From Iodidimonas sp. SYSU 1G8 (GTDB lineage: Bacteria > Pseudomonadota > Alphaproteobacteria > SMXS01): a stretch of DNA of 64,000 nucleotides. Positions 1-64,000 of the stretch are shown one piece after another. The stretch covers positions 558,001 through 622,000 of the forward strand of contig NZ_JBBYXJ010000001.1 in the NCBI RefSeq assembly GCF_039655775.1. The letters are read 5' to 3'. The stretch's first letter is position 1; each line of letters begins with the position of its first letter. Under the pieces are notes generated by a model. That model ran no database searches. It saw only the letters and a list, made by a program, of their open reading frames with translations, and had not been told where the DNA came from. A program made the position numbers and the translations under genes.

Positions 1-276
<276 letters not shown>

Positions 277-277
277 G

Positions 278-1096
278 ATGTCTGTTTTTGCGCTGCCCGA
301 CGTCCCGTTCGACCTGTCCCACCACCGGATTCTGGTCACTAATGACGACGGGTTCGGTGCTGCGGGCATCGAGCGCCTCGAGGCCATCGCCCGCCGCCTG
401 AGCGATGATGTCTGGGTCGCGGCGCCCGAATATGAACAGAGCGGCACCGGTCACTCGCTGACCCTGACCCAGCCGCTGCGCTTCCGCGAAATGGGCGAAC
501 GGCGCTTCGCGGTGCGCGGCACCCCCACCGATTGCGTCCTGCTCGCGGTCAACAAGATCATCCCGGGCAAGCGGCCGACGCTGGTGCTCTCTGGTTTCAA
601 TCGCGGCGCCAACATGGGCGAGGACGTGACCTATTCGGGCACCGTCGCCGCCGCCATGGAAGGCACGCTGCTGGGTATTCCGTCCATCGCGCTCAGCCAG
701 TCGGTCTATCCCGGCGCGACCGATATCGACTGGGCAGGCGCCGAAGGCGCCGGCGAGCAGGTCATTCGGTGGCTTGCGTCCGCCGGCTGGCCGCCCGAAG
801 TCCTGATGAACGTTAACTTCCCCGATGCCCGTCGCGGGCCGGTATCCCAGATGGAAATCGTCGTGCAGGGCCAGCGCGATCCGGCGGACATCCAGTTCGA
901 GCAGCGCATCGACACCCGAGGCGAAACCTATTTCTGGATCGGTTACCGCCGGTCGCGCGAGCATCTGGTCGAGGGCACGGACATCAAGGCCGTGCGCGAG
1001 GGCAGGGTATCGGTCACCCCGCTGCATCTCGACCTGACCCACACGGCGACCATGACCGCCCTTGAACAGGCGGCGAGGGCGGCCGGCAATGACTGA
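278..1096 (+). CDS. surE: 5'/3'-nucleotidase SurE
   Basis: A 272-residue SurE phosphatase, which removes phosphate from nucleoside monophosphates in a metal-dependent reaction. The N-terminal motif ILVTNDDG, with its paired metal-binding aspartates (about residues 23-24), and the downstream SGFNRGANMGEDVTYSGTV segment with the conserved Asn are SurE hallmarks. Length fits the family (about 250-270 residues). The ATG is one base after the serS stop. The 3' end overlaps the pcm start by 8 bases. The surE-pcm pairing is widespread and is linked to stationary-phase survival and protein repair. Confidence 0.95.
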   Translation: MSVFALPDVPFDLSHHRILVTNDDGFGAAGIERLEAIARRLSDDVWVAAPEYEQSGTGHSLTLTQPLRFREMGERRFAVRGTPTDCVLLAVNKIIPGKRPTLVLSGFNRGANMGEDVTYSGTVAAAMEGTLLGIPSIALSQSVYPGATDIDWAGAEGAGEQVIRWLASAGWPPEVLMNVNFPDARRGPVSQMEIVVQGQRDPADIQFEQRIDTRGETYFWIGYRRSREHLVEGTDIKAVREGRVSVTPLHLDLTHTATMTALEQAARAAGND

Positions 1097-1721
1097 CGAG
1101 GCGCGGAAGATCCGCCTGCTGATGGAGCTTCGCCGCGCCGGCATCAACGATACGGACGTGCTGTCGGCCATCGAGCGGGTGCCGCGCGATCTTTTCGTCC
1201 CCGATGCCTTCCGCGACCGCGCCTATGAGGACACGGCGCTGCCGATCGCCTGCGGCCAGACCATTTCACAGCCTTACGTGGTGGCGTTCATGACGGCGGC
1301 GCTGCAACTGACCCGCCGGATGCTGGTGCTCGAGATCGGCACCGGTTCGGGCTACCAGACGGCGGTCCTTTCTCCGCTGGTGCGCCGCGTCTACACCATC
1401 GAGCGGCAACGCGACCTGATGATCGAATCGAGCGCCAAGTTCAAGCAGCTCCGCCTGACCAATGTGGTGACCCGCTTCGGCGATGGCTTCAAGGGCTGGC
1501 CGGAAGTCGCGCCCTTCGACCGGATCATCGTCACGGCCGCGGCCCGAGACATGCCGCAAAATCTGGTCAATCAGCTCTCCGATGGCGGCATGATGATCAT
1601 TCCGGTTGGACCCTCGGGCAATCAGACGATCATGAAAGTGACACGGCGCGGCGACGCCATCGACACCGCGCCCCTGATGCCGACGCGGTTTGTCCCCATG
1701 CTCGGCGGGACCGAGGGGTAG
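1089..1721 (+). CDS. pcm: Protein-L-isoaspartate O-methyltransferase
   Basis: A 210-residue SAM-dependent methyltransferase that repairs isoaspartyl residues in damaged proteins. The SAM-binding motif LEIGTGSGYQTAVL lies near residues 79-92, and the segment CGQTISQPYVVAFM is a conserved PCMT substrate-side motif. The ATG at 1089 lies inside the last surE codons and gives MTDEARKIRLL. An in-frame start at 1062 would add nine arginine-rich residues that look non-native, so 1089 is preferred. Translational coupling with surE is likely. Confidence 0.94.
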   Translation: MTDEARKIRLLMELRRAGINDTDVLSAIERVPRDLFVPDAFRDRAYEDTALPIACGQTISQPYVVAFMTAALQLTRRMLVLEIGTGSGYQTAVLSPLVRRVYTIERQRDLMIESSAKFKQLRLTNVVTRFGDGFKGWPEVAPFDRIIVTAAARDMPQNLVNQLSDGGMMIIPVGPSGNQTIMKVTRRGDAIDTAPLMPTRFVPMLGGTEG

Positions 1722-1777
1722 CGTTTTCCGCGACGGTTTCATTGAAGCGGCGCGGCAATGTTCTTAGGATCATGGGC

Positions 1778-2881
1778 ATGCAAGTAAACAGCGGCACCTT
1801 CGGCAAACTCGCGGCGGCTCTCGTCATTCTGGTTTTGGCAGCCTGCGAAACCCGCGAACCGCCCACGGCGCGTTATGTGCCGCCGGAGCCTCCGGCACGC
1901 GGTCCCAACTCTCCCTTTCCCGTTCCCGAGCCGGTCGACAAGCCGGAACCGGAATTCCCGATCGTGGCCGCGCCGCTCGGCAAGAAAGCCATCGCCACGG
2001 CCACGCTGGACGACGTCCCGGGCGGTGGCACCGCAGCGCCGCCGCCGAAGCGGCCCTCCTATGGCGGCAAGGCGTCGGCGCCGTCCGTGCCGCAAGGCAC
2101 GCCGAAACCTGCCGTTGCCGGCGAGCGGACCATTACCGTCGAATCCGGTGATACGGTCTACGCCCTGGCGCGGCGTCACGGCGTCAATGCGCGCGAGATC
2201 ATCGAACTGAACGGCCTTGAGCCGCCGTACGGCCTCAGGGTAGGGCAGAAGTTGCGTATTCCCGGCGGCGAGCGCCACTCGGTCGTTCCGGGCGACACCC
2301 TTTACAGTATTTCGCGGCGCTATGGGGTCGATATCGATTCCCTGACCCGGGCCAACGGCGTGGGCGAGAACAACGGCATCGTCATCGGTCAGTTGCTGGT
2401 CATCCCGGCGGCCACCGGCGGCGCGCTCGAGCCGGCGACCTCGGTGGCGGCGGTCGTGCCCGCCACTCAGGAGGCGGCGCCGCGCAAGCAGGAGAAGGTG
2501 CCCGGCGGCTTTATCTGGCCGGCCAGCGGTGAAGTGATCGCGACCTTCGGACCTCAGCGGGGCGGGGCCCACAGCGACGGCATCAACATCCGTCTCCCGC
2601 GCGGCACCAAGATCCAGGCGACCGCCGCCGGAACCGTCGTCTATACCGGCAACGAGCTCAAAGGCTTCGGCAACCTCATCCTGCTGCGGCATACGGCGGG
2701 CTGGGTTTCCGCCTACGCGCATAATGACGATGTTCTCGTCAGCAGAGGGCAGGCGGTCGGGAAGGGCGCCGTGATCGCCCGGGCCGGATCGAGCGGATCG
2801 GTCCAGGAACCCCAACTTCACTTCGAACTCCGCCAGGGCGCTCGGGCCGTCGATCCGATGCAATATCTCCCGCCCGTCTGA
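1778..2881 (+). CDS. LysM/M23 (degenerate LytM) lipoprotein, NlpD-like
   Basis: An outer-membrane lipoprotein of about 367 residues. A short hydrophobic leader ends in a lipobox (LAAC), followed by a Pro-rich linker, two LysM repeats (each with a G/SGDTxY core) and a C-terminal M23/LytM domain starting at GFIWPASGEV. In active LytM enzymes the first zinc ligands sit in HxxxD. Here the aligned stretch reads SDGIN, so the first His and the Asp appear lost, as in NlpD/EnvC, which activate cell-wall amidases rather than cutting. YAHND and LHFELR keep the later histidines. The start at 1778 has AGGA at 1766-1769; 1772 or a TTG at 1742 are possible. It lies in the surE-pcm-nlpD order. Confidence 0.85.
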   Translation: MQVNSGTFGKLAAALVILVLAACETREPPTARYVPPEPPARGPNSPFPVPEPVDKPEPEFPIVAAPLGKKAIATATLDDVPGGGTAAPPPKRPSYGGKASAPSVPQGTPKPAVAGERTITVESGDTVYALARRHGVNAREIIELNGLEPPYGLRVGQKLRIPGGERHSVVPGDTLYSISRRYGVDIDSLTRANGVGENNGIVIGQLLVIPAATGGALEPATSVAAVVPATQEAAPRKQEKVPGGFIWPASGEVIATFGPQRGGAHSDGINIRLPRGTKIQATAAGTVVYTGNELKGFGNLILLRHTAGWVSAYAHNDDVLVSRGQAVGKGAVIARAGSSGSVQEPQLHFELRQGARAVDPMQYLPPV

Positions 2882-2996
2882 CTTTTCTGCGCGCCATGTT
2901 TTCGTGGTAGCCGGTTCCGATTTGCGACTAGAGTGACGCTCCGCCAAACCGCGAGTCCACAATCGCGGGCGGAGCTGTTTCGAACCGGGGAACTTC

Positions 2997-3347
2997 ATGA
3001 TCGCCATGGCCAGCCAGCGCGCGCCCAGAACTCGGCCGCCGCGCATCTTCGCTTCCATCCTCATGCTCATTGGGCTCGCCTTGCTGGGAGGCGGAGCATG
3101 GCTCGCCGTGTTGGGCGGGTCCGTTTATTACGCCCTGGCAGGTCTCGACATCGTCGTCGCCGCGTTTTTGCTGTGGCGCGGCCGGTGGGCGGGCGTGCTG
3201 ATCTACTGGACCATGCTGATCGGAACAGTGGTCTGGGCGCTCTGGGAAGTGGGGCTCGACGGCTGGCAGTTGCTGCCCCGCCTCTGGCTCTTCACCGTGC
3301 TCGGGCTTTGGATGCTGACGCCCTGGGTGCGTCGCGGTCTGGATTGA
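2997..3347 (+). CDS. Membrane anchor subunit resembling the N-terminal domain of PQQ glucose dehydrogenase
   Basis: A 116-residue protein with four predicted transmembrane helices (about residues 19-42, 45-62, 68-90, 93-110) and a Trp-rich sequence with WALWEVGLDGWQLLPRLW. Fused membrane-bound PQQ glucose dehydrogenases carry this region as their N-terminal quinone-reducing anchor, normally with five helices. Here it is a separate gene that ends 10 bases before the catalytic gene at 3358. A purine-rich GGGGAA precedes the ATG. I infer that it docks the periplasmic dehydrogenase to the membrane and passes electrons to ubiquinone. Confidence 0.78.
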   Translation: MIAMASQRAPRTRPPRIFASILMLIGLALLGGGAWLAVLGGSVYYALAGLDIVVAAFLLWRGRWAGVLIYWTMLIGTVVWALWEVGLDGWQLLPRLWLFTVLGLWMLTPWVRRGLD

Positions 3348-3357
3348 GGGTCTGATC

Positions 3358-5286
3358 ATGAACATCCTCCACCGGGCGGCGATACTGGCGCTCCTGATCT
3401 CCATACCCGCCGGCGCCGCCGCGCAGGACGGCGAATGGCATCACTACGGTAACGATCAGGCCGGAACCCGTTATTCACCCTTGACCCAGCTCACGCCGGA
3501 AACGGTGCAAGGGCTGAAACCCGTCTGGACCTTCCGTACCGGCGCCGGCCAGCCAGCCAAAAGCCATTTGCAGGTCACCCCGCTCATGGTCGGTGACAGC
3601 CTCTACGTCTGCACCCCGGACAATCAGGTCATCTCACTCGATGCCGAAACCGGTGCCCAGCGCTGGCGGTACACGCCGCCGCCGCCCAACGACAGGCGGC
3701 GCACCTGCCGGGGGGTGACCTACTACAAGGTGCCGGACTCGGCCGGGGAGTGCGCGGAACGCATCTACACCAGCACCGCCGATGCCCGCCTGATCGCGCT
3801 GGATGCGCGCACGGGGGCGCTGTGTCCCGGGTTCGGGGTGAACGGCTCGGTCGACCTCAAGGCCGGCATGGGAACGGTGCGGCCCAATTATTATTTCGTG
3901 ACCTCCGCGCCGGCGCTGATCCGGGGCAAGCTGGTACTGGGCGGCTGGGTGGCCGACAATCAGCATGTCAATGAGCCGCCGGGCGTGGTCCGTGCCTATG
4001 ACGCCGTGACCGGCCAGTTCGCCTGGGCCTGGGATCCGGGAAGGCCGGGCGTGCATACCGAGCCCGGGCCGGGCGAGACCTATACCCTCGGCACGCCGAA
4101 TTCCTGGGCGCCCATGAGCGCAGACGAAGAACTGGGCCTGGTCTATGTGCCGACCGGCAACGCGACGCCGGACTACTGGGGCGCGCACCGGACGCCGGAA
4201 TCCGAGGAGTACACGAGCGCCCTCGTGGCGCTCGATGCCGCGACCGGCGAGCCCCGCTGGTCCTACCGGACGGTCCATCACGACGTCTGGGACTACGACG
4301 TCGCCTCGCAGCCGACGCTGACGGACATGGTGGTGGGCGGCCGCGCCGTGCCGGTGGTGATCCAGCCGACCAAGCGCGGTCAGCTTTTCGTGCTCGACCG
4401 GCGTACGGGCAAGCCGGTGACCAAGGTGGTCGAGCGGCCCGCGCCGCAGGGCGCCGCGCCGGGCGACTGGCTGGCGCCGACCCAGCCCTTTTCCGTCGGC
4501 ATGCCCAGCTTCGCGGGCGAGACCCTGACCGAGCGGGACATGTGGGGCATCACGCCCTTCGATCAGCTCTGGTGCCGCATCAAGTTCAAGCTCGCCCGCT
4601 ATGACGGCACGCTGACTCCGCCCAGCGTCAAACCCTTCATCACCTCGCCGGGCTATCTCGGCGGCATGGATTGGGGCGGGGTGTCGGTCGATCCTGAACG
4701 CCAGGTCATGATCGTGAACTGGAGCCGGATGCCCAACTACTCCAATCTCATTCCCCGGGCCGAAGCCGACGCCATGGGCATCAAGCCGGGACCGGAAGGG
4801 ATCGTGCCTCGCAAGCCGAGCGCGCAGGGCGGCACGCCGTTCGCGATCCGCACGGGCGCGTTCCTGTCACCCCTCGGTGTGCCCTGCATCGCGCCGCCTT
4901 ACGGTCTGATCACGGCCGTCGACCTGAAGACCCGCGAGGTGCTCTGGACAAGGCGCCTCGGCACCGCCAAGGAGAACGGCCCGTTCGGTATCCCCTCCAT
5001 GGTGCCGCTGACCATGGGCGTGCCCGCCATCGGCGGGTCGGTGGTCACCAAAGGCGGCCTGATCTTCATCGGCGCCAGCATGGACAGGATGTTCCGCGCG
5101 ATCGACCGCCGCACAGGCGAGGTCGTGTGGGAGGATCGCCTGCCGGCGGGCGGCCATGCCACCCCGATGACCTACATATCGCCGAAAAGCGGCCGGCAGT
5201 TCGTCGTCATCGCGGCGGGCGGTCATCTCGGCCTTGCCAGCCCTCTCGGCGATTACCTGATCGCCTACGCGTTGCCTCGGAACTGA
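3358..5286 (+). CDS. PQQ-dependent glucose dehydrogenase-type catalytic subunit (exported)
   Basis: A 642-residue quinoprotein dehydrogenase with its own cleavable signal peptide (residues 1-22, ending AGAAAQ). An eight-bladed PQQ propeller follows: the opening YGNDQAGTRYSPLTQL, the segment HHDVWDYDVASQPTL with the catalytic Asp region of membrane glucose dehydrogenase, and the closing GRQFVVIAAGGH and GDYLIAYALP. There is no haem c motif (CxxCH), which argues against an alcohol dehydrogenase quinohaemoprotein. The likely reaction is periplasmic oxidation of glucose or another aldose to the lactone. It is co-transcribed with the membrane anchor gene upstream. The substrate could also be quinate-like or another polyol. 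Confidence 0.85.
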   Translation: MNILHRAAILALLISIPAGAAAQDGEWHHYGNDQAGTRYSPLTQLTPETVQGLKPVWTFRTGAGQPAKSHLQVTPLMVGDSLYVCTPDNQVISLDAETGAQRWRYTPPPPNDRRRTCRGVTYYKVPDSAGECAERIYTSTADARLIALDARTGALCPGFGVNGSVDLKAGMGTVRPNYYFVTSAPALIRGKLVLGGWVADNQHVNEPPGVVRAYDAVTGQFAWAWDPGRPGVHTEPGPGETYTLGTPNSWAPMSADEELGLVYVPTGNATPDYWGAHRTPESEEYTSALVALDAATGEPRWSYRTVHHDVWDYDVASQPTLTDMVVGGRAVPVVIQPTKRGQLFVLDRRTGKPVTKVVERPAPQGAAPGDWLAPTQPFSVGMPSFAGETLTERDMWGITPFDQLWCRIKFKLARYDGTLTPPSVKPFITSPGYLGGMDWGGVSVDPERQVMIVNWSRMPNYSNLIPRAEADAMGIKPGPEGIVPRKPSAQGGTPFAIRTGAFLSPLGVPCIAPPYGLITAVDLKTREVLWTRRLGTAKENGPFGIPSMVPLTMGVPAIGGSVVTKGGLIFIGASMDRMFRAIDRRTGEVVWEDRLPAGGHATPMTYISPKSGRQFVVIAAGGHLGLASPLGDYLIAYALPRN

Positions 5287-5289
5287 ACC

Positions 5290-6174
5290 TTAGTCCAGCG
5301 TCCGGCCCAGACGTCCGGCCAGTTCTTGGATGAACTGCCAGGCGACGCGGCCGGACCGGGCGCCGCGCGTCACCGACCATTCCAGCGCCGCGGCGTGGAT
5401 GTCCTCGCGGTCGCCGGTCAGGCCGTGCCGCGTGCAATAGCCATCGATCATCGCCAGATAGTCTTCCTGGCTGCAGGTATGAAAGCCCAGCCACAGGCCG
5501 AAGCGGTCGGAAAGCGACACTTTCTCCTCGACCGCTTCCGCCGGATTGATGGCGGTGGAGCGTTCGTTCTCCATCATGTCGCGCGGCATCAGGTGACGGC
5601 GGTTCGACGTGGCGTAGAAGATTACATTGTCCGGCCGGCCTTCCAGGCCGCCTTCGAGCACCGCCTTCAGCGACTTGTAGGTCGTGTCGTCATGATCGAA
5701 GGACAGATCGTCGCAGTACAACACCGCCCGGCGGCTCTGGTCGCGCAACCCGTGCAGCAGGCGGGGCAGGGTGGGAATGTCCTCGCGATTGATCTCGACC
5801 AGCGCCAGCCCGCCGCCCGTATCCTTGTTCACCCTGGCATGCGCCGCCTTCACCAGCGAGCTCTTGCCCATGCCACGCGCGCCCCAGAGCAGGGCGTTGT
5901 TGGCGGGAAAGCCCTCGGCGAACCGGCGTGTGTTCTCCAGCAGGATGTCGCGCACCCGGTCGATACCATGCAGCTGCTCGATGTCCACCCGGTTCACCTT
6001 TCGGACGGGTGTCAGCCGATCGGGATCCGGATGCCAGATGAAGGCATCCGCGCCGTCCAGCGACAGCGCCTCGACGGGCGGCGGCGAACGCCGCTCCAGC
6101 GCCTCGGCAATACGCGTCAGGGCGGCCAGAATCTCATCGTTACGGGTTGTGTCGGTCACGGTCGATCCCCACAT
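5290..6174 (-). CDS. DUF815 family P-loop ATPase
   Basis: A cytoplasmic AAA-like ATPase of about 294 residues. The Walker A sequence GARGMGKSS is near residues 98-106, Walker B is in VLYCDDLSFD, and the arginine-bearing SNRRHLMPRDM segment is typical of DUF815. The biological role is not established. In alphaproteobacteria the gene commonly stands next to yajC, as here, transcribed divergently. The ATG at 6174 gives MWGSTVTDTT; a GTG at 6159 is also possible, and a further upstream start at 6243 would overlap the yajC promoter region. The stop is four bases from the dehydrogenase stop, so the two genes converge. Confidence 0.86.
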   Translation of the reverse strand: MWGSTVTDTTRNDEILAALTRIAEALERRSPPPVEALSLDGADAFIWHPDPDRLTPVRKVNRVDIEQLHGIDRVRDILLENTRRFAEGFPANNALLWGARGMGKSSLVKAAHARVNKDTGGGLALVEINREDIPTLPRLLHGLRDQSRRAVLYCDDLSFDHDDTTYKSLKAVLEGGLEGRPDNVIFYATSNRRHLMPRDMMENERSTAINPAEAVEEKVSLSDRFGLWLGFHTCSQEDYLAMIDGYCTRHGLTGDREDIHAAALEWSVTRGARSGRVAWQFIQELAGRLGRTLD

Positions 6175-6254
6175 GGGCAAAAGGCGCGGGACGTTACCAT
6201 GCGACCGCGCGAGGTCCAACGCTCGCCGCCACGAAACCGTCATCGGCCCTGCAT

Positions 6255-6282
6255 TTGCAAACGGGCCGGTGGCTTGTATAGT
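6255..6282 (+). promoter_or_regulatory. Sigma-70-type promoter of yajC
   Basis: TTGCAA at 6255-6260 and TATAGT at 6277-6282 with a 16-base spacer, 30 bases before the yajC ATG. This is inferred from consensus match only. GAGGAG at 6301-6306 is the likely ribosome binding site. Confidence 0.6.
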
Positions 6283-6312
6283 CCCGGCGCATTCTGAATA
6301 GAGGAGACGTTA

Positions 6313-6630
6313 ATGCCCGCTGAAGGCGCAATGGGACAAATCCTGCTGCTGGTCGCCATGTTCGCGGTTTTCTACCTGCTGCTCATCCGGCCGCAGCAGA
6401 AACGCGCCAAGGAACACCGCGCGAAGATCGCCGCCATCCGGCGCGGTGACACGGTCATCACCGCCGGCGGCGTGATCGGCAAGGTGATCAAGGTCGAAGG
6501 CGAGGAAGTCGTGGTCGAGATCGCCGAGAACACGCGCGTGCGCGTCGTTGCCCCAACCATCGCCGATGTCCGTTCCAAGGGCGAGCCGGTGAAGGTCGCC
6601 GACAAGGCGCCCGCCAACGACGCCGGTTGA
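6313..6630 (+). CDS. yajC: Preprotein translocase accessory subunit YajC
   Basis: A 105-residue inner-membrane protein with one N-terminal transmembrane helix (about residues 8-26), followed by the diagnostic LLIRPQQKRAKEH and a small cytoplasmic domain with TVITAGGVIGKV. YajC associates with SecDF and the SecYEG translocon. In most alphaproteobacteria secD and secF follow directly; here they do not, and the next gene begins one base after the yajC stop. GAGGAG lies 6 bases before the ATG. Confidence 0.95.
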   Translation: MPAEGAMGQILLLVAMFAVFYLLLIRPQQKRAKEHRAKIAAIRRGDTVITAGGVIGKVIKVEGEEVVVEIAENTRVRVVAPTIADVRSKGEPVKVADKAPANDAG

Positions 6631-6631
6631 C

Positions 6632-7012
6632 ATGCGGCTCGAGGAACAGGCGCAGCCCGGCGCGCTCCTGGTCCAGGGTTATGGCAGCGGTGGCTTCCGG
6701 CTGGGCGGAAAGCGCCATGAAGGATCGCTGATGATCCTGCCGACCGGTCCCCTGGACTGGCCGGTCGTCTCGGCGGAGGGAATTTCCCTCGCGCAGCTCG
6801 AACCGGTGCTGGCCCTGGCGGACCGCATCGACATCCTGCTGGTCGGCTGCGGTCTCGCCATGCGCCCCGTCGATCGTACCTTGGCCGAGAGCCTCCGTCA
6901 GAGTCACGGCATCTCGGTCGATTTCATGGACACCGGCGCGGCCTGCCGCACCTTCAACGTCCTGATGATGGAAGGCCGCCAGGTCGCGGCGGCGCTGATC
7001 GCCATCCAGTAA
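6632..7012 (+). CDS. Mth938-like domain protein (NDUFAF3 family)
   Basis: A 126-residue protein with the Mth938 fold signature: RHEGSLMILPTGPLDWPV, then DILLVGCGLAMRPV and FMDTGAACRTFNVLMMEGRQVAAALI. The family includes the mitochondrial complex I assembly factor NDUFAF3. In alphaproteobacteria the gene usually follows yajC-secD-secF. Here it starts one base after yajC, so both are probably one transcript, ending at the hairpin at 7026-7054. The molecular activity is unknown; a role in respiratory complex assembly is an inference from the family. Confidence 0.88.
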   Translation: MRLEEQAQPGALLVQGYGSGGFRLGGKRHEGSLMILPTGPLDWPVVSAEGISLAQLEPVLALADRIDILLVGCGLAMRPVDRTLAESLRQSHGISVDFMDTGAACRTFNVLMMEGRQVAAALIAIQ

Positions 7013-7025
7013 GGATGCGGGAGAC

Positions 7026-7054
7026 AAAAAAAGGGCGCCGTGAGGCGCCCTTTT
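7026..7054. terminator. Bidirectional intrinsic terminator
   Basis: A perfect GGGCGCC/GGCGCCC stem with a four-base GTGA loop (7040-7043), flanked by an A-run on one side and TTTT on the other. It can serve both the yajC-Mth938 transcript and the convergent PuuD-like gene. Confidence 0.85.
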
Positions 7055-7073
7055 CGTTTGTCTGCGAGACGGC

Positions 7074-7685
7074 TTACATCGAAAAGCCGTTCGAGCTCTG
7101 ACCGACCATCGCATAAAGCATGGGAATGGACAGCATCGTGTTGATCCGCGAGAACATCTTGGCGCGGGCGGCCGCCTTCGGCTTCTGATCGGCGGGGGCG
7201 TCCACCAGACCCAGCGCGATCTTCTGCGCCGGCCAGATGATGAACCACACGTTGAACCACATGATCATGGCGAACCACATGCCGTAGCCGATGCCCAGCT
7301 TCAGGGCGAGCGCATCGACCAGATAGTTGGACAGGATCGCGAGCAGCAGGCCCGTGATCAGTGTCGCCATGGCGCCCCAGCGGAACCAGAACAGCGCTTC
7401 CGGGGCGATGTGTTTGCTCACGCCGGGCTTATGTTCGTCCGGAATCTTGGGCATGGTCGGGATCTGGACGAAATTGAAGTACCAGAGCAGACCGATCCAC
7501 ATGACGCCGCTGATCACGTGCAGCCAGCGGACGATGAAAGCCGTGTAGCTGCTGGCGTGATCCGGCGCGCCTTGCCAGCCGCCAAGGCTGGCGCCGATGG
7601 TTGCCTGGGCCGCGAATACCATGAGAATGGTGAGAATGATGCCGGCGATAATTGTCGCCGGCAAAGAGTCGGTGATCTTAGACAT
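7074..7685 (-). CDS. PuuD-like (urate oxidase N-terminal family) membrane protein without cytochrome domain
   Basis: A 203-residue integral membrane protein with four or five hydrophobic segments. Conserved features include RWLHVISGVMWIGLLWYFNFVQIP, FWFRWGAMATLITGLLL and WFNVWFIIWPAQK, typical of the family that forms the membrane half of PuuD urate hydroxylase. Full-length PuuD has more helices and a C-terminal cytochrome c domain. This protein stops before any CxxCH, so urate hydroxylation cannot be assumed. Such short homologues are sometimes misnamed NusG-like. It sits between two genes that usually adjoin. Confidence 0.75.
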   Translation of the reverse strand: MSKITDSLPATIIAGIILTILMVFAAQATIGASLGGWQGAPDHASSYTAFIVRWLHVISGVMWIGLLWYFNFVQIPTMPKIPDEHKPGVSKHIAPEALFWFRWGAMATLITGLLLAILSNYLVDALALKLGIGYGMWFAMIMWFNVWFIIWPAQKIALGLVDAPADQKPKAAARAKMFSRINTMLSIPMLYAMVGQSSNGFSM

Positions 7686-7834
7686 ATTGTCTCTCCCCCT
7701 TTTGGCTCTAGATCAAGGCCCTGAGCAAGCGTTGATCCGTGGGCGGCGATGATACCACAACATCATGGGGGAACAAGCTGCACAGGCCACAAACAGGCCT
7801 TTGCATCCTAGGGCTTACAGGATAAATCCAGCGA

Positions 7835-8683
7835 ATGCAGGCCATCCCCCGACACATCTACCAATGCGCCGCGACCGTTCGCCGCGATGATCACGACAGG
7901 TACCTCACCGTGCTTCATGCGCGGACGCAGGACCGTCCCGCATTGTTCGGTCTCTACGCCTTCAACATCGAGATCGCCAAGACCCGCGAAGTGGTGTCCG
8001 AGCCGGCGCTCGGCGAGATCAGACTGCAGTGGTGGCGCGAAACCGTGGAACAGCTCTATGCCGGCCAGTGCCGCGAGCACGAAGTGGTGAAGGCGCTCGC
8101 CGACATCCTCGCCGCGCGCCCGCTGCCCCAGGCCGCGCTGCTCGATCTCATCGACGCCCGCGAAGGCGACCTCTACGACGAACAGCCCCAGACCCTCTTG
8201 GAGCTGGAAGCCTATGCCGAGCGGACCGGCGGCGGCATCCAGGCGCTGGCGGCGCTGTGTGTCGGCGCCACCAATGGCGCGTTGGAAGCCGCCCGCCACG
8301 TCGGCATCGCCTGGGCCCTGACCGGCCTGGTCCGCGCGCTGCCCTATCATGCGCGCCAGGGCAGGGTGTACATGCCGGCGGATCTGATGCGAGAGGAAGG
8401 TCTGGTCGATCCGCTGCGGCCCGACCGGGAACAGACCGAGGCGCTGGCGCGCATCCTGCGCCGCATCGGCGACCGTGCCCGCGGTCACCTGATCTGCGCC
8501 CGCCAGAAGGCCGGCGCCATCGCCGCGCCGGTCCGGCCGATCCTGCGCCTGGCCTGTCTCGCCGACGGCTATCTGGCCTGCTTGGAGCGCAGCGACTACG
8601 TGCCCGACACGGTCAACTACGAACGCGGCGCGCTCGGCCGCCAGCTGCGGCTGACCTGGGCCGGCCTGACCCGCAAGTTCTGA
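7835..8683 (+). CDS. Squalene/phytoene synthase family protein (NDUFAF6-like)
   Basis: A 282-residue protein of the trans-isoprenyl synthase fold, with ALFGLYAFNIEIAKTREVVSEPALGEIRLQWWRE near the N-terminus. The aspartate-rich DxxxD substrate motifs of true phytoene synthases are not clear, and no carotenoid genes are nearby. Together with the Mth938 neighbour this suggests the NDUFAF6-type branch, whose mitochondrial members assist complex I assembly. A catalytic prenyl synthase role remains possible. The gene converges on trmFO, with 6 bases between the coding ends. Confidence 0.78.
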   Translation: MQAIPRHIYQCAATVRRDDHDRYLTVLHARTQDRPALFGLYAFNIEIAKTREVVSEPALGEIRLQWWRETVEQLYAGQCREHEVVKALADILAARPLPQAALLDLIDAREGDLYDEQPQTLLELEAYAERTGGGIQALAALCVGATNGALEAARHVGIAWALTGLVRALPYHARQGRVYMPADLMREEGLVDPLRPDREQTEALARILRRIGDRARGHLICARQKAGAIAAPVRPILRLACLADGYLACLERSDYVPDTVNYERGALGRQLRLTWAGLTRKF

Positions 8684-8689
8684 GCCGGT

Positions 8690-10045
8690 CTATTCCGCCG
8701 CGGCGCGGTCGGTGACGCCGAGCCACGCATCGAGGTCGCGCAGCGCCCGATGTGCCACGGACTTCTTGCGCTCGTTCTTGCGCACCTTGCCGTCCGGCGG
8801 CGGCAGCAGGCCGAAATTGATGTTCATGGGCTGGAAGCTGTCCGGCACGTCGCGGCCGGTGGTGTGGCCGCCCGTGATGTGATTGAGCAGGGCGCCCAGC
8901 GCCGTCGTCTCCGGCGGCGGCGAGACCGGCTCGCCCCGCGCCTCGGCGGCGGCGAAACGGCCCGCCAGCAGGCCGATCGCGGCGCTCTCCACATAGCCTT
9001 CCACGCCGGTCACCTGACCGGCGAAGCGGATATGCGGCCGCGCCTTCAGGCGCAGCACCGGATCCAGCACTTCGGGACTGTTCAGGAACGTGTTGCGGTG
9101 AATGCCGCCCAGCCGGGCGAACTGGGCGTTCTCCAGCCCCGGAATGGTGCGCAGCACCTCGGTCTGGGCCGCGTGCTTCATCTTGGTCTGGAAGCCGACC
9201 ATGTTGTAGAGGCTGCCCAGCTTGTTGTCCTGGCGCAGCTGCACCACGGCGAACGGCCGGCGCGGATTGTTCGGATCGGTCAGCCCGACCGGCTTCAGCG
9301 GTCCATAGGCCAAGGTCAGCGGCCCGCGCTCGGCCATCACCTCGACCGGCAGGCACGCCTCGAAATAGGGCGTGTCCTTCTCCCACTCCTTGAACTCGGT
9401 CTTGGGCGCGGCCACCAGCGCGGCGACGAAGGCGTAGTACTGTTCCTCGGTCATGGCGCAGTTGATGTAGTCGGCGCCGTCGCCCTTGTCGTAGCGCGAC
9501 TGGAACCACGCCTTCGAGAAGTCGATGCTGTCCTTGTAGATGATCGGCGCGATGGCGTCGAAGAAGGCGAGGGAGTCCGTGCCCGTCTCCGCCCGGATCG
9601 CCTCGGCCAGCGGCGCCGCCGTCAGCGGACCCGTGGCGATGACCACGCTGCCCCAGTCTTCCGGCGGCAGCGTCTCGACCAGGCCGCGTTCCACCGTGAT
9701 CAGCGGCTCGGCGCGGATCGCCGCCTCGACCGCCGCGCTGAACGCGTCGCGGTCCACCGCCAGCGCGCCGCCCGCCGGCACCCGGTGCGCGTCGCCCGAC
9801 GACAGGATCAGCGAGCCGCAGCGGCGCATTTCCTCGTGCAGCAGCCCGACCGCGTTGTTCTCCATGTCGTCGGACCGGAAGGAATTGGAACACACCAGTT
9901 CCGCCAGACCCTCGGTCTGGTGCGCGTCGGTCATGCGCAGCGGCCGCATCTCGTGCAGCACGACCGGAATGCCCGCGCGCGTGATCTGCCACGCCGCCTC
10001 GCATCCCGCCAGTCCGCCGCCGATCACATGAATGGGTTTGCTCAC
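8690..10045 (-). CDS. trmFO: Folate-dependent tRNA (uracil-5-)-methyltransferase TrmFO
   Basis: A 451-residue flavoenzyme that makes 5-methyluridine at tRNA position 54 using methylenetetrahydrofolate. The N-terminal FAD motif [15 protein letters not shown] is followed by LHEMRP and CSNSFRSDD, both TrmFO signatures. The C-terminus has [30 protein letters not shown] at 10045 (giving [10 protein letters not shown]) behind a GGGGCGAG-like site is preferred. An ATG at 10099 would add 18 poorly matching residues. It lies downstream of uvrA on the same strand, 69 bases away. Confidence 0.95.
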
Positions 10046-10114
10046 GCCACTCGCCCCGCATTGTTTTCGCTGCGGCTGATTTAGTGCATTTGCCGCCACG
10101 GAGCAAATCCGTGC

Positions 10115-12973
<2,859 letters not shown>

Positions 12974-13157
12974 GGAATGTCGTTGCCGGGACTGCACTGT
13001 GCTACCGTTCCGCGAGAGGGCATGAAGCCAACGGGCGAAGGCGAGGGACCGTTCCGGGTCCGCCCGATCCGCTCGGCGGCATTGGATGGTGCGGCATGCA
13101 CGACGTCACCGCCTCGGGCGGTTTCCGGCGTGTCAGACCGCAAAGGTACATGGTGTC

Positions 13158-13544
13158 ATGACGGCGATAAATCTCGCTCTTTTTTTTCTGATCTGCGTCG
13201 TCGCGGCTTACCCCGTCGTTGTCGGCCGCAGGCCGGATCGCGCCGTTTTGCTGGACCGCATGCGGCCGTTCCGCGTCCTGGCCGGCGCGGCTGGCCTGTG
13301 CCTCGGGGTGATCCAGATGGCGGCGTTCCTGCCCGTACTGGGATTGATGCTCGATCATGTCCCCACGGCGGTGGTGGCGATGATCGTCGGGCTGGAGATC
13401 GTGCTCAGCACCATGCTGGTGTATCCGCCTCTCGGCCGCCGTCTGATCGGCAAGCCGGCCCAGGACCCCGTTCTCGTGCAGGCCCCGCTGGCGACGCTCG
13501 GCATCGGCCTGGTCGCCATCTGCCTGATCGATCTGGCATCGTGA
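13158..13544 (+). CDS. Small integral membrane protein, unknown function
   Basis: A 128-residue hydrophobic protein that I do not assign to a family. It has an N-terminal helix (TAINLALFFLICVVAAYPVVV), a central hydrophobic pair (about residues 46-95) and a C-terminal helix (LATLGIGLVAICLIDLAS), so about four transmembrane segments. The ATG at 13158 removes a 24-residue charged extension available from 13086. It stands between uvrA and ssb, which normally face each other directly. No catalytic motif is visible. Confidence 0.6.
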   Translation: MTAINLALFFLICVVAAYPVVVGRRPDRAVLLDRMRPFRVLAGAAGLCLGVIQMAAFLPVLGLMLDHVPTAVVAMIVGLEIVLSTMLVYPPLGRRLIGKPAQDPVLVQAPLATLGIGLVAICLIDLAS

Positions 13545-13649
13545 GCGTTGAGGATGCATAGTGTGCGCGAATGCCCGGTGTTTCTGCTTTGTTCTCATAG
13601 CGGTTTACAGTAGGGTTCGACCAATTTCAATCTTCGAAAGGATCGTGCG

Positions 13650-14138
13650 ATGGCCGGGAGCGTCAACAAAGTCATTCTGGTGGGCAATCTGGGCCGCGAT
13701 CCGGAATCACGCAGCCTGGGCAATGGCGGCAAGGTGGTGAACCTGAACGTCGCCACGTCCGAATCGTGGCGCGACCGGCAGTCGGGCGAGCGCCAGGAGC
13801 GCACCGAATGGCACCGGGTCGTGATCTTCAACGAGAATCTGGCCGAGATCGCCGAGAAATATCTGCGCAAGGGCTCGAAAGTGTATCTGGAAGGCCAGTT
13901 GCAGACCCGCAAATGGACCGATAATTCGGGCGCCGAAAAATACACCACCGAAATCGTCCTGCAACGCTACCGCGGCGAGCTGACGTTGCTCGACGGCCGG
14001 GGTGACGGCGGTAGCGGAAGCGGCGGTGGCGGCGGCTTCGGCGGTCGGGAACAGGACAGCTGGGGCGGCGGCGGCTCCTCGTCCAAGGGCGGCATGGGTG
14101 GCGGTGCCAGCGATCTGGACGACGAAATCCCCTTCTGA
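13650..14138 (+). CDS. ssb: Single-stranded DNA-binding protein
   Basis: A 162-residue SSB that coats single-stranded DNA in replication, recombination and repair. The N-terminal OB fold (residues 1-112) starts [19 protein letters not shown] and includes TEWHRVVIF and [15 protein letters not shown] Gly/Ser-rich flexible linker follows, then the acidic tip DDEIPF, which recruits partner proteins. AAAGGA at 13637-13642 precedes the ATG. The gene diverges from uvrA and precedes the DUF4139 gene. Confidence 0.97.
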
Positions 14139-14235
14139 TCACGCCGAATTGTTACGGCGCCGACGCCTCGGGCCGTTGCGGTAACGCTTTGCCGCGATAG
14201 CTCTATGTCCAATGCACGGACAATGGAGACCGACC

Positions 14236-15672
14236 ATGACGAACAAGGCCCTGGCGACGGCGCTGATGATTTCCACCGCGTGGTGCGGCGCGGCGCTGGC
14301 CGATACCGCCATCGGCACCGACGCACGCAAGTCCCTCAGCGTCACGGTCTATAATGGCGGCTCGGCGTTGGTGCGCGACACGCGCACCGTCTCGGTGGAC
14401 GCGGGACGCAGTGTCCTGTCCTTCGTCGATGTGGCGGCCCAGATCCAGCCCGAGACCGCGCTGCTCAAGGGCGCGCGCTTCGACGTGCTGGAGCAGAATT
14501 TCGATTTCGATCTGCTCAGCCCGGACAAGCTGCTCGAAAAGGCGCTCGGTGGCCCCGTGACCCTGGTCAAGACCAACCCCGCGACCGGCGAGGAAACGTC
14601 CCAGCAGGCGACCCTGCTGGGTGCCGCCAACGGCGTGGTGCTCCAGGTCGGCGACAGGATCGAGACCATGAACGGGACCAGCGGTCCCGCCGGTCGTCTG
14701 GTTTTCGACACGCTGCCGGCGAATTTGCGCTCGCGGCCGACCCTGTCCATGACCGTGAACGCGGCGGCGCCCGACACCCGCGATCTGATGCTCACCTATC
14801 TGACGGACGGGCTGGGCTGGAAGGCCGACTACGTGGCGAATCTGGCCCCGGACGAAAAGTCCCTCTCCCTGCAGGGCTGGATCACCGTTACCAACACCAG
14901 CGGCTCCGCCTATCAGGATGCGCGTTTGCAGGTGGTCGCCGGGCAGATCAACCGGGTGTCGCAGGGGATGCGCCGGGATATGGTCGCGGCGGCGCCCATG
15001 GCGGGCAAGATGTACGAGTCCGCGCCTCAGGAAGAGTCGTTCTTCGAATACCACCTCTACACGTTGCCCCAGCCTGTCACCCTGGCCGAGAACCAGACCA
15101 AGCAACTGACCCTGCTCGAAGCGCCGAAGATCGCCGCGACCCGCGTGCTGGAAAGCCGGGGCGGCGGGTACTGGTACATGTCCCGGGTCGGCGAGATGCA
15201 GCCCCAGCCCGCCAACATCAGCCTGAAGTTCGACAATCGCGACCAGGCCGGCCTGGGCCGACCGCTGCCGGGCGGCGTCATTCGCGTCTACAAGGACGAT
15301 GCCCGCGGCGACGCCCAGTTCGTTGGCGAGGATCGCATGAACCACACGCCCAGGAACGAGGAAGTCGTGCTCAATCTCGGCCAGGCCTTCGACGTCACGG
15401 TCAAGCGCACCCAGACGGACTTCCGCCAGCAGAACCGGCCGGACGGCCAGCTGTCCGAGGCGACCTCCACCTGGGAAGTCACGGTGAAGAATGGCAAGAA
15501 GGAGCCGGTCGACGTGCGCGTGATCGAGACCATGCAGGGCGACTGGACCGTGACCGCCGAGAGCCTGCCCCACAAGAAACAGTCGGCCAACGAGGCCATC
15601 TGGACGGTGCGCGCTCCCGCGGAAGGCCAGACCACCTTCACCTATACGGTCTTGACCCGCAACCAGCCCTGA
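14236..15672 (+). CDS. Exported DUF4139 domain protein
   Basis: A 478-residue secreted or periplasmic protein with a signal peptide ending near CGAALADT (residues 1-22). The rest is beta-rich: N-terminal NGGSALVRDTRTV, a central YLTDGLGWKADYVANL segment characteristic of DUF4139, and a C-terminal immunoglobulin-like part. No catalytic residues are known for the family, whose function is unresolved. The ATG at 14236 has GGAG at 14225-14228; an upstream in-frame ATG at 14212 would spoil the signal peptide. It is followed by a gap of about 200 bases holding the gyrA promoter. Confidence 0.85.
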   Translation: MTNKALATALMISTAWCGAALADTAIGTDARKSLSVTVYNGGSALVRDTRTVSVDAGRSVLSFVDVAAQIQPETALLKGARFDVLEQNFDFDLLSPDKLLEKALGGPVTLVKTNPATGEETSQQATLLGAANGVVLQVGDRIETMNGTSGPAGRLVFDTLPANLRSRPTLSMTVNAAAPDTRDLMLTYLTDGLGWKADYVANLAPDEKSLSLQGWITVTNTSGSAYQDARLQVVAGQINRVSQGMRRDMVAAAPMAGKMYESAPQEESFFEYHLYTLPQPVTLAENQTKQLTLLEAPKIAATRVLESRGGGYWYMSRVGEMQPQPANISLKFDNRDQAGLGRPLPGGVIRVYKDDARGDAQFVGEDRMNHTPRNEEVVLNLGQAFDVTVKRTQTDFRQQNRPDGQLSEATSTWEVTVKNGKKEPVDVRVIETMQGDWTVTAESLPHKKQSANEAIWTVRAPAEGQTTFTYTVLTRNQP

Positions 15673-15770
15673 CCATGCCACGCGGTTTTCCGCGTCTCTC
15701 CTGGCGGGCAACGCGAGGTTTGCCGCGCGAAACCTTAACGATGGCAAGGGCTTGAGAGGGCCATGAATCC

Positions 15771-15799
15771 TTGTTCCCCACACCCCGGACTGGTATAGT
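15771..15799 (+). promoter_or_regulatory. Sigma-70-type promoter of gyrA
   Basis: TTGTTC at 15771-15776 and TATAGT at 15794-15799 with a 17-base spacer. Transcription would begin near 15806, leaving the ATG at 15820 only about 14 bases of leader and favouring the TTG at 15874 as the translation start. Confidence 0.65.
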
Positions 15800-15873
15800 G
15801 TGGCCCTCTTCGCTACCACATGTTGCGCCGCGGTGACGCGGCGCGCTGCATTTCTGGAAGGCAGTCAAGACCC

Positions 15874-18627
15874 TTGACGGACGATACCAACCTACCGCCG
15901 GACCCGCCCGAAGATCTTTCCGCCGGACCCGCTGGCGGCCCAAGCCTGCCCTCGATCACCATCGAAGAAGAGATGCGCCGCTCGTACCTCGATTACGCCA
16001 TGAGCGTGATCGTGTCCCGTGCGCTGCCCGATGTGCGCGACGGCCTGAAGCCGGTCCACCGCCGCATCCTCCATTCCATGAACGAGAACGGCTACACCCA
16101 CGACAAGGCCTACCGCAAGTCGGCCCGTATCGTCGGTGAGGTGCTGGGTAAGTATCACCCGCATGGCGACCAGTCCGTGTACGACGCCATGGTCCGCATG
16201 GCGCAGGATTTCTCACTGCGCCTGCCGCTCATCGACGGGCAGGGCAATTTCGGCTCCATGGACAACGATCCGCCCGCGGCCATGCGATACACGGAAGCGC
16301 GCCTCGCGCTCTCGGCCGAGGCGCTGCTCGACGACATCGACAACGACACCGTCGATTTCGTCGCCAACTATGACGGTCAGGAACGCGAGCCCGTCGTCCT
16401 GCCGGCGCGGTTTCCCAACCTGCTGGTCAATGGCGCCGGCGGTATCGCCGTGGGCATGGCGACCAATATTCCGCCGCACAATCTGGGCGAGATCATTGAC
16501 GCCTGCTGCGCCTATGTGGACGATCCGGGCGTCACCGACGACCGTCTGATCGAACTGGTGCCCGCGCCCGATTTCCCCACGGGCGGCATCATCCTGGGCC
16601 GCTCCGGCGCCAATTCGGCGGCGCGAACGGGCAGGGGCTCGGTCATCATCCGGGGCAAGGTCCACTTCGAGGAGATCCGCAAGGATCGCCGCGCCATCGT
16701 CATCACGGAAATTCCTTTCCAGGTGAACAAGGCGGGCATGGTCGAGAAGATTTCGGACCTGCACCGGGCCAAGCGTGTCGAGGGCATCGCCGAGTTGCGC
16801 GACGAGTCCGACCGGCACGGCATCCGCGTCGTCGTCGAACTGAAGCGTGACGCGGTGCCCGAGGTGGTGCTGAACCAGCTCTACAAGTTCTCGCCGCTGC
16901 AAACCTCGTTCGGCGTCAATGCCCTGGCCCTCAATGGCGGCCGGCCCATGCAGATGACGCTGAAGGAGATGATCGCGGCCTTCGTCGAATTCCGCGCCGA
17001 GGTCATCACCCGCCGCACCCGTTTCCTGCTCCGCAAGGCGCGCGACCGGGCGCACGTGTTGGTCGGCCTCGCCATCGCGGTCGCCAATATCGATCAGGTC
17101 ATCGCCCTGATCCGCGCCGCGCCGGACACCGGCACGGCCCGTCAGCAGCTGATGGAGCGCGACTGGCCCGCCGCCGACGTGGAGCCCCTGATCGAACTGA
17201 TCGCCGATCCGGGCTATGCCGTGGTCGATGGCAAGTATCGCCTGTCGGAAGTCCAGGCCCGCGCCATTCTCGACCTGCGCCTCGCCCGCCTGACGGCCCT
17301 GGGCCGCGACGAGATCGGCGACGAGCTGAAGGGGCTCGCGGCGGACATTATCGATTATCTCGAGACGCTGCGGAACCATTCCAAACTGATGGGCATCCTG
17401 CGCGCCGAACTGGTGGACGCACGTGAGAAATTCGCCACGCCCCGCCGCACCGCCATCGAGGAAAGCGAATTCGATTTCGAGGACGAGGACCTCATCGCCC
17501 CCGAGGACATGGTCGTCACCGTGACTAACGCCGGTTACGTCAAGCGTGTCCCGCTCAGCACCTACCGCGCGCAGAACCGGGGCGGCAAGGGCCGCTCGGG
17601 CATGTCGACCCGCGACGAGGATTTCGTCACCCAGCTGTTCGTGGTCAACACCCACACGCCGCTGTTGATCTTCACCGCCAATGGCCGTGTCTTCAAGCTC
17701 AAGGTCTGGAAGCTGCCGGTGGGCACGCCCCAGTCGCGCGGTCGTCCGCTGATCAATCTGGTGCCGCTGGACGAAGGCGAGGGCGTCGCGACCATCATGC
17801 CGTTGCCCGAGGACGAAACCACGTGGGGCTCTCTCAACGTCATGTTCGTGACCTCCCGCGGATCGGTGCGCCGCAACACGCTGGACGACTTCTCCAACGT
17901 CATGTCCAACGGCAAGATCGCCATGAAGCTGGAGGACGGCAACCGGCTGGTCGCCGTGGCGGCCTGCACGCCCGATGATGACGTGCTGCTATCCGCCCGT
18001 TTCGGCAAGTGCATCCGCTTCCCCGTCGATGAAGTCCGCGTCTTCGCGGGCCGCTCGTCGGAGGGCGTGCGCGGGATGCGGCTCGCGGAAGGCGACGAGG
18101 TCATCTCCATGTCGATCCTGCACCACAACGAGATCACGGTGGAGGAGCGCGACAACTTCCTGCGCGCGCGGCGCCGCGAGGAAGGCGCGCCGCTCGAAGG
18201 CATCACGCAGGAGCGGGTCGCCGAGCTGGAAAGCCAGGAGCAGTTCATCCTCAGCATCACCGAAAAGGGCTATGGGAAGCGCACCAGCGCCTATGAGTAC
18301 CGGATTTCGGGCCGCGACGGTCAGGGCATCATCGATATCGACACCTCGGAACGGAACGGCACTGTGGTCGCCAGCTTCCCGGTCGCCGACACCGACGAGA
18401 TCATGCTGACCAGCAATGGCGGTCAGCTGATCCGCATGGGCGTCCACGACATTCGCGTCACCGGCCGCGCCAGCCAGGGCGTGACCCTGTTCAAGGTCGC
18501 CGAGGGTGAGAAGGTCATGTCCGTCGCCCGTCTCGCCGATGTCGAACAGGACGAGGACAGCCAGCAGGATGACGAACCGGCGGGCGACGATGGTCCGGCC
18601 GACGAGAGCCCGGGCGAGGCGGAATAA
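15874..18627 (+). CDS. gyrA: DNA gyrase subunit A
   Basis: A gyrase A subunit of about 917 residues, the DNA breakage-reunion half of the A2B2 enzyme that introduces negative supercoils. It shows [33 protein letters not shown], the catalytic Tyr in [14 protein letters not shown], and a C-terminal propeller with the GyrA box QNRGGKG, which separates it from ParC. The quinolone-determining loop reads [11 protein letters not shown], with Gln at the position equivalent to E. coli Ser83. It ends in an acidic tail. TTG at 15874 (15-20 bases after GGAAGG) is preferred; ATG at 15820 would add 18 residues. Confidence 0.96.
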
Positions 18628-18638
18628 GCGGAGGTATC

Positions 18639-19142
18639 ATGGGTAAAGAGAAAGTCGGCCTGTATCCGGGAACCTTCGACCCGATCCACAATGGCCATCT
18701 CGACATCATCGGCCGTTCGCTGCGTCTCGTGGACAAGCTCGTCATCGGCGTCGCGATCAACGCGGGCAAGGGTCCGGTCTTCACGCTGGAAGAGCGGGTC
18801 GACATGGTGCGCCGCGAATGCAGTCGACTGCAGGCGGATGGCGCGGTCGACGTGCGGCCGTTCAGCGGGCTCGTGGTGAACTTCGCCGACGAGGTCGGGG
18901 CCACCATCCTGGTGCGCGGCCTGCGCAGCGTCACCGATTTCGACTACGAGTTCCAGATGACCGGCATGAACGCTCGCCTCAATCCGGCGGTCGAGACCGT
19001 CTTCCTCACGGCGAGCCTGGGTCAGCAGGCCATCGCGTCGAAACTCATCCGCGAAATCGCCATGTTTGGCGGTGACATCGCCCCGTTCGTACCCGCCGAC
19101 GTGAAGGAACGCACAATGGCGCGCATGAAGGAACGCGAGTAA
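18639..19142 (+). CDS. coaD: Pantetheine-phosphate adenylyltransferase
   Basis: A 167-residue nucleotidyltransferase that joins ATP and 4'-phosphopantetheine to give dephospho-CoA, the fourth step of CoA synthesis. YPGTFDPIHNGHLDII carries the HxGH nucleotide-binding motif (residues 18-21), and the C-terminal SSKLIRE-equivalent reads ASKLIREIAMFGGD. Length is standard. GGAGGT lies 7 bases before the ATG, and the gene begins 11 bases after gyrA, so they are likely co-transcribed with the two cyclophilins that follow. Confidence 0.96.
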   Translation: MGKEKVGLYPGTFDPIHNGHLDIIGRSLRLVDKLVIGVAINAGKGPVFTLEERVDMVRRECSRLQADGAVDVRPFSGLVVNFADEVGATILVRGLRSVTDFDYEFQMTGMNARLNPAVETVFLTASLGQQAIASKLIREIAMFGGDIAPFVPADVKERTMARMKERE

Positions 19143-19146
19143 ACCC

Positions 19147-19767
19147 ATGAAAATATTCCGTCATGTGATCATGGCCGTCATGATGGCCTGCGTCGCGTCG
19201 CCGGCTCTCGCCATCGATTGGTCGACCGTCGATCCCGAGAATGTGCTGGTGCTGGAGTTGCGCGATGGCCGCGTTCTCATCGAAATGCGGCCGGACAAGG
19301 CGCCGAACCATGTGGCACGCATCAAGGAGCTGACCCGCAAGGGTTTCTATGACGGGCTGAAGTTCCATCGCGTCATTCCCGATTTCATGGCGCAGACCGG
19401 CGACCCCAAGGGCGATGGTACCGGCGGCTCGGGCCAGAACCTGAAGGCCGAGTTCAACAGCCTGCGCCATCTGCGCGGCACCGTGTCCATGGCGCGAGGT
19501 CCTGACAATGACGACAGCGCCGACAGTCAGTTCTTCATCATGCTCAACGCCAACCGGTCCCTGGACAAGAAGTACACCGTCTGGGGCCGTGTCATCGAAG
19601 GCATGGAAGCAGTCGATCTGATCACCAAGGGCACCAAGGAGAATGACGGCAAGGTGGATTTCCCCGACCGCATCGTCTCCCTCAAGGTGGCCGCCGACAT
19701 GACGCCCGAGGAGCGCGGTCCGTCCACACCATCAACGCCGGCCGCGCCCGCTGACGCCGCCGAATAG
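19147..19767 (+). CDS. Periplasmic cyclophilin-type peptidyl-prolyl isomerase
   Basis: A 206-residue cyclophilin with an N-terminal signal peptide (about residues 1-22, ending SPALAID). It catalyses cis-trans isomerisation of Xaa-Pro bonds in exported proteins. Active-site segments are KFHRVIPDFMAQTGDPKGDGTGG, with catalytic Arg and Phe/Met, and DSADSQFFIML. A Pro/Ala-rich tail follows the domain. It starts 4 bases after coaD and is the exported partner of the cytoplasmic copy at 19779. Confidence 0.94.
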   Translation: MKIFRHVIMAVMMACVASPALAIDWSTVDPENVLVLELRDGRVLIEMRPDKAPNHVARIKELTRKGFYDGLKFHRVIPDFMAQTGDPKGDGTGGSGQNLKAEFNSLRHLRGTVSMARGPDNDDSADSQFFIMLNANRSLDKKYTVWGRVIEGMEAVDLITKGTKENDGKVDFPDRIVSLKVAADMTPEERGPSTPSTPAAPADAAE

Positions 19768-19778
19768 GAGAGAAGACC

Positions 19779-20255
19779 ATGAGCAACGACAACACCCTGT
19801 ATCTCGACCTGAAGAGCGGCCGCGTCACCATCCAGCTGTTGCCGGAGAAGGCGCCGGGTCATGTGGCCCGCATCAAGGAACTGGTCCAGGAAGGCTTCTA
19901 CAACGGGCTGAAGTTCCACCGCGTCATTCCGGGCTTCATGGCCCAGACCGGCTGTCCGCAGGGCACCGGCACCGGCGGCTCGGGCAAGAAGCTGAAGGCC
20001 GAGTTCAACGACGTTCCGCACAAGCGTGGCACCGTTTCCATGGCCCGCGCCATGGACCCGAACAGCGGCGACAGCCAGTTCTTCATCTGCTTCGACGACG
20101 CGCCGCACCTTGACGGCCAGTACACCGCCTGGGGCCAGGTCACCGATGGCATGGAACATGTCGACGCCATCAAGAAGGGCGATGCCCGCGCCAACGGTTC
20201 GGTCAACGATCCCGACACCATCGTGAAGGCGACCCTCGCCGGCGACACCGTCTGA
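19779..20255 (+). CDS. Cytoplasmic cyclophilin-type peptidyl-prolyl isomerase
   Basis: A 158-residue cyclophilin without a signal peptide, beginning MSNDNTLYLDLKSGRVTIQLLPEKAPGHVARI. The active-site KFHRVIPGFMAQTGCPQGTGTGG and NSGDSQFFICFDDAPHLDGQYTAWG are intact. It is clearly a paralogue of the preceding gene, and the pair probably arose by tandem duplication with opposite localisation. GGAGAG precedes the ATG. It is the last gene of the gyrA-coaD run, followed by a strong terminator. Confidence 0.95.
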   Translation: MSNDNTLYLDLKSGRVTIQLLPEKAPGHVARIKELVQEGFYNGLKFHRVIPGFMAQTGCPQGTGTGGSGKKLKAEFNDVPHKRGTVSMARAMDPNSGDSQFFICFDDAPHLDGQYTAWGQVTDGMEHVDAIKKGDARANGSVNDPDTIVKATLAGDTV

Positions 20256-20268
20256 CCACCGAGTTCGA

Positions 20269-20308
20269 GGCCCATCCGGCTGGCATCTCGCCGCCGGATG
20301 GGCCTTTT
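20269..20308. terminator. Intrinsic terminator after the cyclophilin genes
   Basis: A 12-base-pair perfect stem (20269-20280 with 20293-20304), a 12-base loop and TTTT at 20305-20308. It closes the gyrA-coaD-cyclophilin run and lies just downstream of the convergent DUF2239 gene. Confidence 0.85.
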
Positions 20309-20318
20309 CTTGATCGGG

Positions 20319-20927
20319 TCAGGCCGCTTCGCTCCGGAACACCGGCGCCGCCAGGCCGTAGGCGTGATCGCGGATGTCCACGGGCCACGAGCCCGTATGC
20401 TGCTCGAACCCTTCCAGATTCCCGGCGAACAGCGCGCGCGTCGCCTCCTCGAACCCCTCGCGGTCGCCCGCCATCACCATCATGAAGCGATAGGCGGCAT
20501 CCTGCGCCTGCCGGACCCGGTCCTTGCTGTTCGCGGCGCGCCGTGCCTCGTCGACCAACCGGCGCAGCGTCACCGACGCACCGCCGGGCTGCTCGTTCAG
20601 CCATTCCCAATGCCGCGGCAGCAGTGTGATTTCCCGGGAGATGACACCCAGCTTCGGGCGGCCGGGACGCCGGACCGGCGCCTCCGGCGACCGGGCCGCT
20701 TCCCCGGCCAGGTCGCGCGCCGCGACGCCGCGCAGCACGTCGTCGCGGCTGCCGCGCAGATCCAGGTCGATGACCCGGCTGGTCCGGTCGTCGAAGATCA
20801 GCAGGGCCGCGGTCTCGTCGGCCTCCAGCGACTCCTTGACCACCAGAGCCACCCAGGTGAGGTCGCCGGTGGCGATGCGGGACACGCCATTGAAGGCGGT
20901 GCAGGTATGTCGGTCGGTGTCGCTCAT
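20319..20927 (-). CDS. DUF2239 family protein
   Basis: A 202-residue cytoplasmic protein of unknown function. It opens CTAFNGVSRIATGDLTWVALVVKESLE and has LLIFDDRTSRVIDLDLRGS and PGRPKLGVISREITLLPRHWEWL, all typical of DUF2239. The segment PRHWEWLNEQPGGASVTLRRLVDEARR resembles a short helical DNA-interaction or dimer region, but no activity is known. The ATG at 20927 is supported by GGGAG shortly upstream. It diverges from queA across an intergenic region with two CCCGGGTA motifs. Confidence 0.85.
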   Translation of the reverse strand: MSDTDRHTCTAFNGVSRIATGDLTWVALVVKESLEADETAALLIFDDRTSRVIDLDLRGSRDDVLRGVAARDLAGEAARSPEAPVRRPGRPKLGVISREITLLPRHWEWLNEQPGGASVTLRRLVDEARRAANSKDRVRQAQDAAYRFMMVMAGDREGFEEATRALFAGNLEGFEQHTGSWPVDIRDHAYGLAAPVFRSEAA

Positions 20928-20951
20928 GTCGGTCTCCCAGAAGATGCCGCT

Positions 20952-20980
20952 ATTTACCCGGGTATAAAGGACGGAGTCAA
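20952..20980 (-). promoter_or_regulatory. Candidate promoter of the DUF2239 gene
   Basis: On the minus strand, TTGACT (plus 20975-20980) is followed after 17 bases by GTAAAT (plus 20952-20957). The -10 is a weak match. It overlaps the operator-like palindrome, which would suit repression. Confidence 0.4.
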
Positions 20981-20995
20981 TATCGCCCGGGTAAA
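20953..20995. promoter_or_regulatory. Paired CCCGGGTA operator-like sites
   Basis: TACCCGGGTA at 20955-20964 is a perfect 10-base palindrome within a longer AT-flanked imperfect one. CCCGGGTAAA at 20986-20995 repeats its right half 29 bases further on. They bracket the candidate -35 of the DUF2239 gene and lie between it and queA. A dimeric repressor is the likely ligand; which one is unknown. Confidence 0.55.
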
Positions 20996-21051
20996 AATAC
21001 CGCCAGAATGTCCTTTCCTTCCGCGGTCTCTTCCGGCATTCACGTGCCACC

Positions 21052-22107
21052 ATGAAAGTCTCGGATTTCGATTTCCATCTCCCCGAAGAACGGATCGCCC
21101 TGCGCCCCGTAAAGCCCCGTGACGCCGCCCGCATGCTGGTCATCGGCGATGACGGCCTCATCGATTCCTCGGTCGCGGACCTGCCTGGCCTGCTTTGCGC
21201 CGGCGACGTCATGGTGTTCAACGACACCCGCGTCATCCCCGCGCGCCTCCACGGCATCCGCCCGGCCGACACCACGCGCGGCGAGGTCCGGATCGAGCTC
21301 CTGTTGCACAAGCGGGTGGACGGCGAGAGCTGGCAGGCCTTCGCCCGCCCCGGCAAGCGCCTGCGCATCGGCGACACGGTCCTGATCGGCGACCTGGCCG
21401 CCTCGATCATGATGAAGGGTGATGGCGGCGAATTGCTGGTCCGCTTCGACCGCTCGGGCCGCGACCTCGACCTGGCGATCATGGAGCGGGGCGAGATGCC
21501 CTTGCCGCCCTACATCGCCGGCAAGCGGGCGACCGACGAGGGCGACCTCAGCGACTACCAGACCATGTTCGCCGCCCGCGACGGCGCCGTCGCCGCGCCA
21601 ACCGCGAGTCTGCACTTCACCGAGGGGCTGATGACCCGGCTGGGGGAGGCGGGGATCGGTCATGTCACCCTGACGCTGCATGTCGGCGCAGGGACCTTCT
21701 TGCCGGTCAAGGCCGAGGACACCAGCGATCACAAGATGCACGCGGAATGGGGGGAAATCAGCGCCGCGACGGCGAAACTGTTGAACGAGACGCGGCGAAA
21801 AGGCGGCAGAATTGTGGCGGTGGGCACCACGTCGCTCCGCCTGCTCGAGAGCGCGGCGGACGAGCAAGGGACGATTCATCCCTTCGCCGACGAGACCGAC
21901 ATCTTCATCACGCCCGGTTACCGCTTCCGCGCCGTGGACGTGCTGATGACCAATTTCCACCTGCCCAAGAGCACTTTATTCATGCTGGTCAGTGCCTTCG
22001 CCGGGCTGGACACCATGCAAGCGGCCTACGCGCATGCCATCGACACCGGATACCGGTTCTACTCCTATGGCGACGCCTGCCTGCTGTTTCCCGAACGGGC
22101 GGAATAA
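21052..22107 (+). CDS. queA: S-adenosylmethionine:tRNA ribosyltransferase-isomerase
   Basis: A 351-residue enzyme that transfers the ribosyl part of SAM to preQ1 at tRNA wobble position 34, making epoxyqueuosine. It shows [37 protein letters not shown], the conserved [12 protein letters not shown] and [13 protein letters not shown], and the C-terminal [21 protein letters not shown]. Length is normal. It works in the same pathway as tgt at 23907, but here the two genes are separated by an inserted oxidoreductase/SDR pair. Confidence 0.97.
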
Positions 22108-23049
22108 TCAGCGCGCCTCGTGCGCGACCTCGACCAGCGGCGCGAATGTCTCGACCTGGCGCTCCCAGTCATCCTCGGTGCCGTCGTCGAGGAATCGGTT
22201 GCTGTCCATGATGACTTCGTCCACGCCGGCGTCCCGGGCGGCGCGCAACTGATCGGCCATTTCCTCAATGGAACCAAACCAGTAGGCGACGATCCTGTCA
22301 CCGATCTGCTTCGGCGCCTGGCGCTTCGAGAAAGGCGGAATAGCCCAGACGCGCCAGTAACAGGGCAGGCGGCCCCGCCCGAAATCCTCCTGCGCGGCGC
22401 GGTTGGCCTCCTGATAATCGGCCATGGCTGTCTCCAGGTCCTTCCCGGCGGTCTGCCAGCCATCGCACAGCTCGGCCGTCCGGCGCTGGCCCGGCTTGGA
22501 ACTGAAGCCGCCGATGATCGGGATCGCCGGCTCGCCGGCCGCGTTCCGCTGGATCGGCTTGGGACTGGTGGCAGACGGCGGGATATCGAAGAACGTGCCG
22601 CGGAACTCGACCGGGTCCTCCTTCCAGCAGGCGCGCAGCGCGTGGATGAACTCGGCGCTGCGCTTGCCGCGGGTATGGAAATCGATATCGCTCTGCCGGT
22701 ACTCTTCCTTGTTGAGCCCAAGGCCGATGCCCAGCACGGCGCGCCCGTCCGACAGGATATCCAGCGTCGCCGACTGCTTGGCGAGCATGATCGGGCGGTG
22801 ATACCCCAGCGTGATCACGGAGGTGCCGAGCTTGATGCGGTCCGTGACCGCCGCGGCGAAGGACAGCAGCTCGAGCGGTGATAGATCCTGTCCCGGCGCG
22901 TCCGCACGCGGCGGATTTTGCGGGTTGAACAGGCGCTCATGCACCCAGAGGCTGTCGAAACCGGCCGCTTCCGCGTCCATGGCGAAACGCTTGATGACCT
23001 TGGGCGTGGCGGCGAGGCCGAGTTGGGGCAGGGCGAGTCCGATGCGCAT
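22108..23049 (-). CDS. Luciferase-like (LLM) oxidoreductase
   Basis: A 313-residue flavin-dependent monooxygenase-like protein with a TIM-barrel fold, MRIGLALPQLG at the start, FDSLWVHERLF, and DRIKLGTSVITLGYHRPIMLAKQSATLDILSDGR. Such proteins use FMN or F420. The sequence resembles TIGR03619-like subfamily members, but the cofactor cannot be decided here. It abuts queA tail-to-tail with no spacing and diverges from the SDR at 23134 with a 16-base palindrome between them, suggesting shared control and perhaps one pathway. Confidence 0.85.
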   Translation of the reverse strand: MRIGLALPQLGLAATPKVIKRFAMDAEAAGFDSLWVHERLFNPQNPPRADAPGQDLSPLELLSFAAAVTDRIKLGTSVITLGYHRPIMLAKQSATLDILSDGRAVLGIGLGLNKEEYRQSDIDFHTRGKRSAEFIHALRACWKEDPVEFRGTFFDIPPSATSPKPIQRNAAGEPAIPIIGGFSSKPGQRRTAELCDGWQTAGKDLETAMADYQEANRAAQEDFGRGRLPCYWRVWAIPPFSKRQAPKQIGDRIVAYWFGSIEEMADQLRAARDAGVDEVIMDSNRFLDDGTEDDWERQVETFAPLVEVAHEAR

Positions 23050-23086
23050 GGGTGTTTTCGATTGTCCCCGTTGGTTCGTGATCTAG

Positions 23087-23102
23087 AGTGTCGATCGACA
23101 CT
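23087..23102. promoter_or_regulatory. Perfect 16-base palindrome, likely operator
   Basis: AGTGTCGATCGACACT is its own reverse complement. It sits between the divergent LLM oxidoreductase (start 23049) and SDR (start 23134), 32 bases from the SDR ATG. It is like TetR-type operators; no regulator gene is adjacent. Confidence 0.6.
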
Positions 23103-23133
23103 ACCTCATACGAAACAAAAAACGGGAAAGATC

Positions 23134-23865
23134 ATGTTCAGGGATGCGCTCGACTTCACGGGAAAAACCGTTCTCATCACCGGCGGCTCAAGCGGGATCG
23201 GCAACGGCATCGCCCGCTGTTTCCGCGACTGCGGCGCGACCGTGGTCATCACCGGCACGAAGGCGTCGGCGGCCGATTATCCCGATACCGATTGCGCGGA
23301 CATGCGCTTCTTCCAGCTCGATGTCGGCGACGACAAGGCGGTCGAGGCCTTCGATCCCGGGATCGACCGTCTCGACGTCCTCGTGAACTCGGCCGGCACC
23401 GTCGCCTACAAGCGGCAGGAGTACGAGATGGAAACGTTCCGAAAGGTGATGGACGTCAACATCATGGGCATGATGCACATGTGCACCAAATTCTATCCCA
23501 TGCTGGTCGAGACCAAGGGCTCCATCGTCAACGTGACCTCGGTGGCCAGTTTTCGCTCGACGCCCGGCAATCCCGCCTACAGCGCCTCCAAGGGCGGCGG
23601 GCTGACGCTGACGCGCACCCTCGCCAATGCCTGGGGCCGCAACGGCGTGCGGGTGAACGCGATCCTGCCCGGCCTGGTGGACACCAAGCTGACCAAGGTG
23701 ACCCGCGACAATCCGGAGCTTTACGAGGCCTCGATCAAGCGCACGCCGCTGCGGCGCTGGGGCACACCGGAAGAGATGGGCGGCATCGCCCTGTTCCTCG
23801 CCAGCCCGCTGTCCGGGTTCGTGACCGGCGAAGGGATCGTGGCTGACGGCGGCGCGAATGTCTGA
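23134..23865 (+). CDS. Short-chain dehydrogenase/reductase
   Basis: A 243-residue classical SDR. The NAD(P) motif TGGSSGIG is at residues 14-21, NSAG follows, and the catalytic Ser-Tyr-Lys set is in [20 protein letters not shown]. The C-terminal [14 protein letters not shown] is typical. The substrate is unknown. The ATG at 23134 follows GGGAAAG. It diverges from the LLM oxidoreductase and is 41 bases upstream of tgt, which it may drive. Confidence 0.88.
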
Positions 23866-23906
23866 TAGGTCCTGCGCCTGATGACCTCCAGCAAGTCAAA
23901 GGGCGC

Positions 23907-25049
23907 ATGAACGATCGTTTCTCCTTCTCCCTGATGGCCCGTGACGGCGAAGCCCGTCGCGGGACTCTGCGCACCGTGCGCGGCTATGTGGAAACCCCGG
24001 CCTTCATGCCGGTGGGCACCGCCGCGACGGTCAAGGCCATGATGCCCGAGAGCGTGGCCGCGACGGGCGCGCAGATCATTCTGGGCAACACCTACCATCT
24101 GATGCTGCGGCCCGGCGCCGAGCGCGTCGCGGCGCTGGGCGGGCTGCACAAGTTCATGAACTGGTCCGGCCCGATTCTGACGGATTCCGGCGGGTTCCAG
24201 GTCATGTCTCTCTCCAAGCTGCGCAAGATCGACGAACAGGGCGTGACCTTCCAGTCGCATCTGGACGGTACGGCCTTCAGCCTGACGCCCGAACGCAGTA
24301 TGGAGATTCAGCGGCTGCTCGGCTCGAACATCGTCATGGCCTTCGACGAATGCACCAAGTTTCCGGTCGAGAAGACCGAGGCGGCCACCTCCATGCAGCT
24401 TTCCATGCGCTGGGCGCGTCGTTCGCGCGAAGCCTTCAATGGCGGCGGGGACCATGCGGCACAGAACGCGCTGTTCGGCATCGTCCAGGGCAGCACGTTC
24501 GAGGATCTGCGCCATGAATCCATCGCCGCGCTGACCGAGATCGGCTTCGAGGGCTACGCCGTCGGCGGTCTGGCGGTGGGCGAGGGGCAGGAGACCATGT
24601 TCGATGTGCTTGATTACACAGCCCCGGCGCTGCCGCAGGACCGCCCGCGCTACCTGATGGGCGTCGGCAAGCCGTCCGATCTGGTGGGCGCGGTCCAGCG
24701 CGGCATCGACATGTTCGATTGCGTGCTGCCGACACGCTCTGGCCGGAACGGTCAGGCGTTCACCCGCCGCGGCACCGTCAACATCAACAATGCGCGCCAT
24801 CTCGACGACCCGCGCCCGCTGGACGAGGCGTGCGGCTGTCCGGCCTGCCGTCAGTACAGCCGGGCCTATCTGGCCCATCTCGTCCGCTCGGGCGAGATCC
24901 TCGGCGCCATGCTGATGACGTGGCACAACCTGCAATATTATCAGGACCTGATGGCAGGCCTGCGCGGCGCCATCGAGCGCCGGGAGATGGCGGCCTTCGT
25001 GGCCGAATTCCATGCCATGCACGAGCAGGGCGATATTGATCCGCTGTAG
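23907..25049 (+). CDS. tgt: Queuine tRNA-ribosyltransferase (tRNA-guanine transglycosylase)
   Basis: A 380-residue TIM-barrel enzyme that swaps guanine 34 of GUN-anticodon tRNAs for preQ1. It shows [29 protein letters not shown] with the Asp nucleophile region, [10 protein letters not shown], and the zinc site [17 protein letters not shown] with the distal His in [11 protein letters not shown]. It is functionally paired with queA. Its own promoter was not identified. Confidence 0.97.
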
Positions 25050-25231
25050 ATCCTCGCAAGGACAAATCGCGGTTCTCCTGTGCTTTCCCAACGAAACAGG
25101 CAGTCGTTAGGCTTATGAAACAAGACTTGTTGCGCCCTGATAACCACGCCAGTATTCGGGGCAAGCGCCCGCCGGCCCGGAAGCGGTCGACCGTCCGGCC
25201 GGCGCCGGATACGCGCAGGGATGAAATCGCC

Positions 25232-26773
25232 ATGACGGCTGCCTGGACCAATGTTACCGACGCCGTGTTCCACCACGCCGCGACGCGCCCGGATGCCGTC
25301 GCGCTGGTCGAAGGGCCCACCTGGCTGACCTTCAGCGAGTTCGCATCCCTCATCGCCAAGGCGACGGTTTACTTGCGCCAGCAGGGCATCAAAGCGGGCG
25401 ATCGTGTCGGCGTGCGCATGACCAACAGCGCCGATCACATCATCCTGTCGCTGGCCTTGCTGCGTCTGGGAGCGGCCAAGTTCGAGCTGTCACCCAACGC
25501 GGAGGCGGGCGAACTCGAGGCGATCACGCGCAAGTTCTCGCTGGCGACCCTGTTCATCGAGCCGCCGATGAAGCTCTATCGCGGCGCGCGCTGCTTGCCG
25601 GTCGACCTGTCATGGCGCCCGTCCTTGCTGGCTCTCGAGGGAGACGCCCGTCATGATGACGGTATCGAGCCCTTCTATGTCGCCCTGACTTCGGGCAGCT
25701 CAGGTACGCCCAAGGCTATTCCGGTCTCGCACCGTCAGATCATCGGCCGCTTCGTCGATCTGGCCAGCGGGCATGCCCAGACCGGCATGATCTCGCTCGA
25801 GCGACCGGGTAATTTCATGCTGATCGGCAGCCTTGCCTTCAGCGATTTTCATAATTTCATGCTGACCCAGCTCATGGCGGGCGCCTGCATCGTTGTCCTG
25901 CCTGAGTTCGGGAGATTCTATGACATCGTTCGCTATCTGAACCATTACGACGATACCGTGACCATGTTGACGCCGGCCATGTGCGACGCGCTGCTCGCCT
26001 GCGCGCCCAAGTCGGGCGTCCTGCTGCCGCGGATGCGGTTCATGACGGTAGGCGGGCAATCCACACCGCCTGATATCAAGAAGGCGATGATCAACCGGGT
26101 CACGCCTCATTTCCACGATCTATACGCCTGTCCGGGCGCGGGTGTCATCGCGCTCCAACAGCCGTCCGAAATGCCACGCCGTGGCGACAGCGTCGGGAAG
26201 CCGGTGACCGGCGTCGAGGTGGAAATCGTCGACGCCGCGGGCAAGCCACTCGGCGCCAACCGGATCGGATATCTGCGCTGCCGAGGAGACTTCGTCTCGG
26301 CTAACTTCCTGATGGGAGAGGACGCCACCTGGGAGCCCGGCGAGGGATTCAGAGACGGATGGTATTATCCGGGTGATCTCGCCAGCATGGACAGCAGCGG
26401 CTTCGTGTTCATCAAGGGACGGACGTCGGACATCATCCGCCGGAATGGCATCGAGGTCTATCCTGCGGAGATCGAGGCGGCCATCGCGTCGCACCCGTCC
26501 GTGAAGGAAGCGGCGGTAATCGGGCTGCCGGCCAGGCGCGGTGGTCACGACGTCATCGCCATCGTCGTCCCGAAGACACAGCCCGATCACGACGAAATCA
26601 CCCAGCATTGCGAGACCAAGCTGACGCCTGAAAAGCGCCCCGGCGGGATTGCCTACATGGACGCGCTACCCAGAACCGCCAACGGCAAGGTCAACCGGAC
26701 CAGAGTCCGCGAACTGGCGCAGATAGCACTCAAACGCGCCGAAGCCATGCGAAAGACCAGAGGGACCGCATGA
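25232..26773 (+). CDS. Class I adenylate-forming enzyme (acyl-CoA synthetase/AMP ligase family)
   Basis: A 513-residue ANL superfamily protein that would activate a carboxylate as acyl-AMP and pass it to CoA or a carrier protein. The phosphate loop is LTSGSSGTPKAIPVSH. The hinge region is GWYYPGDLASMDSSGFVFIKGRTSDIIRRNGIEVYP, with acceptor-domain Asp, and the catalytic Lys motif is PRTANGKVNR near the C-terminus. The ATG at 25232 gives MTAAWTNVTDAVFHHAATRPDA, the usual opening; 25115 would add 39 basic residues. It overlaps the next SDR by four bases. Substrate unknown. Confidence 0.87.
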   Translation: MTAAWTNVTDAVFHHAATRPDAVALVEGPTWLTFSEFASLIAKATVYLRQQGIKAGDRVGVRMTNSADHIILSLALLRLGAAKFELSPNAEAGELEAITRKFSLATLFIEPPMKLYRGARCLPVDLSWRPSLLALEGDARHDDGIEPFYVALTSGSSGTPKAIPVSHRQIIGRFVDLASGHAQTGMISLERPGNFMLIGSLAFSDFHNFMLTQLMAGACIVVLPEFGRFYDIVRYLNHYDDTVTMLTPAMCDALLACAPKSGVLLPRMRFMTVGGQSTPPDIKKAMINRVTPHFHDLYACPGAGVIALQQPSEMPRRGDSVGKPVTGVEVEIVDAAGKPLGANRIGYLRCRGDFVSANFLMGEDATWEPGEGFRDGWYYPGDLASMDSSGFVFIKGRTSDIIRRNGIEVYPAEIEAAIASHPSVKEAAVIGLPARRGGHDVIAIVVPKTQPDHDEITQHCETKLTPEKRPGGIAYMDALPRTANGKVNRTRVRELAQIALKRAEAMRKTRGTA

Positions 26774-27594
26774 CGCGCGTGGTCGTGACAGGCGGCGCCA
26801 CGGGTATCGGCGCCGCGACCGTCGATCGCTTGGAGAAGCGCGGATGCCAGGTCATCGTTCTGGATGTGGTGCCACCCCAGGAGGCGTCCGCCGGTTTCAT
26901 TTGCTGCGATCTCTCCGATCCGGCTGCCATCGAAAGGGCTACCTCCGAGATCGACGGCCCTATCGATGCTCTGGTCAACGTCGCGGGTATTCCGGGACCG
27001 AGGCCGGCAGAGCCCGTCGTGGCGGTCAATTTCCTCGGGTTGCGGGCGCTGTCGCTGAAACTTCTGCCCCGCATCGTTCCCGGCGGCAGTCTCGTCATTG
27101 TCGCCTCGACCGCGGGCCGGGATTGGCAACGCCGTTCCACCGTCGTCAATCAGTTGCTCGACACCGCCGACTTTGAATCCGGCATCACATGGTGCCGGGA
27201 GAATTCCGGTCTCTGGGACAGGGATCCTTACACGTTCTCGAAACAGTGCGCGGTAGCCTGGATGTACCGTGCCGCGGGCCTTGCACTGCCGCGCGGTGTC
27301 CGGGTCAACAGTGTCAGTCCCGGCGGCACCCAGACCAGGCTGACCAAGAACTTCACCGAGCAGATCGGCGCGGAGCAGGTGGCCTGGATGAACGAGCGGA
27401 TTGGCCGAATGGCCAGACCGGACGACATCGCGGCGATCATCGAGTTCGTGGCCATCGGGGATTGCGGCTGGCTCAACGGCATCGACATTGTCGCCGATGG
27501 CGGGCTGAGCGCCGGCATTCTGGGAGGCTGGATCGACTTCAGCCAGTCTCCGGCTGCCAGAGCCAAAGCCGCGCGGCAGCCGACCGAGAGCTGA
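26770..27594 (+). CDS. SDR family oxidoreductase, coniferyl-alcohol/3-alpha-hydroxysteroid dehydrogenase-like
   Basis: A 274-residue SDR. The cofactor motif is TGGATGIGAAT (about residues 7-17) and the active site is Tyr/Lys in DPYTFSKQC. The short spacing before VNVAGIPG and the large insertion ahead of the catalytic Tyr resemble the coniferyl-alcohol and 3-alpha-hydroxysteroid dehydrogenase branch. Its ATG overlaps the stop of the adenylate-forming gene (ATGA), so the two are co-translated and probably act on the same aromatic or steroid-like acid. It converges on the LLM gene at 27597, two bases away. Confidence 0.82.
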   Translation: MTRVVVTGGATGIGAATVDRLEKRGCQVIVLDVVPPQEASAGFICCDLSDPAAIERATSEIDGPIDALVNVAGIPGPRPAEPVVAVNFLGLRALSLKLLPRIVPGGSLVIVASTAGRDWQRRSTVVNQLLDTADFESGITWCRENSGLWDRDPYTFSKQCAVAWMYRAAGLALPRGVRVNSVSPGGTQTRLTKNFTEQIGAEQVAWMNERIGRMARPDDIAAIIEFVAIGDCGWLNGIDIVADGGLSAGILGGWIDFSQSPAARAKAARQPTES

Positions 27595-27596
27595 GC

Positions 27597-28604
27597 CTAG
27601 ACGGGCATCGGTGCCGGCACCATGCCAGCGACCTCGGCGGCGATCGCGTAGGATCGCTTGCGTGCCTCATGGTCGAAAATCTGCGAGGCGATCATCAACT
27701 CGTCGGCGCCGGTACGGGCGATGAAGGCTTCGAGGTCGCGCTTCACGGTCTCCGGCGACCCGATGGCGGAACGTTCCAGGGTCTGCTGGATCAGGTGCCG
27801 CTCCGATGGGCCGAGTGTATCCTCATAGTGCTCAACCGGCGGCTGCAACTGGCTGGGGCGGCCGGTGCGCAGATTGACGAAGGCCTGCTGCATGGAACTG
27901 GCCAGAAGACGCGCCTCGGCATCGGTCGGCGCCGCGAACACGTTATAGCCCAGCATGAGGTAGGATTTGTCGAGGAACTCGGATGGCTTGAAACGGGTCC
28001 GGTAGATCTCGATCGCCTGCATCATCTGGGCCGGAGCGAAATGCGAGGCGAAGGCGTAGGGCAGGCCAAGGGCGGCCGCGAGCTGGGCGCCGAAGGTACT
28101 GGAACCCAGAATCCAAACCGGCACATGCGTGCCTTCGCCCGGGATCGCCCTGACATACTGGTTGGGCTGAGCGTCGCGGAAATAGCCGATCAATTCCATG
28201 ACGTCGCGCGGGAACTCGTTCGGGTCCGACTCCAGGGTCCGGCGCAGGGCGCGCGCCGTCATCTGGTCCGTGCCCGGCGCACGGCCGAGGCCGAGTTCGA
28301 TTCGTCCGGGATAGAGCGATGCCAGCGTTCCGAACTGCTCGGCGATCACGAGCGGCGCGTGATTGGGGAGCATGATGCCGCCCGCGCCGACCTTGATGGT
28401 CGAGGTGCCGGCGGCCACATGGCTGATGACGATGGACGTCGCCGCGCTGGCCACGCCCGGCATGCCATGATGCTCGGCGAGCCAGTAGCGATGGTAGCCC
28501 AAGCGTTCGGCATGCCGCGCCAGATCGCGCGAGTTGCGGAACGCGTCGCCGGGCGTGCCGCCTTCAACGACGGGGCAGAGATCGAGAACCGAGAGTTTGA
28601 TCAT
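27597..28604 (-). CDS. Luciferase-like (LLM) flavin-dependent oxidoreductase
   Basis: A 335-residue bacterial-luciferase-like protein. It has [16 protein letters not shown], the flavin-site [63 protein letters not shown], and a C-terminal helical cap. This subgroup (MsnO8-like) often lacks an assigned substrate. The ATG at 28604 is preferred over 28652, whose extra residues do not match the family. It points toward the adenylate-forming operon. Confidence 0.86.
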
Positions 28605-28685
28605 GGCGCACATATGGGATGAGAAGCGAGAGGCGCCAAACCCTAAAAGCAATGAGCCGTCATGGATACCCCAAATGCCGGCGAG

Positions 28686-28985
28686 TCACTTGCTCAGGCG
28701 GCGCCGGTTGGCGCGGACCTTCCGGCGGTAATGCGCCACGGTCCTGGCCGCGGCGCCCACCGCCGACGTGCCCAGCCCACCGCGCAGCGCCAGCTGCTGG
28801 AGCGCCACACCGGCAGCGATCTTTTCTTCCACCATCTTCCGGGCTTCCGCATCGGCAGCGCTGCCGCCGGCGCCAATCTTCATGGTGCGCAGGGTGATCA
28901 CCGTCGAGGCTTCGATCCCCAGCGTCCATGTGTCGAACCACAGATCCATCCAGGGATTGCTTCGGCCGCGTGTCCGTGACGCCAT
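28686..28985 (-). CDS. Small basic conserved protein, phasin-like in outline
   Basis: A 99-residue protein with WMDLWFDTWTLGIEASTVITLRTMKIGAG, an acidic/alanine helix with ARKMVEEKIAAGVALQQLALRGGLG, and an Arg-rich end AHYRRKVRANRRRLSK. The pattern (amphipathic helix, Ala-rich helix, basic tail) recalls small alphaproteobacterial proteins of unknown function, sometimes likened to phasins. AAAGGAAAC lies just upstream of the ATG. It diverges from the ABC exporter at 29128, with 142 bases between. Confidence 0.6.
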   Translation of the reverse strand: MASRTRGRSNPWMDLWFDTWTLGIEASTVITLRTMKIGAGGSAADAEARKMVEEKIAAGVALQQLALRGGLGTSAVGAAARTVAHYRRKVRANRRRLSK

Positions 28986-29127
28986 TCTTGTTTCCTTTGA
29001 GAGGTTTCGCGCCTTGGCGCGGTGCGGCGGGGCATGCGATCATTCGGGGATCGGAGATCAGTATGACGCCATTCGCTCACCGCGACAGTGCTAAATCGGC
29101 GGGCGAGACGTCCGCGAGAGCGACCCT

Positions 29128-30996
29128 GTGAACAAGCGGCCCGGCGCGGACACGGGAGCTGGGGCCCAGACATGGCGCGAACGCTTCGGCGCCCTGCGCA
29201 ATCTGCCGCCCTTTCTCAAGCTCGTCTGGCGCACCAGCCCGGCGCTCACCACCGCGACGCTTTCGCTGCGCCTGGTGCGCGCCCTGCTGCCCGTCACCAC
29301 CCTGTTCATCGGCAAGCTCATCATCGACGAGGTGATCGCGCTCTCGCGCCTGCCGGACACGCCGGACAGCCCGGGCGGATGGCTTGAGAGTGGCCTGCTC
29401 GGCGATCTTGGCCTGCTGGTCGCCCTGGAATTCGGTCTCGCCGTCGTCGCCGATATCAGCGGACGGGTGGTGTCGCTGCTCGATGGCCTGCTGTCCGAGC
29501 GGTTCAGCAACGAAACCAGCATCCGGCTGATGCAGCATGCCGCGACGCTCGATCTCGAGGATTTCGAGGACAGCGAGCTGCAGGACAGTCTCGACCGCGC
29601 GCGCCGGCAGGCGGCGGGCCGGATGTCGCTGATGAGCATGATGTTCGGCCAGGCGCAGGATCTGGTCACCGTGGTCAGCTTCGCGGCCGGTCTGATGGTC
29701 TACGCCCCCTGGCTGATCGCGCTGCTGCTGGCGGCACTGGTGCCCGCCTTTCTGGGGGAGGCGCACTTCAACGCCCAAAGCTATTCCCTGGCCTATATGC
29801 GCACACCGGAACGCCGGGAGCTGGACTATGTCCGCCAGACCGGCGCCAGCGTCGAGACGGCCAAGGAGGTGAAGATCTTCGGGCTGAACGCGTTCCTGAT
29901 GGAACGCTATCGCGTGTTGTCGGGCGAGATCTACCGCGCCAACAAGCGGCTGGCCATCCGCCGGGCCGGCTGGGGCGGCGCCCTGACCGCGCTCGGCACC
30001 ATCGCCTACTACTTGGCCTATGCCTATCTGGTGTGGCGGACGCTGGCCGGAGCGTTCAGCATCGGCGACCTGGTGTTTCTCGCGGGGTCGTTCCTGCGGC
30101 TGCGCGGCCTGCTGGAAGGCCTGCTGCTGGGCGTTTCCCAAGTGGCGGGACAGGCGCTTTATCTGGACGACCTGTTCGACTTCTTCGAGATCAGGCCGGA
30201 GATCGTCTCGCCGCCCGATGCACTGCCGTTCCCGTCGCCCATCCGGCAGGGCTTCAGCTTCGAGAATGCCGGCTTTACCTATCCCGGTTCAGGCCGCTGG
30301 GCCGTCAGGCATCTGACCTTCACCCTGCGGCCCGGCGAAGTGCTGGCGCTGGTGGGCGAGAACGGGGCAGGGAAGACCACGCTGGTAAAGTTGTTGGCCC
30401 GGCTCTACGACCCCGACGAGGGCCGGATCCTTCTGGATGGCCGCGATCTGCGCGAGTACGACCTCGACGCCCTGCGCAGCAATATCGGCGTCATCTTCCA
30501 GGATTTCATGCGCTATCATCTGAGCGCCGCGGACAACATCGCGGTAGGCCGGATCGAGGCCCGGGACGACCGGGACCGGATCGAGCGGGCCGCCCGGCGT
30601 TCCATGGCCGACGAGGTGATCCGCAAACTGCCTGGTGGCTACGACCAGATCCTGGGTAAGCGGTTTCGCACCGGCATCGACCTCTCCGGCGGCGAGTGGC
30701 AGAAGATCGCCATCGCGCGTGCCTACATGCGGGATGCGCAGGTGCTGATCCTGGACGAGCCCACCGCCGCCCTGGACGCCCGGTCGGAGTTCGAGGTGTT
30801 CCAGCGGTTTCGCGACCTCAGCGAACAGCGGACCGCGGTGCTGATCAGCCACCGCTTTTCCAGCGTGCGCATGGCGGACAGGATTCTCGTCATGGCCGAT
30901 GGCGGCATCGAGGCGATGGGCAGCCACGAAGAACTGCTGGCGGCATCACCGCGATATGCCGAGCTGTTCGAGTTGCAGGCGGCGGGTTACCGTTAG
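29128..30996 (+). CDS. ABC transporter, fused permease and ATP-binding protein
   Basis: A 622-residue half-transporter of the exporter type. An N-terminal transmembrane domain (about residues 1-340, including LSLRLVRALLPVTTLFIGKLIIDEV) is followed by an ABC domain: Walker A VGENGAGKTTL, signature DLSGGEWQK, Walker B VLILDEPTAALDA and the switch HRF. It would act as a homodimer in the inner membrane to export a lipid, peptide or drug. It starts at GTG 29128. Its stop overlaps the stop of the opposite small gene at 30993. Confidence 0.9.
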   Translation: MNKRPGADTGAGAQTWRERFGALRNLPPFLKLVWRTSPALTTATLSLRLVRALLPVTTLFIGKLIIDEVIALSRLPDTPDSPGGWLESGLLGDLGLLVALEFGLAVVADISGRVVSLLDGLLSERFSNETSIRLMQHAATLDLEDFEDSELQDSLDRARRQAAGRMSLMSMMFGQAQDLVTVVSFAAGLMVYAPWLIALLLAALVPAFLGEAHFNAQSYSLAYMRTPERRELDYVRQTGASVETAKEVKIFGLNAFLMERYRVLSGEIYRANKRLAIRRAGWGGALTALGTIAYYLAYAYLVWRTLAGAFSIGDLVFLAGSFLRLRGLLEGLLLGVSQVAGQALYLDDLFDFFEIRPEIVSPPDALPFPSPIRQGFSFENAGFTYPGSGRWAVRHLTFTLRPGEVLALVGENGAGKTTLVKLLARLYDPDEGRILLDGRDLREYDLDALRSNIGVIFQDFMRYHLSAADNIAVGRIEARDDRDRIERAARRSMADEVIRKLPGGYDQILGKRFRTGIDLSGGEWQKIAIARAYMRDAQVLILDEPTAALDARSEFEVFQRFRDLSEQRTAVLISHRFSSVRMADRILVMADGGIEAMGSHEELLAASPRYAELFELQAAGYR

Positions 30997-31175
30997 CCAG
31001 CCGGAGGGGCGTGGCGCATCTGCCGCCGCATGGCGAACTTGCGCGCCGCCTCGCTGGGCAGCATCTCCAGCGTGATGACCTTTTGCGCGATGAGCACTTC
31101 GATCAGGTCTTCGAGAACCCTGATGAAGTCGCGATCCTGCTCGTCGAGAATTTTGTCGAGGATGTGTTGGACCAT
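30993..31175 (-). CDS. Small conserved hypothetical protein
   Basis: A 60-residue acidic-to-basic protein, MVQHILDKILDEQDRDFIRVLEDLIEVLIAQKVITLEMLP and a basic tail. It looks like one long helical pair (LEDLIEVLIAQKVITLEMLPSEAARKF) found in short alphaproteobacterial hypothetical proteins. The ATG at 31175 has GGAACG upstream; a longer in-frame start at 31214 is less likely. Its TAA and the ABC transporter TAG overlap by two bases. Confidence 0.55.
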   Translation of the reverse strand: MVQHILDKILDEQDRDFIRVLEDLIEVLIAQKVITLEMLPSEAARKFAMRRQMRHAPPAG

Positions 31176-31313
31176 CGTCGTTCCAGTTGGGCGTGAACCA
31201 CGCGGCGCCCCCAAGGGCCTCGCCGTTCCGCGAATGAGTTAAAAAACGATATTCAAGTATTTTATCGTACGCCTCTACATGGCGGCGCCGCATGTTAAGT
31301 TTTGTAATGAAAG

Positions 31314-31328
31314 TCCCTCACAGAGGGA
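31314..31328 (-). terminator. Weak hairpin downstream of tRNA-Lys
   Basis: TCCCTC (31314-31319) pairs with GAGGGA (31323-31328) around a 3-base loop, two bases beyond the tRNA CCA end. The following minus-strand bases are only mildly T-rich (CTTTCATT), so it may be a weak terminator or a processing site. Confidence 0.35.
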
Positions 31329-31330
31329 GA

Positions 31331-31406
31331 TGGTGAGCTCGCCGGGACTCGAACCCGGGACCTACAGATTAAAAGTCCGTTGCTCTACCAGCTGAGCTAC
31401 GAGCCC
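31331..31406 (-). tRNA. tRNA-Lys (anticodon TTT)
   Basis: A 76-base cloverleaf including an encoded CCA. The acceptor GGGCTCG pairs with CGAGCTC, the D-arm is GCTCAGCTGGTAGAGC, the anticodon loop CTTTTAA gives TTT, and the T-arm CCGGGTTCGAGTCCCGG is intact. A promoter lies 37 bases upstream (31443-31471). Confidence 0.97.
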
Positions 31407-31442
31407 TCACCAGACGGAACCGAAGGCTCCGAAAACGCGCGG

Positions 31443-31471
31443 ACCATACGGTTGGCGGCCATGCCGGTCAA
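31443..31471 (-). promoter_or_regulatory. Promoter of tRNA-Lys
   Basis: On the minus strand, TTGACC (plus 31466-31471) and TATGGT (plus 31443-31448) are separated by 17 bases, well placed for the tRNA whose 5' end is at 31406. Confidence 0.75.
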
Positions 31472-31611
31472 TCCCTGTCTCGCCTGGTCTTTCATTCGTC
31501 CAACACGTGTCATTTAAAACGACTGTTGTGTCGTTCCCAGGGCTCCCGTACGGTTTCAGCGGGACGTTTGGGGCGTCCTGTCATTCAGTGCAAGCGAAGC
31601 GGGAGTTGGAC

Positions 31612-32400
31612 ATGAAACAGCTGCAGGACAAAGTTGCCATCGTCACGGGCGCGGGCAGGGGCATCGGCCGCGCCATCGCGCTGGCCTATGCGGCCGAAGG
31701 GGCCAAGGTCGCGGTCGTCTCCCGCACGCCCTCGACGGTGGAGGCGGTGGCCAAGGAAATCAACGACGCTGGCGGCACCGCCATCGGTATCGCCTGCGAC
31801 GTGGGCAAGCGCGACGAGGTGTTCGGCGCCGTCGAGACGACCGTGCAGGCCTTCGGCACGGTGCATATCGTCGTCAACAACGCCCAGGGTTTCGGCACGG
31901 AGTCGGATCCGCAACCATCGACCGTGTTCGTCGCCATGGAGGACACGAACGAGGACGAGTGGGAATACACCTTCCGCACGGGGGCGACCGCCTCGCTGTG
32001 GTTCATGAAGGCCGCGTTCCCGCACATGAAGGCGCAGGGCTATGGCAAGATCATCAACTTCGCCTCCAGTTCGGGGCAGACGGGCTTTCCCGGCAACACT
32101 TGCTACAACGCCACCAAGGAAGCGATCCGCGCTTTGACGCGCACGGCCGCCAATGAATGGGGCCAGTACGGCATCAACGTGAACGTGATCAATCCGGCGC
32201 TGGAGACCCGCGCGTTCGAGAAGTGGAAGACGGCGCGTCCCGAATTCGTCCAGGCGCTGGTCGAGAAGATTCCCATGCGCCGGCTGGGCGATCCGGAACG
32301 TGATGGCGGACCGCTTGCGGTGTTCCTCGCCAGTCCAGGCTCGGATTACATCACCGGCCAGACGTTCCTGCTGGAAGGCGGCATGCACACCTTCGCGTGA
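31612..32400 (+). CDS. SDR family oxidoreductase
   Basis: A 262-residue classical SDR with cofactor motif TGAGRGIGRAI (residues 12-22), NNAQ in place of the usual NNAG, and the active site in SSSGQTGFPGNTCYNATKEA (Ser, Tyr, Lys). The C-terminal ITGQTFLLEGGMHTFA carries the usual GG. A start at 31612 follows GGGAG. The catalytic surroundings are intact, but the substrate is unknown; neighbours (tRNA-Lys, an Hcp-like protein) give no clue. Confidence 0.86.
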   Translation: MKQLQDKVAIVTGAGRGIGRAIALAYAAEGAKVAVVSRTPSTVEAVAKEINDAGGTAIGIACDVGKRDEVFGAVETTVQAFGTVHIVVNNAQGFGTESDPQPSTVFVAMEDTNEDEWEYTFRTGATASLWFMKAAFPHMKAQGYGKIINFASSSGQTGFPGNTCYNATKEAIRALTRTAANEWGQYGINVNVINPALETRAFEKWKTARPEFVQALVEKIPMRRLGDPERDGGPLAVFLASPGSDYITGQTFLLEGGMHTFA

Positions 32401-32506
32401 AGGGAGGCGGACAAACCGCATAATTCCGTCAACCCTGCTTGCGAATGGTTTCGTGCGCGCAATATTCCAAATGTCGCCAATCGCGGCGATCTTTGGGAGA
32501 CGGGAC

Positions 32507-33013
32507 ATGAGTATGGGGATGACGGGTCTGCGTTTGGCTGCCGGCGCACTCGCGATTGCTCTGGCATCATCGGGAGCCCACGCGGCCTCCGACTATCTGA
32601 TGAAACTGGATGGCGTTAAAGGTGAAGCGTCGGCGGGAACGATCGAGGTGCAGTCGTTTTCATGGGGCGCCCACAATGCGGGAAGCAGCGCATCGAGTGG
32701 CGGCATGGCACAGGGCAGAGCGGCCGCGGCGTCGCCGCCCGCAGGTCCGGGAACGGTCCTCGTAACGGCGGCCGCGGAGTCGAGTTGCCCGAAAGGGAAA
32801 CATTTCGCGACCGTGGTCCTGACCGGACGAGGCACGAGCTATGCGCTGAGCGACGCGACGGTGACAGAATGCTCGGTCCATGGCGATCCGCATGTCATGG
32901 AGCTGAGTTACGGGAAGGTATCCGTCAGTGATCTGTCGATCACCAGCGGCCCGCGCAACCGCACGGCGCCCGTGCCTTCTTCCGGGGATGTCGCGCCCGC
33001 GCCGTCACGGTAG
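32507..33013 (+). CDS. Exported Hcp-like protein
   Basis: A 168-residue protein with a Sec signal peptide (residues 1-26, ending GAHA) followed by an Hcp/type VI tube-fold domain: ASDYLMKLDGVKGEASAGTIEVQSFSWG and later HFATVVLTGRGTSYALSDATVTEC. Unlike true T6SS Hcp it has an export signal and a Gly/Ala/Ser insert, and no other T6SS gene is in view. Such proteins may be a secreted relative of unknown role. The ATG at 32507 follows GGGAGACGGGAC. It ends at a terminator shared with prfC. Confidence 0.72.
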   Translation: MSMGMTGLRLAAGALAIALASSGAHAASDYLMKLDGVKGEASAGTIEVQSFSWGAHNAGSSASSGGMAQGRAAAASPPAGPGTVLVTAAAESSCPKGKHFATVVLTGRGTSYALSDATVTECSVHGDPHVMELSYGKVSVSDLSITSGPRNRTAPVPSSGDVAPAPSR

Positions 33014-33036
33014 ATCGAACGACACAGGGTAGGCTG

Positions 33037-33067
33037 AACGGGCTCCGGAGCGATCCGGAGTCCGTTT
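33037..33067. terminator. Bidirectional terminator between the Hcp-like gene and prfC
   Basis: CGGGCTCCGGA (33039-33049) pairs with TCCGGAGTCCG (33054-33064), allowing one G-T pair, around a GCGA loop. AA and TT flank it on either side, giving short tracts in both directions. Confidence 0.75.
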
Positions 33068-33074
33068 CAGTGAC

Positions 33075-34700
33075 TCAGGCCCGTTCCTTGGTGCGGTAGA
33101 ACTGGATCTGGGGCCATTCCTCCATGGTCCGGTTCAGCTCCCACATGTTGCGGGCGAGCAGGACCGGCGCACCGTCGCGGTCCTCGGCCATCACCGAGCG
33201 GCGGTCCTCGAGGAATTTCCTGAGCTGCGCGGGGTCGTCGCTCGCGACCCAGCGCGCGGTCTCGAAGGGCGCGGGCTCGAAGGCGATGCCGACCTTGTAT
33301 TCGACGGCGACACGCGAGGCCATGACCTCGAGCTGGAGCTGGCCGACGACGCCGACGATCCAGTTCGAGCCGAGCATGGGCCGGAAAGCCTGCACCACGC
33401 CTTCCTCGGCAAGATCCTCGAGCGCGCTGCGCAACTGCTTGGATTTGCTGGGATCCTCGAGGCGGACGCGGCGCAACATTTCCGGCGCGAAGCTGGGGAT
33501 GCCGGTGAAGCGGATATCCTCGCCCTCGACCAGCGCGTCGCCGACCCGCAAGGTGCCGTGGTTCGGCACGCCGATGATGTCGCCGGGATAGGCCTCCTCC
33601 GCGAGCTCGCGTTCCTGGGCGAAGAAGAAGATCGGGTTGGCGATGGCGAGCGGCTTACCGCTGCGTACCTGCTTCAGCTTCATGCCGCGCCGGAAGCGGC
33701 CGGAGACGAGGCGCACGAAGGCGATGCGGTCGCGGTGGTTCGGGTCCATGTTGGCCTGGACCTTGAACACGAAACCGGTGACCCTTTCTTCGGAGGGATG
33801 AACCGGCGCCGGTTCGGCCGGCTGCGTCTGCGGCGGCGGCGCGAAGCGTTCCAGTGCGTCTAGCAACCGGTCGACGCCGTAATCCTTCAGCGCGCTGCCG
33901 AAATAGACCGGCGTCAGGTGACCCTCGCGATAGGCCTGGACGTCGAAGTCGGGATAGGCGCCCTCGGCCAGTTCGGCCATCTCGCGGAACGGATCGAGCA
34001 CGTGCGGCGGGACGCGCTTCTCCAGTTCAGGATCGTCGATTCCGGTGACGTCCACGGCCAGATCGAACTTGCCGTCGCGGCCCGAACTGGAGGTGAGGTG
34101 CTGGCTGGCGCCCAGATCGTAAAGTCCGTGAAACGCGGTACCCGAGCCGATGGGCAGCACCATGGGGCAGACATTCAGCGCCAGCGTGCTCTCGATCTCG
34201 TCGAGCAATTCGAAGACGTCGCGGGCTTCCCGGTCCACCTTGTTGATGAAGGTGATGATCGGAATGTCGCGCAGGCGGCAGACCTCGAACAGCTTCTTGG
34301 TCTGTTCCTCGATGCCCTTCGCGGCGTCGATGACCATGATGGCGGAATCGACGGCGGTCAGCGTGCGGTAGGTGTCCTCGCTGAAATCCTGGTGGCCGGG
34401 TGTGTCGAGCAGGTTGAAGGTGATGCCGTCGCGCTCGAAGGTCATGACCGAACTGGTGATCGAGATGCCGCGGCTGCGCTCGATCTCCATCCAGTCCGAC
34501 TGGGTGCGGCGGCGTTCGCCGCGCGCGCGCACGTTGCCGGCCAGGCGGATGGCGCCGCCGAACAGCAGCAGCTTTTCCGTCAGCGTCGTCTTGCCGGCGT
34601 CGGGATGGGAAATGATCGCGAAAGTGCGCCGCGAGGCGTAAGGCGGTGAAGCCTGACCGGTCCGGTCCCGCGCCACGGCGGCCGTGCTGGAATCCGTCAT
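33075..34700 (-). CDS. prfC: Peptide chain release factor 3
   Basis: A 541-residue translational GTPase that recycles RF1/RF2 from the ribosome after termination. The G1 motif is HPDAGKTTLTEKLL, G2/G3 include DTPGHQDFSEDTYRTL, and G4 is NKVDRE. Domain II/III features such as FVFKVQANMDPNHRDRIAFVR separate RF3 from EF-G. Length is close to the E. coli protein (529 residues). It diverges from the TRAP transporter operon. Confidence 0.95.
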   Translation of the reverse strand: MTDSSTAAVARDRTGQASPPYASRRTFAIISHPDAGKTTLTEKLLLFGGAIRLAGNVRARGERRRTQSDWMEIERSRGISITSSVMTFERDGITFNLLDTPGHQDFSEDTYRTLTAVDSAIMVIDAAKGIEEQTKKLFEVCRLRDIPIITFINKVDREARDVFELLDEIESTLALNVCPMVLPIGSGTAFHGLYDLGASQHLTSSSGRDGKFDLAVDVTGIDDPELEKRVPPHVLDPFREMAELAEGAYPDFDVQAYREGHLTPVYFGSALKDYGVDRLLDALERFAPPPQTQPAEPAPVHPSEERVTGFVFKVQANMDPNHRDRIAFVRLVSGRFRRGMKLKQVRSGKPLAIANPIFFFAQERELAEEAYPGDIIGVPNHGTLRVGDALVEGEDIRFTGIPSFAPEMLRRVRLEDPSKSKQLRSALEDLAEEGVVQAFRPMLGSNWIVGVVGQLQLEVMASRVAVEYKVGIAFEPAPFETARWVASDDPAQLRKFLEDRRSVMAEDRDGAPVLLARNMWELNRTMEEWPQIQFYRTKERA

Positions 34701-34787
34701 CGTTCTCGCAGTGCCGTTTGGGTTGGCCGCACATATACGGCTGACCGCCGCGTATTGCCACGCTTATGTTGATCCGGCAGGGGCCGG

Positions 34788-34817
34788 TTGTACCTGACTC
34801 GCCGGGCCCGTTATGCT
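34788..34817 (+). promoter_or_regulatory. Promoter of the TRAP transporter operon
   Basis: TTGTAC at 34788-34793 and TATGCT at 34812-34817 with an 18-base spacer, 35 bases before the GTG start at 34853. Confidence 0.5.
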
Positions 34818-34852
34818 CTATTGGCCTCATCCGCCGCCAACAGGGTTGATCC

Positions 34853-35860
34853 GTGACGCTTTTTCCTTACTCCGGCGCTTCGTTCCTGTCTCGCCGCAGG
34901 CTGCTCCAGCTCAGCGCGGGCCTGGCAGGCGCCAGTGCGTTCGGCGTTCCGATGCCTGCCCTCGCGCGGCGCCTCAGGATGGCGATCGTCACCGGCGGCA
35001 CGGGCGGCGTGTTCTATCCCTATGGCGGCGGATTGGCCAAAGTCCTGACCGAGAAGGGCGACGACATCCAGGCGACGGCGCAGGTCACCGGCGGGTCGGT
35101 GGACAACATCATGCTGCTGGACGCGGGCGAGGCCGAGATCGGCTTCTCGACCGTCGATTCCACCTTCGACGCCATTCGCGGCCTCGCGCCCTACGACGTG
35201 GTCGGCCCGCAGAAGGTCAACGCGCTGGCGGTGCTGTATGAGAGCTTCCTGCATGTGGTGGTCAACGCCAACCTGCCGATCCAGCGCATCGCGGACCTGA
35301 AGGGCCGGCGGGTGTCGGTCGGCTCGGCCGGTTCCTCGACCGAAGCCATCGCCGACCGCGCGCTGGCTGCCGCCGGTCTCGATCCCCGGCGCGACATCGT
35401 GCGCGACAATCTGTCGGTGGCGGAATCCGCGAGCGCTCTCAAGGACGGCAAGATCGCGGGTTTTTTCTGGGTCGGCGGCGTGCCGACTTCGGCGATCAGC
35501 GACATGGCCAGCATGGGACAGCCGCCGCTTCGCATCCTGCACGCGGAGGAGGAGCGGCGGGTGATGGAGCGCAAATGGCCCGGTATCTATGAACCTTTCG
35601 CCCTGCCGGCCGATATCTATGTGGGCCAGACCGAGGCCGTGGCCGGAATCGGCGTGGCCAACCTTCTGGTCGTGTCGTCGCAGGTCGATGGCGAGTTCGT
35701 GACACGCGTGCTCAAGACGATCTTCGACAATCTGGACACGGTGCATGCGATCCATCCGGAAGCGCGCAAGCTCAGCATCGAGCGCGCGGCCCGCGAGACC
35801 GCCGTTCCCTTCCATCCGGCGGCCAAGGCGTTCTACCGCGCGCGCGGAGCCGGCGCATGA
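34853..35860 (+). CDS. TAXI family TRAP transporter solute-binding protein
   Basis: A 335-residue periplasmic receptor. The N-terminus has SRRRLLQLSAGLAG, a twin-arginine-like leader (residues 13-26) with a probable cleavage after ALA near residue 41. TAXI motifs are MAIVTGGTGGVFYPYGGGLAKVL and TGGSVDNIMLLDAGEAEIGFSTVD. It would deliver a small organic acid to the fused permease encoded next; genes overlap by four bases (ATGA). It starts at GTG 34853 behind a promoter-like pair. Confidence 0.9.
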   Translation: MTLFPYSGASFLSRRRLLQLSAGLAGASAFGVPMPALARRLRMAIVTGGTGGVFYPYGGGLAKVLTEKGDDIQATAQVTGGSVDNIMLLDAGEAEIGFSTVDSTFDAIRGLAPYDVVGPQKVNALAVLYESFLHVVVNANLPIQRIADLKGRRVSVGSAGSSTEAIADRALAAAGLDPRRDIVRDNLSVAESASALKDGKIAGFFWVGGVPTSAISDMASMGQPPLRILHAEEERRVMERKWPGIYEPFALPADIYVGQTEAVAGIGVANLLVVSSQVDGEFVTRVLKTIFDNLDTVHAIHPEARKLSIERAARETAVPFHPAAKAFYRARGAGA

Positions 35861-38214
35861 CCGATCGGACCGCCGGCCAGCCGCAGCGCCCAGCGCTCGA
35901 TTTCCCGGTGCCGGAGGATAGCGAACCGGAATCGGTGCGGGGCTGGATGGTGTGGTTCACCGGCGCCATCGGCTTCGGGCTTGCGGCATACGCGCTCTAC
36001 TGGACGCAGTTCTCCATCAACACGACGTTCTACCGGGCCAGCTTCCTCGCCATTGCCCTGGGCCTGATCTACCTGCGCCGGCCACTGCTGGAGGCGGGTA
36101 CGCCGCTGCGCCGGAGCACCATCGAGGAATGGCTCAGCGCGGGTCTGGCGCTGGCCGTCATCGCGCTCGTGCTGAACGATACCGGCATGATGGGCGGCAA
36201 TCCGCTGGCGCTGGCGATTACCGGCGTGCTGGCGCTCTGCTTCGCGCTCTATCCGCTGGCCGTGTCCACGCGCCTGTTTTCCCGGTTGCGGATCTCCGAC
36301 TGGGTGTTCGGCGCGCTGGTGCTGTGGTGCGCCTTCTACCTGTGGACCAATGTCGATCTCTACAAGAACCGGGCGACACGGCCGAGCATGGAAGAACTGG
36401 CGCTGGGTCTGGCGCTGCTGCTGATCATTCTGGAAGCGACGCGCCGGGCCATCGGCTGGATCCTGCCGGCGATCACCGTGACCTTCCTCGTCTACTGCTA
36501 TTTCGGCCCTTATGTGCCGCTGCCGTTCGATCATCGCGGCTTCTCGGTGATGCGGATCATCGCCCAGAACTTCCTGACGCTCGAGGGCATCTTCTCGACG
36601 CCCATGGACGTGGCCGCGACCTTCATCATCCTGTTCTCCCTGTTCGGCGCGGTGCTCGCGAAGGGCGGGGCGGGGCAGTTCTTCATCGACTGGTGCTTCG
36701 CGCTGTTCGGCAAGAAGCCGTCGCCGTCGGCGCCGGGACGGGCGGTGGTCGCCTCCGGCTTCCTGTTGGGCACGGTGTCCGGTTCCGGCGTCGCGACAAC
36801 GGTCACGCTCGGCTCGATCGCCTGGCCCATGCTGAAGCGAAGCGGCTATCCGCCCAACGTCGCGGCCGGCATGCTATCGGCGGCCGGCATTGGCGCGATC
36901 CTGGCACCGCCGTCGCTGGGCGCGGTGGCCTTCATCATCGCGGAATATCTCCAGGTGCCCTACCTGCAGGTCGTGATCTACGCGACGATTCCGGCGCTGC
37001 TGTATTATTTCTCGTGCTGGCTGACGACCGAGGCGGATTCGCGCCGGTTGCGCATCGCGCCGGTGCGGACCTCGGACGCCTCCCTGTGGCACCTGACCAG
37101 CCGGTATGGATATCATTTCCTCTCGCTGGTCACGATCGCGGCGCTGCTGATCATGGGCTTTTCCGCCTTCATGGCCGTGTTCTGGTCCATCGTCCTGTCA
37201 TTCATGCTGTCCATGCTGAGGGCCGAGAACCGTCTGGTGACCCCGGCCGCTTTTGGCGCCGGGGCGATGGCCGGCCTTCTGGCATACGCCTATGGCGCGA
37301 CGGGCCTGGCGCGCGACCACGGACTCGGGGCGCTCTTTGACGACCGCTTGTCCGTCGCGCTGTTCTGGATGGTGGCGGCGGCCATGGCGGTTTCCGCGCT
37401 CCAGGCCGGCCGACGGCTGCGCCGGGGCGAGGCGCCGGCCGAAGACTCGACCCGCATGATCGTCGCGCTGCGCGACGGCGCCCTGTCGACCACCGGGATC
37501 ATCGCCACCTGCGCCTGCGCCGGCCTGATCGTGTCGGTCGTCAACCTGACCGGCCTCGGCCTGACCATCTCCTCGATCATCGTCGGGGTTGGGGGCGGCG
37601 ACAGGCTCATGGTAATCCTGCTGGCCGCGCTGGCGATGTGGGTCATCGGCGCCGCGCTGCCGGTAACCGCGAGCTACATCATCGCGGCGGTGATGCTGGT
37701 GCCAGCCCTGACCGAAGTCGGCATTCCGGCGCCGGCGGCGCACATGTTCATGTTCTACTATGCCGTTCTGGGCGAGGTATCGCCGCCAACCGCGCTTGCT
37801 CCGTTCGCCGCCTCGGCGATTACCGGCGGACAACCGTTCCGCACCATGATGCAGGCCTGGAAGTACACGCTGCCCGCGTTCCTGATTCCGGTGATGTTCT
37901 GTCTCACACCGGAAGGCCTTCAACTGCTGGCGCTCACCGTGAGCGGCGACGCGCCATCGAGCGCCTCCGATTGGGGCGGGATCCTGCTGGTGGCGGGCAC
38001 GTCTTGCCTCGCGCTCATCGGACTGTGTGTTGCCCTGACGGGCTATGCGCGGCGACCTGCCTCGGTTCCCGAGCGTGTCCTGTGCGGCGTCGGCGGCGCC
38101 TTGCTGCTGGCCATCGGCACGGTCACGGATGTGGCCGGCGTGCTGCTGCTCGGCGCCGGATTGAGCCTTCACTGGTGGCGTTCGCGCCGCAGCGCGTCCC
38201 TTCGGTCGCCTTGA
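35857..38214 (+). CDS. TRAP transporter fused permease subunit (4TM-12TM)
   Basis: A 785-residue inner-membrane protein in which the small DctQ-like and large DctM-like subunits are fused. About four N-terminal helices precede a long DctM domain with GFLLGTVSGSGVATTVTLGSIAWPML, ILAPPSLGAVAFIIAEYL and a late repeat IGAALPVTASYIIAAVMLVPAL. It uses a cation gradient to import the solute bound by the TAXI receptor. A third short C-terminal hydrophobic region (after residue 690) is variable. It is translationally coupled to the receptor gene. Confidence 0.9.
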   Translation: MTDRTAGQPQRPALDFPVPEDSEPESVRGWMVWFTGAIGFGLAAYALYWTQFSINTTFYRASFLAIALGLIYLRRPLLEAGTPLRRSTIEEWLSAGLALAVIALVLNDTGMMGGNPLALAITGVLALCFALYPLAVSTRLFSRLRISDWVFGALVLWCAFYLWTNVDLYKNRATRPSMEELALGLALLLIILEATRRAIGWILPAITVTFLVYCYFGPYVPLPFDHRGFSVMRIIAQNFLTLEGIFSTPMDVAATFIILFSLFGAVLAKGGAGQFFIDWCFALFGKKPSPSAPGRAVVASGFLLGTVSGSGVATTVTLGSIAWPMLKRSGYPPNVAAGMLSAAGIGAILAPPSLGAVAFIIAEYLQVPYLQVVIYATIPALLYYFSCWLTTEADSRRLRIAPVRTSDASLWHLTSRYGYHFLSLVTIAALLIMGFSAFMAVFWSIVLSFMLSMLRAENRLVTPAAFGAGAMAGLLAYAYGATGLARDHGLGALFDDRLSVALFWMVAAAMAVSALQAGRRLRRGEAPAEDSTRMIVALRDGALSTTGIIATCACAGLIVSVVNLTGLGLTISSIIVGVGGGDRLMVILLAALAMWVIGAALPVTASYIIAAVMLVPALTEVGIPAPAAHMFMFYYAVLGEVSPPTALAPFAASAITGGQPFRTMMQAWKYTLPAFLIPVMFCLTPEGLQLLALTVSGDAPSSASDWGGILLVAGTSCLALIGLCVALTGYARRPASVPERVLCGVGGALLLAIGTVTDVAGVLLLGAGLSLHWWRSRRSASLRSP

Positions 38215-38329
38215 TGGTTTTGAAAAACCCGGGGACGCCTATATAAGGGAGACACGGGCGCCGACCGATGGGACAGAACGGTCCGCGCCTGCCGCGCCAA
38301 CTCCTGTCCGTTGAAAGACTTCCTGCCGG

Positions 38330-39508
38330 ATGCAGCCTGCTCCTCGCGCCGAGCGATATCTTTTCGCCACCTCCATTCCGTTCGTTCTCGCCCATCTCGC
38401 CTGCTTCGCGGCGATCTGGACGGGCGTGTCGGTCGCCGACCTGATGTTGTGCGCTGGCCTCTATGCCGCGCGCATGTTCGGCGTGACCGGTGGCTATCAT
38501 CGCTATTTCTCGCACAAGACGTACAAGACCAGCCGGGTCTTTGCGTTCGTGCTGGCCTTCCTGGCGCAGAGTTCAGCGCAGCGCGGCGCCTTGTGGTGGG
38601 CCGGCACGCACCGCCATCATCACCGGTATTCCGACGGGGCTGAAGACGTGCATTCTCCGGTACGGCGCAGCTTCTTCTATTCCCATGTGGGCTGGATCTT
38701 CAGCGAGAAGTTCGACAAGACCGATCTGAGCCTTGTGCCCGATCTCGCCAAGTATCCCGAACTGGTTTGGCTCGATCGCAATCCATACGTGCCGCCGTTC
38801 CTCACGGGGCTCGTCGTCTGGCTCCTTGCCGGCTGGTCGGGCCTGGTCGTCGGCTTTTTGTGGTCGACGGTGCTGTGCTGGCACGCCACCTTCGCCATCA
38901 ACTCGCTGGCGCATGTGCATGGCAGCCAGCGTTACGTGACCGGCGACCAGTCCCGCAACAACTGGTGGCTGGCGCTGCTGACCTTCGGCGAGGGCTGGCA
39001 CAACAATCACCACCATTATCAGGGTTCCGTGAAGCAGGGCTTCCGCTGGTACGAGATCGATATCAGCTATTATGTGCTGCGCGGCTTCGCGGCCGTTGGT
39101 CTTGTCTGGGACCTGCGTCTGCCCAGTGCACGGGCCATCGAATATGGCCAGAAACTGCCCAAGGCCGTCGTCGAGAAGGCCGCCGGCCAGCTTGCCGCGA
39201 GCTTCCCCGTCGCGCCCATCGCCGCGGATCTTCGCGCCCGCCTTCAGCACGATCTCGCCGAGATGATGGAGCGCTGGCACCGGCAGCTGGACGAAAAGGT
39301 GGAGACCATCCGCCACGATCTGGACGAACTGTTCCACGCCATACACATTCCGGCGATGCCGACCGTCGCCGAATTGAGGGACAAGGCCTCCGGCATGTTC
39401 GCTCATTCTCCCTGCATGAACGATATCGTCGAACGGACGCGCCAGATCCTGCTCGAGGGTGTTCGGGACGAATTGCTGGGGCGGCGTCCTGTGGCGGCGG
39501 CGGCCTGA
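38330..39508 (+). CDS. Membrane fatty acid (acyl-CoA) desaturase
   Basis: A 392-residue di-iron desaturase that would introduce a cis double bond (probably delta-9) into acyl chains. The three His boxes are intact: HRYFSH at 57-62, HRHHH at 94-98 and HNNHH at 224-228. Hydrophobic helices flank them. After about residue 265 there is a roughly 120-residue soluble, charged helical extension (DLAEMMERWHRQLDEKVETIRHDLDELFHAI) that typical bacterial desaturases lack or have shorter. The ATG at 38330 was chosen because it precedes the first helix by a short basic stretch. Confidence 0.9.
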   Translation: MQPAPRAERYLFATSIPFVLAHLACFAAIWTGVSVADLMLCAGLYAARMFGVTGGYHRYFSHKTYKTSRVFAFVLAFLAQSSAQRGALWWAGTHRHHHRYSDGAEDVHSPVRRSFFYSHVGWIFSEKFDKTDLSLVPDLAKYPELVWLDRNPYVPPFLTGLVVWLLAGWSGLVVGFLWSTVLCWHATFAINSLAHVHGSQRYVTGDQSRNNWWLALLTFGEGWHNNHHHYQGSVKQGFRWYEIDISYYVLRGFAAVGLVWDLRLPSARAIEYGQKLPKAVVEKAAGQLAASFPVAPIAADLRARLQHDLAEMMERWHRQLDEKVETIRHDLDELFHAIHIPAMPTVAELRDKASGMFAHSPCMNDIVERTRQILLEGVRDELLGRRPVAAAA

Positions 39509-39547
39509 CCCGTGCTAGGGTCCCCCGGGCCTAACGGGGGGAGCCGC

Positions 39548-40330
39548 ATGATATCACTTGAAGGAACAGTCGCACTGGTGACAGGGGCGGCCGGCGGCAT
39601 CGGCCGGGCCACCTGCGCCGCCTTGATCGAGGCCGGCGCCGTGGTCATCGCCACGGGCACCAACGGCACGGCGGCGGCGCGCAAACCGCCCGGGACCGAA
39701 TGGCTCGACCTTGACGTCACCGACGAGGCCGCCTGGGCCGCAGCGGCGGCGGACATCGAGCACCGGCATGGTCGCCTCGATATTCTCGTCAACAATGCCG
39801 GTGTCTCCATCGTCGAGCGCTTCGAGGACGTGACCTATGCCTCATGGCGGCGGACCATGGCCATCAACACGGATGGCGTCTTCCTCGGCATCCGCGCCAT
39901 GCTGCCGCTGTTGCGAGCCGCCGGACCCCGCCGCGAGGGAGGCGCGTCGGTCATCAGCGTGTCTTCCGTCGCCGGCATCGTCGGTGCCGAGTTCAACGCC
40001 GCCTATTGCGCCAGCAAGGGCGCGGTCCGGCTGCTGACCAAGTCGCTGGCGCTCGAATTCAGCGCCTTCGGCTATCCGGTCCGGGTCAATTCCATCCATC
40101 CGGGCGGCGTCGATACCGACATGGTCGAGTCGATCTTCCAGAGTTACGCCGATGTGGGCGCGGCCGAGACAGCGAAAATCGCCTATGATGCGGCGGTCCG
40201 TTCCCATCCGCGGGGCCGGATGGCAAAGCCCGAGGAAATCGCCGCCGGCATCCGCTTCATGGCCAGCGACGAGGCCAGCAACATGCACGGCAGCGAGATG
40301 ATTCTCGATGGCGGCTTCACCGCGCGATAG
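39548..40330 (+). CDS. SDR family oxidoreductase
   Basis: A 260-residue classical SDR: cofactor motif TGAAGGIGRAT (residues 12-22), NNAGVS, active site Ser in VSSVAGIVGAEFNAAYCASKGAV with Tyr/Lys, and the C-terminal MHGSEMILDGGFTAR. The fingerprint is closest to cyclopentanol/3-beta-hydroxysteroid-type SDRs, but this is only a family impression. The ATG at 39548 follows GGGGGAG. The GFA-family gene starts 10 bases downstream, so they may be co-transcribed. Confidence 0.87.
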   Translation: MISLEGTVALVTGAAGGIGRATCAALIEAGAVVIATGTNGTAAARKPPGTEWLDLDVTDEAAWAAAAADIEHRHGRLDILVNNAGVSIVERFEDVTYASWRRTMAINTDGVFLGIRAMLPLLRAAGPRREGGASVISVSSVAGIVGAEFNAAYCASKGAVRLLTKSLALEFSAFGYPVRVNSIHPGGVDTDMVESIFQSYADVGAAETAKIAYDAAVRSHPRGRMAKPEEIAAGIRFMASDEASNMHGSEMILDGGFTAR

Positions 40331-40340
40331 GGAGACGGAA

Positions 40341-40748
40341 ATGAGCGAGCGTACCGGAGGGTGTCTCTGCGGCAGTGTCCGCTACACGCTGGCGGCCGAT
40401 CCGCCCGCCGTCGTGGTATGCCATTGCCGCAACTGCCAGAAGCAGGCCGGTTCGGCCCTGTCGGTGGTGGCGGTGTTCGCCCGTCCGGCGCTGACGCTGA
40501 CGGGCACGACGAAAGTCTACGAGGACCGGGGGACGAGCGGGCAGGCGGTCTACCGCACCTTCTGCCCGGCGTGCGGCTCGCCCGTGCTGACCGACACGCC
40601 GCAGGCTAAGGAGCAGGGAATCATCTTCATCAAGGCGGGCACACTCGATGACGTGAGCGACCTGAACCCGACAGCGCATTACTGGACCGGCAGCGCACAG
40701 CCCTGGTTCACCATCCCCGAAGGCGCCGCGGCGTTTCACCGGGAGTAA
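40341..40748 (+). CDS. GFA/CENP-V domain zinc protein
   Basis: A 135-residue glutathione-dependent formaldehyde-activating-type protein. Zinc ligands are in GGCLCGSVRY, VVCHCRNCQKQAGS and FCPACGSPV. The family has a beta-sandwich holding one structural zinc; most members are not true formaldehyde-activating enzymes, so the function remains open. A GGAGACGG site precedes the ATG. It lies directly after the SDR. Confidence 0.88.
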   Translation: MSERTGGCLCGSVRYTLAADPPAVVVCHCRNCQKQAGSALSVVAVFARPALTLTGTTKVYEDRGTSGQAVYRTFCPACGSPVLTDTPQAKEQGIIFIKAGTLDDVSDLNPTAHYWTGSAQPWFTIPEGAAAFHRE

Positions 40749-40766
40749 TACCGAGACTTCTGCCGA

Positions 40767-41576
40767 TCATGGCGGCGCATCGGCGACATAGCCGAAATGC
40801 GCCATCAACTCGCCCGGGACGCCCTCGAACAAGCGCGCCGCGATTTCGGGCGGCAGGTCGCCGCGCCATTGTCCTGTACCGTTGAAGATCGGCTGGTTCA
40901 ATTGCCAGGCGCGCAGCGCCCGATGCTCTTCGCCTTCCTGACCGCTGCCTTTGCGGCTGCCATCCGTGCCATTCCAGGTCACGGCGGTCCGGTGATAATC
41001 GAGCATGGCCGGATCGAAGGGAAGACCGATGAACCGGCACACCTCGCGGATCCGACCTTCGGTGTCTTCGGTCAAGTCCTCGTAGCGCAAGATCGTGGTG
41101 TCGGGCATCGCTTCCGCCTGGCGCGACAGCAGCGTATCGCCGACCCAGCGTTTCATGCCTTCGGCGGGATCGCCGATGCGCCGGGCGATGGAGGCGGTCA
41201 CATCACGTCCGTCGCGCACCATCACCACGAAGCGCGCGCCGGGCACCGCCTGCCTGATCCGGTTCATATGGCGGATGTGCTGGGGCGTCTTCTCGACCAG
41301 CACCCGTTTGCCGGCCGCCGTGCAGTCGCGCCGCAGGTCGCGCAGGAATGGCCAGGGCGTCGTCGCCATGAATGCCTTGGTCTCCGCCATCGGCGCGTAG
41401 ACCGCGGGATGCGCGGCGAGGATGCGGAGCAGGAGGCTGGTGCCGCTATGGCCGCAGCCGCAGACGAACACGACCTGATCGACCCAGGACCGGTCGCGCC
41501 AGCGCGGCGGCTCGGTCACGGCAAGAACGATCCGTTTGCCGAGAAAGCGCGCGCGGGACAGGGCATGAGAGGGCAT
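40767..41576 (-). CDS. Sulfotransferase family protein
   Basis: A 269-residue PAPS-dependent sulfotransferase. The 5'-phosphosulfate loop is VFVCGCGHSGTSLLLRIL (about residues 36-53) and the 3'-phosphate binding segment is RFVVMVRDGRDVTASIARR. It would sulfate a glycan, lipid or small metabolite; the acceptor is unknown. A PAPS synthesis gene is not in view. It converges on the GFA gene, with 18 bases between. Confidence 0.83.
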   Translation of the reverse strand: MPSHALSRARFLGKRIVLAVTEPPRWRDRSWVDQVVFVCGCGHSGTSLLLRILAAHPAVYAPMAETKAFMATTPWPFLRDLRRDCTAAGKRVLVEKTPQHIRHMNRIRQAVPGARFVVMVRDGRDVTASIARRIGDPAEGMKRWVGDTLLSRQAEAMPDTTILRYEDLTEDTEGRIREVCRFIGLPFDPAMLDYHRTAVTWNGTDGSRKGSGQEGEEHRALRAWQLNQPIFNGTGQWRGDLPPEIAARLFEGVPGELMAHFGYVADAPP

Positions 41577-41646
41577 CAGACATCCATCGAAGCCGGATCA
41601 ACCGGTACGAGAGCACCGGCGGGTCCACTCTAGGGCAGAGGCTTCC

Positions 41647-42243
41647 TCATGGCGATGACCGAGCAAGCCGGGCGATGACAAAATCCGCGCGGGCCGCGAT
41701 GGAATCCCGCGGAATTTCCAGCGGGTCGTATCCGAACGACCGGTAGGTCTTCACAAGGGTCCGATAGGCCGCGACCGCTTCGTCGAAGCCGTGGCGGCGT
41801 TCTTCGTCCGTGCGGTAGATCTCGCCCCAAGGGGGCACCATGAAGACGATGCGCCGATAGCGCAGGAGGGCCGCGGCCCTGCTCATGGGGGCGGGGGCCG
41901 GCACGCCCAGCGTGCCGTAGCCGCCGATCTGATCGATGATGCCCCTGTCGAAAAAGGCCGTCTCATTGCCCGACGCGGCGTCGATCATGTGGTTCATGGC
42001 GCGCGATATGGTCAATTCCAGGAACTTGCCCAGATCCTCCCAGGGCAGGGCATCACCACCGACGAACAGCTGCTCCTTCACGACCTGGCGCCCGGCTTCC
42101 GGGTAGCAGGCGAACCCCCGCCGCGACAGTTCGCCAAGCAGCGAGGATTTGCCGCCGCCCGAGCAACCGGAGATGACTACGAGCCTGTCCGACGCCCCCT
42201 GTACGTTGGCCGGCCGGTATGCGGTTTCATCCTTGTGCCTCAT
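41647..42243 (-). CDS. AAA family P-loop NTPase
   Basis: A 198-residue ATP-binding protein. Walker A is VISGCSGGGKSSLLGEL (about residues 22-38), followed by FFDRGIIDQIGGYGTL and RYRRIVFMVPPWGEIYRTDEERRHGF. This matches the AAA_28-type family of putative predicted kinases/ATPases. No substrate is established. It faces away from the purine permease, 107 bases from its start. Confidence 0.78.
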   Translation of the reverse strand: MRHKDETAYRPANVQGASDRLVVISGCSGGGKSSLLGELSRRGFACYPEAGRQVVKEQLFVGGDALPWEDLGKFLELTISRAMNHMIDAASGNETAFFDRGIIDQIGGYGTLGVPAPAPMSRAAALLRYRRIVFMVPPWGEIYRTDEERRHGFDEAVAAYRTLVKTYRSFGYDPLEIPRDSIAARADFVIARLARSSP

Positions 42244-42350
42244 CGTCTGCTCCTTGCGGCGTCTATCCTCTTGGCAGGGTCCCCGAAAAGCGGGAACATT
42301 TTATCCCACGTTTCCCTGACGCACGGGTCCCCGTCCGTCGCTGCCGACGG

Positions 42351-43679
42351 ATGATGGATTTGCTCGAACGACTGTTCCGACTCAGCGAGAACGGCACCTC
42401 TGTCCGGACCGAATTGCTGGCTGGTCTGACCACCTTCCTGACCATGGCCTACATCATCCTGGTCAACCCGACCATTCTGGCCGATGCCGGCATTCCCATG
42501 GCCGGCGCGGCGGCGGCGACCTGCCTGGGCGCGGCGTTTGGCTCGATCCTGATGGGACTGTTCGCCAGATCGCCCATCGCGCTGGCGCCGGGCATGGGGT
42601 TGAACGCCTATTTCACCTATACGGTGGTGCGCGGCATGGGCCTGCCGTGGGAAACGGCGCTGGGCTGCGTGTTCCTGTCGGGTCTCGCCATGCTGCTGCT
42701 CACGGTGGCCGGTCTGCGGCAGCTGATTCTCGCCGCCATTCCCCAGTCGCTCTACGCCGCGATCGCCGCCGGTATCGGCCTGTTCATCGCCTTCATCGGC
42801 CTGCACGGCGCGGGCATCGTGGTCGCCAATCCGGCGACGGCGGTCGCGCTGGGCGATCTGGCGAGCCCGAACGCCGGTCTGGCGGCGTTCGGCCTGGCGG
42901 TGACGGCCGGGCTGATGGTCTGGCGGGTGCGGGCCGCGATCATCATCGGCATTCTGGCCACCACCGCGCTGGCCTGGGCGCTGGGACTCGTCGACTTCAA
43001 GCCCGGACCCTACAGCGTCGAGGCCTTGGGCTCGACGGCGTTCAGCCTGGACATTCCCGCCGCCCTCGGCCTGGGCGGCGGCACCCTCGGCATCGCCCTA
43101 ATCGAAATCGTCTTCATCTTCCTGTTCGTCGACCTGTTCGACAATCTCGGCACCCTGGTCGCGGTCAACCGGCGCGCCGGGCTGATGCGCCCGGACGGCA
43201 CGATTCCCCGCCTCAGACGCGTTCTGCTGACCGATTCGGCGGCAACCATGGTCGGCGCGGTCGCCGGCACCAGTCCGGTGGTAAATTATATCGAGAGCGC
43301 GGCGGGCGTCTCGGCCGGCGGCAGGACGGGCCTGACCTCGATCACCGTGGGCGTCCTGTTCCTGCTCGCGCTGTTCGCCGCGCCCTTCGCCCAGGCGATC
43401 CCGGCGGCGGCGACGGCGCCGGCGCTGATTCTCGTCGGCGCCATGATGATGGCGCCGCTGGCCGAGGCGGATTGGAACGATCCGGCGGTGGCCATCCCGG
43501 CGTTCCTGACCCTGATCGGCATCCCGCTGACCTTTTCGATCTCCAACGGCATTGCGTTCGGCGTCATCGCCTATACGGTCCTCAAGCTGGTTCAGGGGCG
43601 GGCAGGGCGCAAGGATTGGCTGATGTTCGTGCTGGCGGCGCTGTTCCTTGCACGGTTCATCTGGTTGGGAGCGGGTTGA
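42351..43679 (+). CDS. NCS2 family purine permease (AzgA-like)
   Basis: A 442-residue proton-coupled nucleobase transporter. Signature stretches are ELLAGLTTFLTMAYIILVNP, ALAPGMGLNAYFTYTVV and FLFVDLFDNLGTLVAVNRRAG, and about twelve hydrophobic segments are present. Substrates in this branch are adenine, guanine and hypoxanthine. Two adjacent ATGs (42351, 42354) could start it. No purine riboswitch fold was apparent upstream. Confidence 0.9.
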   Translation: MMDLLERLFRLSENGTSVRTELLAGLTTFLTMAYIILVNPTILADAGIPMAGAAAATCLGAAFGSILMGLFARSPIALAPGMGLNAYFTYTVVRGMGLPWETALGCVFLSGLAMLLLTVAGLRQLILAAIPQSLYAAIAAGIGLFIAFIGLHGAGIVVANPATAVALGDLASPNAGLAAFGLAVTAGLMVWRVRAAIIIGILATTALAWALGLVDFKPGPYSVEALGSTAFSLDIPAALGLGGGTLGIALIEIVFIFLFVDLFDNLGTLVAVNRRAGLMRPDGTIPRLRRVLLTDSAATMVGAVAGTSPVVNYIESAAGVSAGGRTGLTSITVGVLFLLALFAAPFAQAIPAAATAPALILVGAMMMAPLAEADWNDPAVAIPAFLTLIGIPLTFSISNGIAFGVIAYTVLKLVQGRAGRKDWLMFVLAALFLARFIWLGAG

Positions 43680-43736
43680 ACGAGGCTGACAAGCAAACGC
43701 CGTCCATCGTAGTCTCGTGCCTTTCAACGGTCGTGA

Positions 43737-44210
43737 ATGAGCATGAAATCGGTTCAGGCGACGCTTCTTTTTTCCGCGACACTCCTCGCATTGGCGATCC
43801 CCATCGAATCTCCTGGAGAGGAGGCGGTTGACGATTTTCCACCGCTCGTGGACATGTATGACGAGTCTTCCGACACCTGGAACTGGGCCGTCATCCACAT
43901 CCGATGTGCCGGGGTCTACATGTTGGCCCAGGGCATCGCGGCGGCTGATCCAAGCGTGACAAACCGGTACATCGACAAAGGTCAATACCATGTCGATGCC
44001 GCGGCCTTGCACCAGAGCAGACGGCTCCAGCAGGACTACAATCAAGCGCAAGGCGAGGCGGTGGCCCGTGCGCACGAGACCGGCTACCGCTACGGCGACT
44101 TGGCCGCCGATAGATTCGATGCATGGGAAGATGTTCTCAAGGAACCGACCATCGCCAGGGATCTGAGTTTCTGCGAGGGTATCGAGGCGCCCTACAGCTA
44201 CGCACCGTAA
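43737..44210 (+). CDS. Exported protein of unknown family
   Basis: A 157-residue protein with a hydrophobic N-terminal leader (about residues 4-22). The mature part is acidic, with WNWAVIHIRCAGVYMLAQGIAAADPS, a tail of polar helices and a Cys near the C-terminus (SFCEGIEAP), which together with the earlier Cys may form a disulfide. I do not recognise the family. Start is ATG 43737 or 43743. Confidence 0.6.
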   Translation: MSMKSVQATLLFSATLLALAIPIESPGEEAVDDFPPLVDMYDESSDTWNWAVIHIRCAGVYMLAQGIAAADPSVTNRYIDKGQYHVDAAALHQSRRLQQDYNQAQGEAVARAHETGYRYGDLAADRFDAWEDVLKEPTIARDLSFCEGIEAPYSYAP

Positions 44211-44255
44211 AGAAATTCATTGAACTGCGGAGCGGAGCGGTGGCCTGGCACCGTC

Positions 44256-44277
44256 AACAGCCTGTCTCAAGGCTGTT
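44256..44277 (-). other. Short hairpin next to tRNA-Gln
   Basis: AACAGCC (44256-44262) pairs with GGCTGTT (44271-44277) around an 8-base loop, immediately beyond the tRNA CCA. The minus-strand continuation lacks a T-run, so I regard it as a processing or weak termination structure rather than a firm terminator. Confidence 0.35.
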
Positions 44278-44351
44278 TGGCTGGGGGACTAGGATTCGAA
44301 CCTAGACTGGCGGAGTCAGAGTCCGCTGTCCTACCGTTAGACGATCCCCCA
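44278..44351 (-). tRNA. tRNA-Gln (anticodon CTG)
   Basis: A 74-base cloverleaf with encoded CCA: acceptor TGGGGGA, D-arm TCGTCTAACGGTAGGAC, anticodon loop CTCTGAC giving CTG, T-arm CTAGGTTCGAATCCTAG. Strong promoter upstream (44366-44394). Confidence 0.96.
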
Positions 44352-44365
44352 ACGAAGGCGGGCGC

Positions 44366-44394
44366 AACATAGGAACAGTTCGCGTGGCTGTCAA
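44366..44394 (-). promoter_or_regulatory. Promoter of tRNA-Gln
   Basis: On the minus strand, a consensus TTGACA (plus 44389-44394) is followed after 17 bases by TATGTT (plus 44366-44371), about 15 bases before the tRNA 5' end. It has the same architecture as the tRNA-Lys promoter. Confidence 0.8.
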
Positions 44395-44429
44395 CGCCTT
44401 GCACCATTCATAAAGCGAGTTACATTGGT

Positions 44430-45501
44430 GTGAAACCAACGCCAGTTCCGGAGCACGAGAGTCAGGTGAACCATCCAGCCGACAATCTCGCCACGCACAC
44501 CGGAAACGGTGCCGGTGCAGGGCGTTGGGGGCACACCTACGCGGCGGTGGACCTGGGCACCAACAACTGCCGGCTGCTGATCGCCAAACCCGCCAATGGC
44601 GGCTTTCGTGTCATCGATTCCTTTTCGCGCATCGTCCGGCTGGGCGAGGGCGTCGCCAACAAGGGCGCGCTGTCGCGCGAGGCCATGGAGCGCACCATCG
44701 AGGCGTTGAAGGTCTGCGCCGACAAGATCGAGCGCCGCGGCGTGACCCGGCAGCGTCATGTGGCCACGGCGGCGTGCCGGGCGGCGAGCAACCACGCTGA
44801 GTTCATCGAGCAGGTCCGCGACCGCACCGGCATCGACCTGCACGTCATCACGCCCGAGGAAGAGGCACGGCTCGCCGTGTCGGGGTGCATCTCGCTGTTC
44901 GACGACGGATCCGAGTTCGCCTTCGTGTTCGACATCGGCGGCGGCAGCACCGAGCTGATCTGGGTCGCGGCCACTCCGGACCGCGCCTGCGACATCCGCG
45001 CCTGGACCTCGCTGCCCTGCGGCGTCGTGACCCTGGCCGAGATGTTCGGCGGCCGCGAGGTAACGCCGGACGTGTACCGCCGCATGGTCAAGCATGTGGA
45101 AGACATGCTGGCACCGTTCGAGGCGCAGCACCGGCTGACCGAGCGGGTCGCCTGCCACCAGGTGCAGATGATCGGCACGTCAGGGACGGTCACCACCATT
45201 GCCGGCATCCATCTCGGCCTGAAGCGGTACGACCGCAGCCGCGTCGACGGGATGTGGATCGCCCGCGAGCACATTCACGAAATTTCCCAACGCCTGACCG
45301 GCATGAGCTATGAAGAGCGCATGGCCGAGCCGTGCGTGGGTCGCGACCGGGCCGATCTGGTCGTCGCGGGCTGCGCCATTTACGAGGCGATTGCCAATAT
45401 GTGGCCCTGCGCGCGCCTTCGCGTCGCGGACAGGGGCCTGCGCGAGGGACTGTTGCTGGATCTGATGATGGATGCCGACCGAGACCGGAACCGGAGCGCT
45501 C

Positions 45502-45518
<17 letters not shown>
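44430..45518 (+). CDS. Ppx/GppA family phosphatase
   Basis: A 362-residue ASKHA-fold phosphatase that hydrolyses polyphosphate or pppGpp. Motifs are [17 protein letters not shown] (phosphate-1), [12 protein letters not shown] (phosphate-2) and [14 protein letters not shown]. The Ppx and GppA activities cannot be separated by reading. Start is GTG 44430, with GTG 44466 also possible because the first residues are not conserved. It overlaps rlmE by 17 bases. Confidence 0.9.
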
Positions 45519-47737
<2,219 letters not shown>

Positions 47738-47743
47738 GCCGTC

Positions 47744-49015
47744 ATGCGAGCGGGCGCACGCATCCAGGCCGCGATCGACCTGGTTGCGGCGGTCGACACC
47801 TCCACACGCGGCGGCGGCGCGGCGGCCGACGACATCCTGCGCGCCTATTTCCGCCAACGCCGCTATGCCGGCTCGAAGGACCGGCGCGAGGTCGGGACAC
47901 TGCTCTATGCCGTGCTGCGCCGGCGGGGCGAGCTGGCGTGGCGGCTGGGCGAGGCGGCGTCGCCGCGTCTCATGGTGCTGCTCGAGCGTTGCCTGAGCGG
48001 CGCGGCGCCGGCGGCGCTCGATGCCGAGTTCGAGGGCGACACGCACGCGCCCGAGCCGCTGAGCGAATCGGAAACTCTCCTTATCGACAAGGCCTTGTCG
48101 GCTGATGCTGAGGCGGCGCCGGCCTGGGCGCGGCACAATTTCCCCGCCTGGATGGAGGCCTCGCTGCGGCGCCGTTTCGGCGCGCGCATGGACGAGGAGA
48201 TGGACGGGATGACCGGCCGCGCTTCGGTCGATCTGCGCGTCAACACGCTGCGGGGCAAGGTCGCCGATGCCCGCGCCGCGCTGCCGCAGGCCGTGCCGAC
48301 GCCGTGGATCTCCACCGGCCTTCGGCTGGAGCAGGATGGAGATATCTCCAGCGATCCTCTGTATTTGGGCGGCTATGTGGAAGTGCAGGATGAAGGCTCG
48401 CAGATCGCGGCGCATCTGTGCGGCGCGCGCCGGAGCATGCAGGTGATCGACTTCTGCGCCGGCGCCGGCGGCAAGACGCTGGCGCTGGCCGCCGCCATGG
48501 GCAACACGGGCCAGATCTATGCCCATGACAGCGACGCGCGCCGGCTGGAGCGGCTGCGGCCCCGCGCCAAGCGGGCCGATGCGCGCACCATCCAGTATGT
48601 GGACCGGGCCGACCGGCTGCCCGCCGCCGCCGACCGCGTGATCCTCGACGTGCCGTGCAGCGGCACCGGCACGTGGCGGCGCAATCCGGAGGCGCGCTGG
48701 CGCCTGACGCCGGAGCGGCTGGACGAGGTGACCGCGCTGCAGGACTCGCTGCTCGATGCGGGCGCGGCGCTGGTGGGTAAGGGCGGCCAGTTGGTCTACA
48801 TCACCTGTTCGCTGCTGCCCGAGGAAGGCGAGGACCGGATCGCCGCGTTCCTGGCCCGCGCGCCCGGGTTTTCCGCCTTGCCCTACACGGTCAACTGGAC
48901 GGACGAAGGGCCAGTGCCGTATACGCTTTCGCACATTCCGGAATATCTGGTTCTCAGCCCCGCAAGCCATCAAACGGACGGGTTTTTCGTCGCCGTCCTG
49001 GAACGCAAGGAATAG
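47744..49015 (+). CDS. RsmB-family rRNA (cytosine-5) methyltransferase
   Basis: A 423-residue SAM-dependent m5C methyltransferase. It has a helical NusB-like N-terminus and a NOL1/NOP2/Sun catalytic domain with the SAM loop [19 protein letters not shown], the catalytic Cys in [18 protein letters not shown] and the second Cys in [13 protein letters not shown]. Which rRNA cytosine is the target (RsmB-type C967 or similar) is inferred. It starts six bases after guaB and ends ten before guaA, so all three are likely one transcript. Confidence 0.9.
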
Positions 49016-49025
49016 GGTCCGCCCC

Positions 49026-50573
49026 ATGACAGAACATGTCCTGATCGTCGATTTCGGGTCGCAGGTGACGCAGCTGATCGCCCGGCGCGTGCGCGAGGTG
49101 GGCGTGTATTGCGAGGTGGTGCCGTTCAACAAGGTCGATGGCATGATCGACGCCTTCGATCCCAAGGGCATCATCCTGTCCGGCGGCCCGGCCAGCGTCA
49201 TCGAGGCCGACACGCCGCGCATTCCCCAGTCGGTGCTGCAGCGGGGCGTGCCGATCATGGGCATCTGCTATGGCGAGCAGGCGCTGTGCGCGCAGCTCGG
49301 CGGGTCGGTGGAGAAGGCCGATCACCGGGAGTTCGGCCGCGCCTTCCTCGACATCAAGGAAAACTGCGCCCTGTTCGACGGCGTCTGGGCGCCGGGCGAG
49401 CGGCACCAGGTGTGGATGAGCCATGGCGACCGGGTGGATTCCATCCCCGAGGGCTTTCGCATCGTCGCCGTCAGCGATGGCGCGCCCTTCGCCGCCATCG
49501 CCGACGAGGCGCGCCGCATCTATGCCGTGCAGTTCCACCCGGAAGTGATCCACACGCCCGATGGCGGCAAGCTGCTGAAGAACTTCGTGCTGAACATCGC
49601 CGGCTGCGTCGCCAGTTGGTCCATGGCCGCGTTCCGCGAGACCAAGATCGCCGAAGTGCGCGCCCAGGTCGGCGACGGCAAGGTGATCTGCGGCCTGTCG
49701 GGCGGCGTGGACAGCTCGGTGCTGGCCGTGCTGCTGCACGAGGCGCTTGGCGACCAGCTGACCTGCGTGTTCGTCGATCACGGCCTGCTGCGCGCCGACG
49801 AGGCCGAACAGGTGGTCAGCCTGTTCCGTGGCCATTACAACATCCCGCTGGTGCATGTGGATGCGGGGCCGCTGTTCCTCGGCAAGCTGGAGGGCGTGTC
49901 CGACCCGGAACAGAAGCGCAAGATCATCGGCGCCACCTTCATCGACGTGTTCGAGGCCGAGGCCAAGAAGGTGGGCGGCGCCCGCTTCCTCGCCCAGGGC
50001 ACGCTCTATCCCGATGTGATCGAAAGCGTCTCCTACAGCGGCGGCCCGAGCGTGACCATCAAGTCGCACCACAATGTCGGCGGCCTGCCGGCGCGCATGA
50101 ACATGGCACTGGTCGAGCCGCTGCGCGAGCTGTTCAAGGACGAGGTGCGGGTGCTGGGCCGCGAACTGGGCCTGCCCGAGACGCTGGTGGACCGCCACCC
50201 GTTCCCCGGCCCGGGCCTCGCCATCCGCATTCCTGGCGCCATCGAGGAAGACAAGATCCGCATCCTGCAGAAGGCCGACAAGATCTATCTGGAGGAAATC
50301 CGCCGCGCCGGCCTCTACGACGCCATCTGGCAGGCCTTCGCCGTGCTGCTGCCGGTGCGCACCGTGGGCGTGATGGGCGACGAGCGGACCTATGACTATG
50401 TGTGCGCGCTGCGCGCGGTGACCTCGGTGGACGGCATGACGGCGGACTACTATCCGTTCGACCACGAGTTCCTGGGCCGGGTGTCGAGCCGCATCATCAA
50501 CGAGGTGCGGGGGATTAACCGGGTCGTCTACGACGTGACGTCGAAGCCGCCGGGGACGATCGAGTGGGAGTGA
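49026..50573 (+). CDS. guaA: GMP synthase (glutamine-hydrolysing)
   Basis: A 515-residue enzyme aminating XMP to GMP. The N-terminal glutamine amidotransferase has [15 protein letters not shown] with the nucleophilic Cys and [14 protein letters not shown] with the His/Glu. The ATP-pyrophosphatase domain has [17 protein letters not shown]. The C-terminus ends [15 protein letters not shown], the usual dimerisation end. The guaA 3' end is a known integration site for genomic islands in other bacteria, and here AT-rich DNA begins right after it. Confidence 0.97.
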
Positions 50574-50599
50574 GGTTTTCAGCTTTAGGTAGATAGCCC

Positions 50600-51481
50600 T
50601 TGAGCAAGAAACAACCTTGGATGGATCATTTTCGGATCCAATCTATTACAGAATTAGATTTTGTAATTGGTGAGGAGTTAGGTATACCCGTAGGAATGCC
50701 GAGAAAAAGCGACCCGGCTTTTCGTAGACGTATCGCAGCTGCGGCAGTTTCCTATCAGTTACTTCTTAAATCGATAGATTACGCGTCAAAAAAATATATT
50801 CCTGAAGATTTGTATGAAGAAGATAAAAATTATTTAGGCGACTTAATAAGTGATTATCTAAAAGAAAGTGCCGAAATACTACAAATCGAGTTAAAAAATT
50901 TTCACGGTGCTGGAGATGAGACATTTGGGGTAATCGGGACGGAGATTACACTTTTTAAGATCCCTGATACCTTTGATGTGGCTAGAATGCTCGCCAATCG
51001 AGGATTGTTGATTGAAGTGCTGCCTATCCTTCGGTTGTGCCTAGAAATGGGCGCATGGGCCAAAACGGCGTTCATCACTACGGACGAGCATAAAGTTGTT
51101 GCGTTGAAGGCCAACAATTGCATCCAAAAACTTAAATTAATATATCCGCCTATTGGGAAAATATATGGCTATCTATCGAACTTTACCCATTGGGGCTATA
51201 TTGTGCATAAGGAATTTTTGTTATTTGAGGATGAAAAGGCTGCCGTGTTACATGCATCTGTTACCTATCGCGCACAATCCCTAGCGCTCTGCCTTCTTGT
51301 GCTAGACGTCCTTCTAGAGGTGATTCGAGACATTTACGGAGAGAATAGTAGTGACCTCATCCGGAAAATCCAGGGCAGCTCCGATGAAGTTGCCTCAAGA
51401 AACACTCGGGCACTCATTGCGAGCATGGTTGAGTTGTGTGAAATTGATGAACTCAGGAGAATACAGCTCTTTTTCAAGTAA
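50600..51481 (+). CDS. AT-rich orphan gene, unknown function
   Basis: A 293-residue protein encoded in DNA strikingly AT-richer than the rest of the window (for example bases 50821-50880 have only 16 G/C) with codons such as TTA, ATA and AAA that its neighbours avoid. This points to recent acquisition. The protein is mostly helical and has LLIEVLPILRLCLEMGAWAKTAF and YGYLSNFTHWGYIVHKEF, loosely like DUF5677/HEPN-type helical proteins, but I am not sure. It starts at TTG 50600, 26 bases after guaA, and there is no integrase. Confidence 0.6.
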   Translation: MSKKQPWMDHFRIQSITELDFVIGEELGIPVGMPRKSDPAFRRRIAAAAVSYQLLLKSIDYASKKYIPEDLYEEDKNYLGDLISDYLKESAEILQIELKNFHGAGDETFGVIGTEITLFKIPDTFDVARMLANRGLLIEVLPILRLCLEMGAWAKTAFITTDEHKVVALKANNCIQKLKLIYPPIGKIYGYLSNFTHWGYIVHKEFLLFEDEKAAVLHASVTYRAQSLALCLLVLDVLLEVIRDIYGENSSDLIRKIQGSSDEVASRNTRALIASMVELCEIDELRRIQLFFK

Positions 51482-51645
51482 GTTTTCCTGATAGCTGGTT
51501 GCCCTCGGCGTCTATAGTGTTGAGCTTAGCGTGCTGGTCGTCGTTCTGGTAGCTTTGTGAACCGATCCAAGCTTAGCCAGGAGCAGAACTGACCGAAGTT
51601 GTGGGGGCGCTGGTGGCGCACGCGGTCGAAGCGTTCCGCTTCCCA
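51482..51645. other. Junction region between AT-rich gene and core DNA
   Basis: 164 bases with base composition grading back to GC-rich. I see no gene, no repeat of the guaA 3' end and no recognisable transposase remnant, although the segment around 51590-51640 could encode a short fragment of something lost. Confidence 0.4.
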
Positions 51646-52548
51646 TCAGCTTCCTTCCTTCGCCATCTCCCGGGCCAGGGCGATGAAGGTCTTGAAGGCG
51701 GCGGAGGGGTGGCGGCGGCCGGGGTAGTAGAGGCTCAGGGGCGCGAGCGGCGGTGTCCAGTCGGTGAGGACGCGCTCCAGACGTCCGGCCGCGATGTCCT
51801 CGCGCACGTCCGATTCCATGAAGAAGCCGATGCCCATGCCGTCCAGCACGGCGATGCGGGCGAGGCTGGCTTCGTCCAGGGTGATGCGGCCGGTGACGTC
51901 GACCTGCACCGGCTGGCCGTCCTTTTCGAACTGCCAGCGATAGAGCGCCCCGTTCGGGAGCCGGATGCGGATGCAGGCATGGCCGAGCAGGTCCGGCGGC
52001 ACGCGCGGCCGCTCGTGCGCCTGGAAGTAGGCGGGCGCGGCGACCACGGCGTTGCGCCGGGGCGGACCCAGGGGCAGGGCGATCATGTCGCTGGGTACCA
52101 GGTCCGCGCTCCGGACGCCGAAATCGAAGCCATCGGCGACGATGTCGACCAGCCGCCCCTCGGTGACCAGATCGACGTGAACCCTCGGGTAGAGCCGCAG
52201 GAAACGCAGCACGAGGGGCGAGATGATCTCGCGCGCGGCGGTGGGGAACGCATTGATGCGCAGCGTGCCGGACGGCGTTTCCTGCTGCGAGCGGGCGGCG
52301 TTCATCGCCTCGTGGATGTCGTGCAGGGCCGGGCCGATCCGGGCGACGAAGTCCCGCCCGGCGTCGGTCAGCGATACGCTGCGGGTGGTGCGGTTGAACA
52401 GGCGCACGCCCAGCTGCTGCTCCAGCTTGCCGATCACATTGCTGAGCGCGGTCGTCGACAGCCCCAGCTCGAGCGCCGCGGCGCGGAAGGAACCGCGCCG
52501 CGCGATGGCGAGCACCGCATCGAGATCGATCAGGCCGTGCCTGGACAT
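51646..52548 (-). CDS. LysR family transcriptional regulator
   Basis: A 300-residue regulator with an N-terminal winged helix-turn-helix ([56 protein letters not shown]) and a C-terminal periplasmic-binding-like effector domain. It is divergent from the NTF2-like/SDR pair at 52675, the standard arrangement for LysR control of adjacent genes; the 126-base gap likely contains its binding site. Confidence 0.93.
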
Positions 52549-52674
52549 TATCCCGCCAATCGCAACACTTTATCCCGATTTGTCCCAATTATCGCCGCAA
52601 AAGTCCAGGGGTAGAGTGTCCGTGCCTCAACCATGCCGAGGCATCCCAGGCACTGGACACAACGGAGACGAATG

Positions 52675-53004
52675 ATGGCGATCACTCTACCGGCGGTAAT
52701 TTCGGACTACTTCGCGGCCGACAAGGGCAGGAACCCGCAATCGGTCGCCGCATGCTTCACCGACGCGGCTGTCGTGACGGACGAGGGGAATACCTACAGC
52801 GGGCGCGAGGCGATCCGGCAGTGGATGGCCGACTCCTCGACGCAATACACCTACACGGTCGAGCCGTTCGCGCTCGCCGAAGAGGGCGAACGGGTGGTCG
52901 TCACCAGCCATCTGGAGGGGAACTTCCCGGGCAGTCCGGTGGATCTGCGGTATTTCTTCGTCCTGGAGGGCGGCCGGATCGCGGCGCTGGAGATCATCCC
53001 GTGA
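52675..53004 (+). CDS. NTF2-like (SnoaL-like) protein
   Basis: A 109-residue small alpha+beta barrel protein, [51 protein letters not shown], a typical SnoaL/NTF2 opening, ending [21 protein letters not shown]. Members bind small hydrophobic substrates as isomerases or are non-catalytic. ATG 52675 (also 52672) has GGAG at 52665-52668. The stop overlaps the SDR start (GTGA). Confidence 0.85.
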
Positions 53005-53780
53005 GGCCGTTCCTCACCCTTGAAGGTAAGCGCGCGCTGGTCACCTCCGGCACGCGCGGCGCGGGCGCCGCGACCGTGGCCCTGTTCCGGGAACTGGGCG
53101 CCCAGGTCCTGACGACGGCGAGGACACGGCCGGACACGATCCCTGCCTCGGACTTCGTGCGCGCGGACCTCACGCGGGCCGAGGACTGCGAGGCGCTGGT
53201 CGCGGCGGTGGCCGAGCGGCTGGGCGGGGTGGACATCATCGTTCACATGCTCGGCGGCTCGTCGGCGCCGGCGGGCGGGTTTGCCGCGCTCGGCGATGAC
53301 GAATGGCGCAGGGAGCTGGACCTCAACCTGATGCCCGCGGTCCGGCTCGACCGCGGGCTTGTGCCGGGAATGGTGGCGCGCGGGCAGGGCGCGGTCATTC
53401 ACGTGACGTCGATCCAGCGGGTGTTGCCGCTGCCGGAGGCGACCACGGCCTATGCCGCGGCGAAAGCGGCGCTGTCCACCTACAGCAAGAGCCTGTCGAA
53501 AGAGGTCTCGCCGCACGGAGTGCGGGTGGTGAGGGTATCGCCCGGCTGGATCGATACCGAGGCATCCAAGGACCTGGCGATGCGGCTGGCGGCGGAGCAC
53601 GGCGTGGATGTGGAGCAGGGCAAGCGGATGATCATGAACTCGCTGGGCGGCATCCCGATCGGCCGGCCCTCGACGCCGGAGGAGGTGGCCAGCCTGATCG
53701 CGTTCCTCGCGTCCGACCGGGCCGGGACCATCACCGGGACCGAGTATGTGATCGATGGCGGTACGGTGCCGACGGTGTGA
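53001..53780 (+). CDS. SDR family oxidoreductase
   Basis: A 259-residue SDR; cofactor motif [11 protein letters not shown] is a variant of the usual TGxxxGIG, with Ala for Ile. NNAG is replaced by HMLGGS, and the active site lies in [23 protein letters not shown] (Ser, Tyr, Lys). It starts at GTG 53001, overlapping the NTF2-like stop, so the two are translationally coupled and under the divergent LysR. Confidence 0.85.
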
Positions 53781-53799
53781 GGGCGTCGAAGAATTTCCG

Positions 53800-54501
53800 C
53801 TAGGAGGCAACGACCCTTCTCAATGACGCCTCGATCTGCCCGCCGCACCACGCCGCGCCGTAATCCTGCCGCGTCTTTTCGGCCAGATCGGCCAGCGGCG
53901 GCAGGGCCGCGACGCGGCGGGTAAGGGCGGCGGTCACCGGGGCGGTATCATCGAGAATCTCGCCGATGCGGGGGAAACGCTCGGTCATCGTCGACCACAG
54001 CGTGGCGGTGACGATGTCGGCGATGCCGGGCGCGGCGCCGCCGAGCAGGTAGCCGCTGTATGGCTTCAGGCCGTGACGGCGGCCGGTGTCTTCCCACAGG
54101 CGCATCCATTTCCGCAGGCGCGGCACGAAGTCGCGCCAGCGCTCGGGCGTCCACATCTGACGGCCGCCGTCCAGGGTCAGCTCATCGATCAGGTCGTTGG
54201 CATCGCATACGCTCTTCAGGGCGAGGGCGCGCATGGCAGGCTCGGGAGGCAGGAGGGCCAGCGTCTCGCCCAGATAGAGGAGGATGGCAGGCATCTGGGC
54301 GATGGCGGCGCCGGTCCCGTTGTCGACAAGCAGGGGCGGTCCCATGAAGGGCACGGGCATGTCGGCCAGTTCGCCCTCCATCAGGGCGGAAATCGCCGCG
54401 TCGCCGGCTTCGTTCCAGCTCTTGCCGGCATGGGCGAGCACGGCGCGCACGAACTGGCCGCGAAACGGCACGGACCAGTAGTAAAGGGTATAGTCGGACA
54501 T
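53800..54501 (-). CDS. Glutathione S-transferase family protein
   Basis: A 233-residue GST with a thioredoxin-like N-terminus (SDYTLYYWSVPFRGQFVRAVLAHAG; the glutathione-site PPLLVDNGTGAAIAQMPAILLYLGE) and a helical C-domain. No obvious catalytic Tyr or Cys can be fixed. The ATG at 54501 is preferred; a longer frame to 54654 adds unlikely residues. The upstream region also contains the toxin-antitoxin operator, reading the other way. Confidence 0.85.
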   Translation of the reverse strand: MSDYTLYYWSVPFRGQFVRAVLAHAGKSWNEAGDAAISALMEGELADMPVPFMGPPLLVDNGTGAAIAQMPAILLYLGETLALLPPEPAMRALALKSVCDANDLIDELTLDGGRQMWTPERWRDFVPRLRKWMRLWEDTGRRHGLKPYSGYLLGGAAPGIADIVTATLWSTMTERFPRIGEILDDTAPVTAALTRRVAALPPLADLAEKTRQDYGAAWCGGQIEASLRRVVAS

Positions 54502-54619
54502 GTCGGCGGCTCCCGGCAAGAGGAGATCGGCGCGTTGGCCATGGGTAGGAGGTGAGGGCCGTCGGTACGCCGTGCAAGGCGGTGCATGCTTTGGGGACCC
54601 AAGTGTCCGCAGCGGTGGC

Positions 54620-54648
54620 TTGAAGCGGCCGTCAATCTGCACTATGTT
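54620..54648 (+). promoter_or_regulatory. Promoter of the PIN toxin-antitoxin operon
   Basis: TTGAAG at 54620-54625 and TATGTT at 54643-54648 with a 17-base spacer. The -10 overlaps the left arm of the inverted repeat at 54645-54673, the usual layout for autorepression. Confidence 0.5.
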
Positions 54649-54673
54649 GAACATTGAGACAATTTGTTCAACA
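54645..54673. promoter_or_regulatory. Inverted repeat operator of the toxin-antitoxin operon
   Basis: TGTTGAACA (54645-54653) and TGTTCAACA (54665-54673) are perfect 9-base reverse complements with an 11-base spacer, 15 bases before the antitoxin ATG. The AGGGGGTG ribosome binding site follows directly. Confidence 0.75.
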
Positions 54674-54687
54674 GGGGGTGAAGCTCA

Positions 54688-54966
54688 ATGTCCAAAAAAC
54701 CTTCCGCGTCCGCGGCTGATCCGTCCCGCGTCGATGCCGTGCTCCGCGCGGCGGAAAGGTCCGGACTGCTGGGCGAGAAGCGGGGGCGTATCGGCGGCCG
54801 TGTCAGCCCGGCGCTGGTGGCTCACGCCAAGCAACGGACGGGCATTGAGGCCGATACCGACCTGATCGAGTTCGCGCTGGCAAACATTGCCCTCGACGAA
54901 GGCTTCGCCGAGGTCTTTCGGAAGGCGCGCGGACAGGTAGACCCGGACCTCGATCTCGGCTTCTGA
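54688..54966 (+). CDS. Antitoxin of a type II toxin-antitoxin pair (probable)
   Basis: A 92-residue hydrophilic protein upstream of a PIN toxin. The N-terminal third is basic and the segment IGGRVSPALVAHAKQRTGIEADTDLIEFALANIAL resembles a ribbon-helix-helix-like DNA-binding and dimer region. The acidic C-terminal tail VDPDLDLGF could wrap the toxin. The start follows AGGGGGTG and an operator-like inverted repeat. Stop and toxin start are one base apart. Confidence 0.75.
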   Translation: MSKKPSASAADPSRVDAVLRAAERSGLLGEKRGRIGGRVSPALVAHAKQRTGIEADTDLIEFALANIALDEGFAEVFRKARGQVDPDLDLGF

Positions 54967-54967
54967 C

Positions 54968-55534
54968 GTGTCCGCCTTCGATTTCGATGCCGCCCGACGA
55001 TGGGCGCGCCTCGATCCGAGCCGAACACTAGCCCGGCGTCCGGATCGGGAACTGCCGTTTATCGATGATGCCGATGCGGGCGGCGCTGCGCTGCTGCTCG
55101 ACACCTGCGTCTATATCGATCAGATGCAGGACCGCACGCCGCCGCGCATAGACGAGGTCATCGCGGTTCGGCAGGTCAATCACTCCACCGTCGCCATCCA
55201 GGAACTGATGCACACGGTCGGTGTCCTGAGTCCCGCTGATCCGCGTAGCGCCGCCGCCATCGCTGAAATAAGGCGGCAGATTCGGGCCATGCCAGCGCAC
55301 CGAGTCTTTACGCCGGATCCGGACGTGCTGGGCCGCGCTGCGCTGCTATCCGGCATGCTGTGCCGCCTCCAGGGCTATACCGCCGATGCGCGGATGCGCG
55401 CACTGATGGACTGCACCTTGTTCCTCCAGGCCCGAAAACTGGGACTTGCCGTGCTGACGGCCAACATCGGCGACTTCGACCTGCTGCTTCAACTCGTGTC
55501 CTCCGGCTCTGTCCTGTTCTACCGAAGAACGTAA
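54968..55534 (+). CDS. PIN domain toxin (probable ribonuclease)
   Basis: A 188-residue PIN-fold protein. Acidic residues suited to metal binding are Asp45 (LLLDTCVYID), Glu79 (VAIQELMH), Asp148 (ALMDCTLF) and Asp169/171 (NIGDFD), in the PIN order. An N-terminal extension of about 40 residues is longer than in most VapC toxins. It starts at GTG 54968. The gene pair and operator support a toxin-antitoxin role. Confidence 0.8.
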   Translation: MSAFDFDAARRWARLDPSRTLARRPDRELPFIDDADAGGAALLLDTCVYIDQMQDRTPPRIDEVIAVRQVNHSTVAIQELMHTVGVLSPADPRSAAAIAEIRRQIRAMPAHRVFTPDPDVLGRAALLSGMLCRLQGYTADARMRALMDCTLFLQARKLGLAVLTANIGDFDLLLQLVSSGSVLFYRRT

Positions 55535-55796
55535 GGCTGGTTCGCAACACGCCTCAGCGGGCCTCTACTCTTTTCGGCAGGGATGATAGACCGATCTCCC
55601 GCAGGAGGTCACAAGCAGCGTCATATGACATTCAACAGCTACCTTTGACGGGCGAACCAGTTCTTGCGACGGTTCATTGTTTCACCGAGCGCAACAATGA
55701 AATGCCGACGACAGGCATTCATCTCATTGGCGCGGGCGCGCACTCTGGCGATGCGGAACGGGATAGGCCTGTTCCGATGCATCGCGGGAGTTGACC
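55535..55796. other. 262-base intergenic region
   Basis: Between the PIN toxin and the GST. I see no gene. GAACCAGTTC-like symmetry near 55654-55663 and a TTGACG at 55645-55650 lack a clear -10. Nothing further is supported. Confidence 0.4.
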
Positions 55797-56408
55797 ATGA
55801 AGCTCTACCACCACCCCTTGTCGGGCCATGCCCATCGCGCGCGCCTGTTCATCTCGCTTCTGGGGCTGCCTCATGACCTGATCGAGGTCGATCTGGCGGC
55901 CGGCGCGCACAGGACGCCCGACTTCCTGGCGCTCAACCCGTTCGGGCAGGTGCCCGTGCTCGATGATGGGGGTATCATCATCCCGGATTCCAACGCGATC
56001 CTGGTCTATCTGGCCAAGAAGGCCGGGCGGACGGAATGGCTGCCGGATGACCCGCAAGGCGCCGCCGCGGTTCAGCGCTGGCTGTCCGTCGCGGCGGGCG
56101 AAGTGGCCTACGGCCCCGCTGCGGCTCGGCTGATCACGGTGTTCGGCGCCGCTTACGATGCGGATGAGGTCATCGCGCGGGCACATTCTTTCCTGGGCAA
56201 GCTGGAGACCCATCTGACGGGGCGACGCTGGCTGGTCGGAGAGGGTCCGACGGTCGCGGACATCGCGATTTACAGCTACGTCGCGCGGGCGCCGGAGGGC
56301 AATGTGGACCTTTCGGCCTACACGGCGGTCAATGAATTCCTGCGCCGGATCGAGGGCTTGCCCGGCTTCGTTCCCTTCGCGCAGACACGCGCCGGCCTTG
56401 CCGCCTGA
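55797..56408 (+). CDS. Glutathione S-transferase
   Basis: A 203-residue [36 protein letters not shown] and the glutathione-site [27 protein letters not shown], then a helical C-domain with the N-capping [21 protein letters not shown]. Starts ATG 55797 (a TTG at 55791 is less likely). Thirty-one bases upstream of the flavin-binding protein gene, so likely co-transcribed. Confidence 0.92.
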
Positions 56409-56439
56409 CCGATTCCTCGCGCTCAACAGGACATTCGAG

Positions 56440-57435
56440 ATGACCAGAACATTGCCAAGTCTGCCGGCGTGGCACGAGGGCGAGACCTTCCTTCAGGAAA
56501 AGCTGGGCGTGGCGGAGCGGATGGCGGCCATCGGCGACCGCGTCATTCGCGATGTCATGCCCGATCAGCACCGCGCCTTTTACGCCCAGCTTCCGTTCAT
56601 CGTGCTGGGCAGCGTCGATGCCGGCGGAGATGCGTGGGCCACGATCCTCACCGGCCGGCCAGGCTTCCTGTCGTCGCCAGACCCGGCAACGCTCGACATC
56701 GGCGTACAGGCGGACCCGAGCGATCCGGCCAGCGAAGGCCTGCGCGAGGGCGATTCCATCGGCCTGCTCGGCATCGAGATGCATACGCGGCGCCGGAACC
56801 GCATGAACGGTATCCTCGCGCAGACCAGGAAGGGTATGCGGGTGATGGTGGACCAGAGTTTCGGCAACTGTCCGCGCTATATCCAGCTTCGCGATTTCGA
56901 GATCGCGAGGGACCCGGGAACGACGTCCGAGGGTATCGTGGAGACGCTGAGTCACCTCGATGCGCCGGCGCGCGGCCTGATCGAGGCAGCGGACACGTTT
57001 TTCGTCGCGACCTATGCCGACCGGGGCGGACGCCGGCAGGTCGATGTCTCCCATCGCGGCGGCAAGCCCGGCTTCGTCCGGATCGGGGCGGATGGCACGC
57101 TCACCGTACCGGACTTCAGCGGCAATCTGTTCTTCTCGACACTCGGCAACATGGTGCTCAACGGGAAGGCAGGGCTCGTCTTCATCGACTATGAGCGCGG
57201 GGATGTGCTGCAGATGACCGGCGACGCGGAGGTGATCCTGGAGTCGCCGCAGATCGACGCATTCGAGGGCGCGGAAAGGCTGTGGACGTTCGAGCCACGC
57301 CGCATCGTCCGCCGCCAGGACGCGCTGGCGCTTCGGTGGTCGTTCCGCGAGAATGGCTGGTCGCCCAGCTCGCTCGAGACGGGCGACTGGGCGCAAGCCG
57401 CAATTACGTTGCGGAACGCCGCGCCGGGGAACTGA
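56440..57435 (+). CDS. FMN-binding split-barrel (pyridoxamine-phosphate oxidase-like) protein
   Basis: A 331-residue protein with a split-barrel fold: PFIVLGSVDAGGDAWATILTGRPGFLSSPD, later IGLLGIEMHTRRRNRMNGILAQ and a second half with VSHRGGKPGFVRIGADGTLTVPDFSGNLFFSTLGNMVLNGKAGLVFIDY. It resembles the pyridoxamine 5'-phosphate oxidase family, whose distant members bind FMN, haem or F420. ATG 56440 follows a short gap from GST. The neighbouring LysR suggests shared regulation. Confidence 0.82.
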   Translation: MTRTLPSLPAWHEGETFLQEKLGVAERMAAIGDRVIRDVMPDQHRAFYAQLPFIVLGSVDAGGDAWATILTGRPGFLSSPDPATLDIGVQADPSDPASEGLREGDSIGLLGIEMHTRRRNRMNGILAQTRKGMRVMVDQSFGNCPRYIQLRDFEIARDPGTTSEGIVETLSHLDAPARGLIEAADTFFVATYADRGGRRQVDVSHRGGKPGFVRIGADGTLTVPDFSGNLFFSTLGNMVLNGKAGLVFIDYERGDVLQMTGDAEVILESPQIDAFEGAERLWTFEPRRIVRRQDALALRWSFRENGWSPSSLETGDWAQAAITLRNAAPGN

Positions 57436-57466
57436 CGGGCACGGTCCGAGGAGGGGTGGAGCGGGC

Positions 57467-58360
57467 ATGGATCGCTGGCAGGCCATGCGGATTTTCGTGA
57501 AGGTGGCGGAGACGGAGAGTTTTGCCGAAGCCGCCCGCCAGCTTCACATGAGCGCGCCTGCGGTTACCCGCGCGGTGGCGGCCCTCGAGGATCTGATCGG
57601 CGCGCGTCTGTTCGTGCGCACCACGCGCTCGGTAAAGCTCACGGAGCCGGGGAGACGCTACCTGGACGACTGTCGGCGTATTCTGGCCGACATTATCGAG
57701 GCCGAAGCCGCGGCGGCCGGCTCCTATGCCACGCCGTCCGGAACGCTGTCCGTCACGGCCTCCGTCATGTTCGGGCAGATGTACGTCCTGCCGATCATGC
57801 ACGAGTTCCTCGCAACCTATCCCTCTGTCTCCGGCAGGCTGCTGTTCGTCGATCGGCCGGTAAACCTGGTCGAGGAGGGCATCGATGTGGCGATCCGCAT
57901 CGGCCACCTGGCTGATTCCGGGTTCGCCGCCATCAAGGTGGGCTCGGTCCGCCGTGTGGTCTGCGGCGCCCCAGCCTATTTCGAGACCCATGGCATCCCG
58001 CTCGTGCCCGCCGACCTCAGGCATCATCGGATCGTCGCCTCGACCAGCGCCTGGGCGTCACCGGCGTGGAGATTCGCACGCGATCAGCGCGTGACGGTCG
58101 ACAGCTGGCTGCAATGCAACACCAACGATGCCGCGATCGCGACGGCCATGGCCGGCTCGGGATTGACGCGCGTGCTTCACTATCAGATCGGTCCCGCCTT
58201 GCTCGACGGCAGGCTGCGGATCGTCCTCGCCGAGCACGAGGACGCGCCGCTGCCGATCCATGTCCTGCATCCCGAGGGCCGTCAGGCGCCGGCGAAGGTG
58301 CGGGCCTTCGCCGATCTCGCGGTGGCGCGCCTGCGGGAGAACCGGCTGTTCAACGCCTGA
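57467..58360 (+). CDS. LysR family transcriptional regulator
   Basis: A 297-residue regulator: helix-turn-helix FVKVAETESFAEAARQLHMSAPAVTRAVAALEDLIGARLFVRTTRSVKLTEPG, then an effector-binding domain. ATG 57467 follows GGAGGGG. It is on the same strand as the GST and split-barrel genes, 31 bases downstream, an arrangement that suggests autoregulated control of the cluster. Confidence 0.93.
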   Translation: MDRWQAMRIFVKVAETESFAEAARQLHMSAPAVTRAVAALEDLIGARLFVRTTRSVKLTEPGRRYLDDCRRILADIIEAEAAAAGSYATPSGTLSVTASVMFGQMYVLPIMHEFLATYPSVSGRLLFVDRPVNLVEEGIDVAIRIGHLADSGFAAIKVGSVRRVVCGAPAYFETHGIPLVPADLRHHRIVASTSAWASPAWRFARDQRVTVDSWLQCNTNDAAIATAMAGSGLTRVLHYQIGPALLDGRLRIVLAEHEDAPLPIHVLHPEGRQAPAKVRAFADLAVARLRENRLFNA

Positions 58361-58374
58361 CTCAGGCCGCCTGC

Positions 58375-59616
58375 TCACGCATCGACGGGCCGGCACAACT
58401 CCAGGTACATGGCCGCAGGTTCATGGCCCAGGAAGGTCTTGCCCAGCTGTTCGTAGTGCCGGTAGGAGATCAGCGCGTGGTTCGCCGCCTGCTGGGCGTC
58501 GCGCAGCTGACGCTCGAGCGGGCTGTCCATGCGGCATCCGGTAGTGCCGGCCGTGTTGTTGATGACGCCGACCACTTCCCGGCAGGTCTGCGCGGCATGA
58601 GCGCAGGCGAGCAGGGCGGGCCAGAAATATTCCCAGTCGGGCTGCAGCCGGCCGCCCTTCGCGGGCAGCGGGCCAAGATGCTCCTCCAGCCGGTCCTGCG
58701 TCTCCATGACGAAGGCGCGCACCGCCATCAGCTTGGCCTGCGCCTCGCCGACGCGGTACTGGACGACAGCCTGGTCCTTGAGCGTCGTGCTCAAGCCCCA
58801 CGGCACCTTGCCCATGGCGAGATCGATGAAATTGTCGATGGCGCCCCGGCACACGCCGAGCGCGACGGCCGCCTTGTTGTAGATGGCGTGGGTCGGATTC
58901 CGGTAGGTCGGGTTGTCCCAGATCTCGCTGGGCGCCAGCGAGCGGCCCGGCAACAGGCGATCGGGCGGCACGTAGCAGTTTTCCATGCGCACGTCGTGGC
59001 TGCCCGAGCCGCGCATGCCGGAGGTGTCCCAGGTGTCGATGATCTCGAACTCGCCTTTGGGCACCATGAACGAGGCTTCGGCGGTCTTACCCGTGTCCTC
59101 GTCGGTGCACATGGAGCCCATGAGGAAGTTCCAGGTGGCATTCTGCGAGCCGCTGGCGAAGCTGCCCTGATAGTTCAGGCGCCAGCCATCGCCCTCGCGC
59201 CGGGCGCGCCGGCCGGGATTGGGGCCGTTGGCCGGGCCGTGGCCGGAGCAGACCAGCGCATACCAGTCGTCGAAGATGCGCTCGGCGAAGGCGGGCGGCA
59301 TCTGGCGGATGACCAGCGCGTTGATCTCGGACGAGATCTGGGTGCACCAACCGACAGAGCCGTCGATGGCCGAGACCGCCTCAATGATCTCGATCTGCTG
59401 GCGCGCCCGCAGGTCCTCGCCGCCCAGCTCGTCCGGCAGCACGTAGCGATACAGACCGATCTCGGCCATTTCCTTCGATGCCCAGGCGGGCAGATGGCGC
59501 AGGCGCTGCGCCTCGTCGCCAGCCGCCGCGAGCTTGTCCCTGATGCCGGCGATCCGCTGCAGCATGGGTGTTTTGGAAATCTCTCTCTGGCGGTCCAGAA
59601 TCTCGGTGTTCATCAT
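58375..59616 (-). CDS. Acyl-CoA dehydrogenase-like flavoprotein (group D monooxygenase type)
   Basis: A 413-residue flavin enzyme with the acyl-CoA dehydrogenase fold. Stretches such as LPDELGGEDLRARQQIEIIEAVSAIDGSVGWC and SGMRGSGSHDVRMENCYVPPDRLL are typical of HpaB/HsaA-like oxygenase components. No separate flavin reductase or acyl-CoA ligase lies beside it. Two adjacent ATG codons start it (59616). It converges on the LysR with 14 bases between. Confidence 0.82.
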   Translation of the reverse strand: MMNTEILDRQREISKTPMLQRIAGIRDKLAAAGDEAQRLRHLPAWASKEMAEIGLYRYVLPDELGGEDLRARQQIEIIEAVSAIDGSVGWCTQISSEINALVIRQMPPAFAERIFDDWYALVCSGHGPANGPNPGRRARREGDGWRLNYQGSFASGSQNATWNFLMGSMCTDEDTGKTAEASFMVPKGEFEIIDTWDTSGMRGSGSHDVRMENCYVPPDRLLPGRSLAPSEIWDNPTYRNPTHAIYNKAAVALGVCRGAIDNFIDLAMGKVPWGLSTTLKDQAVVQYRVGEAQAKLMAVRAFVMETQDRLEEHLGPLPAKGGRLQPDWEYFWPALLACAHAAQTCREVVGVINNTAGTTGCRMDSPLERQLRDAQQAANHALISYRHYEQLGKTFLGHEPAAMYLELCRPVDA

Positions 59617-59882
59617 CTCGGTGTCCCTCCCGTTTCAGCATGGCTCCGGCCAAACGCCGCGTGCACGGCGATGACCGGTTCGCGGACGCGCCGGCTCCCC
59701 AGCGTGCGCATCCGCCAGCATGCTAACCGCAAGGCGAGCCTGACACTCTTCCTAAATTCGCCGTCTGATCCGTGGCGGGCCGGCGCCAGTACCATGTCGC
59801 GTGGCCGACGGGTCGCCATGACGACAGAGGAGCCTTGGGCCGTGATCCAACCCGATTGCCGCAGGAACATCGGCGTGCGCTG
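59617..59882. other. Intergenic region before the photolyase gene
   Basis: 266 bases. A short frame of 29 codons (59794-59883, ATG to TGA) overlaps the photolyase start as TGATG and could be a translational coupler, but coding support is absent. No promoter was convincing. Confidence 0.35.
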
Positions 59883-61412
59883 ATGGCGGGCACACGCACT
59901 CTTATCCTGGTCCTTGGCGACCAGTTGACGCCGGCGATCAGCAGTCTCGCGGCAGGCGATCCGGCCCGGGATCGGATCCTGATGGCGGAGCTGCATGACG
60001 AGACCACCTATGTGCGCCATCACAAGAAGAAGATCGCCTTCCTGTTCTCGGCCATGCGCCATTTCGCCGACGAGCTGCGGGGCCTCGGCTGGCGCGTGGA
60101 TTATGTGAGGCTGGACTCGCCCCAGCATCGCGGCGGCTTCACGGCGCAGGTGGCGCACGCGGCCGGCGCGCTGCGGCCCGAGCGGATCGCCGTCACGCAG
60201 CCGGGCGAGTGGCGCGTGGCCCGGATGATGAAGGGCTGGCACGAACAGCTGGGCGTGCCGGTCGACATCCTGCCCGATGACCGCTTCCTGTGTTCGCCCG
60301 CCGCCTTCGCGGACTGGGCGGCGGGCCGCAAGCAGCTGCGCATGGAGTATTTCTACCGTGACATGCGCCGCCGCACGGGATTGCTGATGGACGGCGACGA
60401 ACCGGCAGGCGGACGCTGGAACTTCGATGCCGAAAACCGCAAGCCCGCCGACACCGACCTGTTCATGCCGCGCCCGCTGGCCGTTGCGCCGGACGCGATC
60501 ACGCGGGAAGTGCTGGCGCTGGTCGAGGGGCGGTTCGGCAACCATTTCGGCGACCTGATGCCCTTCCGCTTCGCGGTCCGCCGCGACGATGCCGAAGCGG
60601 CCTTCTCGGCGTTCGTCGACACGGCCCTGGCGCGGTTCGGCGATTACCAGGATGCGATGCTGACGGGCGAGCCGTTCCTCTATCACGCCGTCATCGCGCA
60701 ATACCTCAATTGCGGGCTGCTCGATCCGCTCCGGGTCTGCCGCGCGGTCGAGGACGCGTACCGGACCGGCGCCGTGCCGCTGAACGCCGCCGAGGGATTC
60801 ATCCGCCAGATCATCGGCTGGCGCGAATATGTGCGCGGTATCTACTGGCTGCGCATGCCGGGGTACGAGCACAGCAACGCCCTCGGTCATACCCGGCCGC
60901 TGCCGGATTTCTACTGGACCGCCGAGACGGAGATGGCCTGTGTCCGGGCGGCCGTGACGCAGACCCGCGAGCACGCCTACGCCCACCACATCCAGCGGCT
61001 GATGATCACCGGCAATTTCGCCCTGTTGGCCGGGGTCGATCCGCACGCGCTGCACGAATGGTATCTGAGCGTGTATGCGGATGCCTATGAATGGGTCGAG
61101 CTGCCGAACACGGCCGGCATGAGCCAGTTCGCCGATGGGGGACTGCTGGCGTCGAAACCCTATGCGGCCAGCGGCGCCTATATCAACCGCATGTCGGACT
61201 ACTGCCGGTCCTGCCGCTACGACGTGACGTGGCGGACCGGTCCGGATGCCTGTCCGTTCAACGCGCTCTACTGGAATTTCATCGCGCGGCATCGGGAGCT
61301 GCTGAGCCGGAACACGCGCATGACGCCGATGCTGCGCACCTATGACAGGTTTTCCGGCGACGAAAGGCAGCGCATCGCGGACAGCGCCGCCGCCTTTCTG
61401 GCCACGCTATGA
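59883..61412 (+). CDS. FeS-BCP-type cryptochrome/photolyase
   Basis: A 509-residue deoxyribodipyrimidine photolyase-related protein. The N-terminal Rossmann domain begins TLILVLGDQLTPAISSL. The FAD-binding helical domain includes GWREYVRGIYWLRMPGYEHSN and HIQRLMITGNFALL. Cysteines in DYCRSCRYDVTWRTGPDACPFN plus an earlier Cys fit the 4Fe-4S cluster of this class (PhrB-type, 6-4 photoproduct repair). ATG 59883 overlaps a short upstream frame. It overlaps the DUF2256 gene by four bases, its usual partner. Confidence 0.92.
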   Translation: MAGTRTLILVLGDQLTPAISSLAAGDPARDRILMAELHDETTYVRHHKKKIAFLFSAMRHFADELRGLGWRVDYVRLDSPQHRGGFTAQVAHAAGALRPERIAVTQPGEWRVARMMKGWHEQLGVPVDILPDDRFLCSPAAFADWAAGRKQLRMEYFYRDMRRRTGLLMDGDEPAGGRWNFDAENRKPADTDLFMPRPLAVAPDAITREVLALVEGRFGNHFGDLMPFRFAVRRDDAEAAFSAFVDTALARFGDYQDAMLTGEPFLYHAVIAQYLNCGLLDPLRVCRAVEDAYRTGAVPLNAAEGFIRQIIGWREYVRGIYWLRMPGYEHSNALGHTRPLPDFYWTAETEMACVRAAVTQTREHAYAHHIQRLMITGNFALLAGVDPHALHEWYLSVYADAYEWVELPNTAGMSQFADGGLLASKPYAASGAYINRMSDYCRSCRYDVTWRTGPDACPFNALYWNFIARHRELLSRNTRMTPMLRTYDRFSGDERQRIADSAAAFLATL

Positions 61413-61579
61413 CGAAGAAGCGCTACACCAAATCCACGCTGCCGGAGAAGCCATGCGCGGCCTGCGGTCGGCCGTTCGCCTGGCGCAAGAAGTGGGCGCG
61501 GGACTGGGACGCGGTGAAGACTTGTTCCGAACGCTGCAAGGGAGAGCTGAGACGGCGGCGGAAGACGACGGCCGTCTAG
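61409..61579 (+). CDS. DUF2256 small zinc-ribbon-like protein
   Basis: A 56-residue basic protein that reads directly off the photolyase end (ATGA overlap). It has CAACGRPF, the aromatic WRKKWARDWDAV and CSERCK, giving four cysteines for one zinc. DUF2256 is repeatedly found next to FeS-BCP photolyases, so a role in that enzyme's function or maturation is plausible but untested. Confidence 0.85.
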   Translation: MTKKRYTKSTLPEKPCAACGRPFAWRKKWARDWDAVKTCSERCKGELRRRRKTTAV

Positions 61580-61641
61580 CACTGGCATGCCCGTGCGCAC
61601 CCGCTATAGTGCCCGCGAAGCACCAGAGGAGAGCGTTTTCC

Positions 61642-61884
61642 ATGAGCCGCCGCGACAGCCTTGCCGCCGTTGAACGCCGCATCCGCCGCCTCGTGGTTCG
61701 GCGCGGCTGGCACATGATGAAGGCAGAGAAACCGGACAAGCGCGTGCTGGCCCATGGCGGCTATATGCTGCGGGACCCGGAAACCTTCGCCATCGTGTTC
61801 GGCGACAAGGACTATCCGTACTGCGCCGACCTGGACGATATCGAGGCGTTCCTCGCCAGTCTGGACGAGACGCAGGGCCAATAA
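61642..61884 (+). CDS. Small conserved hypothetical protein
   Basis: An 80-residue protein: an Arg-rich N-terminus (RRDSLAAVERRIRRLVVRRGWHMMK), GYMLRDPETFAIVFGDKDYPYCADLDDIEAFLASLDE and an acidic end. It looks like a compact alpha/beta fold of unknown function. GAGGAGAG at 61626-61633 supports the ATG at 61642. It lies between the DUF2256 gene and ogt. Confidence 0.65.
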   Translation: MSRRDSLAAVERRIRRLVVRRGWHMMKAEKPDKRVLAHGGYMLRDPETFAIVFGDKDYPYCADLDDIEAFLASLDETQGQ

Positions 61885-61911
61885 CCGATCCCGGAAACGC
61901 ACCAGACCCTC

Positions 61912-62424
61912 ATGACAGCATGCTCCACCATCGCAAAGACGCCTGTCGGTAGACTGACGCTGGTGGCGGGCGGCAAGGGATTGCGCGCCATCCTTTGGCA
62001 GAACGACGATCCGGGCCGGGTGAAGATCGGTCCCGTCACCGAGGACGACCATCATCCGGTACTCGTGGAAACGCGGCGGCAGCTCGACGAGTATTTCGCC
62101 GGACGGCGGACCCGGTTCGACCTGGCTCTCGATTTCATCGGCACGGACTTCCAGAAGCGGGTCTGGGCAGCGCTGCTGACAATCCCCTATGGCGAGACCA
62201 GGACCTATGCGGAGATCGCGGCGGCGCTGGGCAGGCCTTCGGCGGCGCGCGCGGTCGGCGCGGCGAACGGGCGGAACCCCATTTCCATCGTCGCGCCGTG
62301 CCACCGCGTCATCGGCACCGGCGGCGCGCTGACCGGGTTTGCCGGCGGACTCGGCGCCAAGCGCTTCCTGCTCGATCTGGAAGGCGCCGGCGCCGTATCC
62401 GTGCAACGCGTCCTGCCGCTCTGA
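61912..62424 (+). CDS. ogt: Methylated-DNA-[protein]-cysteine S-methyltransferase
   Basis: A 170-residue O6-alkylguanine transferase that repairs alkylated DNA by suicide transfer to Cys. The active-site motif IVAPCHRVIG is intact, and FQKRVWAALLTIPYGETRTYAEIA and ARAVGAANGRNPISI form the helix-turn-helix region. The short N-terminal domain is Ogt-like rather than Ada. It converges on the NDH-like gene with no gap. Confidence 0.93.
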   Translation: MTACSTIAKTPVGRLTLVAGGKGLRAILWQNDDPGRVKIGPVTEDDHHPVLVETRRQLDEYFAGRRTRFDLALDFIGTDFQKRVWAALLTIPYGETRTYAEIAAALGRPSAARAVGAANGRNPISIVAPCHRVIGTGGALTGFAGGLGAKRFLLDLEGAGAVSVQRVLPL

Positions 62425-63633
62425 TCAGGCGACGATGACGTAGTCGGGGTTCGCCACCGCGAAGACCGCGTCGCGGTCCGGCGCGGGCGGGTAGATCCAT
62501 TTGGTGTTGATCTCCCGCTTGACGGCCTTTCCTTCCTCGCGTGTCAGCTTCACCTGCCGGTCCCAGCCTTCGGTGAAGATCGCGCCCCAAGGGCCGAGAT
62601 CGAGGCAGGTAACGTATTTCGGCTGGCTGTAGGGATGCAGGGGCAGGCCGACAAGCTCGGCGGCGGCATTATGTCCGGCCACCCGCCCCAGGCTGAGCGC
62701 GTGCTGGCATGACATGGACGCGACATGGCCCTCATCGTCCGTCGCCGCCAGCGCCGTGTCGCCGGTGACGAAGATCCCGGGCGCCGCCGGCGCGCGCAGG
62801 TAGGAATCCGCCGCGACGCGGCCGAGGGCGTCGTGCTCGCCCGGTATCTGGGCCGCAAGAGCGCTGGCCCGCGCGCCGGCGGTCCAGATCACGGTGCTGG
62901 AGGGAATGTATTCGCCGCTCGAGGTCGTCACGCCGCCCGCGTCCACGCCGACCGCGCCGGCCCCGGCGATGATCTCCACGCCGCATTCCGCCATCGCCTC
63001 AAGGATGATGGGGCGCGGCACCGGTCCCAGATCCCAGCCGATCGCCGGCGCCCGTTCCAGAACCACGACACGCACTTTCGCGTCCGGTCCCAGGATGCCT
63101 TGCAACCGCGCCGGCATCTCGGCTGCCGTCTCGATACCGGTGAAGCCGCCGCCCGCGATCACGATCGTGTTGCGCGCCGGGGTGTCGGGCTGACTGGCCA
63201 GCGACGTGAGATGCGCGTGCAAGGCCCGCGCGCTCGCGAGCTGGTCGACGTTGAACGCATGCTCCTTCAGACCGGGGATATCAGGCATGAACAGCCCGCT
63301 GCCGGTCGCCAGGACAAAACGGTCATAGGGCAAGGTCGTGGTGGCGCCGTCATTGCCGTGTACGGTTACTTGCCGCGCCGCGCTGTCGATGGCTTCGACT
63401 CGGCCAGCCACGTGCCGGACGCCGACGGCGGCCAGCAGCGGCCCCACATCCGGCGCCATCTCGTCGAAGGCGGTTTCATAAAGGCGCGGGCGGATGTGCA
63501 GGCTGGGCTCGGGCGAGACGACCGTAATGGCGACGGCCTCGTCCTTGCCGGCCAGGGCGACGGCGCGGGCGGCGGAGAGAGCGGCCCACACGCCGGCAAA
63601 GCCGGACCCGGCGATGATAATGTTCTGTGTCAT
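62425..63633 (-). CDS. FAD-dependent pyridine nucleotide-disulphide-type oxidoreductase (NDH-2-like)
   Basis: A 402-residue flavoprotein with an N-terminal FAD motif (IIAGSGFAGVWAALSAAR), a second NAD motif (IVIAGGGFTGIETAAEMP) and the FAD closing GIFVTGDTALAATDDEGHVA. This arrangement matches type II NADH dehydrogenases and related reductases, but no C-terminal membrane amphipathic helix is evident. An Rrf2-type regulator lies immediately upstream on the same strand. Confidence 0.86.
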   Translation of the reverse strand: MTQNIIIAGSGFAGVWAALSAARAVALAGKDEAVAITVVSPEPSLHIRPRLYETAFDEMAPDVGPLLAAVGVRHVAGRVEAIDSAARQVTVHGNDGATTTLPYDRFVLATGSGLFMPDIPGLKEHAFNVDQLASARALHAHLTSLASQPDTPARNTIVIAGGGFTGIETAAEMPARLQGILGPDAKVRVVVLERAPAIGWDLGPVPRPIILEAMAECGVEIIAGAGAVGVDAGGVTTSSGEYIPSSTVIWTAGARASALAAQIPGEHDALGRVAADSYLRAPAAPGIFVTGDTALAATDDEGHVASMSCQHALSLGRVAGHNAAAELVGLPLHPYSQPKYVTCLDLGPWGAIFTEGWDRQVKLTREEGKAVKREINTKWIYPPAPDRDAVFAVANPDYVIVA

Positions 63634-63767
63634 GGCGATCTTCCTTCCGAATGCCGGACAAGGGACGCCCGTTCGCCGCGCACAGGGGTGACGGCGTTCC
63701 CGAATGCCGGCGAGGACCGGGATGGGGCAGGATCAGGAAACTGGGTGGTAGAAAGCGGCGGGCGCGG

Positions 63768-64000
63768 TCAGTCGTCCGCGTCGGCGGTCTTCGATTTCCG
63801 GGGTGAGGCGCGGGACCTGGCACGGCCCTCGATCCAGCCCGATACGTCGCCGAAGAAGGCCGGCGGCGCCTTGCGCCCGAACCGGTTCGCCACATCGGCG
63901 AGGGTCGTCCGGCCAAGAGATTCCCGCATGGCCTTTTCCGCCTGCAGCATGGCCGCGTGGATGGCGCAGGTGCCCTCCATGGCCCAGCCCGGCGGCTGTC
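63768..64000 (-). CDS. Rrf2 family regulator, C-terminal part
   Basis: The last 77 or so residues of a gene that starts beyond the right edge: GWAMEGTCAIHAAMLQAEKAMRESLGRTTLADVA, typical of the Rrf2 dimerisation helix and its conserved cysteine position, then a charged tail. Rrf2 proteins such as NsrR and IscR sense NO or Fe-S status; the DNA-binding part is outside the window. It probably controls the oxidoreductase at 62425. Confidence 0.7.
   Translation of the reverse strand, partial: QPPGWAMEGTCAIHAAMLQAEKAMRESLGRTTLADVANRFGRKAPPAFFGDVSGWIEGRARSRASPRKSKTADADD

Follow-up and report, generated by a model that had tools for sequence, protein, structure and literature searches.

What is the AT-rich gene directly downstream of guaA in Iodidimonas sp. 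SYSU 1G8, how could it have come to this position, and might it function in phage defence? In the window (i.e., the whole stretch of 64,000 nucleotides analyzed), the native guaA gene encoding GMP synthase (49026–50573, + strand; start chosen by eye at MTEHV within its reading frame) is followed, after a gap of 26 bp (50574–50599), by an open reading frame of 882 bp on the same strand (50600–51481). Its product of 293 amino acids is predicted to be helical and is referred to as orphan in the following. The region 50574–51645, singled out by a preceding sequence-only reading, consists of this gene together with the 26-bp gap and a 164-bp intergenic stretch (51482–51645). The orphan frame opens with a TTG start codon at 50600, and AGGTAG at 50587–50592, located 7 nt ahead of it, is a possible ribosome-binding site.

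The GC content drops from about 0.66 to 0.38–0.43 immediately past guaA and is again 0.66 in the bin 51550–51849. The orphan gene has a GC content of 41.6 % (GC3 of 0.413), compared to 0.658 for the window. Scanning of all 882-bp stretches of the window (mean GC 0.657, sd 0.033) yielded a minimum of 0.415, starting 5 bp from the orphan frame, and values below 0.50 were confined to stretches starting at 50247–50880. In addition, the codon-usage score of the orphan gene is 0.221 versus 0.473–0.847 for 29 other genes of the window, the latter also forming the reference set. The GC bins, the 882-bp scan and the codon score confirm the sharp shift in composition and codon use that the sequence-only reading had placed at the guaA end, with a return to normal by about 51.5 kb, and a foreign origin of the orphan gene is well supported by both properties. 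Since the longest open frame over 1000 shuffles of 50574–51500 amounted to 180 codons, the orphan frame is very probably coding.

Judging by its start 26 bp past guaA on the same strand and by the lack of a clear promoter, read-through transcription from guaA is the most likely mode of expression of the orphan gene. The scan of 50300–51800 retrieved no terminator-like and one promoter-like site, counts that are near or below chance and thus uninformative, as shuffles give 1.4 of each; a mobility gene was not found beside the orphan gene. Within the following intergenic stretch (51482–51645), the composition returns to normal, and no unusual RNA fold is formed (equal or better folding in 188 of 200 shuffles). 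It is followed by genes of normal GC content (51646–53780) for a LysR regulator (51646–52548, − strand, convergent with the orphan gene), a SnoaL-like protein (+ strand) and a short-chain dehydrogenase (+ strand); the genes straight after the orphan gene in the window look metabolic or regulatory.

Comparison of the guaA 3′ flank with that of relatives revealed a conserved gene end next to variable DNA. The last 974 bp of guaA share 88–92 % identity with five relatives of the genus, while for the sixth (G005, 78 % complete) the best match spans just 29 bp. In all five genus relatives with the flank read, DNA homology breaks off at most 2 bases from the guaA stop codon and, where regained, restarts at 53.8 kb or later. 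A DNA search with 50574–53799 against nine relatives retrieved short matches and a 555-bp match of 65 % identity in the dehydrogenase part only. As DNA comparison disclosed no LysR, SnoaL-like and dehydrogenase genes at this site in the relatives, the segment specific to the species may extend to 53.8 kb. All five genus relatives hold other genes at the site of the orphan gene. The comparison proposed by the sequence-only reading bears out that the content of the flank varies, but it disclosed no empty site.

In four of these five relatives (G001, G003, G004 and G006), the gene next to guaA is the same NOV_C (DUF3883) gene, oriented convergently with guaA (L013:3626–4480, L016:10528–11367, L014:14384–15331, and after guaA in L017 for G001). 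The NOV_C domain was recognized by Pfam with E-values of about 4–5e-22 in the two relatives tested; the gene of G001 was assigned by virtue of its open frame and of 70–74 % DNA identity with those of the other three relatives. With 0.58–0.61 in three relatives, the GC content of the NOV_C gene lies below the 0.66 of the window. The PADLOC model PDC-S36 is matched over its full length by all three NOV_C genes tested (E-values of 5.5e-124 to 6.3e-125), and the NOV_C part of these proteins also matches the PD-T4-1 and TmtA models, more weakly. PDC denotes a phage defence candidate according to PMC11514479; a defence function of PDC-S36 is accordingly a prediction for a family that itself has candidate status. 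The flank of the fifth genus relative (G002) contains glyoxalase-like and TetR-like frames, and among further family members an amine-oxidase-like frame (G007) and a PanB-like frame (G008, G009) are found after guaA (all named by eye). A 22-bp stretch at 51489–51510 shows a weak resemblance to the NOV_C 3′ end of G006 (18 bp for G004), which was equalled by 26 and 50 of 2000 shuffles, respectively, and has no counterpart there for G001 and G003; suggestive only, it could be the scar of a replaced NOV_C gene or a chance resemblance.

Two further features were observed in the more distant part of the window. A block of about 225–231 bp corresponding to 61640–61870 is 81–90 % identical in four of the five relatives, with most of the surroundings differing, and may represent a short frame starting with MSRRDSL (read by eye in the relatives rather than in the window). 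At 54688–55534, genes for a small protein and a VapC-like protein (NCBIfam VapC match below cut-off) form a pair that is also present in G002, about 1.8 kb after guaA.

At E ≤ 1, searches of Pfam, PADLOC, NCBIfam and PHROGs did not assign the orphan protein itself to any family, its two halves matched no Pfam family at E ≤ 10, and no match at E ≤ 10 was obtained among PDB sequences. Neither plasmids nor phages yielded a tblastn match to the orphan protein, and plasmids contained no match to 51440–51700. Pattern scans of genome and viral contigs, run with the complete protein as well as its core, an approach detecting close relatives only, did not confirm any relative. The orphan gene was found neither in the six genus relatives (its own genome alone matching among the seven genus genomes) nor in the nine family relatives (10 family genomes including its own, identical to those of the order-level search); two of these relatives are only 78 % and 84 % complete. 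Consequently, the same gene with normal composition in relatives, which the sequence-only reading had named as an argument against a foreign islet, was seen in none of the nine. Among 385 genomes of the class (its own included), one other match at E ≤ 0.01 was obtained (L018, E 0.003, two internal stops), and among 398 genomes of the phylum (likewise) four others with E-values of 0.035–0.09. The opened loci displayed only short frames (L018), a 572-aa membrane-protein-like frame (L021), or radical-SAM-like and Clp-like frames (L022; the latter two loci named by eye), and all five weak matches (L018–L022) are treated as chance based on these three. The larger genome samples gave chance-level matches only, and the protein is devoid of known close relatives.

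A distant relationship to DUF5677 (PF18928), suggested in the sequence-only reading, was pursued with profiles. The Pfam model itself does not match the orphan protein at E ≤ 1, i.e., its cut-off of 27.1 bits is not reached, and it retrieves nothing from the genome at E ≤ 0.1. However, a profile built from DUF5677 members of other genomes, initially comprising 6 and then 30 proteins (30 of the 31 loci over cut-off; L074 was omitted, its frame not being located), scored the orphan protein above controls. The 6-member version yielded a score of 29.4, reached by none of 60 shuffles (maximum 21.3), and the 30-member version one of 28.0, reached by none of 100 shuffles (maximum 19.8) and none of the first 120 frames of the window (maximum 19.5). 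Among 150 other frames drawn as decoys from 210, two outscored the orphan protein, with the next one at 22.0. Since one of them is the DUF5677 locus left outside the profile (L074) and the other a DUF6988 protein with a sub-threshold DUF5677 match (L047), both act as positive controls.

R145-L-C-L-E149 and Y189-x3-S193-x3-H197, two short blocks following each other in the expected order, make up the match, corresponding to the conserved R-x3-E and Y-x3-S-x3/4-H of DUF5677. The positions of these blocks are the most conserved ones of the family (R 30/30, E 28/30, H 30/30, Y 27/30 and S 21/30). The aligned block differs between the two profile versions (residues 101–167 with 6 members, 176–201 with 30 members), HMMER with filters off reports both blocks with 5–7 bits in all, and hhalign assigns a probability of 14–15 % (E-value of 0.002, valid for one comparison). 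The bare motif is weak evidence, occurring in 9 of the 150 decoys and in 131 of 10,000 shuffles, and the spacing from R to H is 52 residues in the orphan protein versus 94–142 in the 30 DUF5677 proteins. In alignment A1, containing 18 of the 30 members, R145 is placed correctly, while mafft --add misplaced the R…E block; a profile made from A1 had two matches to PDB sequences, regarded as chance (E-values of 0.22 and 1.2). The orphan protein thus weakly resembles DUF5677, above controls. The earlier suggestion holds with respect to profile score and motifs, but not with respect to the Pfam model and the R-to-H spacing. There is moderate support for a DUF5677-like core, and we consider a DUF5677-like fold somewhat more probable than its absence.

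Comparison of a DUF6988 (PF22491) profile (14 proteins: 13 of 27 plasmid records plus L047) with that of DUF5677 yielded a probability of 95.7 and an E-value of 9e-9; the two Pfam families, both of unknown function, are related. The R-to-H segment of DUF6988 is shorter (67–79 residues in 11 of the 14 proteins, the search pattern having taken another R in the remaining three). The DUF6988 profile alone gave a non-significant score of 16.0 with the orphan protein (reached by 14 of 100 shuffles), whereas the merged DUF5677 and DUF6988 profile scored 21.3, reached by none of 100 shuffles. DUF6988 matches the PADLOC model PDC-S52, and it is one of five unknown domains for which a phage-challenge study in E. 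coli newly indicated a part in defence (PMC13092281). At four of the 13 plasmid loci (L096, L093, L094 and L084), a gene for a HEPN/Toprim-associated protein, a UvrD helicase, an AAA ATPase or VapC adjoins or lies near that of DUF6988.

The explanation preferred here, with chances falling slightly short of even, is that of a foreign cargo consisting of one gene, which may encode an anti-phage effector and sits where PDC-S36 is usually located. The foreign gene would have taken the place next to guaA that in this genus mostly belongs to the NOV_C (PDC-S36) gene, presumably arriving by recombination replacement in the guaA flank and not by means of an integrase. Transcribed by read-through from guaA, it would encode a protein that is probably built of helices throughout and contains a compact version of the DUF5677 core, with R145/E149 and S193/H197 making up a polar site. 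This protein may act alone as an anti-phage effector of the abortive-infection type, similar to the DUF6988 sister family and to the gene replaced. The hypothetical defence role is conceivable, though not quite probable, because (i) the usual occupant of the site matches the candidate defence family PDC-S36, (ii) the orphan protein resembles DUF5677, whose relative DUF6988 is newly defence-implicated (PMC13092281), and (iii) guaA and pgrR border a defence island of Stenotrophomonas maltophilia that was described as the most diverse in systems (PMC11680222). The possible defence function named in the sequence-only reading thereby gains indirect backing from occupant, island and DUF5677 resemblance, but no PADLOC match at E ≤ 1 was obtained for the orphan protein itself. 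The metabolic or regulatory look of the proteins encoded straight after it, the metabolic-looking genes in this flank of relatives and the mere candidate status of PDC-S36 also speak against the preferred explanation.

Alternatively, the locus could be what is left of a larger integrative island targeted to guaA, with a single cargo gene retained after loss of the integrase and of the right attachment site. As claimed in the sequence-only reading, the guaA 3′ end does serve as an integration site in other bacteria, e.g., for GIsul2, whose guaA-specific integrase uses the core GAGTGGGA according to PMC9376610. This core is intact in the 3′ end of guaA (50562–50569, one exact + strand copy in the neighbourhood), and the AT-rich content begins directly past the gene. 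However, since GAGTGGGA is also present in guaA of eight relatives (all those with the guaA end displayed), none of which has the orphan gene, the core is not island-specific. A second core is lacking on the + strand of 50570–61501 with one mismatch allowed (the − strand contains one-mismatch sites at 57996 and 58631), nor does the 21-bp guaA end recur when three mismatches are tolerated. A repeat of 21 nt close to the guaA end (50533–50553) recurs with 81 % identity at 53401–53421, among the matches listed in a repeat scan of 50300–55000 (listing 20 of 26 families of direct repeats and 25 of 28 pairs of inverted ones). This might be taken for a trace of integration, but it lies within the dehydrogenase gene, stops short of the core and probably reflects coding sequence shared by chance. 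Furthermore, the three tyrosine-recombinase matches of the genome (PF00589, a search for this recombinase type only) are all more than 600 kb away from the site, and no integrase was noticed by eye among the predicted proteins after guaA, here or in the relatives. Given that a nearby tyrosine integrase, second core, second guaA end and empty site are all lacking, the islet or islet remnant formed by integration, as envisaged beforehand, is not supported; of an integration boundary, the right side (second core/attR) could not be found. The integrase-type islet was therefore set aside as main explanation and is kept as an unlikely rival.

Judged as rather unlikely as well, if a little less so, is a foreign gene with a different role, be it metabolic, regulatory or selfish, or a roleless short-lived ORFan, brought by chance into a permissive intergenic site. 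Such an origin is compatible with the failure of all searches to retrieve a convincing homologue and with the metabolic-looking glyoxalase-, amine-oxidase- and PanB-like frames at the flank of relatives, but the gene most often seen at this site in the genus has its match in a candidate defence family, and the DUF5677-like signal exceeds that of the controls. A HEPN-type ribonuclease toxin, also brought up by the sequence-only reading, appears very improbable. The predicted helical nature of the orphan protein would agree with it, and PMC3710099 describes poor conservation outside the motifs between HEPN families, some of which are devoid of the motif. However, R-x4-6-H, the active-site motif of HEPN ribonucleases (PMC3710099), occurs nowhere in the orphan protein, and no Pfam family of any kind is matched at E ≤ 1, so that the canonical form is not supported. 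Structure models of the orphan protein are helical but poor (mean pLDDT of 41 alone and 57 with alignment A1; block means of 73–82 for residues 121–150 in the A1-based model), and Foldseek searches with these low-confidence models, uninformative as such, retrieved no match at E ≤ 0.001.

Should the preferred reading of a defence-like single gene in place of PDC-S36 be true, the locus would provide a small case of cargo exchange next to a core gene in which no mobility gene is visible. In addition, a divergent compact form missed by current family models would be added to the DUF5677/DUF6988 group, which is poorly understood and contains one family with a recently reported link to phage protection. 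A more far-reaching version is doubtful, namely that a compact family of single-gene defence systems similar to DUF5677/DUF6988 is seen here for the first time in the orphan protein and, at the same time, the guaA 3′ flank an integrase-independent exchange site, anchored on conserved guaA, where PDC-S36 and unrelated genes swap. Without a role in defence, the gene would simply add to the foreign ORFans found at variable intergenic sites. As a kind, i.e., cargo at a variable flank, the locus is ordinary; somewhat unusual is the lone orphan gene where one candidate defence gene mostly sits.

With respect to known systems, the orphan protein shares with DUF5677 the R-x3-E in one helix and the Y-x3-S-x3/4-H in a later one, as well as a score above shuffles and unrelated frames, but differs by escaping the Pfam model and by an R-to-H segment that is shorter by some 40 residues or more. 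The DUF6988/PDC-S52 proteins, kin to DUF5677, are likewise shorter in this segment and newly implicated in defence, whereas their direct profile comparison with the orphan protein is not significant. The NOV_C (DUF3883) PDC-S36 gene of the four genus relatives agrees with the orphan gene in being a single gene at the same position after guaA, but is encoded on the opposite strand and has no detected sequence relation to it, the orphan protein matching neither PADLOC nor Pfam models. GIsul2 and the guaA-flanked defence island of S. maltophilia have in common with the present locus the variable DNA directly after guaA; in contrast to these islands, the variable DNA is here represented by one gene, with no integrase or second att core found.
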